Shown one piece after another: positions 1-64,000 of a stretch of 64,000 nt of DNA. The notes under the pieces are model-generated. The model searched no databases and had not been told where the DNA came from. It saw only the letters and a list, made by a program, of their open reading frames with translations. The position numbers were made by a program, and so were the translations under genes. Source of the stretch: Candidatus Peregrinibacteria bacterium CG11_big_fil_rev_8_21_14_0_20_49_14 (GTDB taxonomy: Bacteria; Patescibacteriota; Gracilibacteria; Peribacterales; Peribacteraceae); contig PCVP01000026.1 of NCBI GenBank assembly GCA_002787035.1, positions 1-64,000 on the forward strand. The letters are read 5' to 3'. The number at the start of each line of letters is the position of its first letter. Within the stretch, counting starts at the first letter, position 1.

Positions 1-179
1 TTTTTCTAAAAAAGTGCCATAAGAAATAAGAAAAAGCAGATCATTCTGCGGTCTTTCATGTCAAAAAAGTACCGCGAGAAAAGAGGGCAGGCAGACAAAA
101 GAAAGAAGGTAGCTCATCTCTGAAAAGTACCGTTAGAATCGCTTTCCATCCTATTCTTAAGGGGGATAGTCACCAAAGA

Positions 180-1196
180 TTACGATAGTCTTCTCTTTCG
201 ACGCAGCACCGCACTTACCTCATGCAAACCCGCCAAAATTTCACGGTAGGACTGCAGTACGCTCGTTTCATGGTACGGAATATCTTTCTTCTTGCAGAAC
301 TCCTTCACAATTTGCTGTGCCGTGCGCAGTTTATTGCGGGGCATGTTCGGAAAGAGATGATGTTCAATTTGAAAGTTGAGTCCGCCGTACCAAAAATCTG
401 TTAAGGGGTGGGCACGGACATTGCGTGCGGTAAGTACCTGACTTCGTAAGAAATCTAATTTCATACCTCTTGGGACTATCATCATACCTTTGTGATTCGG
501 CGCAAACACGGAGCCCATGTACAAACCAAAGAAGGCCTGGTGCATAAGCACAAACACAACTCCGGTCCAAAAAGGAAGCCACGCGAACACGACTGTGAAG
601 TAGAGGAAAAAGTGCAGAAGCAAAAGAACGTATTCGACCCAGACCTTTGCAAACCGCTGAGCACGCAAGTACCGCATACTTCCCATGCGCAAAGAAAGTC
701 CGGTAAGACAAAGCGCAGGAAAGAAGAACCATGCCTGATGCTTTACGATAAAACGAGCGATGCCCCTCTTGCTCTGAGCCTGCTCTTCCGTGAAAGCCAG
801 GATAGGGATTTCGATATCGGGATCCATATCTTCATGATTGGGGTTCGCATGGTGTTCATTATGCTTAGACACCCAATGCGCGGTACTGATACCCACAAGA
901 AATGAACATATTCTGCTTATTGCTATATCTCGTTTTGCTTTGCCGAAAATCTGATGATGTCCCGCATCATGCCCCAGAAGGCCAAGCTGACCGTACACAA
1001 ACGCAAAATACAGAGCATTCAGTATTTGAATCCACACGTTATCAAACAAGAACAGCACCGTGAGTCCCACAACCACCAGTACGAAATTAAAGATAATTTT
1101 GTAGGTGAAATAGACGGGCTGTCTGCTCATAAGTCCTTCTTCCACTACCAAACGTCGCAATTCCGCAAAATCATTTTTGAGAGTAGTCGTATTCAT
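180..1196 (-). CDS. membrane fatty-acid desaturase
   Basis: Histidine boxes HDAGHH, HNEHH and QIEHHLFP with several TM segments. Confidence 0.93.
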   Translation of the reverse strand: MNTTTLKNDFAELRRLVVEEGLMSRQPVYFTYKIIFNFVLVVVGLTVLFLFDNVWIQILNALYFAFVYGQLGLLGHDAGHHQIFGKAKRDIAISRICSFLVGISTAHWVSKHNEHHANPNHEDMDPDIEIPILAFTEEQAQSKRGIARFIVKHQAWFFFPALCLTGLSLRMGSMRYLRAQRFAKVWVEYVLLLLHFFLYFTVVFAWLPFWTGVVFVLMHQAFFGLYMGSVFAPNHKGMMIVPRGMKLDFLRSQVLTARNVRAHPLTDFWYGGLNFQIEHHLFPNMPRNKLRTAQQIVKEFCKKKDIPYHETSVLQSYREILAGLHEVSAVLRRKRRLS

Positions 1197-1253
1197 ACCG
1201 AGCGGGGGAACGTATGAATCGAAAAAGCAACGCTTCTTCTGTATGAATCCATT

Positions 1254-2201
1254 CTATGCGAGGCATGGCTCCGGAGCAACTGCGCTCCTCGGTAACTGTT
1301 GTACTATAGCTTGCTGAGATCTTTCCAAACGAACGCGCACGAAATTGAAAATCTCCGTGGGAATATCTATGCCCGTTGCCTCCTCAAATCCCATGAAGTA
1401 GGGCGATGAGTTCACCTCACAAATTCGATATCCACCTCTGTCGAACAGCAGATCCACACCTGCTATATCCAATCCCACTATTCTTGCAGACTCGAGTGCC
1501 AGCCACTCCATTTCCGGTGTAAGCTCCACTCTGCATACGCTGCCGCCTGCAGAATAATTTGCCTTAAACGATCCTGTTTTTGCCGTACGAATCATAGCTC
1601 CTATCGCCCTGCCGCCCACTACGAACACTCGTATGTCTCTGCCAATACTGTCTTCTATACATTCCTGAATAATAGCATTCGATGACCTGCCAACGAACCC
1701 GGCAGTGTCGTCCAATTGTGACCTGTCTTGACACAGTGCAATTCCCGTACCATGGGAGCCCGATAACTTTTTTATAATAACGGGGTACGTAAACTCTTTG
1801 TCTATGAGCTCCAGATCCAACGGAAATTTCGCAAGGATTGTTTTCGGTATCGGCAAAGAGTTGGACGACAGGGTTTGAATACTTGCCATTTTATCCATCG
1901 CCAAAGCCACGCTGTCGTGTGTATTGAGCACAAAGACTCCCAACCGCTCCATGTGTCGCATAACGGCGCTCGCAAAATATGTGGTGCCGGAACCCGTTCT
2001 TGGTATGAAGCAGTCAGGTAGCTCGTCCACCTCCTGTTGCTCAATATAAATACTTTTTCTTCCGCAGCCTGTCGCAAGAATTTCACAGTCTTCCGGTGCA
2101 ACCAGAGTCAGCGATATGCCCATCTGCTGAGCAGCTTCTTGAAAACGAAGATTTTCATAGGTTTCAAATTTTTCTCGCTTTGCAAGAATCCAGACACGCA
2201 T
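1254..2201 (-). CDS. RimK-like ATP-grasp ligase
   Basis: ATP-grasp signatures (VIIKKLSGSHGTGIALCQ, IGRDIRVFVVGGRAIGAMIR, GVDLLFDRGGYRICEVNSSPYFMGFE). Confidence 0.88.
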   Translation of the reverse strand: MRVWILAKREKFETYENLRFQEAAQQMGISLTLVAPEDCEILATGCGRKSIYIEQQEVDELPDCFIPRTGSGTTYFASAVMRHMERLGVFVLNTHDSVALAMDKMASIQTLSSNSLPIPKTILAKFPLDLELIDKEFTYPVIIKKLSGSHGTGIALCQDRSQLDDTAGFVGRSSNAIIQECIEDSIGRDIRVFVVGGRAIGAMIRTAKTGSFKANYSAGGSVCRVELTPEMEWLALESARIVGLDIAGVDLLFDRGGYRICEVNSSPYFMGFEEATGIDIPTEIFNFVRVRLERSQQAIVQQLPRSAVAPEPCLA

Positions 2202-2361
2202 AAAAAAAAGGGGAGCAAAGGACGACTGACTCTAGCATAGCGCTTGCGACTGTACAGTTTCCACGGTGTATTTCTTCACTATTTTTTACAAGAAAATCGC
2301 CTTCTCTCTGTATATATCTTAAAAATCGTGTACTCTGCGGTCTAATTTTCCAACTCCTCAC

Positions 2362-4152
2362 ATAGAGATACGCAATATCGCCATTATCGCTCACGTCGAC
2401 CATGGAAAAACCACACTGGTCGATGCCCTCCTTCAACAAGGCGGGGCATTCTCCGCGCACGAAGAAGCGCCGGAACTTGCCATGGATAGCAACGATCAAG
2501 AGAAAGAACGCGGAATCACCATCTACGCCAAAAACACTTCAATCCAATACAAGGGGTGTAAAATTAATATTGTAGATACTCCCGGGCACGCAGATTTCGG
2601 CAGTGAAGTGGAACGTATTTTGCGCACCGTGGACAGCGTTCTCCTCCTTGTAGATGCTCAGGATGGCCCTATGCCACAAACCAAATTCGTACTGAAGAAG
2701 TCTTTGGAGCTGGGATTAAAACCCATTGTTGTCATTAACAAGATAGATAAGCCTGCGGCAAACGGTCACAAAGTTGTTGATATGGTATTTGAACTCTTTT
2801 CGAAGCTGGGTGCGACGGATGCACAGCTGGACTTCCCGTATATTTTTGCCATTGCACGCGAAGGCATTGCCCAAAATACGTTGGAAGAAAAGGGCAAAGA
2901 CCTCACACCTCTTTTCGATATGATCATGGAGAAAATTCCACCGACAGATCAGCCGGTCGATAAGCCTTTCCGTATGCAAATAAGCAGTCTCGGATACGAC
3001 GACTACGTTGGGCGTATGGGAATAGGAAGAGTCTACGAAGGAACCGCAAAAGTTGGACAGTCCGTATCCGTACTGCGACCCGATGGCACAAAAAGACCGG
3101 GGCGCATTACAAAAATATATGTGGCTCAGGGTCTGAAAAAAGTGGAAGTGCAAGAAGCCATCGCGGGCGATATCGTAACAATTGCCGGGATTCCCGATAT
3201 TTACGTAGGAGAAACTATCGCAGGGGAAGGTGCTCCCGGACCGTTACCCGCTATTACTGTGGACCCGCCAACCATCAGCATGACTTTTCTGGTAAACAAT
3301 TCTCCGTTTGCCGGAAAAGAAGGAAAACTTCTTACCACACGCCATATCAGCGCACGTCTTAAAAAAGAGTGTGAAACAAACGTGGGGCTGCATGTCGAAC
3401 CAGTTGAAGGAACAGATAGTTACAAAGTATCGGGGCGCGGCGAACTGCATCTTTCCGTCCTGATAGAAAGCATGCGACGTGAAGGATTTGAGTTACAGGT
3501 TTCTCGTCCGCAGGTTATCTTTCAGGAAATCGACGGCAAGGTACAAGAACCGATTGAACAGGTGACTATAGATGTTCCGGAAGAATTCACCGGAGCAGTT
3601 ATAACTATGCTTTCCACTCGCAAAGGAGAAATGACTGAAATGAGAACAGAAAACGGACAGTCACGTCTCGAATTTATGATGCCCACGCGTGGACTTCTGG
3701 GAATGCGTGGAGGATTTATAGTCGAAACCAAAGGAGAAGGAATAATCAGCCATGCTTTTGTTAAATTTGAGCCCGAAAAAGGAGATATTCCACGTCGTAG
3801 TCGCGGATCTATGATTTCGATGATAGGCGGAGAAACTATGGCATATTCTCTCTGGAATCTTCAGGAACGCGGACGTCTCTTTATAGGACCGCAGACTGCG
3901 GTCTATGAAGGAATGATCATCGGTGAGTCCAGTAAATCTGACGATATGGTGGTGAACCCCATAAAAAACAAGAAACTGACAAACGTTCGTGCATCCGGAA
4001 CCGACGAAGCCATGAACCTTACTCCCGTGCAACCGATGACATTGGAACAAGCTCTCGAGTACATCTCCGATGATGAACTGCTGGAAGTCACACCGAAAAG
4101 CATTCGTCTTCGCAAAAAACTCTTGAAGGAAAATGAAAGAAAGAGGCAGTAA
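2362..4152 (+). CDS. typA: ribosome-associated GTPase TypA/BipA; start probably AUA at 2362
   Basis: ORF track starts at internal ATG 2482; the same frame upstream reads [M][53 protein letters not shown], the canonical TypA N-terminus with P-loop; no in-frame ATG upstream before TAA. Confidence 0.93.
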
Positions 4153-4156
4153 TTTT

Positions 4157-5434
4157 TTATCTCCTGCGCATTCTGCCTCTGGCACCGGATCGCGGAGGCG
4201 GTCCTGAGCGGCGGGAGGAACCTCTGGAATTCGGTCTTCCTGAGAACCTGCGAGGAGCAGAGTCGGATGAGCCCACAGACTCCTCCATTGAAACAGAGGG
4301 CAGTGATGCATGCTGACGACGCTGCAACGGTGAACGGATAAGTTTTTCGATATCACGAATACTTCGTGCCTGTGTGGGAGTGGCAAAAGAGATGGCTTTT
4401 CCTTCTTTTTCCGCACGCCCCGTACGTCCGATACGGTGCACATAATCGGCGGGATCATCCGGAAGATCGTAGTTTATAACCAAAGCGATATCCGTAACGT
4501 CTATCCCTCGAGAAGCAATATCTGTTGCCACCAAAACGCGATATTTACCTTTCTTAAATCCTTCAAGAGCAGCCCTGCGCTGTGCGAGAGATTTGTTGGA
4601 ATGAATTTCCGCTGCTCGAAAATTTTTGTCGTTGAGCGAACGAGTGATTTTTTTCGCTCCGTGCTTGGTACGAGAAAATACCAGAACCTGTCCTTTATCT
4701 TCCTGAAGCAGTGATTGAAGCAGTGAAAGTTTATCTTGCTGCCGTACTATGATGACCTCCTGTTCCACTTTCGATGCGGTCGTACCTGCCGGTGCCACTT
4801 CTATGCGAAGTGGCATGCTCATTTGTGTGGTAGCCAATTTAATAATTTCCTGCGGCATGGTGGCGGAAAAAAGAAGTGTCTGACGCAGTTTTGGAGCATG
4901 GGATAAGATCTTATCTATCTGAGGTTTAAATCCCATATCTAACATACGATCTGCTTCATCGAGCACAAGCACATCCACTTCGTTCAATGAGACGGTCTTT
5001 TTTTGCAAATGATCATTGAGACGACCCGGCGTGGCAATGAGAATACGCGGATTACTTTTAATCATTCTTCGCTGCAAGTTCATAGGAGCTCCACCCACAA
5101 AAACTGCGGTACGAATTCCGATTGCCGACGCAAATGGCTTGAGAGCTTCTTCCACCTGGTACGCAAGTTCTCGGGTAGGAAGAACTATAAGCCCTCGCCT
5201 CTTACCAGAAGCGAGTTTCTGCAACATGGGTAGCCCGAAAGCAAATGTCTTCCCTGTTCCTGTTTGAGCTATACCAATGAGATCTTTTCCTTCCAACGCC
5301 AAAGGAATTGCCTGATGCTGTATAGGCGTAGGTTTTGTAATATTGCGAGCGTTCAAGACTTGTAAAAGCGCAGGCATAATGCCGATCTCCCGGAAACCAG
5401 GAGACGCTGTAAGGGACTCATCACTGGAATTCAT
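4157..5434 (-). CDS. DEAD-box ATP-dependent RNA helicase (RhlE-like)
   Basis: Q-motif, AQTGTGKT, VLDEADRMLDMGF, SAT, HRIGRTGRAEKEG; basic RG-rich tail. Confidence 0.96.
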   Translation of the reverse strand: MNSSDESLTASPGFREIGIMPALLQVLNARNITKPTPIQHQAIPLALEGKDLIGIAQTGTGKTFAFGLPMLQKLASGKRRGLIVLPTRELAYQVEEALKPFASAIGIRTAVFVGGAPMNLQRRMIKSNPRILIATPGRLNDHLQKKTVSLNEVDVLVLDEADRMLDMGFKPQIDKILSHAPKLRQTLLFSATMPQEIIKLATTQMSMPLRIEVAPAGTTASKVEQEVIIVRQQDKLSLLQSLLQEDKGQVLVFSRTKHGAKKITRSLNDKNFRAAEIHSNKSLAQRRAALEGFKKGKYRVLVATDIASRGIDVTDIALVINYDLPDDPADYVHRIGRTGRAEKEGKAISFATPTQARSIRDIEKLIRSPLQRRQHASLPSVSMEESVGSSDSAPRRFSGRPNSRGSSRRSGPPPRSGARGRMRRR

Positions 5435-5510
5435 GCAGAAATATTATACTCTTCCTCCGCAAAAGGCATACTAAATAGCAGGGATAATCTTTCCGGAACG
5501 CACGTACAGA

Positions 5511-5840
5511 ATGCCTCCAATAAAGAAAAGAGCCTTTCTTCTGTGGGTTGGGCTCCATAAAGCCTATACTGCATATGCATTTACGCAGTTTATTCCACCT
5601 TCTTCTATTCATAAAAAATACGAAATCTGTACGGTAAAAGACTGTGGAAAGGCTACAAATGGCAGGCAATACTGCGATAAGCACATATCCGTAGACGCAC
5701 GCAGAAAGCTTTCTGATAAACAACAGATTGTTATTCGATCCTTATGTTGCGGCGCAAAATGCGTGAGCGGAGACGCACATGAGAACGGAGAACAGTACTG
5801 CTTAAAGTGTAAGGAGGCGTGTCTCTGGAAGTCGGCATAG
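5511..5840 (+). CDS. small Cys-rich putative zinc-binding protein
   Basis: CTVKDCGKATNGRQYCDKH and CCGAKC...YCLKCKEAC cysteine pairs; start uncertain. Confidence 0.5.
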   Translation: MPPIKKRAFLLWVGLHKAYTAYAFTQFIPPSSIHKKYEICTVKDCGKATNGRQYCDKHISVDARRKLSDKQQIVIRSLCCGAKCVSGDAHENGEQYCLKCKEACLWKSA

Positions 5841-5876
5841 CCCAAAAGAGTCACGAATATTCCTGTACGTTGAATG

Positions 5877-5951
5877 TGGCAGCGCCAAGGGGAATTGAAC
5901 CCCTGTTACCAGGATGAAAACCTGGCGTCCTAACCACTAGACGATGGCGCC
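5877..5951 (-). tRNA. tRNA-Glu (TTC), CCA encoded
   Basis: GGCGCCATCGTCTAGTGGTTAGGACGCCAGGTTTTCATCCTGGTAACAGGGGTTCAATTCCCCTTGGCGCTGCCA folds as a cloverleaf; anticodon TTC. Confidence 0.96.
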
Positions 5952-6037
5952 GTAGGGCCAAACATACACAAAATTGCATACGGAGTATAGTGAACACTTG
6001 AGAGATTCCTTATTTTGTTATATAATATATATAGAAA

Positions 6038-6439
6038 ATGTCAAATACACAAAACCATACGGCTCTTTCCGTCGTGAATGCGGGACTCGTTATAGCGGGC
6101 ATGATTATGCTCTCAGAGAGCGCCAGAGGCATCCTGCAGGCAGATACACTCATACCGCTAAACAGCCAAGGCGCGGTGGTGCAGGGAGAACGATACGTCA
6201 CAGGAGAGAGTATGATTACACAAGGAACATTCCACGCTGCGGCGCCTGCCATACCTCATATGGGACCGGAGCTTGCCATTGGCATGCTTCTCGTTCTGCT
6301 TGGGTGTTCACTGCACGCACTGCTGGTGGTGCAGAACCAAAAACCATTGGGCACAAACCTGAAACACAAAGTAGACAGCAGGGAACTCGGTGGCATTCGC
6401 AGGTACATGGAAGTGTTTTGGATAGATCTGCATAAATAG
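6038..6439 (+). CDS. small membrane protein, unknown
   Basis: Two hydrophobic segments (VVNAGLVIAGMIMLS; ELAIGMLLVLLGCSLHALLVV); AT-rich upstream region; terminator directly downstream. Confidence 0.65.
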   Translation: MSNTQNHTALSVVNAGLVIAGMIMLSESARGILQADTLIPLNSQGAVVQGERYVTGESMITQGTFHAAAPAIPHMGPELAIGMLLVLLGCSLHALLVVQNQKPLGTNLKHKVDSRELGGIRRYMEVFWIDLHK

Positions 6440-6465
6440 AAAAACCCGCATGACGCGGGCTTTTC
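6438..6465. terminator. bidirectional rho-independent terminator
   Basis: gaaaaacccgcatgacgcgggcttttct hairpin with A-tract and T-tract. Confidence 0.8.
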
Positions 6466-6487
6466 TTATAGTAGTCGGGTTGGTCCT

Positions 6488-6568
6488 TTAGTGACCGCAA
6501 CCGCAACCATCACCATCTGTGAACATAATGAAGATGGGAAATAAACAGAACGTCCTCAGTATACTCAT
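6488..6568 (-). CDS. 26-codon ORF MSILRTFCLFPIFIMFTDGDGCGCGH
   Basis: Read by hand from the minus strand; sits between a CIRCE element and a terminator. Confidence 0.45.
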   Translation of the reverse strand: MSILRTFCLFPIFIMFTDGDGCGCGH

Positions 6569-6582
6569 TTTGAAACACATGT

Positions 6583-6609
6583 CTAGCACTCTAAGTATAA
6601 GAGTGCTAA
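6583..6609. promoter_or_regulatory. CIRCE operator (HrcA-binding type)
   Basis: ctagcactc-taagtataa-gagtgctaa; consensus TTAGCACTC-N9-GAGTGCTAA with one mismatch. Confidence 0.92.
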
Positions 6610-6622
6610 TTTATGACAGAAA

Positions 6623-7162
6623 TCACATTCCCCTACCACAATTTTGCATGCTGCTTTTGTGCAATACGACAATCGTGTCTATCACCCACACCACAAAAGA
6701 AATGTTGAGCCAGAATATGGCTATGCCTAACAAATTCACATCTCCGAAAAAGACAATGATAAGCGTCGCAAATTGAATGCAGGTAATAATCTTCCCGCTC
6801 ATGCGTGCCTTGAACTCTATGGGCAAGGTGTAGAGACCGAACCAGTGAAACAGAGATGCCACGGAACTTATGACGTCTCGCAAAAAGAAAAGAAGTGAGT
6901 AGGCGGGGAAGTCATACAATTCATATGCTGAAAGAAATATGATCAATACGAAGAGGCGGTCGAACACCGGGTCGATAATGGCTCCCATTTTGGATGTCCG
7001 ACCTGTGGCACGGGCAACATAGCCGTCTATTCCATCGGTAAGAATACCGACCATAAGCAGAAAAAGGCCTAACTGCGTTCCGAGGAGCCAGACGACAAGG
7101 AACGCCAGCGGCAATCTGGAAAAAGAGAAGAGATTCGGCACTGACAGTACGCGTTCTTTCAT
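6623..7162 (-). CDS. CDP-alcohol phosphatidyltransferase family protein
   Basis: DGIDGYVARATGRTSKMGAIIDPVFDR matches D-G-A-R-G-D-D family motif; TM-rich. Confidence 0.93.
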   Translation of the reverse strand: MKERVLSVPNLFSFSRLPLAFLVVWLLGTQLGLFLLMVGILTDGIDGYVARATGRTSKMGAIIDPVFDRLFVLIIFLSAYELYDFPAYSLLFFLRDVISSVASLFHWFGLYTLPIEFKARMSGKIITCIQFATLIIVFFGDVNLLGIAIFWLNISFVVWVIDTIVVLHKSSMQNCGRGM

Positions 7163-7890
7163 ATGGCAAACTCCAGAACAACGGGCAAATGATCCGATAT
7201 GCGAACGGAATCCAATACACGAAGCGAACGTACGTCTATATCCGGAGTACAGAGGAACGTGTCCAACAGGTGGCGAGGTTTATGCGAAGGAAACGTATGT
7301 TGATGTTCGGATGTCAGCGAAAGATTCGACTGCGAAAGAAGCGGGTTCAATTCCGACACTCCGGAAAACATATTGAAATCTCCGCATACAATTGAGCTGC
7401 CGGACTGCTTGGTGCGACCGGCTATTTCTGCAAACTGTTTCTGCCTGGTAGCCGCATGTAACGAAAAATGAGCAAAGAACACCGTGGTGTCGGATTCCAG
7501 TTTCACTTCGTACAGAAGTTTCTTGTTTCCGTTTTGCAGGTAATCGGGAGAGAAATTCAAATCAGTCTTCGCAAAGAATGCATTGCACTTCCCTCGGTGA
7601 AACGGCGTACGCTGCAAGAGACTCTGGGGAGCGTATTTGCTGCGAACATCAAAATACGGATAGTGATTGGCGATGTAACCCACGAAAGGAGAACCTGCGT
7701 GCACCTCAAGAAAACAACATAAATCCGGTTGTTCCTGTGCTATCAGATTTTCCATTTGATGGCGCACGTCTTCCGCAAGCAGATCTGATTGGTACAAATA
7801 CCTATACCCTTTGGTCAGGTACTCAACGGATCGCCCCTGAATACCACTGGCATAGCCGACGTTAAAGAGAAGAATTTTGTACGTTGCCAT
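7159..7890 (-). CDS. endonuclease/exonuclease/phosphatase family protein
   Basis: LLFNVGYA, CCFLEVH, VCGDFNM, ISDHLPVVLEF motifs; start chosen at MATYKILLF. Confidence 0.9.
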   Translation of the reverse strand: MATYKILLFNVGYASGIQGRSVEYLTKGYRYLYQSDLLAEDVRHQMENLIAQEQPDLCCFLEVHAGSPFVGYIANHYPYFDVRSKYAPQSLLQRTPFHRGKCNAFFAKTDLNFSPDYLQNGNKKLLYEVKLESDTTVFFAHFSLHAATRQKQFAEIAGRTKQSGSSIVCGDFNMFSGVSELNPLLSQSNLSLTSEHQHTFPSHKPRHLLDTFLCTPDIDVRSLRVLDSVRISDHLPVVLEFAI

Positions 7891-7897
7891 AGTAAAA

Positions 7898-8737
7898 TCA
7901 GAATTCATTCTTTTTCCCGATGCTATCGCGATGGTACTTTCCAAACTCATCGAGCTTCGCGAGTACCTCTCCTTTTACCACAGGTCCTTCGGTGCACATG
8001 CGAATGCCCAGAGGATCCATAACGCAGTTACCGCATAGTCCGTATCCGCATTTCATATACCGCTCCATGGAGAGCTGGCACGGCACATTGTATTTTGCGC
8101 ACACCGAATGTGTGGCCTTTAACATCACTTCCGGACCGCAGGCGAATACTTGGTCGATGGCAGGGTCTTCTGTCTTGGAGTCCTGTGTGAGCTTCAGCAT
8201 GTTCTCGAGTACCGTGACGTTGAAACCCTCAAATCCCATGGATCCGTCGTTGGTAGCAACGTGAAGTGCCACATGTGGCAAAGACTCCAGTTCCTCCAAA
8301 AATAGCAGGTGTTCTTTGCTACGAGCACCGACTATGACTTCTATGGTTGTGCCGTGATGCACGCTTTCGCTGGCAACAAAGAACATGGGCGCCGCGCCGT
8401 ACCCGCCGGCAACCAGGGCGATGTGCTGTCCGGGCTCCCATTCGTAATACGTTCCGAACGGTCCGCGCAAACCTACCAAATCCCCCTCGCCCATACGGGC
8501 CAATGCCTCGGTACAGTCTCCAACCGCAAAGAATGCGAGCTGTATGTTGGCACCGTCGTCGTATGCGACACTCAGCGGCACTTCGTCCACTCCGGGAACC
8601 CACGCCATAACAAATTGACCCGGCTTCGCACCGAGCGAACCGTCGAACGTATAAATACGAACGTTTTCAGTCGCTTGTTTGATATCGATGATCTTGTACG
8701 TTCTGGGGAGCCGACTCTGGAGTTGAATGGAAGACAT
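7898..8737 (-). CDS. pyrK: dihydroorotate dehydrogenase electron transfer subunit
   Basis: Ferredoxin-reductase-like FAD/NAD modules and C-terminal Cys cluster CGYGLCGNCVMDPLGIRMCTEGP; adjacent to pyrD. Confidence 0.92.
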   Translation of the reverse strand: MSSIQLQSRLPRTYKIIDIKQATENVRIYTFDGSLGAKPGQFVMAWVPGVDEVPLSVAYDDGANIQLAFFAVGDCTEALARMGEGDLVGLRGPFGTYYEWEPGQHIALVAGGYGAAPMFFVASESVHHGTTIEVIVGARSKEHLLFLEELESLPHVALHVATNDGSMGFEGFNVTVLENMLKLTQDSKTEDPAIDQVFACGPEVMLKATHSVCAKYNVPCQLSMERYMKCGYGLCGNCVMDPLGIRMCTEGPVVKGEVLAKLDEFGKYHRDSIGKKNEF

Positions 8738-8740
8738 AAT

Positions 8741-9682
8741 TTAAGAGCGAGAAGCGAGTTCTTTATGCATGGCACCTACCATATCGGACACATGTTCCAC
8801 CCCTTCGTTGGTACACCAGTACTGCATTTCATCGCAGACTTTTTTAAACACATCTATCCCCCTGTCGCCAACCGCCGTACCGATTCCAATGAGCGTGGCA
8901 CCCGCCAACATAAGCTCGAGAGCATCTTCTCCCGTATACACGCCTCCTGTTCCGATAATGGGTAACTTCCCCTCGGTCGCAGCGTACACATCCGCAATGC
9001 ACTTCACTGCTATGGGCTTAATGGCAGGCCCCGAAAGTCCGCCGACTTTATTGGCGAGTATGGGCATGCGACTGCGCAAGTCTATGGCCATACCCGGTCC
9101 TACGGTGTTTATGGCCGTAAAACCGTCCGCTCCCTGCTCGGCACAAGCCAGTGCAATCGCGCCGATGTTGTTCACATTGGGAGACAATTTAATAAACACG
9201 GGGATATCGCCGCTTACCTGCTTTATGTGCTTGGTAACCGCAGCCGCATCCGGCGCACTGCACGCAAACGGCTTTCCGAATTCGTCTTCCACATTGGGAC
9301 AGCTGATATTCACCTCCAGAAAATCCGGCTTCAGCTTTGCGATGTGCTCCGCTGTTTTTCCGAAATCCTCTATAGAACCTGCAACGACGTTTCCTATGAG
9401 AGGAGCGGGCTTATTTTTCAGGTAATCCCCCACTTCCTGCACTGCCTTCTCCACACCTGCGTCGGGCAAACCCACGGCATTGAGTGACCAATGCTCGGTG
9501 GAAATGATGGTGGGATTGGGATGCCCCATATGCTCGGTGAGCCAGAGTGACTTGGTGGTGATGCCTCCCGCACCGTTTTCCACGCAAAATCTCCAGCTGC
9601 TCGCCGTAATACCCATAATTCCTGATGCAAGAACGGTCGGGTTCTGAAAGGTGACGCCGTAGACTTTTTGGGAGAGATTCAC
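8741..9682 (-). CDS. pyrD: dihydroorotate dehydrogenase, class 1B-like
   Basis: NISCPNVEDEFGKPFACS, IIGTGGVYTGEDALELMLAGATLIGIGTA. Confidence 0.95.
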   Translation of the reverse strand: MNLSQKVYGVTFQNPTVLASGIMGITASSWRFCVENGAGGITTKSLWLTEHMGHPNPTIISTEHWSLNAVGLPDAGVEKAVQEVGDYLKNKPAPLIGNVVAGSIEDFGKTAEHIAKLKPDFLEVNISCPNVEDEFGKPFACSAPDAAAVTKHIKQVSGDIPVFIKLSPNVNNIGAIALACAEQGADGFTAINTVGPGMAIDLRSRMPILANKVGGLSGPAIKPIAVKCIADVYAATEGKLPIIGTGGVYTGEDALELMLAGATLIGIGTAVGDRGIDVFKKVCDEMQYWCTNEGVEHVSDMVGAMHKELASRS

Positions 9683-9720
9683 GCAGACTCAGTATAACCT
9701 CATACCCCAAATACTGACAA

Positions 9721-10578
9721 TTAGACTGTGCGCTGCTTTGGAAATAACGTATCTCGACGCACACAGACCGCAACGAAGAGAATCAATCCGAATGACATAA
9801 TTTGCACCGGCCCGAGAATATCTGCCGGAAGTCCCATGAATCGCAGGCCTTCCCGCAGGAAGATTATGAGAAAAATAGCCAAGGTGACGCCACGCAAACT
9901 CCCGGGACCTCCCGCCACTGCGCACATGACAAAAAAGATCATATGCTGGAAGTTGTAGTCCAACGGACTGAGCAGAAAAATGTACGGCGGAAATAGAATG
10001 GCTGAAATCATGGAACCTGTGCCCGCGAGTAAGAAAGCAATGGTATGGACTTTCTTCCGAGAAATCCCGAGAGATTCTGCATGCCACTCATGTTCCGAAA
10101 GAGCGACAAGATTTCTTCCGAACGAACTGCGTTCCAAACGACGTAAAAAGAAATACCATGCAATGGCACCCAATACCACTACAAGGGCATACCTTTCCAA
10201 GCTGGAGGGCAGAATGCCTCTCGGTATCCGCGGAATACCCAGTGCTCCGCGCGTAACCGACTGCCAGTTTAAAATGATGGACAATACCGCAAGATGCAAC
10301 GCAATGGACATGACACCGAATCCATCCGGCTCCAGGCGAAAAGACAGCTGCGCAAGGAGAAGAGACAACATGGTTGTTGTCAGCAGAGATGCGAGGAGAG
10401 CAAGGAGAAACGGCTGCTGAAACTGCACCACAAGAACCCACAACGTATACACGGCCATGAGACTCTGTGCCTCTTGGCCGAAGTGCAAAATCTTCCCTTT
10501 CCCGAATACGATGTTATACCCCAGAAGCGGAAACAGTGTGAGGCAGGCCATGATGATAATGTGAAGCAGAAAATCCAT
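9721..10578 (-). CDS. livM: branched-chain amino-acid ABC transporter permease (LivM-like)
   Basis: Multi-TM, EWHAESLGISRKKVHTIAFLLAGTGSMISA and AVAGGPGSLRGV permease signatures; next to LivH-like gene. Confidence 0.88.
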   Translation of the reverse strand: MDFLLHIIIMACLTLFPLLGYNIVFGKGKILHFGQEAQSLMAVYTLWVLVVQFQQPFLLALLASLLTTTMLSLLLAQLSFRLEPDGFGVMSIALHLAVLSIILNWQSVTRGALGIPRIPRGILPSSLERYALVVVLGAIAWYFFLRRLERSSFGRNLVALSEHEWHAESLGISRKKVHTIAFLLAGTGSMISAILFPPYIFLLSPLDYNFQHMIFFVMCAVAGGPGSLRGVTLAIFLIIFLREGLRFMGLPADILGPVQIMSFGLILFVAVCVRRDTLFPKQRTV

Positions 10579-10581
10579 ACA

Positions 10582-11460
10582 TTATGCACGACGGGAGGCA
10601 GAGGCAAACATGCCGTTGGGACGGAAAAGGAGAAAAACGATTATGACGAACAGAGCCACCGTTTGTTGGTACCCCGCAGGCACCGTAAACATGCCGAACC
10701 ATTGCACACCTACGACGATTTGCTCGAGGAACGCTATGAGGTACGCACAGAATATCGCTCCCCAAAAGTTTCCTTTTCCTCCCGCAATAATGGCCGCATA
10801 GGCCTTTATGGTAAGTGAGAAAGCCAACGTTGGCGTAAGGCTGGTATCGATACCGATGTATATGCCTCCACAAGCAGCCAGTACTCCGCTGACCACGAAA
10901 ATTATCGTATGCATCATCGGTGCACGAATACCCAAGCTCATAGCAGCGTGATCATTTTGCACGACCGCATGAATTTTGCGACCGAATGCCGTGGAGTGCA
11001 GCACGTATGCAAAGAAGCACAGCAGTAAAAATGTAAGAACAATCATAACAACCTGCACCATGCTTATATACGCGCCCAGTATTTGTACCGTATTTTTAAG
11101 ACCCGGAAGTATGCTGCGTGGCCTCTCCTCAAAGAGGAGAAGGAGCACTCCGTCTAAAATCATACTGAGTGCTATGGTCGTAACCAACGGAAGGAACCTG
11201 TGATGTTTGTAAAACGGTCGTATAAATACTTCGAATACAAACAGAGAAAGCACTCCCCCGAATACGATACCTCCCGCGATACTGAGCGAAAGCGGAAGCC
11301 CAACCGACTGGTGCAACCACCAGGTAACGTATCCGCCGAAAAGAACCATTTGCCCGAGAGCAAGGTTAAACACTCCCAGAACGCCATACACCAAAGCCAG
11401 CCCTCCCGCTATGAGTGCAGCGAGAGAGCCGGCGATGAGTCCGTTCACAAGGAGTTGCAT
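10582..11460 (-). CDS. livH: branched-chain amino-acid ABC transporter permease (LivH-like)
   Basis: GLIAGSLAALIAGGLALVYGVLGVFNLALG; AAIIAGGKGNFWGAIFCAYLIAFLEQI. Confidence 0.93.
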   Translation of the reverse strand: MQLLVNGLIAGSLAALIAGGLALVYGVLGVFNLALGQMVLFGGYVTWWLHQSVGLPLSLSIAGGIVFGGVLSLFVFEVFIRPFYKHHRFLPLVTTIALSMILDGVLLLLFEERPRSILPGLKNTVQILGAYISMVQVVMIVLTFLLLCFFAYVLHSTAFGRKIHAVVQNDHAAMSLGIRAPMMHTIIFVVSGVLAACGGIYIGIDTSLTPTLAFSLTIKAYAAIIAGGKGNFWGAIFCAYLIAFLEQIVVGVQWFGMFTVPAGYQQTVALFVIIVFLLFRPNGMFASASRRA

Positions 11461-11472
11461 GAAAAAGAAAGC

Positions 11473-12600
11473 TTAGTTGAGATCCAATTGAATATCGGCG
11501 ATGGTGGTCCATTTCTCATTCTGTACTTCACGAAGTACGTACGGAATTCCGATAACATCACCGTTATCGTCGAAACTGAATGCTCCTACCACACCTTTAT
11601 ACGCTTCCACGGCGTTAAGGTAATCGCGAATTGCAGAGCCATCTTCACCGACGGCAGCAATAGCCTGCATAATCAAATTCGCAGCATCGTATGCATGTGC
11701 AGTAAACGAGATTTGCTGCTGTGGAGTGCCGAATGCGGCAATGAAATCGGATTCGAACGATGTACCCTCACCGGAAGCAGGAATATTGATGGCACGCATA
11801 CCCGCAACAGCTTCACCTGCAAGAGTAATGAGCTCCGCACTGTCTGCAACATCGTGTGCTATGGCAGGCTGCGTAAATCCTTGTTCGCGAAACTGCTGCA
11901 TCATAGCAGCCATGGTTGCCGGTGTTTGTGCATTCGGAAAAAAGATATCGAACTCCGTGTCGGACAACCGAGAAAGCAGTGTGCGGTAGTCCTTCGTGCC
12001 CGGTTCCACCACTTCATCGAACACAATTGCTCCTTCAGGAAGTTCTTTGATAAGAGCAGCACGAAATGCTTGAGCAAAGTCGGTGTTCTCTGAAATTACT
12101 GCGACCTTCTCGATTCCTTCGGATACAAAGTATCCCGCCATAGCCACACTCTTGAGAGCGTCGCTCGGATAGTCGCGGAAAATATAATCTCCTGCCTGCG
12201 AAACATCCGGACTACTGGAAATAGGAGAGATCATTACGACTCCTCCCGCTTCTGCGATAGGTGCTGCGGCGAGAGTTTCTCCGCTGCACTGCCCTCCGAT
12301 AATTACAGAAACTTTATCTATACTTACGAGCTTCTGAGCTGCAGATGCCGCATCGCTACCTGTGCACTTGCCGTCTTCGGCAACCACTTGCACCATTTTT
12401 CCGTTAATGCCGCCCTTGGCATTGAGCTGATCGACAGCAAGTTTTACACCGTTAAGCGTATCGATACCGTACGCGGCGGCGTCTCCTGTGAGTGGTCCGA
12501 TGTATCCTATTTTTACAGCCTCTTCACCGGATAACTGGCAGGCTGTGAGTGCCATTGCCGCACATGTGGAAAGTGCGAAGAAAGAAGAAGGAACACGCAT
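11473..12600 (-). CDS. ABC transporter substrate-binding lipoprotein (LivJ/K-like)
   Basis: Lipobox LTAC, then VKIGYIGPLTGDAAAYGIDTLNGVKLAVDQLNAKGG. Confidence 0.93.
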   Translation of the reverse strand: MRVPSSFFALSTCAAMALTACQLSGEEAVKIGYIGPLTGDAAAYGIDTLNGVKLAVDQLNAKGGINGKMVQVVAEDGKCTGSDAASAAQKLVSIDKVSVIIGGQCSGETLAAAPIAEAGGVVMISPISSSPDVSQAGDYIFRDYPSDALKSVAMAGYFVSEGIEKVAVISENTDFAQAFRAALIKELPEGAIVFDEVVEPGTKDYRTLLSRLSDTEFDIFFPNAQTPATMAAMMQQFREQGFTQPAIAHDVADSAELITLAGEAVAGMRAINIPASGEGTSFESDFIAAFGTPQQQISFTAHAYDAANLIMQAIAAVGEDGSAIRDYLNAVEAYKGVVGAFSFDDNGDVIGIPYVLREVQNEKWTTIADIQLDLN

Positions 12601-12659
12601 AAAGAATGAGGGAAAATTCTTAAATATTGTGCTGAGTTTTTCTCCATATGGCAAGAACT

Positions 12660-13394
12660 CTACGTGGTTGGGTCTGCGCCGAAGTACACCTCCTGCAGTT
12701 CTTTGCTCTTTTTTACCTCATCAGGCTTCCCGCTCAGTACCACTTGTCCGACATCCAAAACGACGACTCTATCGCAAATTTGAGCAATAAACGGCAAATC
12801 GTGCTCTATGATGAGTACTGTTTTCTTCTCCTTCTTCAACGCCCCGATAATATCGGCAACCTGATGCGTCATTTTGGGAGATACGCCCGCAGTGGGTTCA
12901 TCCAGCAGGAAAAGCTCTTTTCCGCTCTTGAGCGTACGTGCAATCTCCAAAAGGCGCATTTGTCCTCCGGAAAGCGACCCCGCTTTCTGCTTGGCATGAG
13001 ACAGAAGTGTCGCCATTTCCAGGGTTGCCCGTACCGTTTCTTCCATGGTACCCATATCGTTTCGCAACTCTTTCGGCATTGCTTCCAATGCAACACGAAC
13101 GTTGTCTTCCAGCGTCATTTCTCGAAAGATTCCGAAGTGCTGAAACACTCTTCCCACACCCAGTTGAGCCCTTTTAGACGGAATAAGATGTGTAATATCG
13201 TCTTCTCGAAACGTCACCGACCCCTCCGTAGGCTTAAGAAACCCGGAAAGAACGTTAAACAGAGTGGTTTTTCCGCTGCCGTTTGGACCAATAAGCCCTA
13301 CGACCTCCCCTTCTTCCACATCGAAAGAAACTCCGTTGAGGATGTGGTGCCCCTGAATGGTCAGACCGATGTTTGCAAGTGATAAGATTGGCAT
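12660..13394 (-). CDS. livG: branched-chain amino-acid ABC transporter ATP-binding protein (LivG-like)
   Basis: GPNGSGKTTLFN, LSGGQMRLLEIAR, LFLLDEPTAGVSP. Confidence 0.93.
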   Translation of the reverse strand: MPILSLANIGLTIQGHHILNGVSFDVEEGEVVGLIGPNGSGKTTLFNVLSGFLKPTEGSVTFREDDITHLIPSKRAQLGVGRVFQHFGIFREMTLEDNVRVALEAMPKELRNDMGTMEETVRATLEMATLLSHAKQKAGSLSGGQMRLLEIARTLKSGKELFLLDEPTAGVSPKMTHQVADIIGALKKEKKTVLIIEHDLPFIAQICDRVVVLDVGQVVLSGKPDEVKKSKELQEVYFGADPTT

Positions 13395-13451
13395 TGGAAA
13401 CCACTGTAACGGCACATTTGCCGCTTGTCACCATGCTTCGCGGAGCACATC

Positions 13452-18220
<4,769 letters not shown>

Positions 18221-18287
18221 AAGCAAAATAGGTGAAATCAATAGTTCCGACGTATTGTAATGGAACACCGAAAAATTTCATACGCAA

Positions 18288-18330
18288 AAACACCGCCCCC
18301 GTTCTCCTAAGAGAAAGATGGAGCGGTGCA
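18288..18330 (-). terminator. probable terminator
   Basis: CACCGCTCC...GGGGGCGGTG followed by TTTTTG on the minus strand. Confidence 0.65.
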
Positions 18331-18350
18331 GGTTGCAACACCGAAGAGGA

Positions 18351-18854
18351 TTATTGTCCGTTCTTCATTTCCTCAAGCACGTTGCGATCACGGTTGTTCA
18401 CCTGTGTGTAGTACGCATTGTCGCGAACGGCGCGACGGCTTGGACGCTCAACGTCACCTCCTGTCTGTACGAGTGTACGCGGAAGAGGAAGGCTGGATTC
18501 ATACTCCATACCTCGCAAGCTACGCTTGTTGGTGCGCAGATCCAGCGTGCGGTAACGGTCGGAGCCCGGCTTACGCGTGCGGTTCAAACGACGGTAACGA
18601 CGACCGTCTGCGCGACGAAGAAGTTGGTAACCGATGTTCTCGTTACTCACCGCCTCGCCACGACTGCGATCTACGGTAGGAATATATTCTGGCAAACGGT
18701 TCACTGCCTCTGCTCTGCGAATAACCTGACGTCTGGACTCTCTGTCTACGGTGTTCATGCTGTCATTGCCCGGAACAGAGAAATATGCGAGACCCGGAGC
18801 AGCGATACTCATACCGAGTGCGACAGAAAGAGAAGAATAAAAGAAGCGCTTCAT
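18351..18854 (-). CDS. secreted Arg-rich protein, unknown
   Basis: Signal peptide MKRFFYSSLSVALGMSIAAPGLAYF then basic Arg-rich sequence. Confidence 0.7.
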   Translation of the reverse strand: MKRFFYSSLSVALGMSIAAPGLAYFSVPGNDSMNTVDRESRRQVIRRAEAVNRLPEYIPTVDRSRGEAVSNENIGYQLLRRADGRRYRRLNRTRKPGSDRYRTLDLRTNKRSLRGMEYESSLPLPRTLVQTGGDVERPSRRAVRDNAYYTQVNNRDRNVLEEMKNGQ

Positions 18855-18958
18855 TGCTGAAAAAGGGAAAAATGGTGAAATACGGAGGTATCCTAGAGGG
18901 GCTACCCGTATCGAATCAACTGAAAAAGCCTGTTTGAGTACACGTTTTGTACATAAAC

Positions 18959-19426
18959 CTAGGAAAGCTTACGTGTGTTCGCTTTCACACGTCGAGATGT
19001 CTTCCCAGCCGACTTCTTTGCTTTTGTGGCAGTACGCTTTGCGGTGTTACTTGCGGCTGTTTTTGCCTTGGCCACACTCTGCTTTGCAGTTGCTTTTGCC
19101 TTTGTAGCCGTCTTTTGAGCGGTTTTTTTGGCAGTAGCCGTGCCACTGTCCACCAATTTGCCGAGTTCAGCCTTCGCTTCATCCACCTTTTCTTTTGTAA
19201 ACGACTTGGCTTTCGTCAAATTTGCTTGCACATCGTCGCTTTCAACAAATTCACGCATTTGCTCTGCGATCTTCTTTCCGTCTCGCTGTAAGTGCCTCCC
19301 AAGAGATTTGGCAGCAGCCTCGGCATCTTTTGCATTCACAAGCTCCTCTCGAAGCTTTTTATTGCTGAGGAGATACCCACCCATGGCACCGCCAAGCGTA
19401 CTGATAAGAAGAGAAAGCTTTTTCAT
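18959..19426 (-). CDS. YtxH-like N-terminus with histone-H1-like Lys/Ala-rich tail
   Basis: N-terminal STLGGAMGGYLLSNKKLREEL then TAKKTAQKTATKAKATAKQSVAKAKTAASNTAKRTATKAKKSAGKTSRR. Confidence 0.8.
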   Translation of the reverse strand: MKKLSLLISTLGGAMGGYLLSNKKLREELVNAKDAEAAAKSLGRHLQRDGKKIAEQMREFVESDDVQANLTKAKSFTKEKVDEAKAELGKLVDSGTATAKKTAQKTATKAKATAKQSVAKAKTAASNTAKRTATKAKKSAGKTSRRVKANTRKLS

Positions 19427-19528
19427 AAAGAAACAGGAAAGTAGGACTGCAGTCTACAAACCTACCGCCTTCTTTGCGAGGAGGAACACTTGCTCTCTTG
19501 CGGGCTTTAAGGCGAGGTACATTCCTTT

Positions 19529-21262
19529 CTATGCCGATACTGATTTTTCTGCATCTTTCAGTGACAGCATTTGCACGTCCCCCGTCTTGCGATCTTTCAC
19601 TTCCACCCCCTTATCATCCAGAGTTTTAGCGGAAAGAACCATACGTGTGGGCACACCTATGAGATCTGCATCCGCAAGGCGAGAACCGACAGTCGCATTC
19701 AATCTGTCATCAAACAGGCAAGTCACTCCTTTTTTCGAAAGAGATTCGTATAACTTGAGCGCTTCCTTATATGGCTTGTCTTCGGATGTTTTTGCAATGG
19801 GCACAATATGCACGCGCGCAGGGGCGATGTTCGCAGGCCACAGAAGTCCGTGCTCATCGTGGAACACTTCTGCCAACACACCCATGACTCTGGTTGTTCC
19901 TATGCCATAGCACCCCATGTATACGGGTTGCTGTTTCCCATCGGCACCCGTCACCGTAAATCCGAATGCGTCTGAGAATTTGGTATAGAGAGTAAACACA
20001 TTACCGACTTCACACGCTCGAAACACTTCGTATGGCTTGCCCGTTTCGGGATCCAAATCTCCTTCGCGTGCCACTTTAATATCGTGGAACTCAGAAGGCG
20101 CAGGTATATCTGTTCCGAAATTCACATTGATGGAATGTTCGTTGGTCTTATTTGCACCACACTCAAAGTTTTTTCTTCCCGCAGTGGAGTCATCCCATAT
20201 CACAAGGACACTGTCGGGCAGTCCTATGGGACCGGCATACCCGACTTCCGCTCCGGTGACCTTTTTTACGGAGGCGGCAGGTGCCAAGTGCAATGATTTG
20301 CACCCGACAACCGTGCGCAATTTCTCTTCATTCACATCGTATTCCCCGCGCACAACAGCTGCGACCATTTGCCCCGTATCTGTCTCAAACAGAAGGGTCT
20401 TTGTTGTGCGTTCCACTTCTATCTTCAGGAATGCCGCCAGATCTTCCACTCCTATTATTCCCTCTCCGACTATGTCTTCCCGTGGTCTCTCCTCTTCCGC
20501 CGCATTGTCCCAAGGTTTTGCTTTGGACGGAGCAATTTCTCTGTTGTAAAAAGTATCGGAACCAGGCGCATGGAAAATGTGATCTTCACCGGTCTCGCAC
20601 CTGGTTTGGAATTCGCGGGAATACTCTTTGCTAAAATCTCCTCCGGAGGCCAGAACAACCTCCGTTATGTCGCCAAGTCCGATGCGCTTGAAAAAAGACG
20701 TATAGGCAGGAATGGATGTGTTGTAGAAGTAGTCCAACATGTCTTCCTCCGACGCATGAAAACTGTAGAGATCTTTCATGCGAAATTCTCTGCCTCTCAA
20801 AATCCCGGATTTCGGCCTTGGTTCATTGCGAAACTTGGTCTGAATTTGGTATGCGGCACAGGGCAAATCCTGATAACTGGTACAGTACCGCTGCACGAGC
20901 GGAGTGATAATTTCTTCGTGTGTGGAACCGAGGGCGTACTCGGCATCGTTGTGCTTGGCGGAGAACGGGTTTGCGGGACTCGCCTTCAGGAGCACGTTCA
21001 CATTGTCGTATCGTCCTGTTTTTTTCCAGTTCTCTACCGGTGCGAGAGAAGGGAGAAAAACCTCGGACCCGATTTTGTCCATTTCCTCTCTCAGAATATT
21101 TTCGATATTGGAGAGCACGCGCGTACCAAGCGGAAGATACGAATACACTCCGGCCATTGTCTTGTGTATAAAACCTCCACGCTCGAGCAGATCGGCATTT
21201 GCACTGCTGGCATCCGTGGAGGATTCCTTGGTGGTTTTGGCAAAAATATGCGAAAGAAACAT
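19529..21262 (-). CDS. proS: prolyl-tRNA synthetase
   Basis: GVYSYLPLGTRVLSNIENILREEMDKIGSEVFLPSL; TKFRNEPRPKSGILRGREFRMKDLYSFH. Confidence 0.97.
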   Translation of the reverse strand: MFLSHIFAKTTKESSTDASSANADLLERGGFIHKTMAGVYSYLPLGTRVLSNIENILREEMDKIGSEVFLPSLAPVENWKKTGRYDNVNVLLKASPANPFSAKHNDAEYALGSTHEEIITPLVQRYCTSYQDLPCAAYQIQTKFRNEPRPKSGILRGREFRMKDLYSFHASEEDMLDYFYNTSIPAYTSFFKRIGLGDITEVVLASGGDFSKEYSREFQTRCETGEDHIFHAPGSDTFYNREIAPSKAKPWDNAAEEERPREDIVGEGIIGVEDLAAFLKIEVERTTKTLLFETDTGQMVAAVVRGEYDVNEEKLRTVVGCKSLHLAPAASVKKVTGAEVGYAGPIGLPDSVLVIWDDSTAGRKNFECGANKTNEHSINVNFGTDIPAPSEFHDIKVAREGDLDPETGKPYEVFRACEVGNVFTLYTKFSDAFGFTVTGADGKQQPVYMGCYGIGTTRVMGVLAEVFHDEHGLLWPANIAPARVHIVPIAKTSEDKPYKEALKLYESLSKKGVTCLFDDRLNATVGSRLADADLIGVPTRMVLSAKTLDDKGVEVKDRKTGDVQMLSLKDAEKSVSA

Positions 21263-21362
21263 ACCGGCAGTATAGTATGAGAAGTCAGAAATCAGAAGTC
21301 AGTGCTATATCGATAGCCACAGCCTATACTGCCTTCTCGTTGCTGCCTACTGTCTTCTGTCG

Positions 21363-21842
21363 CTACAACGGCGTTTCGCAATTTCCTACAAACCATGCCA
21401 CAGGCTGCAAGAAACTGCACCTTGCAGGCAAGTCACTGAGAAAGATACCTATCCATGTAATAAAAGCTCCAAACAGTATTCCCACAAACACTTCCAACAC
21501 GGAATGACCGAGGCTTTCTGCAAACTTTTTAAAGTGCTGCATTTTATTGAGAAGTCTGGACTGCTCTTCCAGCACACGTCGAGTCACCATGGCGTCGTAC
21601 CAGACGATGCATGCGAAACAAAAGGCAATGGCAAATTCGACGGATTCTATTCCAAGCTTTCTCCACACCACAATGAGAAGTGATGTGACAAACGCGGAGT
21701 GAGAACTGGGCATGCCACCCGGACGAAAGAGTCCTTCGTGCCACATGCCTCCGCGCATACCTTCGACCAATACTTTCGCCACTTCACTAAGCAAAAGTAC
21801 GACAAGGGGTATGAGGAAGATGTAGTCATGAAGGAGTTGCAT
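21363..21842 (-). CDS. divergent PAP2 family (DUF212-like) membrane protein
   Basis: PGGMPSSHSAFVTSL, WYDAMVTRRVLEEQSRLLN, LGHSVLEVFVGILFG. Confidence 0.88.
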   Translation of the reverse strand: MQLLHDYIFLIPLVVLLLSEVAKVLVEGMRGGMWHEGLFRPGGMPSSHSAFVTSLLIVVWRKLGIESVEFAIAFCFACIVWYDAMVTRRVLEEQSRLLNKMQHFKKFAESLGHSVLEVFVGILFGAFITWIGIFLSDLPARCSFLQPVAWFVGNCETPL

Positions 21843-21869
21843 GAGGACAGTATACAGCGCAAAGCGCAA

Positions 21870-21902
21870 AGCGTGTAGCGATTAGTCCGGCCACTACACG
21901 CT
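21870..21902. repeat. 9-bp-arm inverted repeat in intergenic region
   Basis: agcgtgtag ... ctacacgct. Confidence 0.6.
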
Positions 21903-21918
21903 CATCGCTCACCGCTCA

Positions 21919-22707
21919 TTATACCGCCGCCACATCACACACTCCTTTATAGGGGCAAGATCTGCAGACATCGCGAGAAGGTGTGGGATGAAAGTTTCCG
22001 CTCTCTATATTCTGTTCCATATTTAAAATTTGTTTGGAAGCATCTTTCAGATGCCCGGGCGTACGCTCCGTACATACCTCCATCGCACCTTCTTCTCCCA
22101 AGAAAAGAAATGACAATTCCGCACATGGCAGCTCGAAAATTTCGGCACAGGCCAATGCGTACACAGACAACTGTAAATCCGCATCCACTTTTTCCTGCGG
22201 CTTCACCGCAGATGTTTTGAAATCTATGACTTTCAGACCTCTCTCTGTCTGCTCTATGCGGTCGAATCTCCCTGAAATCTGTGTGCCGTTTATCGTAAGT
22301 GAGAAACCTTTTTCTATGCACAGTACCGTACGCTCTTCTTTCCGCCACCAATCGAAAAAGAAACGCATGACCTGCTCCCCTCTTAGTCTTGCCATATCTG
22401 CCTCCACTCTTGTCTCGTAACCTTCCACTATGAAAGAAGAATGCCAGAGCTCGAGTAAGAAATCAGAAGTCAGCGGGCAGAAGTCAGCGGGTTCGCTATC
22501 CGTAAACAAATGCAACTGCTTGCTGCTTGCTGCTTTCTGCTTTCTGCCTTCCATCTCCCGATCCCCCCATTTCTTGAGCGTATTATGCACACTCGAGCCG
22601 AAGCTTTCGGGTGCGGATATCCGACGCGGAAGTTTTTTTATGTATCCGTACTCGTACTGCCGGGGGCAGCGACCGTAGGTCTGTAATTGCGAATAGGAGA
22701 TAGCCAC
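21919..22707 (-). CDS. PD-(D/E)XK (RecB/Cas4-like) nuclease
   Basis: YSQLQTYGRCPRQYEYGYI, FGSSVHNTLKKW, GRFDRIE, LKVIDFKTS, C-terminal CRSCPYKGVC. Confidence 0.9.
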   Translation of the reverse strand: MAISYSQLQTYGRCPRQYEYGYIKKLPRRISAPESFGSSVHNTLKKWGDREMEGRKQKAASSKQLHLFTDSEPADFCPLTSDFLLELWHSSFIVEGYETRVEADMARLRGEQVMRFFFDWWRKEERTVLCIEKGFSLTINGTQISGRFDRIEQTERGLKVIDFKTSAVKPQEKVDADLQLSVYALACAEIFELPCAELSFLFLGEEGAMEVCTERTPGHLKDASKQILNMEQNIESGNFHPTPSRDVCRSCPYKGVCDVAAV

Positions 22708-22739
22708 GAAAGAAGTATGCCATTATTTCCTTTCGTTAG

Positions 22740-25700
22740 TTAGGCAGCTTCTCTCTGCTGCACGGCTTCCGAAACCGTAAATTCGATTCGTGGAGGCATG
22801 GAGCTGTTGTCGTACACTGTTACAGGTCTATCTTCCACGGTGAACTTCGTAATACGATTATCGGTAAGACGCAACGACCACACACCATCCGTATTCGATA
22901 CTGCAAAGTATTCGCTCAGTTCTTCCGGAATGCTTTCGGGATGTATGACAACTATATCTTTCTCCTGTGACGGCTCACCCGGAACAGTGAATGAAATACG
23001 AAATCTGTCTACGTTCGCCAATGTCACTTCCTGATTTCTCTCTATCGTTCGACGGTCCACAACTGTCTTTTGGCGATACATATCTAAGATATCTATGGAA
23101 ACAGGTGTACTGCCCGACGTTTCGGTTGTCTGCATAGGCAGAACATCCGGTGCCTCTCTGTCCGATGGGGACGAAGAACTCTCCGTACGAACAAAAGAGA
23201 AATACTTGCCCCTCTCTCCCGGCACCCACTCGCCGTCTTGACGCACAGAATTGCGAACGTAGATTCCCCGTATGTCCGCACCCGGTTTTACTATCCATTT
23301 ACTCTGATAATCTTGGTCTATGGTCACTCCTTCTATTTTCGGCCAATCGGCTGTGGTATCGAACACGGCCTCTGCGGTCTGCCCATTTTTGTAATAGAAC
23401 GTCGCTCGCATCATGGGTGCTGTAAGCGTGAGAGACGGATCCGGTCCTTCCAGTACTTCCCACGTGTGCCATTTCTTTTCAAAGAGTATATGCCGTTGTA
23501 TTTCTTGCGTTTCACCGTTCTCTTTTTCCCACAACAAAGACCCGTCGTGAAGAATTTGAAACGTACCTTCCCATCCTTCTCCTTCTCGAGTGTAATGACC
23601 TTGCATTCCTTCCATTGGAGTGAGCTTGTAAGCCGATGCATAACGCTCTTGCTGCGATACTACTGTCGGCTGTGGCTGAGGCTCCGCACCGACATTGAGC
23701 ACATACGTCTCTCCCGGAATACGCGACGTTAACGGATTGTTTGTAAATTCAACGTGATCTATGTCGTTAAAATGTTCCGGTTTGATACGAATATCATGTC
23801 CACTCACTCTGGACATGGGCGAAAGGGTAACCCACTCTCCATTTTGCCATTCGGTGACCGCATAATCCGATTTGTATCCGCTTTCTATTTCAAGATACTC
23901 ACGAAGCGGAGCGAAAGCGTTGCGATCTGACGTATTGAAATTCCCTGCTTCCACTACAGACCCATCTCGAAGAACAATACGAACCTGCATACCCGGGTTC
24001 GGAAAAAACATCTTCTTTGACGTATCTTCCAGCGTGGACACTCGGAATGTTCTTGGAGGTATATCTTCCACATCTATATGTGTTCCTTGCTGCTCAATAC
24101 CGAGAAAATTTTTCTGATACGTATAATAATGCCCTGCGGGGGCTCCTTCTATTTTCCACTCCACGAGATCCGGCACATTGGGATTCGTCCGATACACGAG
24201 CCTTCCTCCTCCCGGTAAGGGGAAAGGACTTCTGGCATTCGTAGCATCTGTTTTACGGAATGCCATTTCTTGTCCGTCCGGAAGCACAACGTAGATTGTT
24301 TCGTTTGCGTACAGGTTCATACCCTCCTTGCGGTCGGACTCCGTTGCCTCGTACCACTTCCACTGTCGTCCTTCACCTGAAAATCTGAAAATATGCGGCC
24401 CCTTTTCTACACCGCTCGGACTCGTACCACCCTCCCAATACACGGTACCGTCACTCTGCGTAAAGTATCTGCCGGTATACCCTTCTCTGGTATAATGGGA
24501 TCCGTCAGGGCTGATAGCGAGATTCAAGTGATCCACCCAGTGACGAATAAGGTTCATGCTTCGCTTATTTTCTGCGGTCATATTTTCCAAACCGTCATTG
24601 CTATCCACAAGAGCCAGTTCTATGGCGTCTATGGAACTGGCGTAACGCCTCCAACGCTCATGCGACCTGTTGAGAGGAACAAAGCTGTTCCTTCGCGCTT
24701 GAATCTGGGAGTAGTTCTCTCTTATTTTTGCGAGAGCACTGTCAAATTTCGGTCGCAGCACTTCTTTGTAGTAATCACTGTTTGCATAAAAAAGCCAGTT
24801 TTCCCCCGGAATCAGCCACCCTCTCCTGGGAAGCTGCCGTATTTCTTCTTGGACTCCCACGCAGTCAAACTCCGTATGCTGCGCGAGGAAATCACCATAC
24901 TGCACAATTTTTCTGTATTCCACGTCCCGTGGTCCCCAACCGTAATCTGCTTCATGCAGATGAGAAATCAGTTTCACTGTTTTATCCACTACGTCCGCAT
25001 ACAACGCTTCTCGTTGCTCCGGCAATACTTCTGCCTCGGGAGTGGCTCTGACTCCCGGTATCTGTTCACGCAAACTCAAGTAGTAGAGATTGCGCAGTGG
25101 TACGCTTCGTTCCGATTGCTCGGGCAGCAGTCCTTCGGGGAGCTCGACGTTAAAGAGTCCCCTTTGACCTTCCACCATTTGTCGACGTGTTCTGTTAAAA
25201 CTCTCGGTACCACTTGGTACGGAAAATGAACCCGGGTGGTAGCCACCTGTGTATCGCGTTCGAGTACCCGTACTGCGCGCATCCAAAGTGCCGCGAGCTT
25301 GTGCGAGTATTTTTTGCGTTTGAGATTCATGTTCGTCCAACTTCAACGCATCCAGACGCTGGTTGAAAATTGTCAGACCACCGAAGTCTGAAATCTTTTG
25401 TTGCCAGTTCGCATCTTCCTGCTCCATTTGCGCACGCAGTTGCACCTGCTCCAATGTGGAGAGATTCGGGAGTTGTTTCCACATGTTATCCTGTGCCACT
25501 TTCCATTGCCTGTACTCTTCCTGCAGCTGTATGTAGCCACCCTCTCGTTGATGCTGTGCATAAATAAATGCCGCCTCACGCATGATGCGACGCATAACCG
25601 GCTCATCGATATTTGTTTCGTCGAACCATCCTTCGTCTATACGACCTTCTCTGAATTCCGACCACTTTGCATCGCTATCGTTGGCATCTTCGAACATGCG

Positions 25701-28700
25701 CGCATACACATACGGTGCGATGACTTTTTCGTAATCCTCTCGGAAGAGATCGTTCGTTTCCAACATGAAACTGTAGGGATCTTCGTTACCCATGACTTCG
25801 TGTACAATTTCAGGATGTGTTTGAGAAAGTCCCGTAAGTTCCTGCATGAACATGGTAAGCATGGCCTTCTTACGAAGGTGGCGCTTGTTGGATTCGGCAT
25901 CCGTATAGAACAAATCCGTCACCAGTGTATTGGACGCCGCAGCCACAGTATCTCGTTCGTCACTGTCCACTATTCTGCCCGTGCCCATCATAGCGAGAAC
26001 CGGCATGGGAATATCTGTCAAAAATTTTCGCTTATCATACTGTTCCCCGATAGCGGTAACACCGTGCACAGCGAGCACCGCTCCTGCAACGACAAGCCCA
26101 CCGGGCCCCATGCTGATGCTGGGAGCGAGAATTGTCACAAGGGCACCTGCGGAGCTCGCCGCAATATTGACAGTCTGCAATGCCTCCAAGCTATCGTGAT
26201 GCTGTTCGAACATACTCAGCTCTATGGAGAGTTCCGTTTCGCGGTGTGTAAACACCAATTTCTCTTCCGAGCCGCTCACCGTAAAAATAGAACGTCCGGT
26301 GCTGTCTTTCGCTCCACGCAACATCGTTGAAACATCGTTGCGAACCTGTGCGTGTTTCTTCACCATGGCGTTGTACTCCATAACGTCGTAAATCACGGCA
26401 CCGATTTCCGCTATGCCACCCACGACGTAGAGTGATTTACTCAGCAGAGATGCGCGACTTAAGGTATCGAGCTGATTTATGAGGTAATTCATGGAACGCG
26501 GGCTTTGTGCCACTGCCGGAAGCCGTCGCACTATTGCGCCCAGCCGCGCACCCGCATTCGGGTGCATACCTGCTACTTTCTCCAGAATCTGCGAGGAAAG
26601 TGCATTGGTTGGAATAGTGTCTCCGAGACCGAATATGTACCTCGCTGTGCTCTGCACCGCCTCCAGCCCATGTTCGTGGGTAGCGGCAACGCGCAGCGCA
26701 TCGAGAATATCGTCCGTACCGTCGGCCAATGTTTTTATGACCGCATGATCTCCAAACAACTTTACCGCATCATCGACGTTATCTACCAAACCTGCTTCCG
26801 TTCCGCGAAGAATTGCACGGTCCACCATCTCCAGTGCTTCGTCCGTATACTGTTGTGAAAGTCTTGCGCGAATAGCCGTGCGCATGTTGCCGGTGGAAAG
26901 AAGCTCGGAAGACTGCACTCCCGCACGAGTGAGATCGTCTATTGCTTCCGGTGCGGCAGAAAGGATATCTGCGGGACGAAGACCTGCTTTATACAACGTG
27001 CCCGCATCTTTCCCATTTTCCAGGAACGACTCTATGTGCATGGTACGCATGTATTCGTCACTTAAGCTGTTGATGCTCTTACACACATGTCCCATATCCG
27101 CACCCGCATTCACAAGGTCGTCTGCGGTATTATTTATGAGAAGCTGCGCGATATTTTTCGTACGCAACGCATCGTCCGCGTCGTCGAGAGCAGTCAGCGC
27201 TCTGCATACATCTTCGAGACTGTGCCCCGCAGCCAAGGCATCGTCTGCGGTGGCACCGCTTACGCGAAGAATATCGTCTATGCTTGCATTTCCCGATGCG
27301 ATGAGTTTTTCCAAATCATTGATCTCCGTCACCGCCGCATTGACATTTCGTACCGGAGCAGCGTCTCCTATCTTGTCCTGGAATACATTAATACGGGAAC
27401 CTTCGTACTCTTTTAGCCCGCGCATCCACTCGGGCGCGTCTTCCAAATTTGCTTTTCGTATGGCGGTCTGAATACGTCGTGCCAATGCGTCTCTTTCCGA
27501 AGCTATGGCAGCAATGTCTCGTTGCGTAAATCCGCCTGAACGTAATGTTTCAGGATGGCTATCCATCACTCCGTGCATGGTATCCAGTTGTCTCCAATGA
27601 TCTATGGCACTTTGAATACCTGCAGGAGTATTCCCGCGAAGAGCAAGTTGAGCACGATAACGCTGCACTACACGAAGAGGTCCCCATCGATTCCCTACAG
27701 TGTGCAAGACAGCTCTGCCCTCTTGAGTAGCCAACTGCGACCCAAGCACCACCGAATCTCTCGTGAGCATTACCGGCCACGCGGCTGCACGTGCAATCGC
27801 AACTTTTAACGATGGAAATGCCAGCTCTCCGCGAAGAATTGCACGCCACATCGTGGTAGTAACCACGTATGCCACACCTGCTTCTCCGTAGACATATGCA
27901 AGATCTCCGTTAGATACATTGCCTTGTGACCACTCCAAAAACTTGGCTCCGAATTTGGCAGGAACTGTGAAACCGTCCGTTGCGGTTTTGACAACAAATT
28001 CACCTCCCTCTGCAACAAAGATGTAGCCTTTGTCTTTCAGGACTTCAAAGAAACCACCATGATCTTCGGCGTTCGCCAAGGAAATCAGTAAATCCTTCCC
28101 TGCGATCACAACATCCGTACCTTCTTTTACAGTATCCACTGTCTGATCCACCGCACCCTTGCCCACATTGCCCGCAACATCCACCACCTCATTTGCAAAC
28201 GGCGAACTGCGCAGCCACGCATTGAGACCGATGGCACTTATGGCGCCCGCGCCGAGTGCGACAATCAACTGACCCAAACGTCGCACGGCACCCGGATTTT
28301 CTTTGCTTCCCCACACCTTGTTCCAAATAGCGAGCGCAATGCCTGCGCCTGCTGCACCGGCTATACCGAGTCCGATCTTTTTCTCGATGGATGCATTCTT
28401 GATATCCAGCTGTAATTCTCGGATTTCCATACCCGCACGCTGTGCAAGATCTGCAAGATTCGCTTCCATTTCCAATGCTTTGGCTTTTGCCTCCAAAAAG
28501 TCTTTCTGCTGCCTCTCCAAATCCGCCAGCTTCTCTCCCGCTGCGGTGCGCAGCTCCGACGTGACGGTATCTATGGCGTTTTGCAGCACCACTCTTCCTG
28601 CTTCTATTATTCGTCCTCGCTCCGCTTCGGAAAGTTCTTGGAGCTCCTTTTCTTGTTCCAAAAGAAGAAGAGCACGTTTTACCCTGCCCACACGTTCCAC

Positions 28701-28814
28701 GCGGGGGTCCGCCGTACCTTGCTCCACGCTCTCCAAAAGAACCCGCAATTCTTCAGTCCCTTTTTGGGCTGCTGTCTGAAGAGAAGCAGGTGATATTTCG
28801 TTGGCTACGGGCAT
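22740..28814 (-). CDS. 2024-aa uncharacterised protein with TM segments and helical repeats
   Basis: Single uninterrupted ORF; hydrophobic stretches (IGLGIAGAAGAGIALAIW; ASSAGALVTILAPSISMGPGGLVVAGAVLAV); no recognised family. Confidence 0.9.
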   Translation of the reverse strand: MPVANEISPASLQTAAQKGTEELRVLLESVEQGTADPRVERVGRVKRALLLLEQEKELQELSEAERGRIIEAGRVVLQNAIDTVTSELRTAAGEKLADLERQQKDFLEAKAKALEMEANLADLAQRAGMEIRELQLDIKNASIEKKIGLGIAGAAGAGIALAIWNKVWGSKENPGAVRRLGQLIVALGAGAISAIGLNAWLRSSPFANEVVDVAGNVGKGAVDQTVDTVKEGTDVVIAGKDLLISLANAEDHGGFFEVLKDKGYIFVAEGGEFVVKTATDGFTVPAKFGAKFLEWSQGNVSNGDLAYVYGEAGVAYVVTTTMWRAILRGELAFPSLKVAIARAAAWPVMLTRDSVVLGSQLATQEGRAVLHTVGNRWGPLRVVQRYRAQLALRGNTPAGIQSAIDHWRQLDTMHGVMDSHPETLRSGGFTQRDIAAIASERDALARRIQTAIRKANLEDAPEWMRGLKEYEGSRINVFQDKIGDAAPVRNVNAAVTEINDLEKLIASGNASIDDILRVSGATADDALAAGHSLEDVCRALTALDDADDALRTKNIAQLLINNTADDLVNAGADMGHVCKSINSLSDEYMRTMHIESFLENGKDAGTLYKAGLRPADILSAAPEAIDDLTRAGVQSSELLSTGNMRTAIRARLSQQYTDEALEMVDRAILRGTEAGLVDNVDDAVKLFGDHAVIKTLADGTDDILDALRVAATHEHGLEAVQSTARYIFGLGDTIPTNALSSQILEKVAGMHPNAGARLGAIVRRLPAVAQSPRSMNYLINQLDTLSRASLLSKSLYVVGGIAEIGAVIYDVMEYNAMVKKHAQVRNDVSTMLRGAKDSTGRSIFTVSGSEEKLVFTHRETELSIELSMFEQHHDSLEALQTVNIAASSAGALVTILAPSISMGPGGLVVAGAVLAVHGVTAIGEQYDKRKFLTDIPMPVLAMMGTGRIVDSDERDTVAAASNTLVTDLFYTDAESNKRHLRKKAMLTMFMQELTGLSQTHPEIVHEVMGNEDPYSFMLETNDLFREDYEKVIAPYVYARMFEDANDSDAKWSEFREGRIDEGWFDETNIDEPVMRRIMREAAFIYAQHQREGGYIQLQEEYRQWKVAQDNMWKQLPNLSTLEQVQLRAQMEQEDANWQQKISDFGGLTIFNQRLDALKLDEHESQTQKILAQARGTLDARSTGTRTRYTGGYHPGSFSVPSGTESFNRTRRQMVEGQRGLFNVELPEGLLPEQSERSVPLRNLYYLSLREQIPGVRATPEAEVLPEQREALYADVVDKTVKLISHLHEADYGWGPRDVEYRKIVQYGDFLAQHTEFDCVGVQEEIRQLPRRGWLIPGENWLFYANSDYYKEVLRPKFDSALAKIRENYSQIQARRNSFVPLNRSHERWRRYASSIDAIELALVDSNDGLENMTAENKRSMNLIRHWVDHLNLAISPDGSHYTREGYTGRYFTQSDGTVYWEGGTSPSGVEKGPHIFRFSGEGRQWKWYEATESDRKEGMNLYANETIYVVLPDGQEMAFRKTDATNARSPFPLPGGGRLVYRTNPNVPDLVEWKIEGAPAGHYYTYQKNFLGIEQQGTHIDVEDIPPRTFRVSTLEDTSKKMFFPNPGMQVRIVLRDGSVVEAGNFNTSDRNAFAPLREYLEIESGYKSDYAVTEWQNGEWVTLSPMSRVSGHDIRIKPEHFNDIDHVEFTNNPLTSRIPGETYVLNVGAEPQPQPTVVSQQERYASAYKLTPMEGMQGHYTREGEGWEGTFQILHDGSLLWEKENGETQEIQRHILFEKKWHTWEVLEGPDPSLTLTAPMMRATFYYKNGQTAEAVFDTTADWPKIEGVTIDQDYQSKWIVKPGADIRGIYVRNSVRQDGEWVPGERGKYFSFVRTESSSSPSDREAPDVLPMQTTETSGSTPVSIDILDMYRQKTVVDRRTIERNQEVTLANVDRFRISFTVPGEPSQEKDIVVIHPESIPEELSEYFAVSNTDGVWSLRLTDNRITKFTVEDRPVTVYDNSSMPPRIEFTVSEAVQQREAA

Positions 28815-28819
28815 GCATA

Positions 28820-29089
28820 TTAGGCTGCTAATTTTTTGTCGGAACCGTCGTTCGGAGATGCGGATGCATCGTGAAAACTGGTAACTGTTTCACGCAAAGT
28901 TCGCCAAACTTGGCCGGTTGCTCTGGCAAGATTGTTCGTGACGAGTCTTGTGGAATTCCCCGCAACTGAAAGAACCTTTCCTGTCTGTGTATCCACATGA
29001 TGAATTCCGCTCGCCACACGGTCTAACCCCGACTGAGAAGTGGCAGTTGCATCGTTTGCCGATATGTCTTTTTTTCCTTCTTCAGCCAT
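28820..29089 (-). CDS. hypothetical protein
   Basis: Co-directional, 5 bp from the 2024-aa ORF. Confidence 0.6.
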   Translation of the reverse strand: MAEEGKKDISANDATATSQSGLDRVASGIHHVDTQTGKVLSVAGNSTRLVTNNLARATGQVWRTLRETVTSFHDASASPNDGSDKKLAA

Positions 29090-29119
29090 GTGTGTGTTTG
29101 TGTCGGATGTACGGTGAGC

Positions 29120-30247
29120 CTACGGAGTGGTAGGCACGGGAGCGCTGGCAGCAGGCTGCACATACGTAAACAGAGCAGAGCGTTTCTGCTTTTCTTCCGG
29201 CTTGGTAGGATCTGTAAAGTATTCAAATTCCACGGTCTTGTTTACAGTGGCACCCGAAAGTTCACCTGCAATACGTGCGAATTCCGCATCTGTGACAAAT
29301 GCACTGCTTGTGGTAATACCGAGCAGCACCGCCACATCCAGCATACCTCTGCGACGAGTCACAGACTGTATGGCAAGAGATGGCAATGCACCCAATTCAA
29401 ACGTGCTTCCTCCCACCGCAAGACGAATAACAGGACGTCCGCTGTTTGTGGTTCGCTCCAAACGCACGCTGTGACCTCCCACCGTAATGGGGGCACCGCG
29501 AAGTTGGAATAAATCCACATCTATGAGACGAGGGTCGTTCACATCCACATTGGAACCATTGTTTACTGAATCTATGATCTCCTGCACACGAGGCGCTACC
29601 GGTCTGCGAGCCTGACGGTCGATGCTTTCTGCCTGTGCCTTTTTACCCGCATAGTTCGTAAGAGCTATGAGTCCTCCCACGCCCAGAATACCCACCATAA
29701 TTCTACCCAGAATACTCTTTGGCTTCTGCAGGGCTTTTTTCGCGAGAATACCGATACCCACCGCACTCAAAAGTGGCACGGCCACGGCCATAACACCATT
29801 AAATGGATGCTTCTTAAACTCATCACTCACACGTCCGAAGTAATTTGTCACAATAGATGGAGCTGCCGCTACCGTCTCGCCCAGAAACTGCTTTCCTTCA
29901 TCCGCCTTATCGCTCAAGACACCGCCTGCCCGCTCTATAACGCTCGGTGATTCCAAAGCGGCAAGACGGTCTTGCAGACCCTGCAATTCAAGACGTAGTT
30001 GCGCCTGCTCAGGTGTTTCGGAACCGGAAGCAAGATTTTGCTTAAGCGCATCGAGTCGTTCCTGCACTCTGGCAAGAAGTTCCTTTTGACGCGGGAGCTT
30101 ACCGCGATCCACGTTCTGCAGCATATCGCGCAGTTGACGCAAGCGCTCAACGGTAACGTTCTGGGTTCCCAGAACTTCCTGAACGCGAGACTCTATATCC
30201 GCACCGTTCTGCGGAGCAGAGCTTGGTGCTTCTGGAGGTGTAGCCAT
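29120..30247 (-). CDS. uncharacterised MATP-type protein
   Basis: MATPPEAPSSAP N-terminus, coiled-coil, two hydrophobic segments, beta-rich C-terminus. Confidence 0.85.
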   Translation of the reverse strand: MATPPEAPSSAPQNGADIESRVQEVLGTQNVTVERLRQLRDMLQNVDRGKLPRQKELLARVQERLDALKQNLASGSETPEQAQLRLELQGLQDRLAALESPSVIERAGGVLSDKADEGKQFLGETVAAAPSIVTNYFGRVSDEFKKHPFNGVMAVAVPLLSAVGIGILAKKALQKPKSILGRIMVGILGVGGLIALTNYAGKKAQAESIDRQARRPVAPRVQEIIDSVNNGSNVDVNDPRLIDVDLFQLRGAPITVGGHSVRLERTTNSGRPVIRLAVGGSTFELGALPSLAIQSVTRRRGMLDVAVLLGITTSSAFVTDAEFARIAGELSGATVNKTVEFEYFTDPTKPEEKQKRSALFTYVQPAASAPVPTTP

Positions 30248-30483
30248 AGGTGTATGTGGGTATTTTCCTAATAATTATAGCATAATAATGACAAAAAAAC
30301 CATACGTTTCCTTATCCGAGCTCCATTTTCTGTTTGGTACTTTTTGGGAGTAAGACTTTCTCCTGTTACTTTTCTAAGATGAAAAGAATTTTTCTTTGAA
30401 TCCCCCTTACCCTCCTAACAGTACCGCATTTTCCTGCCCTCAATGGCGAGGAAAATTTGTCTTGTAATTACAAAACGAAAACC

Positions 30484-30641
30484 CGTCAGCCGCACCTGTC
30501 TGAGAGTGCTTCCTTTTGTCATGGTGAGGTGCTCGACTGATCCTTCGAGGCTCTCTTCGCTTGCAGCTCCGTTCGCACCTCAGGATGACAGTCGAGCCTC
30601 GAACCATGCACGAGCCTGCCGGCAGACAGGTGCGGCTGACG
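30484..30641. repeat. nested inverted-repeat element (MITE/REP-like)
   Basis: 19-bp perfect arms cgtcagccgcacctgtctg / cagacaggtgcggctgacg plus inner gctcgactg / cagtcgagc. Confidence 0.75.
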
Positions 30642-30650
30642 AAGTTTTTG

Positions 30651-30673
30651 GGCACTTTTTCTAAAAAAGTGCC
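30651..30673. repeat. hairpin repeat ggcactttttctaaaaaagtgcc
   Basis: 10-bp arms; the tttttctaaaaaagtgccataa part recurs at window positions 1-22. Confidence 0.75.
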
Positions 30674-30813
30674 ATAATAAAAGAAGTGAAGATTCTACTC
30701 AGATGTGGTGTTCTTTACTATGTGCAAAAGAAAAACATGAAGTAAGAAGCCTTTGTGGAACTGTATTTCCTACCTTGGTAGAAAATGCCCAAGAATAATA
30801 AATCTATGAACAA

Positions 30814-32376
30814 CTACGTACGAGCTATTTTCTCCCAGCCGCCTCCTGCGGCAGGTTTCCATTCATCCAACGGTCTTGCGTCGGAAAGCAATGCGGGAGT
30901 ACCCAAAAAACTCTTCACATCTTCTACAAGCGCCAAATTATTGTTCCATTCCAGTACTCCTCTGCCGCCTTCTCCTATATAGCGAAAATGGCCGAGCATC
31001 GTCTGATTGTTCGTGCTGCGCAGAATACTCACACGAGGGTGCGCCTGCACCTGCGCGATGAAATCTGCAATTTGCGCAGGGGTTTCCGGACGATTGAGCG
31101 GCAACGAAACATCATCTCCCAATACGAGGTTTTCACCCGCACCCACCACGGTAACTGACTTCACAGTTGACGGAAACTCGGTAAGAACCGTCTGTAATGT
31201 GCGCCCTTGATCTGTGACGGGGTCACCGTTTTCATTCACGCTGTCGCGTGGGACAGTCAGTTTTCCGTCCGCTCTGGCAAAGCTGTATGCCGTACCAAAT
31301 TCCACAGCCTTTATCGTCCCTGCTGCGCCCCATACACTCGGCTGAGCGGGAGTACCTGTAATACGCAGTTTCAGAGCATTCGTTTCCTCTTCCACTCTGT
31401 TTTCCACAATAAGATTCGGATGAATAAGATCTCTCATGGCCACTACAATTTTCTTCTGTTCCGTTTTGCCGAGGTCCGGATCTCCGCCGTGCTCGGCTTC
31501 CGTAAGATTACGGATAAGCAGTGAGGAGGACTGCACCGTATCTCGCAAAATGGCAGTACGAACCGCCTCCGTAAATTCCTCGGAGGTTACGTTTCCCTGC
31601 GCATCTTTCGGCATGTGCTTCTGTTTCAGCTCCACGAATACCTCAGGATCAAACCCCTGAAATTCTATGAACGGCCTTCCTTTTTTCTTCTCTGCGTTTA
31701 TAGCCATGTAAATGCGCTCTTCCACTTCTATCTGCGTGCGCTTCTCACGAAACTTCGGAGCGAACCGTGGCATAAACGGCAGGTTTGCCATAGGCAAAAA
31801 ATTCTCAAGCATTGCCGGAAATTCAAGCCCAAGTAATGCCAATTTCTTCAGCTGATTTACAAACGCCACACTTCTGGTCGGGCCCATTTGTTCCAAGCGA
31901 TCTCCGCCGCGACGGAAAAAATCTCCTACCGCATTTGGAGTGTTTATCACACGCTGATACACGCGCTCAAATGCATTGCCCACTTTATTGGAAACTCCGG
32001 GTTGCAAATGACGAGAGACAATTTGCAACAATTCCGCACGACCTTCGAGCAGCTGTAATCTGCGATTGATATCTCTGCTTTCAACCAATTCCCTGAGTTC
32101 GCTCGGCTTCAGAAGTTCCCGCACACGCACGGCGAGCTCCCGCTCTTCTATTTGTGACAGCGTAAGAGTTGCGGGGTTGTTTACTATTTCGCGGGCGAGT
32201 TCCTGTAAGTCATGCAGTGTTCTGCCCGCCACGATTTCACGAAATCGCAGTACTTTCTGAGCCTGTGCCAGTGGCCTGCTTTCTTCTATTTTTGTACGGG
32301 AGTCTTGCAGCCACTGTGCTTGATCCGGAGACGGAGCACTGCGGCTTGGGCCCGTGGATATTCCTGGTGTTGCCAT
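30814..32376 (-). CDS. uncharacterised MATP-type protein
   Basis: MATPGISTGPSRSAPSP N-terminus; same operon orientation. Confidence 0.85.
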   Translation of the reverse strand: MATPGISTGPSRSAPSPDQAQWLQDSRTKIEESRPLAQAQKVLRFREIVAGRTLHDLQELAREIVNNPATLTLSQIEERELAVRVRELLKPSELRELVESRDINRRLQLLEGRAELLQIVSRHLQPGVSNKVGNAFERVYQRVINTPNAVGDFFRRGGDRLEQMGPTRSVAFVNQLKKLALLGLEFPAMLENFLPMANLPFMPRFAPKFREKRTQIEVEERIYMAINAEKKKGRPFIEFQGFDPEVFVELKQKHMPKDAQGNVTSEEFTEAVRTAILRDTVQSSSLLIRNLTEAEHGGDPDLGKTEQKKIVVAMRDLIHPNLIVENRVEEETNALKLRITGTPAQPSVWGAAGTIKAVEFGTAYSFARADGKLTVPRDSVNENGDPVTDQGRTLQTVLTEFPSTVKSVTVVGAGENLVLGDDVSLPLNRPETPAQIADFIAQVQAHPRVSILRSTNNQTMLGHFRYIGEGGRGVLEWNNNLALVEDVKSFLGTPALLSDARPLDEWKPAAGGGWEKIART

Positions 32377-32384
32377 AAGAAAAA

Positions 32385-33662
32385 TTAGGTCGTGGCTTGG
32401 CCACTGGTGGCACGAATAGTGCGTGTACCTGCGGTGAATTCCACCGTGGCGTCTCCCCCGTTCGTATTTTCCGCTATGGCTCGCTGCAGATGACCCGTAA
32501 GTTCCACAAGTGTAATGATTTCACCCGTATTGAACCGCACTTCTATTTGGCCGGGATCTGTCGCATTCTTCGGAGTAAGTGTATCGAGAGTAATGCGGGT
32601 GTTTGGGTCTGTTTTATCCGTAAGAACAAACTCCTTTCCGCCTCGTGTCACTTTTCCAAGCGTCAAGCCTATGCCGGCACCGGCAACATTGAGTGAGAAC
32701 TCGGGCCTTCCTTCCATGCGCATTGGCTGGTTGAGGTTCAGTCCCGAAATGCCGAAGAGATTCTCCTGAATTTCAGCTTGCTGCTGTTGCTCGGGAGGAG
32801 CGTTGGGATCCGGTACTATTTGCGGTACGCCTTCTTTAAATACGATGCGCGGACGATCTTGCACCCTTCGTTCCGAAGGGGGAACAGACGCCCATTGGCT
32901 GTATGCGGAGCGGTACTCCACTTCCACGTCTCTTGGCGGCTGTGCGATTTTCAGCTGTGCGATAGTTTGTCGCTGTGCTTCCGTCAGACCTTTGATCTGC
33001 TCCTGGAAACGCGCGTCTTCCACCAGTCCCACACGGAACGGGAATTCCTCCAGACGAGCAATGAACATGCTCTTGAGGAAGGATTTCACATCGTCAAAGT
33101 TAATGCCGAGAGAACGAAAGAGTGACTCTGCCTTTTGTACAATAGGACCGAGTTGTTCGTTTTCACGTGCGCGATCCAGCCCTCTGTCCAGCGCGGCACC
33201 GACACGGTCTAAAGGAGACAGGCGAAACCTGTCCAAATATTCCTGTACGGCGTCCTGCTCGTCGGCTATGTCTCCCGCAAGATGTGCGAGATCCAATTGT
33301 GCGGCATCTGTCTGCTCTATGGTGTCTTCCAATCCCTGTATGAGTGCTTCAGGCGAAACGGGTACTCCTTCCGTGCTGCCGAGGAGCTCCTGTTCTATGT
33401 TCTGCCATGCGCTCTTCTCGTTTCCTTCCGTATTCGCATGTGCCGTGCGTGCAACTTCAAAAGCGGTGGCAAGAGAGTCCAATGCCTGAGATGCCGCAGT
33501 GGCATCCGGTGCGGACTCAGCGGATTCCGCCTGTACCTGCGGCTGCTCCACCGATTGTCGTAAGCTGGCGAGCTGCGCTTTTATACCCTCGAGAGCATTC
33601 ATGCGCTCATTTTGCTCGGGGTTTTGCTGTGGTCCCTGGGAAGGACGATTTGGAGTAGCCAT
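32385..33662 (-). CDS. uncharacterised MATP-type protein
   Basis: MATPNRPSQGPQQNPEQ N-terminus; ORF-track start extends upstream but this ATG fits the siblings. Confidence 0.82.
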   Translation of the reverse strand: MATPNRPSQGPQQNPEQNERMNALEGIKAQLASLRQSVEQPQVQAESAESAPDATAASQALDSLATAFEVARTAHANTEGNEKSAWQNIEQELLGSTEGVPVSPEALIQGLEDTIEQTDAAQLDLAHLAGDIADEQDAVQEYLDRFRLSPLDRVGAALDRGLDRARENEQLGPIVQKAESLFRSLGINFDDVKSFLKSMFIARLEEFPFRVGLVEDARFQEQIKGLTEAQRQTIAQLKIAQPPRDVEVEYRSAYSQWASVPPSERRVQDRPRIVFKEGVPQIVPDPNAPPEQQQQAEIQENLFGISGLNLNQPMRMEGRPEFSLNVAGAGIGLTLGKVTRGGKEFVLTDKTDPNTRITLDTLTPKNATDPGQIEVRFNTGEIITLVELTGHLQRAIAENTNGGDATVEFTAGTRTIRATSGQATT

Positions 33663-33688
33663 AAGGAAAGGGAGAAGATTTGCGAAAG

Positions 33689-33916
33689 TTATTTGGTAGC
33701 ACCCGCTACGTAGGACTTGGCAGATTTTGTAATGAAGGAGAAGTATTTCTGCACATGCTCGGTCCATGGAATTTGCTGTGCCTTCACAAGAATCTGCTCC
33801 AGCTTGGCAAGCTGCTCAGGATTCATTTTGGGAAGACTTTGAGTCCAGTACTCACGTTCGGCAGAGGTGAGAATGTTACTCTCGGAAATAAGAGCTGAAA
33901 TACGTGCTGTGTCCAT
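33689..33916 (-). CDS. small hypothetical protein
   Basis: MDTARISALISESNILTSAEREYW...; same orientation as MATP cluster. Confidence 0.65.
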   Translation of the reverse strand: MDTARISALISESNILTSAEREYWTQSLPKMNPEQLAKLEQILVKAQQIPWTEHVQKYFSFITKSAKSYVAGATK

Positions 33917-34036
33917 ATTGTTTGTGTGTGAAAAATTCTTATCATTATAGCAGAAAGTAACTCCTGAAACAAATCTCTGCAAAATGCTTTCATCTCTGCT
34001 ACCCTAGTTTCTGCTAACTATTCACTTTTCACTTTT

Positions 34037-34393
34037 ATGAATATCCAACATTTTGAGAAAGGTTTTCACTACTCGGATAAAGAGCTGCTCCTTGTGGCTC
34101 GAAAAATCGGAAAGCTTGCAACGTACTGCAGACGCGTAAAAGACGAAGGCTCTTACATACGCGTGGAAGCGGAAAGACGAAATACGAAGAAGCAAAACGA
34201 CACCATTAAAATGATGATTACGGTGGAACTGCCATCCAAAACTTTGCGCTCCGAATCTCGCAAAGCAACGGTGGAAGAAGCGGTGGATCGCTGCACGGAA
34301 AAATTGGTGCCACAGCTGCAAAAGTACAAAGACCTGAATACTCAGCGAGGACGCGTACAGGTGGGACGCAAAAAATCCCGCAGTGCCAAATAA
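34037..34393 (+). CDS. HPF/RaiA-like ribosome-associated protein
   Basis: MNIQHFEKGFHYSDKELLLVARKIGKLATYCRRVKDEGSYIRVEAERR...VEEAVDRCTEKLVPQLQKYKDL. Confidence 0.65.
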   Translation: MNIQHFEKGFHYSDKELLLVARKIGKLATYCRRVKDEGSYIRVEAERRNTKKQNDTIKMMITVELPSKTLRSESRKATVEEAVDRCTEKLVPQLQKYKDLNTQRGRVQVGRKKSRSAK

Positions 34394-34397
34394 TTCT

Positions 34398-35924
34398 ATG
34401 CTGAAAAAATTCATCGCCAGTCTCGGCCTCTGCTCCGTTGCACTCTCCATGACGCTTCCTGCATTCGCCGCGACAGGAGATGTTGTGAGCAATGACAGTG
34501 TTCCCCCTACTCCCGTTATCAGCGGTCCTTCGGACATTGCGGTGGGAAGAACTCTGGTGCTGGATGCTTCGGCATCTGTCGGTATGGGAGAGAACGTAAC
34601 ATATCGCTGGTACAGAGATACGCTTCCTCAGCCCATCAGCAGAACCGTGGAAGCCGTGTATACGCCGGAGAGAGCCGGTATTACTCTCATTCGCTTGGTG
34701 ATTAGCGGTACGATAGACGGTGAAGTGGTGGAAGCGGAAATTCAAAAAGCAATCACGGTGTATGAACGCAAAATCGTACTGATAGCCGACAACTCTATTC
34801 CGGCTGACAAGCTGAAAATTCACAAAGATACTGCCGGAGATGCCGGAGTATTCCTTCGAATTTTGCAGCCCGAAATAGTAGGGACGCCTCTTGGAACGGA
34901 AGAAGCGTTGGTAAAAATGATAAAAGACCAGCTTACCGCTCTGAACGGTGCGGAAGTCATCGTGCTCTGGTCCGAGGGTATTACGGGACTGCAGGCACTC
35001 ATGCGGGCGGTGGAAGAAGACACCGAGCGCATGCAAAGCATAAAGAACCAATCCATTGTTCTCATTACGGACAGAAGCCTGCAGACGTTGGGTCGCACGG
35101 CCCGCGGACCGTTCTCCGTACTCAGACCAAAGCAGATTCTTGTCACGCGGCGTGCGTCCATAAACCCTCTGATTTCGTCTGAAAGTACGGAGCAGTTTAT
35201 TGAGGAACTGGAAAAAAGAGATATCGATCACCTGATTGTGGATGCCTCCACCACAGGGCTGCGTCCGTGGAATCTGCTCTCCTCTCTCGTGAACTACATG
35301 CTGACACACGGAGTCTCCAGTCAGACGGTCATACTGCTTCTTATGCTGCCTGTTATCGCCATGATTCTGGCATTCTTAAAACAGGTGATAGGCGTTACGA
35401 CATTCGGACTCTATACGCCGTCCATTGTCGCTCTGAGCTTTCTTGCTCTTGGCTGGCCCATTGGTCTTGTGTTCCTTCTGTTCATTCTGACAACGGGATA
35501 CGCGACGCGGTCGTTCATGCGCAGATGGAGACTGCTCTATGTCCCCAAGGTAGCCATTATCATCACTGTCGTGAGCATCACGTTGCTGCTACTGCTTGGC
35601 CTCGGAACACTCTTTAACATCGTCCTCGCACGCGACACTATCTTCGTGTTGCTCATTATGTCCACGCTGGCCGAAAGCTTCCTGAACGTAAAAACGGAAG
35701 AAGGTTTGTACAGTGCGGTGCTCGGAACAGGCGAAACTATTCTTGCCGCACTGCTCTGCGTGTTCATCGTGCAGTGGCCGTGGCTGCAGTCTCTTGTTCT
35801 TGCTTATCCCGAACTTATTCTCTTTACCATAGCAGTGGATGCGGTTCTCGGCAGATGGACCGGGCTACGCCTTGTTGAGTACTTCCGTTTCCGCGAAGTC
35901 TTCAAAAATCTGCAGGAAGAGTAA
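34398..35924 (+). CDS. secreted Ig/PKD-like domain fused to 7TM domain (7TM-transglutaminase-type)
   Basis: Signal peptide, Ig-like region, then TM block with IGVTTFGLYTPSIVALSFLALGWPIGLVFL. Confidence 0.75.
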   Translation: MLKKFIASLGLCSVALSMTLPAFAATGDVVSNDSVPPTPVISGPSDIAVGRTLVLDASASVGMGENVTYRWYRDTLPQPISRTVEAVYTPERAGITLIRLVISGTIDGEVVEAEIQKAITVYERKIVLIADNSIPADKLKIHKDTAGDAGVFLRILQPEIVGTPLGTEEALVKMIKDQLTALNGAEVIVLWSEGITGLQALMRAVEEDTERMQSIKNQSIVLITDRSLQTLGRTARGPFSVLRPKQILVTRRASINPLISSESTEQFIEELEKRDIDHLIVDASTTGLRPWNLLSSLVNYMLTHGVSSQTVILLLMLPVIAMILAFLKQVIGVTTFGLYTPSIVALSFLALGWPIGLVFLLFILTTGYATRSFMRRWRLLYVPKVAIIITVVSITLLLLLGLGTLFNIVLARDTIFVLLIMSTLAESFLNVKTEEGLYSAVLGTGETILAALLCVFIVQWPWLQSLVLAYPELILFTIAVDAVLGRWTGLRLVEYFRFREVFKNLQEE

Positions 35925-38393
35925 ATGTTCTCCTTTTTCTCCAACCACGGCGTTCTGGGGCTGAATGCTCGCAATCTGTTGTACGTGAAACCTTTCAACC
36001 CCCGCAAGGCGGTTGCATTCGCAGATGACAAACTGAAAACCAAAGCATTCCTGGCTGCGAGAGGAGTGCCGACCGCAAAGATTTACGCACGAATAGAAAA
36101 CAGAGATCAGCTCAGAGAATTCGACTTCGGCCAGTTGCCCAACGAGTGTGTGCTCAAGCCGAATTACGGATTCGGCGGAGAAGGTATTCTTATTCTCAGA
36201 GGTCGCAAAAACGGCGTGTTTCTGCGGAACGGAAGAGTACCGATTACCGATGAGGAAATTTCGGAACACATCGAAGATATTCTCGACGGCATGTTCTCCG
36301 TAAACGGACGACGAGACACTGCTTTCTTCGAACAGATTCTTACGTCACATACCTGCTTCGCACGATTCCGCCCTGTTGGCCTTCCGGATATCCGTATCAT
36401 TGTGTTCAACTTGGTACCCGTCATGGCGATGCTGCGCATACCCACCAAAGAAAGTGAGGGCAAAGCAAACATTCACCTCGGCGGAATAGGCATAGGAATA
36501 GATATGTCCAAAGGCATTACCACGCATGCGGCACAGTACCACGGCATGATAGCCGAACTGCCGCACGGAGGATCTCCCGGTGGCATACAAATTCCCTACT
36601 GGGATAATATTTTGCTCATCTGTTCACGTATTCAGCAAATTACCAATATAGGATACCTCGCAGTGGATATCACAATAGACGAGCATATGGGACCCGCACT
36701 TTTGGAGGTAAACGCACGTGCCGGACTCATGGTGCAGGTAGCGAATCTTGCGCCGTTAAGAGCACGACTGGAGCGCGTAAAAGGCATAAGCGTCAGCTCA
36801 CCCGAAAAAGGTGTACGCATAGGACAAGATTTGTTCGGAGGAGAAAAGATATCGACTGTGACAAAAGAGGGAACGTCTTCCAAGCCGATACTCGGCACAC
36901 ACGAAACGATTGTCATAAGCGGCGACGGCACAAACATAGAAGTTCCCTGTCTTATTGCCCCCGAACGAGAACGCACCGTATTCACACCCAAACTCATAGA
37001 GAGTTTGCAAGGCAAAGGTGCACTGGAAGTGGAAGACGAAAAAGAGAAAACCTACAGAGTGAAATTTACTCTGGGCAACAAGAAGTTGCAGACCCTCATA
37101 GGAGTCGGAGAAGTATGGGGTGAAGAACGTGCCATGATAGGACGACGAGATCTCACGGGATTTCTCATAGATCCTTCCAAAGGAATAACATCTTCCACAA
37201 GCATGAAAGCGTCTGTGAAAGCAGATGTGCGGGCGCTGGATAAAATGCTCTCTCAAATAGACAGAGATCTGCTGCTTTTAAAGCACTTAAAACCTGTGAA
37301 TCTGGAAGAGGAACGCGCGCGTTTGGTGCAGGACAAAAGATACAATCCCATGTTTCAGTATCGTGAACCGGAAATCGATTTGGATGAAGCGGAACGAAAA
37401 CTTCAAAACAGAATAGAAGACTCGTCCGGTCTGGGCATTCTGCTGGAAAAGAAGAGGCAGGAGCTGCTCATTCGCATAGAACTGCTGCGCTCTCGGGGGG
37501 ATGCCACTCGTTTTACGCAACAATCTCGAGCACTCTACGGTGCTCCCACTTCCGCACTTATTCACGATGCGGAAGCAGCGCTTCGTGAAAGAATGGCATG
37601 CGAACTTCCTACACCAAAAAAGGAGTTGCTCACCGCAACCGAGGTACAGAAAATTTTTGCGAAAGCGCTGGAACGCTACAGCCTCCATGACTGGCAGGCA
37701 ACGGTTCGCCCAAAACTGGTTGCGGACTGCACGGTGGGAGGGCGCCACATCTATATTCGGGCATCCGCGCTATTCGAGGAAACGCACGTGGAAGCTCTTA
37801 TGGCACACGAAATAGAAACACACATACTCACGGCAGAAAACGGGTCTCATCAGCCTTATGCAATCTTCCGCAACGGATGTGCGAACTACTTAGATACGCA
37901 GGAAGGTCTGGCGATTTATAATCAGAACAGAATTTATGGTCCGTTTCATGAAAAGAGATTCAATCCTCCTCGCAACCTTCTCGGACTCGCCTTCGGCCTG
38001 GAACACTCATTTGCAGAGACCCGCAGGTATTTAAAAGAAGAGCTGGGATACGGTGAAGAGAAAGCACTCAATCAAGCCATATCCATAAAACGAGGGTTGG
38101 GAGACACATCACATCCGGGAGGATTTACCAAGAGCTTGGTGTACTTCCGCGGCTTGCGAGCAGTGGAGCAATTCGTACGGAACGGCGGTGATTTAACTCG
38201 CCTCTACGTCGGAAAGATTGCCATGGAAGACTTGGCCATGGTGGAAAAAGTACCGGAGCTGCAAAAACCGCTACTGCTTCCTGAATTTCTACGGAAGAAA
38301 AAGGAAGATGCCCCTAAAAAGGCAACACCTAAAAAAGAGAAGGCAAAGAAGAAATCTGTAAAGAAGGAGGTGGAAGCAGATGCGGAAGAATAA
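35925..38393 (+). CDS. RimK-like alpha-L-glutamate ligase-type ATP-grasp fused to DUF1704/MATCAP-like metallopeptidase
   Basis: N-terminal ATP-grasp (CVLKPNYGFGGEGILIL...ALLEVNARAGLMVQ); C-terminal HEIETH with NYLDTQEGLAIYNQ. Confidence 0.85.
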   Translation: MFSFFSNHGVLGLNARNLLYVKPFNPRKAVAFADDKLKTKAFLAARGVPTAKIYARIENRDQLREFDFGQLPNECVLKPNYGFGGEGILILRGRKNGVFLRNGRVPITDEEISEHIEDILDGMFSVNGRRDTAFFEQILTSHTCFARFRPVGLPDIRIIVFNLVPVMAMLRIPTKESEGKANIHLGGIGIGIDMSKGITTHAAQYHGMIAELPHGGSPGGIQIPYWDNILLICSRIQQITNIGYLAVDITIDEHMGPALLEVNARAGLMVQVANLAPLRARLERVKGISVSSPEKGVRIGQDLFGGEKISTVTKEGTSSKPILGTHETIVISGDGTNIEVPCLIAPERERTVFTPKLIESLQGKGALEVEDEKEKTYRVKFTLGNKKLQTLIGVGEVWGEERAMIGRRDLTGFLIDPSKGITSSTSMKASVKADVRALDKMLSQIDRDLLLLKHLKPVNLEEERARLVQDKRYNPMFQYREPEIDLDEAERKLQNRIEDSSGLGILLEKKRQELLIRIELLRSRGDATRFTQQSRALYGAPTSALIHDAEAALRERMACELPTPKKELLTATEVQKIFAKALERYSLHDWQATVRPKLVADCTVGGRHIYIRASALFEETHVEALMAHEIETHILTAENGSHQPYAIFRNGCANYLDTQEGLAIYNQNRIYGPFHEKRFNPPRNLLGLAFGLEHSFAETRRYLKEELGYGEEKALNQAISIKRGLGDTSHPGGFTKSLVYFRGLRAVEQFVRNGGDLTRLYVGKIAMEDLAMVEKVPELQKPLLLPEFLRKKKEDAPKKATPKKEKAKKKSVKKEVEADAEE

Positions 38394-38396
38394 CGG

Positions 38397-39449
38397 TTAC
38401 TGCTCCCAATCTATTCTGTCCATAGAGTCCACTGTGGTCATCCATGTTTGTCCGGATGCAAACACCAATGGTTTCTCGTTTTCATCCGTAAACACATACG
38501 GATCATTCACGCCGGTTTTCGACCATGCCGCGGGATACACACGACCGGACCTAAATAGCAGAGCACTTCCTTCACCCTGTACGCCCACAGCCAATCGACC
38601 GTACGGACCCACTTCTTCGACGGATGTCTCCAGAATAAGAACGTTACGCGGAGTCGCTTCACTGAGTATCCCGCCATTCGTACGAATATACTTTTGCTTC
38701 CATGGGTCGTAGAGATATTCGACGTTGTATTTGGGGCTGAAGAAGTTGATGGAAATTGTACTGGCACCGGATCCTGCTTGTGCACGACCGGTTTTATATG
38801 GTGGCCAGTGCACTTCCGTCGCTTCCGTTACTTCTGAAAGAAGTTTCTGAAAAGACTCTTGTGTAAGGAAAGCATCGTGTGGTGCGGGAATGCCATCTTT
38901 GCGCATAAAGTAGGTATCTCTATACACACCGTTAAACGCGGTGATAGTCTCGGATGTCTCGGTACGGTCCAGCGCTTCGGGGCTTCCTCCAATGTGGAAG
39001 AAAATGGATGTCCACGGCAACGTTCCGTCCAGGAAATACGAACGCAGAGAGCGTACGGGACCCACTTGATCCGGCAATTCCGATGAATCGTACAATGCGA
39101 TAAATCTGGATATGTATCCCTCCACAAAAAATTCTTCGATGAGCAGAGCATCTGCCAAGCCTCGTTGATGCGGACGCGCATCTTCATGATTTTCTATCAT
39201 CACTCCCGTAAGTACTTTCTTAGTATTTCTCCATGGCAAGAGACTGAGACGAGAAAGGCTCTGATCCACGGAAGAGCGTACTCCGTGCACTAAAGCACCT
39301 GCGTCCGGTGCTTGAGTATTTTCTGCGTAGCGAATTTCCGCCTGCGGAATAGCCAACACATACAATGTCAGAACGTAACCGCAAAAAATCGTAACCGCAA
39401 AAACGAGTCCCAGAGCCATGCGAGCTAATGTTTTTTGTGTCATGGACAC
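38397..39449 (-). CDS. DUF3048 lipoprotein/membrane protein
   Basis: VMIENHEDARPHQRGLADALLIEEFFVEGYISRFIALY, VGPVRSLRSYFLD. Confidence 0.85.
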   Translation of the reverse strand: MSMTQKTLARMALGLVFAVTIFCGYVLTLYVLAIPQAEIRYAENTQAPDAGALVHGVRSSVDQSLSRLSLLPWRNTKKVLTGVMIENHEDARPHQRGLADALLIEEFFVEGYISRFIALYDSSELPDQVGPVRSLRSYFLDGTLPWTSIFFHIGGSPEALDRTETSETITAFNGVYRDTYFMRKDGIPAPHDAFLTQESFQKLLSEVTEATEVHWPPYKTGRAQAGSGASTISINFFSPKYNVEYLYDPWKQKYIRTNGGILSEATPRNVLILETSVEEVGPYGRLAVGVQGEGSALLFRSGRVYPAAWSKTGVNDPYVFTDENEKPLVFASGQTWMTTVDSMDRIDWEQ

Positions 39450-39470
39450 TGAGAAGTACGGGAAACGAGA

Positions 39471-40118
39471 TTAAGAGTCTCCGGAATCGCTCCCTGCTGA
39501 TTTCTCTGAGCTTTCTCCTGCCGGAGCTTCTGCATCTGTCGATGCCTCGGTCACTGCTGCTTCTTCCTTGCGCTGCTCCTGCACTACCGCCAAGACGAGA
39601 TCTGACTCTTCTGTAATCTCCACTCCTTCCGGTACAACAATATCTGCAACGGTAAGAGTGGTCTGAAAGTCCACAAGACCGTTTAACGATACCTCCAGAT
39701 CGTGAGGAAGGTTGCTTGGCATACAGCGAACGTTCACATGATCGCGAGTGGTAACAAGCACACCGTTAAGATCTTCTACGGCAGGAGCTTCTCCCTCGAA
39801 TCGAATCGGAATAGTGGCGTCTATCTCTTTCTTCATGTTTACCGCGTAGAAATCCACGTGAATAATACGATCTGATACAGGATCCACCTGAATGGCATGG
39901 AACAGAACCGGTACGGCGCCGTTTCCGGTATTCAGATTGACGATCGTGCTTTCACCTGCCAGCTGGTACGCACGAAATATCTCATTGTATACGCACTGCA
40001 GAGAGACATTTGCCTTATCGTTACCGTAGAGCTCACACGGCACCTGATCTCCGCGACGAAGATCTTTCACAGTGACATCCGTGGCTCTGGCCGTTGCTTG
40101 CAGTGGGATCATTTCCAT
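39471..40118 (-). CDS. rplY: 50S ribosomal protein bL25 (CTC family)
   Basis: VKDLRRGDQVPCELYGND, IIHVDFYAV, VKV-type C-terminal TL5 domain with acidic tail. Confidence 0.92.
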   Translation of the reverse strand: MEMIPLQATARATDVTVKDLRRGDQVPCELYGNDKANVSLQCVYNEIFRAYQLAGESTIVNLNTGNGAVPVLFHAIQVDPVSDRIIHVDFYAVNMKKEIDATIPIRFEGEAPAVEDLNGVLVTTRDHVNVRCMPSNLPHDLEVSLNGLVDFQTTLTVADIVVPEGVEITEESDLVLAVVQEQRKEEAAVTEASTDAEAPAGESSEKSAGSDSGDS

Positions 40119-40200
40119 ATAAAGCCCCGAAAGGCTACGGGAAGCGTGAAAAACGGTCAACTGGTTTGGAAACAAATTATCAGTATTTTCTCCGTGGGTT

Positions 40201-41007
40201 TCAAGAGGTTTTTGTACCCCATTTCAGGAAATATTTCACTCCACTGGCAAGATGAGCACGTCCTACGCGTGTTGTAAGGAGAGAGAGCACACTCCCCTCA
40301 CTGAGACGACGCTTCTTATCTCTTGCGTATACGGAGGGAAAATACACCACACGCTTCCCTGCCTTCCAGCATCTTCTGCACAGGTCGGTATCTTCAAAAA
40401 AGAGAAAAAATCTCGTGTCGAAACCGTGCAAGCTCTCTGTAAAAAACTGAGACGGAGTGAGAAAGCACCCGCCTACCACCCAGTCGGTATCGCGCTGCTT
40501 CTCCGGATCTTCACCCAGTTGCAGGTACCGAGCAAGTCTGGTGGGCAGCAATGAGCCCAGAGAAGTTCTTTTTGCCATGAGATCTAACGGCTTTGGAAAC
40601 GAACGTGCAGAAAAACGAAGGGAGCCATCGTCGTGCATAAGTTTTGGCCCCAGTATCCCGATGCCGTCGTCGCTCTCCATTGCTTTGACCATGCGTTCCA
40701 CACCGTCTTGTTGGAGAATTTTATCGGGATTGTTTATGAGCAGATACTTGCCTCGCGCATGATGCACACCGCACGCATACCCTTTGCCAAACCCGTCATT
40801 GGCAGGAGTTTCCACTATGCGTACCTGCGGATACTGCGAGAGCCTGTTTCTCAGTACGCCTATGGAGTCATCTTCCGAGTGGTTATCGACCACGATGATT
40901 TCCATTTCTTCCATGAATGACTGCTTCAGCATTTCCTGCACGCACCGAACGGTGGGTTGCGGACTTCTGAAGTTCAGAATAACGGCGGAAACGAGAGGCT
41001 GTTTCAT
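40201..41007 (-). CDS. family 2 glycosyltransferase
   Basis: VSAVILNFRSPQPTVRCVQ, IIVVDNHSEDDS, WVVGGCFLTP, FLFFEDTDLCRRCWKAGKRVVYFP; start reset to MKQPLV. Confidence 0.93.
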   Translation of the reverse strand: MKQPLVSAVILNFRSPQPTVRCVQEMLKQSFMEEMEIIVVDNHSEDDSIGVLRNRLSQYPQVRIVETPANDGFGKGYACGVHHARGKYLLINNPDKILQQDGVERMVKAMESDDGIGILGPKLMHDDGSLRFSARSFPKPLDLMAKRTSLGSLLPTRLARYLQLGEDPEKQRDTDWVVGGCFLTPSQFFTESLHGFDTRFFLFFEDTDLCRRCWKAGKRVVYFPSVYARDKKRRLSEGSVLSLLTTRVGRAHLASGVKYFLKWGTKTS

Positions 41008-41034
41008 GGCAGAGGATGGTACTACTATAGAGCT

Positions 41035-43401
41035 GTGAGCACACTCAAGCCATCGAAGGAAGAAAATCCGCATTTGGAAGAACTGCGTGCTCGCACGGCG
41101 AAAGCACCAAGTAGCCCCGGAATTTACCGCTGGCTGAACAAAGAGGGAGACGTGCTGTATGTGGGCAAAGCAAAGAATCTTAGAAACAGACTTACAAGCT
41201 ACGTGCAGAAAAATCCGGATTCCGGCATGGGCCCCTGGAAACTCTCTCTGCTTACACGCATAGCAGACTTGGATATTACGGTCACAAATTCGGAACTGGA
41301 AGCACTGATACTGGAAACAAACCTTATTAAAGAACTCAAACCCAAGTACAACGTACTGATGAAGGACGATAAAAACTACGTGTACGTCCGCATAAGCGTG
41401 CAAGACCCGTATCCCGATGTTTCCATCGTTCGCAGACTGGAAGAAGACGGAGCCAAATACTTCGGCCCGTTTTTAAGCTCGTATCATACGAGAAAAATGC
41501 TCGACGTTCTGCAAGAAGTCTTTCACTACCGAGAAAATAAACAGGCGCTGGAAAGGCTGAACAGAGCTGCCAAAAAGGGGGAAGACGGTTCGGTGCAAGC
41601 GGCACCTTCTTTGGAATTTCAAATCGGACAATCGTGCGGTGTCGCCATGGGAAAAATCTCTCGTGAAGAGTACCGAGAACGCATACGGTCGGTCGTGGCG
41701 TTTTTTAAGGGAGATCATGCTCATGTGCTCAAGCAGGCAAAGGCAGCCATGCAGCAAGCGGCAGAAAATAAAAAATTCGAACGTGCGGCTGCACTGCGCG
41801 ACGCAGTGGAATTCGTGGAAGGAATGAAAGAAGAGCAACTGGTATCGGATACGTCGGGGGAAGATACCGACACTTTCGCCGTTGCCATGAGCGGATCCAA
41901 GGCGCTCATTATGCTTCTGAAAGAACGAGGCGGGAAACTGACGGGGGAACAAAGCTTTTCTCTTCGAGGAGAACCCGACTGCGCAGCTGTCGCACTGGAA
42001 CAGTTTTTACCCCAGTACTACCTCTCCGTACCATATCTGCCGGACCTTGTGGTGGTGGGTGAAGAACTGGAAGATGCACCGTTGCTTTCGAAGTGGATGA
42101 GCGAGCGCAAAGGGAAGGCGGTGGAAATACGGAAGCCCGAACGAGGGAAAAAATCCAAGGTACTGGAACTTGCCGAAAAGAATGCCGCGGAGAAAGTGCA
42201 CCAACTGGAAGCGAAGTGGGAATCCGCCGCACGCAACATAGAGTCGGCACTCACGGATCTTCAAACAGTGCTCAAATTAGAAATCATACCTAAGCGCATA
42301 GAAGGGTACGATATCTCGCATCTCGGCGGCACCGAAACAGTGGGAAGTATGGTGGTGGTACAAAACGGAAAACCTGCGAATACGCAGTATCGGTCTTTTA
42401 CCATACAAACGCTTCGAGAGGGAGATATAGACGACTACAAGGCATTGGAGGAAGTGCTGCGCAGACGCCTGAAATACCTTATGACCACTGTGAAGCAGGA
42501 AGAAGTCGTATGGAAATCCAAAGGCATCACGCTGGGAAAAGCACGAAAAGGAGAACAGAAAAGCATAGAAGAAATCATCGAAAAACAAAAAGAACTCAGC
42601 AATGTTGGTATCGAGTACAAAGATTTCATTGTGGCACGACATGGCAAAGAGATTGTGGCATTTGCGCGGCTCGTGGAAGCCGAAACCGTCACACCGGAAA
42701 TAAAATCTCTCTGGGTGGAAGAAAAATACAGAGGAGAAAAGCTCGGTCGGCTTCTGGTACGAAAAATTCTCGGAAGAGTGAAGAAAGGAAAGATATATGT
42801 GATAATCGATCCGAACCCGAAACTGGAAGAGTATTACGCAGAAATAGGATTTCGTCATGTTCTTTCTCCTCCGGAATCTCTGCTGAAAAAGACACGCGCA
42901 TTCTGCAAAGAACAACTCGATGCACGCGAAGGGCGCATACTCGTATACATCGTCTCCGAGCATAAGGCGGACGATTCGCTCGCAAGCAAACCGGATCTGC
43001 TGGTCATAGACGGTGGCAAAGGACAGTTGAGCAGTGCACTGAAAGTACTGAAAGAAGCCGGGTTGAACATACCCGTTATCGGTCTTGCCAAGCGCGAAGA
43101 AGAAATTTTTGCGCCGGGAGAAAAGAATCCCCTCCTCTTACCCAAAGACTCACAGGCACAGTTCCTGCTGCAACGCTTACGAAACGAAGCGCATCGTTTC
43201 GCAAACGAACACCGTAAAAAGCGCATGGCAAAGCACGCCATAGGTTCCGCACTGGACGATGTGCCCGGTATAGGAATAAAAACAAAGCAGGCACTGCTAC
43301 TGGAGTTCGGTTCCGTGCAGCACATACAAGAAGCGAGTGACAAAGCACTGCGTACGCTCGTAAGCGACACACAGTTGCAGGCACTGAGAAAATACCTCTA
43401 G
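41035..43401 (+). CDS. uvrC: UvrABC subunit C with inserted GNAT domain
   Basis: GIY-YIG PGIYRWLNKEGDVLYVGKAKNLRNRL; UvrC RNase H-like halves RIEGYDISHLGG and DLLVIDGGKGQLSSA; HhH end; GTG start. Confidence 0.97.
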   Translation: MSTLKPSKEENPHLEELRARTAKAPSSPGIYRWLNKEGDVLYVGKAKNLRNRLTSYVQKNPDSGMGPWKLSLLTRIADLDITVTNSELEALILETNLIKELKPKYNVLMKDDKNYVYVRISVQDPYPDVSIVRRLEEDGAKYFGPFLSSYHTRKMLDVLQEVFHYRENKQALERLNRAAKKGEDGSVQAAPSLEFQIGQSCGVAMGKISREEYRERIRSVVAFFKGDHAHVLKQAKAAMQQAAENKKFERAAALRDAVEFVEGMKEEQLVSDTSGEDTDTFAVAMSGSKALIMLLKERGGKLTGEQSFSLRGEPDCAAVALEQFLPQYYLSVPYLPDLVVVGEELEDAPLLSKWMSERKGKAVEIRKPERGKKSKVLELAEKNAAEKVHQLEAKWESAARNIESALTDLQTVLKLEIIPKRIEGYDISHLGGTETVGSMVVVQNGKPANTQYRSFTIQTLREGDIDDYKALEEVLRRRLKYLMTTVKQEEVVWKSKGITLGKARKGEQKSIEEIIEKQKELSNVGIEYKDFIVARHGKEIVAFARLVEAETVTPEIKSLWVEEKYRGEKLGRLLVRKILGRVKKGKIYVIIDPNPKLEEYYAEIGFRHVLSPPESLLKKTRAFCKEQLDAREGRILVYIVSEHKADDSLASKPDLLVIDGGKGQLSSALKVLKEAGLNIPVIGLAKREEEIFAPGEKNPLLLPKDSQAQFLLQRLRNEAHRFANEHRKKRMAKHAIGSALDDVPGIGIKTKQALLLEFGSVQHIQEASDKALRTLVSDTQLQALRKYL

Positions 43402-43937
43402 GTTTCCCGCTGATACCGTGTAACCGCAGCAGAAATTTGGCTGGCAACCTTATTGGCATACGGAACGTACTTCAGTGTCATGTCGTCTCCGCCGAGACCT
43501 TCTTTAAGGTGTACACACAATTTTCCGAAAGGGAAAATACCCCACATCTGCGTTTCTGTGCTCACGCTTCCTATATTCTCCATGTGCAGCGGTTTTATTT
43601 CTCTGCGAAACAGTGATGTTTGATCCACAATAAGAATTTTATCTGTTGTGACGTAAATAAAATCGTATGCCCAGTCTATGTAAGCCTTGAGTACGTTAAA
43701 CAGTACGAAAATAATCCATAATGCAAAAAGAATTCCGACCAGCCATCCCATGGGCCAATCGTTCATCCATCCGAAAATAGCAATTGTAAACAGCACAACT
43801 GTAATGAGGATCTCTCTTAAAATAGCGAAAAGAAATGACAGTCCGTGATACCGCGTAAAGAGCACCTCGCACTCCCCTTCGTGGCAGTACGCCTGCTTGA
43901 TCTTGTTTATATCGGTCTCGAGTGCGAGAAACTGCAT
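43398..43937 (-). CDS. bacterial PH-domain membrane protein
   Basis: Two TM segments then DFIYVTTDKILIVDQTSLFRREIKPLHMENIGSVSTE. Confidence 0.75.
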   Translation of the reverse strand: MQFLALETDINKIKQAYCHEGECEVLFTRYHGLSFLFAILREILITVVLFTIAIFGWMNDWPMGWLVGILFALWIIFVLFNVLKAYIDWAYDFIYVTTDKILIVDQTSLFRREIKPLHMENIGSVSTETQMWGIFPFGKLCVHLKEGLGGDDMTLKYVPYANKVASQISAAVTRYQRET

Positions 43938-43982
43938 AATACGACAGAGTCTACAATAAAATGAAAAGATCCGCATCTGCTT

Positions 43983-44010
43983 TTGCAGAAAAGAAGTCTC
44001 TGCCTATACT
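43983..44010 (+). promoter_or_regulatory. candidate promoter for tRNA-Glu(CTC)
   Basis: TTGCAG-16 bp-TATACT about 90 bp upstream of the tRNA. Confidence 0.5.
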
Positions 44011-44098
44011 GCAGTCGTGACCTGTTTCCTTGCCCGTCCGAAAGCTCACAAGCGGAGGCGGGTCATCCCGGTAACAGGTATGCTCATTCCATCCCCGC

Positions 44099-44173
44099 GG
44101 CCCGTTCGTCTAATGGTTAGGACGCCAGGTTCTCATCCTGGTAACAGGAGTTCGATTCTCCTACGGGCTGCCA
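44099..44173 (+). tRNA. tRNA-Glu (CTC), CCA encoded
   Basis: GGCCCGTTCGTCTAATGGTTAGGACGCCAGGTTCTCATCCTGGTAACAGGAGTTCGATTCTCCTACGGGCTGCCA cloverleaf; anticodon CTC. Confidence 0.96.
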
Positions 44174-45604
44174 ATCACGAAAATCCGGTTGCTGGCGCAG
44201 AACACGCCAGCCTTTTTTGGCTTCGCAGCGCAGCCTTTGCCGTTCTAAAAGAAGGTTCGAGCCGACGCGGAGCAGAAATGCGCGTAGTTCCGGCTTGTCG
44301 TCTTTCGACGCCAACTCTTTGGCTCGTACTGCGTCTTTTATGAGCATCCGGACAGGTTCGAGCCGATCCGTTCCCCCGCTTCGGTACTGCCTGATTTGTT
44401 CCTCGATCCCCGACTTGCGATGCAGCAGGTCGCTCTTCTTTGTGCGGTACTCGTCTGTCGTGAGTTCTCCTGCAAGGCGCAAGTCCAGCAGCGTCTGCAA
44501 TTTTACTTCAACGTTGCTTTTATCGTCCGTCAGCAACTGCGCAGATGCTTGCTTCTCTCGCTTCGTGTCTCTGGCTTCGCCGTCGAGTTTCGCAAGCATT
44601 TTGTTGCCGATGGCATCAGGCAGTGAAAACTGTTCGACGGTTTCTTTCATCTGGCCAAAAAGCGACTCTTCCCGCGCGTATCGTTCGCCGCACGGCCCCT
44701 TTTTCTTTGTGCAGCGGTAGTAGACATGCCCTTTCTGCCTTTCGGCAGTGATCGAGCATCCACAGGAAGCACACTGCATCATGCCAAGAAATGGGTACTC
44801 GTTCTTTCTCTGTCTGTGTTTCTTGCCGCGTTTCACGAACACCCGCTGCACTTCGTCGAACAGTTTTTTGGGAACGATCGGTTCGTGTACACCTTCGTAG
44901 AGTTCGCCCTTGAACAGCATCAGCCCGCAGTAGATGGGACGCTTGAGAAGTTTTTCGACGCCGGAAAGATAAAGCGCGTTGCCGTGGCCGTTCCGCAAGC
45001 CTTCCTCCTCCAACATGTCTCTGATCTGTTTCAGTGTGTACTCGCCCGTCGAGTATGTTTCAAAGGCTTTGCGGATGAGTGGCGCCATCTCTGGGTCGGG
45101 ATCTATGCCTCTGGTCTTGCGGTTGTTGATGTACCCGAGTGGCGCCACGGTCGGCCAGAGTCCGCGACGCAGTTTCTGCCTGTTTCCGCGCTTCACGTTC
45201 TCGCTTAAGTTATCGATGTAGTACTTGCTCTGCCCGAAGGCGATATTGAGCATAAATTTGCCTTGTGGCGTGCTTTCAAACCAGAACGTGGGGAACTTGA
45301 GATCAAGGAGTTTTCCGGTGTCAAGCATGTAGATGATGCGTCCCCCGTCGATGCTGTTCCGGGCGAGCCTGTCTGGATGCCATGACAGTATTCCCTGAGC
45401 TTCACCCTGTTCAATACGGGCAAGCATTTCTGCGAACACGGTTCGGCCGGGTTCTTTGGCGGTTTTGGCTTCCTCGAAGGAAGCCGCGATTTCAAGGCGT
45501 TCTTTTTCGGAATGCTCGGCCAGCTCCGCGAGCTGAGCCTCGATGGAGAGGACTTGTTTGTCCTCCGTCTCCGTGGATTTACGGGCGTAGATGAAGTACT
45601 TCAT
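44117..45604 (-). CDS. large serine recombinase
   Basis: MKYFIYARKSTETEDKQVLSIEAQ, GILSWHPDRLARNSIDGG, Zn ribbon CASCGCSI; C-terminus reads antisense into the tRNA. Confidence 0.95.
   Translation of the reverse strand: MKYFIYARKSTETEDKQVLSIEAQLAELAEHSEKERLEIAASFEEAKTAKEPGRTVFAEMLARIEQGEAQGILSWHPDRLARNSIDGGRIIYMLDTGKLLDLKFPTFWFESTPQGKFMLNIAFGQSKYYIDNLSENVKRGNRQKLRRGLWPTVAPLGYINNRKTRGIDPDPEMAPLIRKAFETYSTGEYTLKQIRDMLEEEGLRNGHGNALYLSGVEKLLKRPIYCGLMLFKGELYEGVHEPIVPKKLFDEVQRVFVKRGKKHRQRKNEYPFLGMMQCASCGCSITAERQKGHVYYRCTKKKGPCGERYAREESLFGQMKETVEQFSLPDAIGNKMLAKLDGEARDTKREKQASAQLLTDDKSNVEVKLQTLLDLRLAGELTTDEYRTKKSDLLHRKSGIEEQIRQYRSGGTDRLEPVRMLIKDAVRAKELASKDDKPELRAFLLRVGSNLLLERQRLRCEAKKGWRVLRQQPDFRDWQPVGESNSCYQDENLAS
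44168..44243 (+). repeat. IR1-L, perfect 76-bp inverted repeat
   Basis: ctgccaatcacgaaaatccgg...cctttgccgt; reverse complement at 45647-45722. Confidence 0.96.
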
Positions 45605-45620
45605 GGGGCGAACGGGGAAG

Positions 45621-45644
45621 GGGGAGAAATTTGCGTTTGGCCAC
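45621..45644 (+). repeat. 24-bp inverted repeat arm, partner 45866-45889
   Basis: ggggagaaatttgcgtttggccac / gtggccaaacgcaaatttctcccc. Confidence 0.92.
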
Positions 45645-45646
45645 TG

Positions 45647-45722
45647 ACGGCAAAGGCTGCGCTGCGAAGCCAAAAAAGGCTGGCGTGTTCTGCGCCAGCA
45701 ACCGGATTTTCGTGATTGGCAG
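45647..45722 (-). repeat. IR1-R, perfect 76-bp inverted repeat
   Basis: Exact reverse complement of 44168-44243. Confidence 0.96.
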
Positions 45723-45727
45723 GGGGG

Positions 45728-45819
45728 GCTGCAAAAAATCCGAACCGATCTGGGCTGCTAGCGGCGCGGCGGCTGCAACAATTCGCGCGCCCAGCCGCCC
45801 GCGCCGCCGCCGTTTTCCG
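45728..45819 (+). repeat. IR2-L, perfect 92-bp GC-rich inverted repeat
   Basis: gctgcaaaaaatccgaaccgatctgggctgctag...ccgttttccg; reverse complement at 50654-50745. Confidence 0.96.
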
Positions 45820-45989
45820 AAAAACCGCCAAAGAACCCGTCCACCGCGTCGGCTCGAACCTTCTTGTGGCCAAACGCAAATTTCTCCCCATCGAATGTAA
45901 TTTGTAAACAGAGGACGTTTCGACTTCTTCCAATAGGGTGGTACCCTGTTGACAGTTTTGAACTACCATCATTCAAATACTATCATTTT

Positions 45990-46226
45990 ATGGAAGAAAA
46001 GAAAACGAAGACCAGTGGCAGGAAGGACGCAATAGGCGTGAAGATACAGGCGTGGAGAAAAAGAAAAGGATTAACGCAAGATGCGCTCGCAAAGAAAGCG
46101 GACATTCCATACACGACACTCGCAAAAATTGAGTCCGGCGTCATAAATAATCCTTCACTGCAAACAATGATGAAGATCGCTGAAGGGTTGGAAGCCTCAT
46201 TAGATGATTTAACCAAAGATCTATGA
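45990..46226 (+). CDS. XRE-family HTH regulator (R-M controller candidate)
   Basis: KIQAWRKRKGLTQDALAKKADIPYTTLAKIESGVINNPSLQTMMKIAEGLEASLDDL; ATGA overlap with next gene. Confidence 0.93.
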   Translation: MEEKKTKTSGRKDAIGVKIQAWRKRKGLTQDALAKKADIPYTTLAKIESGVINNPSLQTMMKIAEGLEASLDDLTKDL

Positions 46227-48100
46227 ACAAGGAACGACAGCAGAGGATATATGAGCTTCTGAAACGCGGTTTGAGACTTGCGGAAGACGGCGATGAGCTT
46301 CCAACGGAGTGGGCGCGTGAACTTTTCCCGCCCGAACGCCGCGAGTACGAGCTTGTTTATAACGGCAAAGAAACCGAGGAGCAGATTCTCGCCGACACAA
46401 TGGCAGTTCCATTTCAGGAAGTCAGCACTTTCGGAAAAAATGGCGTTGATTGGCATAACAAGCTTATCTTTGGCGATAACTTGCAGGCGATGAAAACGCT
46501 TTTGCAAATGAAAACGGACGGGAAATTGGTGAACGCCGACGGTATACCTGGTGTTCGGCTGATTTACATTGATCCGCCATTTGCGACGAAAAAGGAATTT
46601 CGCGGTAGCCAAGACCAAAAAGCCTACCAAGACAAAATCGCTGGAGCGGAATTTTTGGAATTTTTACGCAAACGGCTAGTACTAATGCGCGAGTTACTTG
46701 CGCCGGATGGAAGTATCTATGTTCACTTGGATGAAAAGAAGAGTCACTATGCAAAAACCATTTTAGATGAGATTTTTGGAGAAAATAATTTCCAGCGCGA
46801 GATAATTTGGCGGATCGGCTGGCTTTCGGGATATAAAACAAAAGCGCTAAATTGGATTAGAAATCATGATGTTATCTTCTTCTACACAAAATCTCAAAAT
46901 TTCATTTTTAACAAATCTTACATACCCTACTCCCCCGACTACCGTCGACGAGACGGCTCGGTCCCCGAAGGGAAAGGCTATCCAATCGAGGATACTTGGA
47001 ATTGCTCTGAAATTGATCGGCTAGATTCAATACAAATAATGAGTTTTGCTGGAGAAAAGACAGGATTCCCAACGCAGAAAAATGAAAATTTATTGGAAAG
47101 AATAATTTCTACCTCATCAAATCCGGGCGATATTGTATTGGACGCATTCGCTGGTGGCGGGACAACTGCCGCAGTGGCGGAAAAGTTAGGTCGCCGCTGG
47201 ATTGCGGTTGATGTAAGTAAACTCGCAATTTATACAACGCAAAAGCGGATGCTAACTTTGCGAAAGAATATCAGCAATACCGGCGCACCGCTCACCGCCA
47301 AGCCATTTACGCTCTATAACGCCGGTTTGTACGATTTTGAAAATTTACGAAACCTACCTTGGGAAGATTGGCGATTTTTCGCACTCCGACTTTTTGAATG
47401 CAAAGATGAGGCACATAAAATCCACGGCTTCCAAATGGACGGCAAGCGACAAGGTTCAAGCGTCCATGTTTTTAATCATTTCCAGGAAGGACAGATTAGT
47501 CCGCAAACAATAGCAGACCTACATGCAAGCATTGGAAAAGCTGTCGGAGATCGCTGTTTTATCATTGCTCCGCGCGGCGCATTCCTTTTCCAAGAGGATT
47601 ATATCGAAATGGACGGCGTCCGATATTACGCGCTTCGTATTCCGTATTCTTTCATCAACGAACTGCACCGACGGCAATTTTCCGCGCTCGTACAACCGAA
47701 CGACGAAATGGCTATCAACGAAACCGTTGAGGCGGTAGGTTTTGATTTTGTTCAGCCGCCGGTTGTTGAGCTTGAACTTACTACAAAAGCGCAAGCCGTG
47801 TCTGTTAAAATAAAGAAGTTTGAGAGCAAAGCGCGTCTGCGCGGAGAGGACAAAATCAGCAAACACGACGCACTCTCAATGGTGATGGTAGATTACGATT
47901 ATAATGGGAAAGTGTTTGATTTGGATACAGCGTTTTATGCGAGCGCGATAAAAGATAACAAGTGGAAAATTGAGCTACCGACCAAGGAGATTAAGGGCAT
48001 TGTCATGCTCGTATTTTTGGACATTTACGGCAACGAAGCGCGTATTGCGATAGATAAAGCGAAACTCATTAACAAAGGCCGCCGATTAACCAAAAAATGA
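46223..48100 (+). CDS. Type III restriction-modification DNA methyltransferase (Mod)
   Basis: IYIDPPFATKKEF, LMRELLAPDGSIYVHLDEKKSHYAKTILDEIFG, DAFAGGGTTAAVAEKLGRRWIAVD (motif IV before motif I). Confidence 0.92.
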   Translation: MNKERQQRIYELLKRGLRLAEDGDELPTEWARELFPPERREYELVYNGKETEEQILADTMAVPFQEVSTFGKNGVDWHNKLIFGDNLQAMKTLLQMKTDGKLVNADGIPGVRLIYIDPPFATKKEFRGSQDQKAYQDKIAGAEFLEFLRKRLVLMRELLAPDGSIYVHLDEKKSHYAKTILDEIFGENNFQREIIWRIGWLSGYKTKALNWIRNHDVIFFYTKSQNFIFNKSYIPYSPDYRRRDGSVPEGKGYPIEDTWNCSEIDRLDSIQIMSFAGEKTGFPTQKNENLLERIISTSSNPGDIVLDAFAGGGTTAAVAEKLGRRWIAVDVSKLAIYTTQKRMLTLRKNISNTGAPLTAKPFTLYNAGLYDFENLRNLPWEDWRFFALRLFECKDEAHKIHGFQMDGKRQGSSVHVFNHFQEGQISPQTIADLHASIGKAVGDRCFIIAPRGAFLFQEDYIEMDGVRYYALRIPYSFINELHRRQFSALVQPNDEMAINETVEAVGFDFVQPPVVELELTTKAQAVSVKIKKFESKARLRGEDKISKHDALSMVMVDYDYNGKVFDLDTAFYASAIKDNKWKIELPTKEIKGIVMLVFLDIYGNEARIAIDKAKLINKGRRLTKK

Positions 48101-50616
48101 TTATGCCGCGACGCAATCAAAACAGCGGACGTTTCCACAATACAGATCTCGTGCTCGAGATCAGCTCGTCTGTTAATCGAAAAAAATGGGATGAGAATAG
48201 ATACGAAGCATTTATTGATGAACTTTGTGGGGTCAGAGAGTACCAGAAAGACGCGATATTTTGCGCGCTTCGGTACTTGCTCGGTGGTGAGTATCGCAAC
48301 TTACGAGACTTGGCCAAGAAAAATTTTGAGCAGAACGAAGTTTTGCGTGATAAGTACGGTACACAGGGCAATTTTGAACGACATTTACAATTACCGGACC
48401 AACTTGCCGCCTCACTAGACTTGGCAACTGGCACGGGCAAAAGCTATGTGATGTATGGCATTGCGGCGATCATGCTTGCTGAGGGCACGGTTGATAGAGT
48501 TTTGGTGTTGTGTCCGTCCACGACGATTGAAACAGAATTATTGGAAAAATTTGAGCTATTGGCTGGAAACGCCGATTTGCGTGATCTTTTGCCAGCAAAT
48601 GCGGTAGTGAATGCTCCGCGTGTGATAAATGCCAGTGAGAGCATTGTGTCCGGCAGTATTTGTATAGAGAACTATCACGCAATCCTCGCCCATGTGCACT
48701 CGTCAATTCGCGATAGTCTGCAAGGTAAGGGGGAACGCACGCTTATTTTGAATGATGAGGCACACCATGTCACAAACGAGGTGGCGAGTAAGGCGAAGCG
48801 CTGGAAGGAATTTTTAACCGATCCGAGTTTCGTATTCCGCTATGTCATCGGCGTTTCTGGCACTTGCTATCTTGGCAATGAGTATTTTTCCGATGTGATT
48901 TATCGCTATTCGTTGCGGCAAGCAATGGAAGAAAAGTTTGTGAAGAAAGTGCAGTATGTCGCCGAAATGCCGCGGACGAGACAACCGGAAGAAGAAAAGT
49001 GGCAATTAGTAATGAATCGCCATGAAGAGCTCCAGCGCAAGTTGAAATCGCATAAATTACGTCCGCTGACCATTGTCATCACGAAAGACATTCGTGGTTG
49101 TAAGGATGTAGCCGAGAAATTCAAAGCATTTTTGCAAGAACAAACTGGCAAAAGCCGAGAGCAAATCGACGAGCAGGTGCTTGTCATTCATAGCGACGCG
49201 CCGGATTTGCCGCGTCTTGCAGGTGTAAACAACGCAACGAGCAAAGTTGAATGGATTTTATCGGTTTCCATGTTGAACGAGGGTTGGGATGTGAAGCGCG
49301 TTTTTCAGATCGTTCCACACGAAAAAAGGGCATTTGACAGCAAGCTGCTCATCGCCCAAGTGCTCGGGCGCGGCCTGCGAGTGCCGGACGGCTGGAAAGG
49401 TCCACAACCGGAGGTTACGATTTTCAATCATGACCGATGGGCGGATGACATTAGGCATCTAGTTAATGAAGTTTTGGAATTTGAGAAACGCATACCGACC
49501 TTTCCGGTTACCTCGTCTGAATATAATTTTGAACTTCTGAACATTGAATATGATCCGAAACCGCGTACAGAAACTTATAAAATGGAAGAGCCATACCAGC
49601 TTTTAAAAAAGGGATATGTTGATTTGTCCACGGAATTGCCGCAAGAAGAAATGACGGTTGAATTTGAGGAAGCTGATACCGGTGTGCGGACCCAGTGGAA
49701 AACGAAAATAAGGCACAAAACTTATACGCCACATGAAGTTGCCGAAGTTATGTTTCAGCGATTTGAGGATTTGCCGGAAGACGAAGATCGCAAATTTTAT
49801 ATAAAACAGTTGCCCCTTGATAAGCTGGAAGAAATTGTCAAAAGGTCTTTGATAGAAACGGGGAATAAGGTCATTACTGAGAGTATGCGTCAGAAGTTTT
49901 TGCAGTCACTTGGAACCCTCCAAAGGAAAGAGGCGCAAGTCGTTCGCTACGATTTTGAGCCGACAAACTACTATCCAATATCAACGGTCGAGCGACCACA
50001 AGAGAGCGCGAGCGCATCTGATTTGAAGAACGGCAAAACGTTTTTTTACACGAGTAAGACGAAGGAAAATATGCCGGATGAGTATAAGGACTTTTATGAA
50101 GAAGCTATTGCGGAAGGAAGCGGCTTTAAATGTGTGCAAGTTGCCAATAATTACGACTTCAGGTCGCCGCTTAATGCCGTAGTTGCAGATCACGACAATG
50201 AGCGAAGATTCGTTAAGGAGTTAATGAAAGCCGAAAATGCGGAGCATATTGCCGCATGGATAAAGTCAACGCCAATGAGTTTTTACGAAATTGATTATTT
50301 CTGGAAGAAAGGCGAACACCCAAAGCGCGGAAAATTCAGCCCCGACTTTTTCATAAAAACCGATGGCTTAATTTTGGTCGTAGAGATTAAAGACGACGAT
50401 GAGATTGGCGATCCGTTAGTAGAGAACAAAAAGAAAAATGAATACGCGCTCGCTCATTTTGGGCGGATCAATGCTTATTTGCGAAAGAATAAAAAACAAC
50501 AAACTTATAAATTCAATTTTCTCACCCCGTCTGACTTTAATGGCTATTTTCAAAGCATTAGAGAAGGGGGCATTGCGGATTTCACATCAGAATTGGATGT
50601 TGAATTGAAAAAGTGA
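48097..50616 (+). CDS. Type III restriction enzyme (Res), DEAD-like helicase-nuclease
   Basis: DLATGTGKSYVMYG, LNDEAHH, AQVLGRGLRVPDGW, C-terminal PDFFIKTDGLILVVEIKDDDE. Confidence 0.92.
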   Translation: MIMPRRNQNSGRFHNTDLVLEISSSVNRKKWDENRYEAFIDELCGVREYQKDAIFCALRYLLGGEYRNLRDLAKKNFEQNEVLRDKYGTQGNFERHLQLPDQLAASLDLATGTGKSYVMYGIAAIMLAEGTVDRVLVLCPSTTIETELLEKFELLAGNADLRDLLPANAVVNAPRVINASESIVSGSICIENYHAILAHVHSSIRDSLQGKGERTLILNDEAHHVTNEVASKAKRWKEFLTDPSFVFRYVIGVSGTCYLGNEYFSDVIYRYSLRQAMEEKFVKKVQYVAEMPRTRQPEEEKWQLVMNRHEELQRKLKSHKLRPLTIVITKDIRGCKDVAEKFKAFLQEQTGKSREQIDEQVLVIHSDAPDLPRLAGVNNATSKVEWILSVSMLNEGWDVKRVFQIVPHEKRAFDSKLLIAQVLGRGLRVPDGWKGPQPEVTIFNHDRWADDIRHLVNEVLEFEKRIPTFPVTSSEYNFELLNIEYDPKPRTETYKMEEPYQLLKKGYVDLSTELPQEEMTVEFEEADTGVRTQWKTKIRHKTYTPHEVAEVMFQRFEDLPEDEDRKFYIKQLPLDKLEEIVKRSLIETGNKVITESMRQKFLQSLGTLQRKEAQVVRYDFEPTNYYPISTVERPQESASASDLKNGKTFFYTSKTKENMPDEYKDFYEEAIAEGSGFKCVQVANNYDFRSPLNAVVADHDNERRFVKELMKAENAEHIAAWIKSTPMSFYEIDYFWKKGEHPKRGKFSPDFFIKTDGLILVVEIKDDDEIGDPLVENKKKNEYALAHFGRINAYLRKNKKQQTYKFNFLTPSDFNGYFQSIREGGIADFTSELDVELKK

Positions 50617-50653
50617 AATGTACGAACCCGAAAAAGAACGCCTTGAAATCGCC

Positions 50654-50745
50654 CGGAAAACGGCGGCGGCGCGGGCGGCTGGGCGCGCGAATTGTTGCAG
50701 CCGCCGCGCCGCTAGCAGCCCAGATCGGTTCGGATTTTTTGCAGC
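50654..50745 (-). repeat. IR2-R, perfect 92-bp GC-rich inverted repeat
   Basis: Exact reverse complement of 45728-45819. Confidence 0.96.
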
Positions 50746-50828
50746 ACCCCCTGCCATCACTGGCTATGGTTTATAGACCCGCTTGCCTCAGCCAAAAAGT
50801 CAGAGTTCGAGGGGGTGGTTTTTTGGTT

Positions 50829-51470
50829 CTAGACCGCGTTGGCTTTTGTGTGCTTTGGCCTTGTCCGTATTTCGCAGCCACGCAAAAAATATGCAGCGAT
50901 CTCCTTACGATCGGGCCTGAAATAAGCAACAGATATGTTTCCTGCCTTATCCTCGTATGTATCTGGAACGTGATCAACGTTATGGCTCCAGACGTTCGTA
51001 CTGCTTCCATCTTCTTTCCCGTGCCCCCATTTGGAGGTGATTTTGCCATCTTTGACTTTCCCCATATGGATAACTGTCATCTGTTGAATATCGTCATGCG
51101 GCTCGGCCAGGTAGACCACCACATCATCATCTTGGATATCTTTGGGAGCGACCCTTTCCATAAAGTGATATGCAACTCCATAGAATGAACTCCAACTCCA
51201 TTCCCATTTATATTTCTCGGGATATCGATAGCCGTGGCTCGAAAAGATCTTCTCTTTGTTCTCAAGGATGATCGGGTTCTTATGTAAATCGAAGCAATGC
51301 GCGAATGCCGGATAGTCATCCTTAACATCGTCGGGTCCAAGTTCCACGAGTGCGCAGGAATGAGCATATTGCTGCTGTAGATCATCCATCGCCGTCTCTT
51401 GTGCATCTGGTGGCTCCTGATTGACGCCACTCAGCGCGTGCCGAAGTTCATGGAGTGCCTGCGCGTTCAT
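50829..51470 (-). CDS. hypothetical protein (possibly DUF7689-like)
   Basis: FDLHKNPIILENKEKIFSSHGYRYPEKYKWEW...TSKWGHGKEDGSSTNVWSHNVDHVPDTYED; family guess only. Confidence 0.6.
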   Translation of the reverse strand: MNAQALHELRHALSGVNQEPPDAQETAMDDLQQQYAHSCALVELGPDDVKDDYPAFAHCFDLHKNPIILENKEKIFSSHGYRYPEKYKWEWSWSSFYGVAYHFMERVAPKDIQDDDVVVYLAEPHDDIQQMTVIHMGKVKDGKITSKWGHGKEDGSSTNVWSHNVDHVPDTYEDKAGNISVAYFRPDRKEIAAYFLRGCEIRTRPKHTKANAV

Positions 51471-51499
51471 GTGATGATAATACCGTGTATACTGTCACC

Positions 51500-51691
51500 A
51501 TGAAAGCATTCTGTATGCAATGTCCGAAGTGCGCCGAGTCTCTGCCCATCACGATGAATCTATCTGAAGGAGAACTGTTAGAAATCAAAGAAGGCGCACC
51601 CGCACCTTCCACGCTTTGTATTTGCGGCGCGGTGCAGCGGATACCGCCGGGAATTTACAAGGGAACTTCTGAAGGCACTGTTCGCCAGTAA
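51500..51691 (+). CDS. small zinc-ribbon-like protein
   Basis: MKAFCMQCPKCAESLPITMNL...STLCICGAVQ. Confidence 0.55.
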   Translation: MKAFCMQCPKCAESLPITMNLSEGELLEIKEGAPAPSTLCICGAVQRIPPGIYKGTSEGTVRQ

Positions 51692-51715
51692 CTCTGAGTA
51701 ACCTACAGATTCGGG

Positions 51716-52888
51716 TTACTTCTTCAAAGTCTTTAAGAATGCTGAATACCGATGTTCCGTGTCTGTGAGAAGGTCCGAGTATGTTCGAATTTTGAATGCA
51801 CTTGATCGGTGTTTCATGCGCCGCATCAAATCGTCACTCTTTTTATTACCCACGAGATATCCCTCGTAGGAACGAAAGTTCTGGTACTGCTCTGCCAGGG
51901 TCATGTAGGTCTCCAACTGATTCATATCTTCAATCTCCAGCATATGGGATGGCCGCTTCAATTCGACAATCACAAGCTTTTCATCGATTGTTCCACAGAC
52001 AAAGTCAGGTCGCTTCTTCCCGTATTTTTTCTTGTCTTTCTTGCTCAATTCTTCGCCAATGAAGGTGCGGATTGTCTCATTGGAATGAAGAAGCCAATAC
52101 CGTTCATCGATCATCCACATCGCACGCTCAAGAATCCGATGAATGGAATTATCTCCCCGGATCTCGAACGTTCGCGGATCTTGAATTTGTTTTTTGAACA
52201 ATTCGATCGTTTCCAGACGTGACTGTACCTGCTGTGCTACTGTCGTGATCTGATGAAGAGACCAATTCTCTAGAAGTTTTTCCAGATCCTCCAATGCTCG
52301 TTGCCCTTGCTTGGGGAGTTTCTTGACCACGGCAAGGAATGCTTCCCGAAAGCCAGCATTCATGTTTGTCAGTGCATCCGAAAGCTCTCCCATAACTTCC
52401 ATGAGCCGCCCCATTTCTTCTTGAGTCATCTTCTTTGCATCAATGGAACTCACGATCTGACGCAGGGTGTCCGGATACTGACCTACAAGTTCTTTCAAGC
52501 CACGCGATACCGCGGCAGCATCCTGTTTCTGTTTTCGAATCTCAGAAATAATTTCTTGCCGTTTTTTCCAGCCCAATATCGGTCCTAAATCGTTCTCGAT
52601 AAGTGCTTCGATCTTGCCCCACTGAGCGGCATTCGGAATGTGAAAATTTGCCCTTCCCCCAGGCCACCACTTTGTCAGCGTGATACGATTTTCAGCTTTT
52701 CCATATTTGGGATCCGGCTTGGTGATTTCTACGCTCACCTGCCTGTTGATGGGTCTCTTGGCAACGACCCACTCTGGAGCAAATTTGGCCGAATTACATG
52801 ATTCACACTTCACAGCATCGCCACCGTTCTCTGCTCCGCAGCGATTACAGATTCTACCTGACGATTTCATCTTCTTTTTCTTGATCAT
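51716..52888 (-). CDS. Zn-ribbon protein with C-terminal Shedu/PD-(D/E)XK-like nuclease domain
   Basis: N-terminal CNRCGAENGGDAVKCESC; C-terminal HRILERAMWMIDERYWLLHSNETIRTFIGEEL...RPDFVCGTIDEKLVIVELKRPSHML. Confidence 0.75.
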   Translation of the reverse strand: MIKKKKMKSSGRICNRCGAENGGDAVKCESCNSAKFAPEWVVAKRPINRQVSVEITKPDPKYGKAENRITLTKWWPGGRANFHIPNAAQWGKIEALIENDLGPILGWKKRQEIISEIRKQKQDAAAVSRGLKELVGQYPDTLRQIVSSIDAKKMTQEEMGRLMEVMGELSDALTNMNAGFREAFLAVVKKLPKQGQRALEDLEKLLENWSLHQITTVAQQVQSRLETIELFKKQIQDPRTFEIRGDNSIHRILERAMWMIDERYWLLHSNETIRTFIGEELSKKDKKKYGKKRPDFVCGTIDEKLVIVELKRPSHMLEIEDMNQLETYMTLAEQYQNFRSYEGYLVGNKKSDDLMRRMKHRSSAFKIRTYSDLLTDTEHRYSAFLKTLKK

Positions 52889-52962
52889 ATGGGTCAATTC
52901 TACTTTCCAAACGTTTCTAACGCCACCTATGTCGGGCGTTGAAAGCAATTTGCATGTCCAAC

Positions 52963-52990
52963 GATGGGGGCAGACTTTCCTGCCCCCATC
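52963..52990 (-). terminator. hairpin downstream of nuclease-SLH gene
   Basis: gatgggggcag-actttc-ctgcccccatc, 11-bp perfect stem. Confidence 0.7.
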
Positions 52991-53001
52991 TCTTCAAATC
53001 A

Positions 53002-54237
53002 TCAGCAATTCCCCGCCTTCCTCCACCCCGCAGCTTCTGCTTCCTGCTCGGAGCAGAACCATCTCTCTCCGGCGGATTCATCGATCTCAGTCTTGTCGTA
53101 GCTCCCGCAGCCAGGCAGGTGGTAGATCTTCTCTTTGCTGCTTGAGATGTTGCCCTTGATCTCACAGGAATCGCTCACAGGCTCTTCCTCTTCTGGTTCG
53201 GGTGATGGCTCCGCTGCTGGCTCGTCCGTTGCATCAGTGCCTTCCAACAGCCTCCACACAATCCACACTACGTCCTTACGGCTCATCCCTGCTCCAACAT
53301 TCACATTATTACTGAAGAGCACCTGATTACTTTTGGCATGACTCAGGTACGGCTCGTACCACGCTCCGCTAGCCGATGTATCGCCTGAAATGCCGAGCGC
53401 CACGTAGGCCATTTTTAGTGCCTCTGCAAAATTCACGGGCTGTTCCGGCTTAAATGATCCATCGGGATATCCCTGCACGATACCCTGCTGTTTCCCGTAG
53501 CGGACGTAAGGCGTATACCACGCATTTTCATCCACGTCTCGGAATCCAGTTGATTCGGAAGCAGAGGCGACGTCGCTGCCCTTAGCTCCCAGCACAATCT
53601 TGAGGAACTCAGCGCGGTTCACCGTCTTGTCTGGTCCGAATGTGCCATCCGGATAGCCGCTGAGAACGCCACTCTCCTTACCCCAGTGAATTGCCTGGGC
53701 ATACGGATGTGAGGAGGACACATCGCTGAAATCTTCAACGCCGCTTCCGTTGCAACTACTCCATAGCCCTCGGTTCCCATCTCGTGCTTCTTTCTCCAGT
53801 TCGTTGTATTGCTCCAGTCTCGGATGCGGGTACTGCTTATAGCTGTAGGCATAGCCGTCCTCGATCATCTTTGCACCGATGTCCTCGCCATTCAGATAGA
53901 CATAGCGAAGTAGTCGATCATACTTATCCCTATCTTCCGCAGGATTCTGCTCTAACACAACATCCTTTCCTTCAAGAAGCTCTTTGAGCTTGTTGCTCGC
54001 CTCTTTGCCGAAGCATTGGACCGGCTTGCGCGGATCGACTGTTTCAGGAGTATCAATACCGATGATGCGAACTGTTTCGCTGACACCAAGCTGCACTTTG
54101 AATGTATCACCGTCGACAACCCGTGTGACGGTTCCCTGATCGCCCTCAGCGAACGTTAAGACAGGGAAGAGAATAGAGATTGAGAGAATCGCCACAACGG
54201 TCGATCTCTTGCCGGTTATATAATGAGTTTTGCGCAT
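53002..54237 (-). CDS. secreted thermonuclease (SNase-like) with S-layer-homology domains and Cys-rich C-terminus
   Basis: Signal peptide; [12 protein letters not shown]...[11 protein letters not shown]...[33 protein letters not shown] and [59 protein letters not shown]. Confidence 0.92.
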
Positions 54238-54399
54238 CAGAAAGAGGGTAAAGAGTAGATATGACAAGGGATGCCACAGGGGTGGCGAAATGCCAGCGAC
54301 AACGTGCCAGATCTGGTCGGTGTCCAGTTCATTCACCAACAGTTATACACCAACAGTCATTGGTACTCAATCATAGGTGTTCACACCAAAATCATTGTC

Positions 54400-54621
54400 G
54401 TGAAGCAAGATGTCGTATCCAATCTCGGCAAACACATCCGCATCCTTCGTCGGAAGCACAAGTTGACGCAGGAGGAACTGGCAGGCCGTTCGCATATCAG
54501 CCTGAAGTATGTCCAGAATCTCGAGGGGAAGACGCCGCAGAATCCCAGCCTCGTGATCCTGCAGAAATTGGCGGATGGCTTCGGGATTCCTCTCTGGAAA
54601 CTGCTTAAGTTTGAGGACTGA
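54400..54621 (+). CDS. XRE-family HTH regulator, GTG start
   Basis: LGKHIRILRRKHKLTQEELAGRSHISLKYVQNLEGKTPQNPSLVILQKLADGFGIPLWKLL. Confidence 0.88.
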   Translation: MKQDVVSNLGKHIRILRRKHKLTQEELAGRSHISLKYVQNLEGKTPQNPSLVILQKLADGFGIPLWKLLKFED

Positions 54622-55995
54622 TCACTCCTTGGCCTCTTTCGCGAGCGTGATCTTCCCATCCTCCAGCGTGATCTTGTTCCGGAGGCAGTTGAGCAGCTCC
54701 CGCTTCTCCTCGATCTTCCCATTCTGCAGGAGGTACTTGGCGTACGCCCGAATCTCCACCCTTGGCATCTTCGCGCTCGCACTCTGGCCCAAGACTCCCG
54801 TTGTGAATTTCTCGTATCGAGACACCTCCTCCTGCAGCTTCTTCTTCATGCCGATCTTGTCGAGATCAATTGTGTCGATGATGGTAAGGAGACTCTCCAG
54901 CAGTTCATCCTCGCGGATCGACGGCTGCTTGCAGTCATGGTTTTTGGCATGGCAGCAGCGGTAGTACACGTACTTCCTGATACTCCCGTCCTTCATCCTC
55001 TTATGTTTCTCCTCAGCAGTGATACCTGAGCCGCAGTTCCCACAGAGCATCATCTTCGTGAAGGCGAATTCCTTGCTGCCCCATTGTTTCTTCGGGGCCA
55101 TGTCGAGTACCTTTCCGGCCTCCTCGAACAGGCGCTGGCTCACGAGCGGCTCATACGTCCCTTGATACCAGTTGCCGCTCCCGACCGGATACTCAAACTT
55201 CCCCGTGTAGAAGGGATTCCGGAGCATCCGATAGATCATGCTGAGCGTGATGGTTCTGCCCAGTTTCGTGGTAAACCCGACCTCCTGCATCCACCGATGG
55301 AGTTGTCGCCCCGACGCATGCTGATAGGCCACCTTCTCGAAAGCCTGCCGCACGAACGGTCCCCGGATCGGGTCCGGGATGACTCTGTTTTTCTTGTCCT
55401 CCGGTCGCTTCTCGAGTGCGTACCCAAGCGCTGGGATACAGGGGCGGTGACCCATCTCCGCTCTCGTTTTCATGCCACGCTTCGTATTGATCCCTCGGTT
55501 GTCGTTTTCCAGCTTCGCTTGCGAGCAGAGAATCATCAGCAGAAATTTCTCATTCGGATTGTTGGTGAATCCCTGCCCATGCGTTCGGATTTCAATGAGA
55601 TGCCCCTGATCCATGAGGTCGACGACTGTTCCGAGATCGCCCGCGTTCCTACTAAGTCGGTCCGCAGCCCATGTCAGGATGCCGTTAAACATGCCTGCAC
55701 GAACATCGGTCAGCAGTTGCTTGAAGACAGGCCGCGCTCCTGATGCTTTGGCGGAGTGACTCTCTCGGCGCACTTCTGCGATCTCGAGTCCCTCCCTCTT
55801 GGCGAGTTCTAACATCGCTTTAATTTGCGAATCGATGCTGAGCGCCTGCCGTTCGTCGTCCTCACTCGATTTTCTCGCGTAGAGGCAATACCGCATCGCT
55901 CCGGTGGAGGCGAGCGACGGGGTAAGATCGAGATGGGTCAGTTCTGGTATTGGTGTTTTTGGAGCCTTGGTTCGGCTCAGGGTGGCGGTTGCCAT
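54622..55995 (-). CDS. large serine recombinase (second)
   Basis: MRYCLYARKSSEDDERQALSIDSQ, GILTWAADRLSRNAGDLG, Zn ribbon CGNCGSGI...CCHAKNHDC. Confidence 0.95.
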   Translation of the reverse strand: MATATLSRTKAPKTPIPELTHLDLTPSLASTGAMRYCLYARKSSEDDERQALSIDSQIKAMLELAKREGLEIAEVRRESHSAKASGARPVFKQLLTDVRAGMFNGILTWAADRLSRNAGDLGTVVDLMDQGHLIEIRTHGQGFTNNPNEKFLLMILCSQAKLENDNRGINTKRGMKTRAEMGHRPCIPALGYALEKRPEDKKNRVIPDPIRGPFVRQAFEKVAYQHASGRQLHRWMQEVGFTTKLGRTITLSMIYRMLRNPFYTGKFEYPVGSGNWYQGTYEPLVSQRLFEEAGKVLDMAPKKQWGSKEFAFTKMMLCGNCGSGITAEEKHKRMKDGSIRKYVYYRCCHAKNHDCKQPSIREDELLESLLTIIDTIDLDKIGMKKKLQEEVSRYEKFTTGVLGQSASAKMPRVEIRAYAKYLLQNGKIEEKRELLNCLRNKITLEDGKITLAKEAKE

Positions 55996-56108
55996 AGGGA
56001 ATGAGGGGAAGAAATAGGCACACACAGCAATGCCGCAGCACCCCCTCTGTATCCAGGCGAAAGACCCTTTTGCCTTCCGCCTGGAACCCCTCAAATGCCC
56101 GTTTCTCC

Positions 56109-57671
56109 TTACATCCTCCGAAGAATATCCCAATGTGGCGCATCATCATCGCCCGGTTCGTTGATCTCGCCACGGATGCTGTCCCATCCGCTTAAAGAGC
56201 CATCGTTTCCGATAAAGCAGATTCCGAATGACCGCAACTTCTCCTCCAGCGCCTTCAGCACGAGAAGCGAGAAAGCGTCCGCCAAATCATCATACTTTTC
56301 GATACCGAAGTTCGTGAGTTGGTTGATGAGATCCTCGGCTCCCTGCCTCGGGAAAAGTACCTGTCCCGACTGCACCGCGTGGGAGGTGAGTGCGAGTCTC
56401 CCGCGCTTGTCCTGCCCCTTCACCTTCACGGCCTCGGCATCGCATTTTTTCTCCTTCAAGTGCTCCACAAGAGAAGACTGGTAACCGACGTCCTCGATGT
56501 AGAGCTTGGATTCCTGACCGTTCCCCGTGACCTCCGCCACCTGCTTCGCACGCTGCAATGTGTCGAGCGCCGTCAGCCGCTCATTTACAGGGTTTGGCAG
56601 GATGTAGATCATAGTCTTGCCCTCGATGTAATAGAGCCGCGCCGAGACCATCGCGGTGAAGTCGGCGCTATCGTTCAAGGAGATTGCGAGATCAATGCCG
56701 GTTGCCGTGTGCATGAAATGGACTTTGGTGCCGCCGCTCGTCGTAAGCTGATCCTTCGGGAACTCCTCGTAGTACTGAATCCATGCCGGATGGATCACCC
56801 GTTCGGCATTGGAGAGGATTGTGAGAAGAAACTCCCGATGCCACGCCGCTTCGCTCCCGATTCGAGTGCGTTCATCGTCGATCGCCTGTTGCGTCGGATA
56901 CTTGCCCGGCCAGAGCGTTTTGCCATCGACATCGAGGAGTGGATACTCCCTGTACTGTCCTTTCATGGAGCCATCTTGAATGTGCTTCTCGAATTTTTTC
57001 AGGAGGCAATCTTCATGAAGAAGGTTCCCGATAACGAATGTGCGCGTCTTCGGTCCGCCTGCCGGAATCACCTCACCCATGAGCCACTGATAGGTCTTGT
57101 CCCTTCCGTCTTTCGTTTTCACGGACTGCAAATCCTCGATATCATCGCAGATGATCAATTGCGGACGGTGCGGTCCATGTCGGATGCCGCGTACACTTGT
57201 TTCAGTAGATGCAGCCGTGATACGGGCACCGAGGAGCGGCAGGACAATGGAGGAGGAGTTCCACTCGTCCTCACGCTCGTCGAACGGCCCAAGGTCTTTT
57301 CTGAGCAGCGGATTCCGTTCGATCTCGTCCTTCAAATTTTTGAGATGTTGTCGCGCTTGGGCTTGGGTCTGCCCGAGGATCAGCACGAACTTGATCTCCA
57401 GTTTCCCAAGAATCGCCCACAGCGGGAACGAAAGACTTACGATTGTGGACTTGGCGGAGCCGCGGAACGCCGTGATGGCCGTGAGCTGCTGGGCAGCATC
57501 CTCGGTCGAATCGAAAATCTCATACTGGAAAGGGGCTGTTGGGCACGTCACGTAGTGTCCGAAGTAGACATGGAAGAAGTAGAAGTGGCTCTCCCGTGTG
57601 ATGCCACGCCGGAAGGGCTGGTCCTTGAGGATGCGACGGAGAATGTCTGGAGGAAGCTGGTTGTGTGCCAT
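56109..57671 (-). CDS. phage terminase large subunit (copy 2)
   Basis: AFRGSAKSTIVSLSFPLWAILG, LIICDDIEDL, GIDLAISLNDSADFTAMV, YDDLADAFSLL. Confidence 0.88.
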   Translation of the reverse strand: MAHNQLPPDILRRILKDQPFRRGITRESHFYFFHVYFGHYVTCPTAPFQYEIFDSTEDAAQQLTAITAFRGSAKSTIVSLSFPLWAILGKLEIKFVLILGQTQAQARQHLKNLKDEIERNPLLRKDLGPFDEREDEWNSSSIVLPLLGARITAASTETSVRGIRHGPHRPQLIICDDIEDLQSVKTKDGRDKTYQWLMGEVIPAGGPKTRTFVIGNLLHEDCLLKKFEKHIQDGSMKGQYREYPLLDVDGKTLWPGKYPTQQAIDDERTRIGSEAAWHREFLLTILSNAERVIHPAWIQYYEEFPKDQLTTSGGTKVHFMHTATGIDLAISLNDSADFTAMVSARLYYIEGKTMIYILPNPVNERLTALDTLQRAKQVAEVTGNGQESKLYIEDVGYQSSLVEHLKEKKCDAEAVKVKGQDKRGRLALTSHAVQSGQVLFPRQGAEDLINQLTNFGIEKYDDLADAFSLLVLKALEEKLRSFGICFIGNDGSLSGWDSIRGEINEPGDDDAPHWDILRRM

Positions 57672-57700
57672 AAGAAAGAGGGAAATGAAGAAATACAAAA

Positions 57701-59287
57701 TCACCACTGCATGCTGAGGATGTCTTCGTGACCGCCGCTGACACGGTCGTCGCTGTGATCGGGGTAATAGAAACCACTGTGTCTGCGTTCCTCTGCTCGA
57801 TCTTCTTCAAATGTTGAAGGTCTGTTGAGTTCGGCCAAGCTGAATGATGTTCTGTGTCCCTGCAATTCGAGCATGGGGAGCAGCAAAATTGCGAGTGCGT
57901 CGGCAAGGTCGTCATAGCGCTCACTCCCGAAGCCAACGAGCTGCGTAACGAGCACGTCGCATCCGATCCTCGGGAAGAGCACTCGTCCTCCTTGGATAAG
58001 ATGCGTGATGAGCGCGAGCCGTGCCCGCTTGTCCTGGCCCTTCGGCGGCACGCCGATGACGTACATGCCGTCACGCTCCAGTTCCTCTATGAGAGCATGT
58101 TGGTATCCAACATCCTCGACGTGCAATGCCGTCTTGTGGCCATTCTTGCTCACTGCAGCAGCGGTATCCTTTGCCCGGTCGATTGTCTCGAGGAACGTCA
58201 GTCGCTCGTTCACGGGATTCGGGAGAATGTAAATGCGCATGTCGTCGCCACGTCCGTAGACCAGTCCGGAAACCATCGCTGTGTTGTCGGCGCTGTCGTT
58301 CTGGGAGATCGCGAGGTCGATACCCGTGGCAACGCACCGGAGAAAACAGTCGTCCTCTTCGAGAGGAAGACTGCCGTAGTACGTAATCCAGTCGCGGTGA
58401 ATGAGCCGCTCATGGTCCGGCAGAATCTGCAGTAGATATTCGCGATACCAGGCAGAAGGACTCCCGATTCTCCGACACTCCGCTTCGATCGCGGTGACGT
58501 TTGGGTACTTGCCCGGCCACAGGCAACGCTCCTCACGGTCGAGGAGCGGATACTCACGGTAGACCCCTTCGAGCGTTCCGCTCTCGACTTCACGTTGCAG
58601 GCGTTTGAGCAAACAATCCTCGTGCAAGAGGTTGCCGATGAAGACCGTCGTCGTATTGATGTCACCGGCTGGCAGCAACTCGCCTTTGACCCAACGATAG
58701 GTTTTGTCGCGGCCTTCGAGCGTCTTTACCGAATCCAGATCCTCGATGTCGTCACAGATGATCAAATCCGGTCGGTACTGCCCGTGGCGCAGTCCGCGCA
58801 CGGCCTGATCAATGGAGACCGCCATGATCTTCGCGCCGTGGTTTCTGATCACGAGACAACTATTCCGCCATTCATCTTCTTCCTCGCGGAACGGCCCCAG
58901 ATCGTTGTGAAGCATCTTGTTATGTTCCAACTCCTCTTTAATGTTGCGGAGGTGTTGTCGAGCTTGCGCTTGGGTCTGCCCGACGATGAGAATAAATTTC
59001 TTCTGACGCACGCCCAAGATCGCCCACAGCACGAATGCCATGTTCATGATGGTGGACTTGCCGGAGCCGCGGAACGCCGTGATGGCGATCAGACGGAGCG
59101 ACATATCCTCGGTCATCTTGAACATTTGCCTTTGGAACTCCGCTGTCCGGAACTTGACGTAGTGCCAGAAATAAAAATGGAAGAACCAGTAGTGGCTCTG
59201 TCGCACGACAGCGAGGCGATACTTTCTATCGCGAAGCATGCGCGAGCGCATGTCACTTGCCGATGATGTTTTCTGTTGCTTGTCCAT
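57701..59287 (-). CDS. phage terminase large subunit (copy 1)
   Basis: AFRGSGKSTIMNMAFVLWAILG, LIICDDIEDLDSVKT, GIDLAISQNDSADNTAMVSG, YDDLADALAILL. Confidence 0.9.
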   Translation of the reverse strand: MDKQQKTSSASDMRSRMLRDRKYRLAVVRQSHYWFFHFYFWHYVKFRTAEFQRQMFKMTEDMSLRLIAITAFRGSGKSTIMNMAFVLWAILGVRQKKFILIVGQTQAQARQHLRNIKEELEHNKMLHNDLGPFREEEDEWRNSCLVIRNHGAKIMAVSIDQAVRGLRHGQYRPDLIICDDIEDLDSVKTLEGRDKTYRWVKGELLPAGDINTTTVFIGNLLHEDCLLKRLQREVESGTLEGVYREYPLLDREERCLWPGKYPNVTAIEAECRRIGSPSAWYREYLLQILPDHERLIHRDWITYYGSLPLEEDDCFLRCVATGIDLAISQNDSADNTAMVSGLVYGRGDDMRIYILPNPVNERLTFLETIDRAKDTAAAVSKNGHKTALHVEDVGYQHALIEELERDGMYVIGVPPKGQDKRARLALITHLIQGGRVLFPRIGCDVLVTQLVGFGSERYDDLADALAILLLPMLELQGHRTSFSLAELNRPSTFEEDRAEERRHSGFYYPDHSDDRVSGGHEDILSMQW

Positions 59288-59729
59288 TGTCTGAAGGGGG
59301 TAGTGAAGTAGAAGGAGCGTCCTCGTCGGTGAGTGACGCGAGTTTGAGTGCCTCGGTGATTGCGGCTTCCTGCTCGGGGGTGAGCGCCTCATTGTCCTGT
59401 TTGATGCGTGCGGTCACTTCGAGCTTGGTGTTGTAATTCGCGTTCCGATGCTTCAGCCAGTACATGACGGCACCGAGGTTGCCATCGCGGATTCCTGTGA
59501 GGAGTTGACTTTCGGCCATATCGGAAACAAGGCTCACGCCGTCTTGGAGTGCCTCATCGGCGGATGCAGTGAAAGCCTCGTCCTCTTTGCGCCAGCGGTA
59601 ATATGTCGCGCGGCTCACTCCTGCTTTCTCACACGCAACCTGAATGATCGGCATCTTGCGGAGTTGCTCCAGCAGCGTCGCCTGTTCCCGGGCTTTCCGA
59701 GCGTCGATGACTTCTTGATGCTTGGTCAT
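59253..59729 (-). CDS. terminase small subunit-like HTH protein
   Basis: IIQVACEKAGVSRATYYRWRKEDEAFTASADEALQDGVSLVSDMAESQL; overlaps TerL start. Confidence 0.8.
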   Translation of the reverse strand: MTKHQEVIDARKAREQATLLEQLRKMPIIQVACEKAGVSRATYYRWRKEDEAFTASADEALQDGVSLVSDMAESQLLTGIRDGNLGAVMYWLKHRNANYNTKLEVTARIKQDNEALTPEQEAAITEALKLASLTDEDAPSTSLPPSDNGQATENIIGK

Positions 59730-60499
59730 GTGTGGGAGGGGGAAGGAAGTGCCTCGGCCTTGATGCCGGTGAGTTTTTCAAAACGCTCAATTGCGACGGC
59801 GCAATAGCTGGACGAAAGCTCGATGCTGATACACCGGCGCTTCGTTTGTTCCGCGGCAAGAAGAAGCGATCCCGAACCGAGAAACGGTTCGTACACGTAC
59901 TCGCCGACGCGCGAACTATTGAGCAGCAGATGCCGTAAGATCCCGATGGGTTTTTCAGTAGGGTGATGTCGACTCCGTGACGGTTTCGGGTAGACGATCA
60001 CACTACGATCTTTCGACTTATGGAACTCATGCACCCCGAACCATCCATAAGCCAGAAGCTCATGCTGTGGCATATAGTCCAGCCGCCCGAGGATTGCTTG
60101 GTTCTTGATCCATACGATCAGCTGTCCGAAATGCCACCCGGCGTCCTGCATGCCTTCACGCAGCGCGAAGATCATCCGGTCCGAGTTGAAGCAGTAGAGC
60201 GTGTTCTTCCGTGCGAGGAAGGGGCGGACGGCCTCGAGCCACTTGCGGGTGAACACGCGGTACTCGTCGTCACTCTGCGTATGATCATTGAGGATCGTCT
60301 CGTGCTTTGTTTTGCCTTTGAGGAATTCGCCTTTCCCCTCCACGTAATTGACCCCGTAGGGAGGATCCGTGAGGATGAGGGTCGGTCTCGCTTTACCGAT
60401 GACCTGCGCGACGAAGGCGGCGTTTGTGCTGTCCCCGCATGCGACGATGTGATCTCCCAGCCGGAAGACCGAGCCGATGGTGATGGTGGTCTTCTTCAT
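59726..60499 (-). CDS. DNA methyltransferase (N4/N6 type)
   Basis: LILTDPPYGVNYVEGKGEF, HPTEKPIGILRHLLLNSSRVGEYVYEPFLGSGSLLLAAEQTKRRCISIE. Confidence 0.93.
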   Translation of the reverse strand: MKKTTITIGSVFRLGDHIVACGDSTNAAFVAQVIGKARPTLILTDPPYGVNYVEGKGEFLKGKTKHETILNDHTQSDDEYRVFTRKWLEAVRPFLARKNTLYCFNSDRMIFALREGMQDAGWHFGQLIVWIKNQAILGRLDYMPQHELLAYGWFGVHEFHKSKDRSVIVYPKPSRSRHHPTEKPIGILRHLLLNSSRVGEYVYEPFLGSGSLLLAAEQTKRRCISIELSSSYCAVAIERFEKLTGIKAEALPSPSHT

Positions 60500-61824
60500 G
60501 ACTTGAGGAGGGAAGCTTTGAGACCGGAGACGGCCTCGAAGCGGCGGATACAAAGTTCAGCAAACACGGGCTCGATCTCCGCAAGCAGTGCGCGGCGGCG
60601 CATCTGATGACATGCCACCATGAGAGACCCGCTGCCCGCACAGAGATCCAAGACTCTGTCTCCGGGCTTTGTGCAGCGTCTGAGTGCCTTCTCATAGACC
60701 GATGGGGGTTTTTGCGTTGGGTGCTCCATTTCCGATCCATGGACACGCTTGCAGAGCCAAATCGTGAACATATCAATCACGTCCTCGATCATGCGGTTGC
60801 CCGTCCCCACCTCCTTATTCATTACCTCATGAAGATTCGTGACGCCCGGCGCGAGGTAGGGTTTCCCCACGATCCCGTAGACGCAACTTTCTGTCGCCTT
60901 GTTGAAGGCTACCTGGGGAGTCATCGACCAGTTGCCCTTTAACCAGCTGCAGACACGCTGCGGCTTGATGCCCAGCTCCCGATAAAGCGTTTGCAGGAGC
61001 CAGATCCAATTCTCGTCACACCAAAAGAGCACATGCACGTCCGGTTGTGCCACGGAGAGGGCATTCCCAATGAGCTTTCGGAGAAAATCCGCATATTCTT
61101 CCGGGGACTTTTTATCATTCGTCTTGCCCCCATAATGCATCTTCAGGCTGACGCCGCGGTTGTAGTCGAGTCCAATATTGAAAATCGGATCCGTATCAAT
61201 CATCGCCACCTTCGCTTTCCCGACGAGTCGCGAGACGACTGCAGGATCAGTGGAGTCTCCGATGATCAGCCGATGCTCGCCGAGTTGGTATAGCTCACCG
61301 ACCTTCACCGTTGGCTTCTTGATCTTCGCCAACTCCTTCTCAAGGTCGAAGGCATCATCCTCAGTTTCGAGTGCGCCATCCCAAACTTCCGAAAGCTCTG
61401 TCGCATTGAACCCGACATCGAGGAGCATCTCGACATTGAATTCTTTGAGCTTCTCAAAATCCCACTGCCCAGTCGATCGATTCAAGCGGAGATTGAGATC
61501 CTTCTCGCGCCCGATGTCTGGAATGTCCACAAACACCACGGGCACCTCCGTCATCCCGAGACGCCGGGCCGCTTCGAGTCTCATATGGCCTCCTATGAGG
61601 ATGTTCCTGCGCCTGCTCGATCCATTGGCGATGACAGGATCGATGAAGCCATAGCGTCGGATACTCTCCATGAGTTTTTCGAGTTGAGTCTCGTCCCATA
61701 TTCTTGGGTTGTAATCCGCGGAACGCAGATCATCGATTGGCACCGAGACGACCGTGAGACCGGGCGGGCGGATCGGTCTGGTGGATACTTTTGTACGGAT
61801 CTTCTTTCTGCGGCGAGGAGCCAT
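60496..61824 (-). CDS. ParB-like N-terminal domain fused to DNA methyltransferase
   Basis: VSVPIDDLRSADYNPRIW...GFIDPVIANGSSRRRNILIGGHMRLEAARRLG; DTDPIFNIGLDY; HPTQKPPSVYEKALRRCTKPGDRVLDLCAGSGSL. Confidence 0.9.
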   Translation of the reverse strand: MAPRRRKKIRTKVSTRPIRPPGLTVVSVPIDDLRSADYNPRIWDETQLEKLMESIRRYGFIDPVIANGSSRRRNILIGGHMRLEAARRLGMTEVPVVFVDIPDIGREKDLNLRLNRSTGQWDFEKLKEFNVEMLLDVGFNATELSEVWDGALETEDDAFDLEKELAKIKKPTVKVGELYQLGEHRLIIGDSTDPAVVSRLVGKAKVAMIDTDPIFNIGLDYNRGVSLKMHYGGKTNDKKSPEEYADFLRKLIGNALSVAQPDVHVLFWCDENWIWLLQTLYRELGIKPQRVCSWLKGNWSMTPQVAFNKATESCVYGIVGKPYLAPGVTNLHEVMNKEVGTGNRMIEDVIDMFTIWLCKRVHGSEMEHPTQKPPSVYEKALRRCTKPGDRVLDLCAGSGSLMVACHQMRRRALLAEIEPVFAELCIRRFEAVSGLKASLLKS

Positions 61825-61916
61825 GGGAAAGAGGGGGAAAGAAATATGACTCCCTCCTTTATATGCAGAAAAACGTGGCACGGATGAAGTGCCTTATCGG
61901 TGCCATAGCCAGACAC

Positions 61917-62510
61917 TCACTTTGTTTTCTTCCTTCTTTTTGGCTTTCTGTTCAAATTTCTCAGCTTATCAGTACATTCCTTTCTGCCGCAAGTCTCTTG
62001 GTTCGGCCTGTTCTTCCTAGGGATGAACGCCCTGTGACAGAAGCGACAGTGAGGCCCGATCCAGCTACCGATAATGTCTCGAACAGTCACAACCTCACCC
62101 GTGAGCAAGTAGAGAAACCAATTCAATATCCAAATCATGTGGTTCGTGTCTTCTGCTTTTACGAGTGCCGCATCGCCCAAATTCTGTAAGTAAATCCTAC
62201 TACTTTCGCGGAAGATTGACCCTTCATTCAGATGACTTTGCTGCGCCAACCAAAAGCGCCAATTCTGCACTTCCTGAATGGTAAAATGATGTCTCTTCAG
62301 CAATTGCTCTGTCTCTTTTGCCAAACGTGGTTGCTCCTTGAGTTTGTAGTGGGACTTCAATTCGCCGATCATTCCTTTTTTATCTTCCTGATACTCAGGA
62401 AGCAACTTCTCATGTTGCTTGGCCATCCGTGCTCTGGAGGCATCTTTCACTTCTTCGATATCAGCATACAGACGGAGGAAAGTGTTCAACTCCGTTAATT
62501 TTTTCTTCAA
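61917..62510 (-). CDS. hypothetical protein with C-terminal zinc finger
   Basis: CRFCHRAFIPRKNRPNQETCGRKECTDKLRN. Confidence 0.65.
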   Translation of the reverse strand: MKKKLTELNTFLRLYADIEEVKDASRARMAKQHEKLLPEYQEDKKGMIGELKSHYKLKEQPRLAKETEQLLKRHHFTIQEVQNWRFWLAQQSHLNEGSIFRESSRIYLQNLGDAALVKAEDTNHMIWILNWFLYLLTGEVVTVRDIIGSWIGPHCRFCHRAFIPRKNRPNQETCGRKECTDKLRNLNRKPKRRKKTK

Positions 62511-62531
62511 TCGTGATCGAATCGCCCGTCT

Positions 62532-63053
62532 CTATTTTGGAAAAGCTGATGCTTCTTTCTCATACTTCAGGATTGTTTTCACCGCCAACATCTGCCGCTT
62601 GTCGTAGAGCAGTTCAAAGTGACCCTCCAGAAGTTTTCTATTTGTCGTCCATCCGACATGTGGGCGCTCTTTTCGTCGGAAATATTTCTGCGTTGAAGGA
62701 AAATCGTACTCATGGGCATGCCAACGGTCGAGCCAGTTTTCACTCATCCATAGAGATTCCATGTCATACCATTTTTTGCGATCAACTTTTATCGGCTGAA
62801 ATTTTTTTAGATCATGAGGGAAAATCCAGATCCACTGATCGCGCCCCTGATGATGGGCAAAAATTCGAGCGTATTCAACAATGCCGAGGAAGAGCCTCAT
62901 GGCGGGATACAGTAACTTCTGCTTATGCCATTCCTGAAGGCGCTTTTCACTGATGCGAAGATTGTTCCTATCGCACTCACTAACGAATGAACTCTTCGTC
63001 AGAAGCGTCTGTTGGCGGAAGGGCGGTTGCTTTTCATCAGTCGGATATTCCAT
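62532..63053 (-). CDS. hypothetical protein
   Basis: Co-directional with next gene, 21-bp gap; no recognised family. Confidence 0.6.
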   Translation of the reverse strand: MEYPTDEKQPPFRQQTLLTKSSFVSECDRNNLRISEKRLQEWHKQKLLYPAMRLFLGIVEYARIFAHHQGRDQWIWIFPHDLKKFQPIKVDRKKWYDMESLWMSENWLDRWHAHEYDFPSTQKYFRRKERPHVGWTTNRKLLEGHFELLYDKRQMLAVKTILKYEKEASAFPK

Positions 63054-63155
63054 GAATAAAGTATAGTCTTTGTGTCACTCCATTGTTCAGGATGCTATCG
63101 GATACCTCGTATCCCCATAACACAGAACACGCAGCAATCTCCACTTCTCATGTGA

Positions 63156-64000
63156 TCATTGTGTTTCAGTCTCTGCGTTCGCAAGCAGGGCCGCCCCACG
63201 AACCGTCGCATCTGCAAGAGTGCCGCCCGCAAGCTTCGATGGCTTCATACCGGGCAATAGCCATGCTGATATCTCCTTCTCAATAATAGACAAGTGGGGT
63301 TTCAGTGCCCTTCCCGTACTGCCGCCAAAAACGACAATAGCTGGATCGATGAAATGCATGGCGCTCACAATGAACCAAGCGACCTCACGGATCACTTCCG
63401 GTTGGAGGAAACTGCACACGTGTCCTTCCAGATAATCCTGTGGCCTCCGCGCTGCTTCACACCGTCTGCCCATCGCTGTGCCAGATAAGAACTGCTCGAC
63501 GTCTCCGCGTCGGTCTTCCGTCGGATAGGGAGGCTGACCAGGCATAAGGAGTGCATGCCCCACTTCGCCTGCATAGCCGTGCGTTCCACGGAAGAGTTCG
63601 CCATTGATGACGATCCCTCCACCCACTCCTGTACCGAGCGTCACGCCCAGCACGATACGATGTCCCTTTCCCGCGCCAAGCAGGGCTTCTGCATAGGCGA
63701 AACAACGAGCATCATTCTCGATTGCCACTGGCAGGCCGGTGGCGCTGGAAAGCCACTGACGAATATCCACATTGTCGGAACCGGGGATGTTCGGCATGGA
63801 AATAACGTGCTTCGTCTTCGGATCGATGAACCCCGGCACCCCCAGACCGATGGCAACGGTATCGGGAGCGCGGATCAGCTTCACTGCTTTCAGCAGACGA
63901 TCTTGGACCGCAGCAAACCCTTCGGCTGCTTCCGTCGGAAAGCCCTCAGATGTTCGTGGAACCATCGTTGCCGTATCGAAGAGTGCCAGTGCCGTCTTCG
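63156..64000 (-). CDS. ROK family sugar kinase/regulator, 5' end beyond window
   Basis: KTALALFDTATMVPRTSEG, GLGVPGFIDPKT, GVTLGTGVGGGIVINGELFRGTHGYAGEVGH; frame open to the window edge. Confidence 0.92.
   Translation of the reverse strand, partial: KTALALFDTATMVPRTSEGFPTEAAEGFAAVQDRLLKAVKLIRAPDTVAIGLGVPGFIDPKTKHVISMPNIPGSDNVDIRQWLSSATGLPVAIENDARCFAYAEALLGAGKGHRIVLGVTLGTGVGGGIVINGELFRGTHGYAGEVGHALLMPGQPPYPTEDRRGDVEQFLSGTAMGRRCEAARRPQDYLEGHVCSFLQPEVIREVAWFIVSAMHFIDPAIVVFGGSTGRALKPHLSIIEKEISAWLLPGMKPSKLAGGTLADATVRGAALLANAETETQ

Follow-up and report, generated by a model that had tools for sequence, protein, structure and literature searches.

The 64,000-nucleotide stretch of DNA that was analyzed (hereafter the window) contains a 6.6-kb element, located at about positions 44174 to 50756, that is inserted in the 3′ end of a tRNA-Glu(CTC) gene (44099–44173, plus strand). 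The last six bases of this tRNA, CTGCCA (44168–44173), constitute the left core of the element, and the same hexamer at 50751–50756 (plus strand) constitutes the right core, where the element ends. In a relative (G004:C88) the site is empty, wherein tRNA-Glu is continuous with sequence matching the right flank of the window. This empty site confirms the insertion and, together with the core at both ends, establishes the bounds given above. Thus, with the tRNA left intact, the locus exhibits the features of a tRNA-integrated genomic island.

At the left end of the element is the D arm (44168–44243), which by direct reading of the sequence combines an att half-site, the region encoding the integrase C terminus, and a hairpin with a T-run. 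This stem-loop and the six T nucleotides that follow it (44180–44225) point away from tRNA-Glu and may double as its terminator. The integrase gene (44117–45604, minus strand) specifies 495 amino acids as integrated, the last 16 of which derive from the antisense strand of the tRNA. The preliminary description of this locus had recognized a serine recombinase flanked by inverted arms. The Resolvase (PF00239), Recombinase (PF07508), and zinc ribbon (PF13408) domains all score above the Pfam cut-off and classify the protein as a large serine integrase, and profile searches match it to the A118 integrase structures 4kis and 6dnw. Integrases of the A118/TP901-1 type likewise contain these three domains, with a long coiled coil. 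Unlike them, the present element places attP within the integrase reading frame, targets a tRNA, and carries an inverted second attP and self-copies upstream of the gene.

The plus strand encodes an HTH_3 regulator (45990–46226; an open reading frame with a profile match), a type III-like DNA methyltransferase (mod, 46223–48100), and a type III restriction subunit (res, 48097–50616). This type III restriction-modification operon is the cargo of the element. The right end is formed by the P arm (50654–50750, plus strand), which in the circular form would supply the tail GVLQKIRTDLGC. Cargo in relatives (L044, L063, L057, L125, L126, and L040) often consists of restriction-modification or other defence genes, including type II, type IIG, and type I restriction enzymes, a Ppl-like gene, and a match to an RT-protease defence model. 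In L040, positions 10231–10586 hold the truncated end of an integrase, after which come core, P, and E′; this is what is left of a second, tandem element in the same tRNA-Glu. The window itself also has a second, distant serine recombinase (54838–55896, minus strand; 36% identical to the first) about 4 kb past the right end of the element.

An inverted attP copy and short self-copies accompany the integrase gene

A perfect 76-bp inverted repeat had been reported at this locus, with a left arm that opens on the final six bases of tRNA-Glu and encodes the integrase C terminus, and a right arm just upstream of the start codon. Each of these points is borne out. Positions 44168–44243 and 45647–45722 are exact reverse complements at 76 of 76 nucleotides, a match that is impossible by chance, and the right arm is situated 43 bp 5′ of the ATG at 45604. 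The earlier observation was incomplete, as the identity of the arm as an attP copy, the right end of the element, and the short self-copies were not seen there.

On the minus strand, the left end of the element reads D-core and the right end reads core-P, and the junction of a circular form gives D-core-P. Positions 45728–45819 are the exact 92-bp reverse complement of 50654–50745 at the far end of the element. Indeed, the entire segment 45647–45819 is an inverted D-core-P copy, comprising D plus core (45647–45722, plus strand) and the P arm (45723–45819, plus strand), apart from a single changed nucleotide beside the core (GGGGGG versus GGGGTG). The element thus carries its attP a second time, in reverse, in the interval that separates the start of the integrase gene from the cargo.

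A scan of the whole window for exact matches also revealed four shorter inverted pairs that tie 45821–45889 and 50628–50652 to the integrase gene. The first of these regions contains pieces C, B, and A, which present integrase-sense sequence on the plus strand. Piece C (45448–45466, minus strand; nucleotides 138–156 of the gene) is copied at 45821–45839, piece B (44249–44270, minus strand; nucleotides 1334–1355), which occupies the same position in relatives, is copied at 45844–45865, and piece A (45621–45644, minus strand), which lies 5′ of the integrase start at −40 to −17, is copied at 45866–45889. Piece E (45486–45510, minus strand; nucleotides 94–118) has its copy at the right end (50628–50652, plus strand). 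We considered whether piece A might be a promoter element in common with the cargo, and rejected this on finding that cargo genes run towards A in L046 and L047.

Between pieces E and C, at nucleotides 119–137 of the gene (45467–45485, minus strand), is a conserved hairpin, GGCTTCCTTCGAGGAAGCC, with compensatory changes. That its pairing is kept through changes on both sides suggests that some single-strand structure may matter. A coding hairpin with a perfect stem of 12–13 bp is also present between two self-copied pieces near nucleotides 1302–1331 of the integrase genes of L020, L118, L122, and L133. Folding of whole integrase genes relative to synonymous shuffles gave z values of −0.7 to −3.5, versus +0.5 to −1.7 for host and cargo genes. 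This excess is only modest, and we rejected the idea of special folding across the whole gene.

Integration replaces the integrase C terminus

As integrated, the integrases of this family end in antisense-tRNA peptides such as PVGESNSCYQDENLAS and RRGRDSNPR.... Reading from D through the core into the stored P copy yields, in most elements, a short conserved end (...KIRTDF, ...KIRTDL, or ...KIRTFFQENPDADF). In the window, this inverted P arm encodes GGLQKIRTDLGC in frame after D. The same peptide had been predicted in the preliminary description as an alternative tail, and it corresponds to the conserved native C terminus of the family.

The native-tail motif, ...W....KIRTD(L/F), is conserved in the reading frame in approximately 45 elements. 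Mean entropies at codon positions 1, 2, and 3 of the motif are 0.70, 0.33, and 0.98, respectively (45 elements). The fact that the third position is the most variable suggests selection at the protein level, although part of this periodicity could stem from the constraint that integrase binding places on the P arm. In L079 the native tail is contiguous and uninterrupted, and an AlphaFold model of the L079 integrase depicts residues 478–491 as helical with a pLDDT of about 71–85.

As judged from these sequences, attP is located within the 3′ portion of the integrase reading frame, and the circular form would encode an integrase ending in a conserved P-arm helix. Because attP lies within the coding sequence and is split at the core, integration replaces the end of the protein with an antisense-tRNA peptide. 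Among the sampled integrases, which come from many little-known bacteria, insertion into the chromosome removes the natural end of the protein, and the spare copy retains it. In mycobacteriophage BPs, attP is located inside a coding gene and integration changes the C terminus of the protein (PMC4557955). The elements described here share this arrangement, with attP inside an open reading frame whose C terminus is altered by integration. The BPs switch acts on a repressor gene and involves a degradation tag, whereas here the integrase itself is affected and its lost end is kept in an inverted copy.

The layout is conserved among divergent relatives

A genome-wide scan recovered 543 relatives, of which 80 were retrieved, from Patescibacteria, Elusimicrobia, and other bins. 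Arms of the window type are present in at least 36 elements, wherein the pieces occupy fixed gene positions (A at −40 to −17, E at 93–119, C at 137–156, and B at about 1334–1361) and the sequence is specific to each element. The layout is repeated, with their own sequences, at a second integrase of this genome (C33, in tRNA-Ser; 57% identity) and among relatives that are 50–61% identical: a D copy of about 78 bp, a P copy, A, C, and B upstream of the gene, and E at the far end beside P. A second subtype has D copies of 100–150 bp and nested 12–19-nt pieces near the start codon, and a third has pieces at 584–614. The layout is absent from the distant serine recombinases found in the same kinds of tRNA (L052–L054).

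In the region upstream of the integrase, an exact inverted 14-mer match to the element's own gene is present at 57 of 94 loci, versus 67 of 739 cross pairs with the genes of other members; in direct orientation, such a match occurs at a single locus of the 94. At the other 37 loci, no exact 14-mer arm occurs within the interval tested, which may reflect decay, tolerated mismatches, cut contigs, or arms located elsewhere. Most intact elements, as read from their sequences, carry a complete inverted attP just upstream of the integrase together with short exact promoter-proximal, N-terminal, and C-terminal self-copies. Our literature searches found no prior description of this architecture.

Orientation of the integrase unit

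The integrase reads into the tRNA at 75 loci, which is 75 of the 76 with an adjacent tRNA called by ARAGORN. Three more loci have the same orientation as judged by a tRNA/tmRNA T-loop motif, giving 75–78 of 79 tRNA-marked loci; the survey also included 11 loci without a recognized target and eight that are cut short. This near uniformity implies that integration seldom if ever takes place at the inverted attP.

A search among relatives for the opposite orientation, as had been proposed, yielded one case, L079 (2753–4228 plus flanks). By sequence reading, tRNA-Trp lies upstream of this integrase, to which the P-arm tail is attached; core, P, C, B, and A follow it, with an HTH-like gene beyond them. 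L079 most likely represents the inverted state. Its two D arms have diverged, and its att copies differ in the core (GTGCCA, that of tRNA-Trp, and CCGCCA), which hints at two target specificities held by one element. A second candidate, L111, was rejected on recognition that it is a tandem of two elements. Inversion thereby appears to occur on an evolutionary time scale rather than to be the usual state.

Discussion

The sequence shows that the window contains a tRNA-targeting element with attP in its integrase frame and an inverted attP copy upstream. We consider it fairly probable that this copy is a stored attP and tail kept by DNA-level copying, and that the change of tail is self-limiting. 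In the excised circle, the integrase would have the conserved P-arm helix as its end. The integrated gene is split at the core and takes its tail from antisense-tRNA sequence. The inverted attP would serve as a stored intact site plus tail, presumably kept in register with the live attP by copying at the DNA level, perhaps through template switching or through fold-back pairing in a single-stranded stage. It may occasionally recombine with the live site, thereby flipping the integrase unit, and the change of tail probably renders the integrase self-limiting after insertion. Weighing against the copying step, homologous gene conversion works poorly on pieces as short as 15–28 bp. Homogenization of inverted repeats by template switching, which keeps their arms identical, has been described (PMC8604942, PMC7202029). 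Its action would be putative over the present distances, with arms separated by as much as 1.6 kb and located at fixed gene positions in many species.

The preliminary description had instead proposed a possible self-inverting cassette. In the strong form of this idea, the arms would recombine regularly, turning the integrase unit around and switching both its tail and its promoter context. As in Hin- or Mpi-like cassettes, inverted recombination sites (the attL half and the inverted attP copy) do flank the segment; the perfect arms hold a full att site, inversion would restore the native tail, and the flipped L079 has the P-arm tail, with C, B, and A as direct copies downstream. The swappable tail is upheld by the conservation of the native end. 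Inversion as the normal mode is not, given that one relative is inverted versus 75–78 in the common orientation, and that the divergence of the L079 D arms shows its flip not to have arisen by recent exchange between identical arms. Moreover, unless a directionality factor is present, serine integrases are described as not normally recombining att sites in other pairings (PMC3783163). We therefore regard regular inversion as quite unlikely. The tail swap itself is well supported, with integration and excision at attP, rather than inversion, as its main source.

Alternatively, the inverted copies might fold back on a single strand, rendering attP double stranded and forming perfect junctions from the short arms, in a stage such as natural transformation. 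Phage CTXphi carries two attP copies, inverted, on one element, and uses the tyrosine recombinases XerC/XerD at closely spaced sites. The present elements likewise have two inverted attP copies, whereas their recombinase is of the serine family and 1.4 kb, including the integrase gene, separates the sites. The single-stranded CTXphi genome integrates via its folded double inverted attP (PMC3089051). Such folding is consistent with pieces that abut at the junctions, with hairpins there that carry compensatory changes, and with the fully nested pieces of the second subtype. Mismatches between arms (G·T 11, A·C 18, and transversion 13 for the window type; 7, 13, and 16 for the second subtype) have no G-U bias, which points to the DNA rather than the RNA level. 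We nevertheless judge this alternative unlikely, as serine recombinases make double-strand breaks, the single-stranded stage is putative, the direct arms of L079 permit no pairing, and the general excess of local folding is modest. A broader formulation, that widespread elements hold a gapped, inverted, continually refreshed self-copy that folds one strand at perfect multi-way junctions and works in integration, as a folded single-stranded attP or in DNA-templated self-repair of integrase and attP, is tentative and rather doubtful. Very unlikely is a leader RNA, antisense to the integrase message, that silences it. The pieces do show complementarity within the integrase-sense strand, and in the second subtype they extend as far as the start codon, but G-U enrichment is lacking in either orientation, the only Rfam match is the tRNA, and cargo genes in some elements (L046) end against piece A′, leaving no obvious promoter. 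Finally, this is a draft metagenome assembly and exact inverted repeats are a known type of chimera, such that the right arm had been flagged as a possible artefact. This is rejected on the comparative data and retains a negligible probability: each element copies its own integrase at fixed positions, across dozens of independent assemblies from Patescibacteria, Elusimicrobia, and others the design recurs at the same gene coordinates while the sequence differs, and it is found in long contigs and in a record titled complete genome (AP024682.1).

These integrative elements form a large family in phyla that have hardly been studied; they carry defence genes, and integration itself rewrites their integrase. 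A naturally occurring C-terminal helix may switch the activity of these serine integrases. A spare attP in reverse and exact self-copies, both kept at fixed positions over such great divergence, demand a mechanism, whether DNA copying or a single-stranded stage, that is not described in the literature we found.

Portions of the integrase gene are also present on two viral contigs, with 355–392 bp identical to the window's integrase (L137, 1–411; L138, 1–355). One viral contig opens with piece B, then A, then the start of the integrase, an arrangement resembling a crossover within the 24-bp piece A, although its place at a contig end invites caution. Both L137 and L138 include a GroEL-like gene and the 5′ part of the integrase at 100% identity, ending at nucleotide 351. 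In L137, as judged by reading translations, this stretch adjoins a DNA methylase gene and a putative restriction gene.
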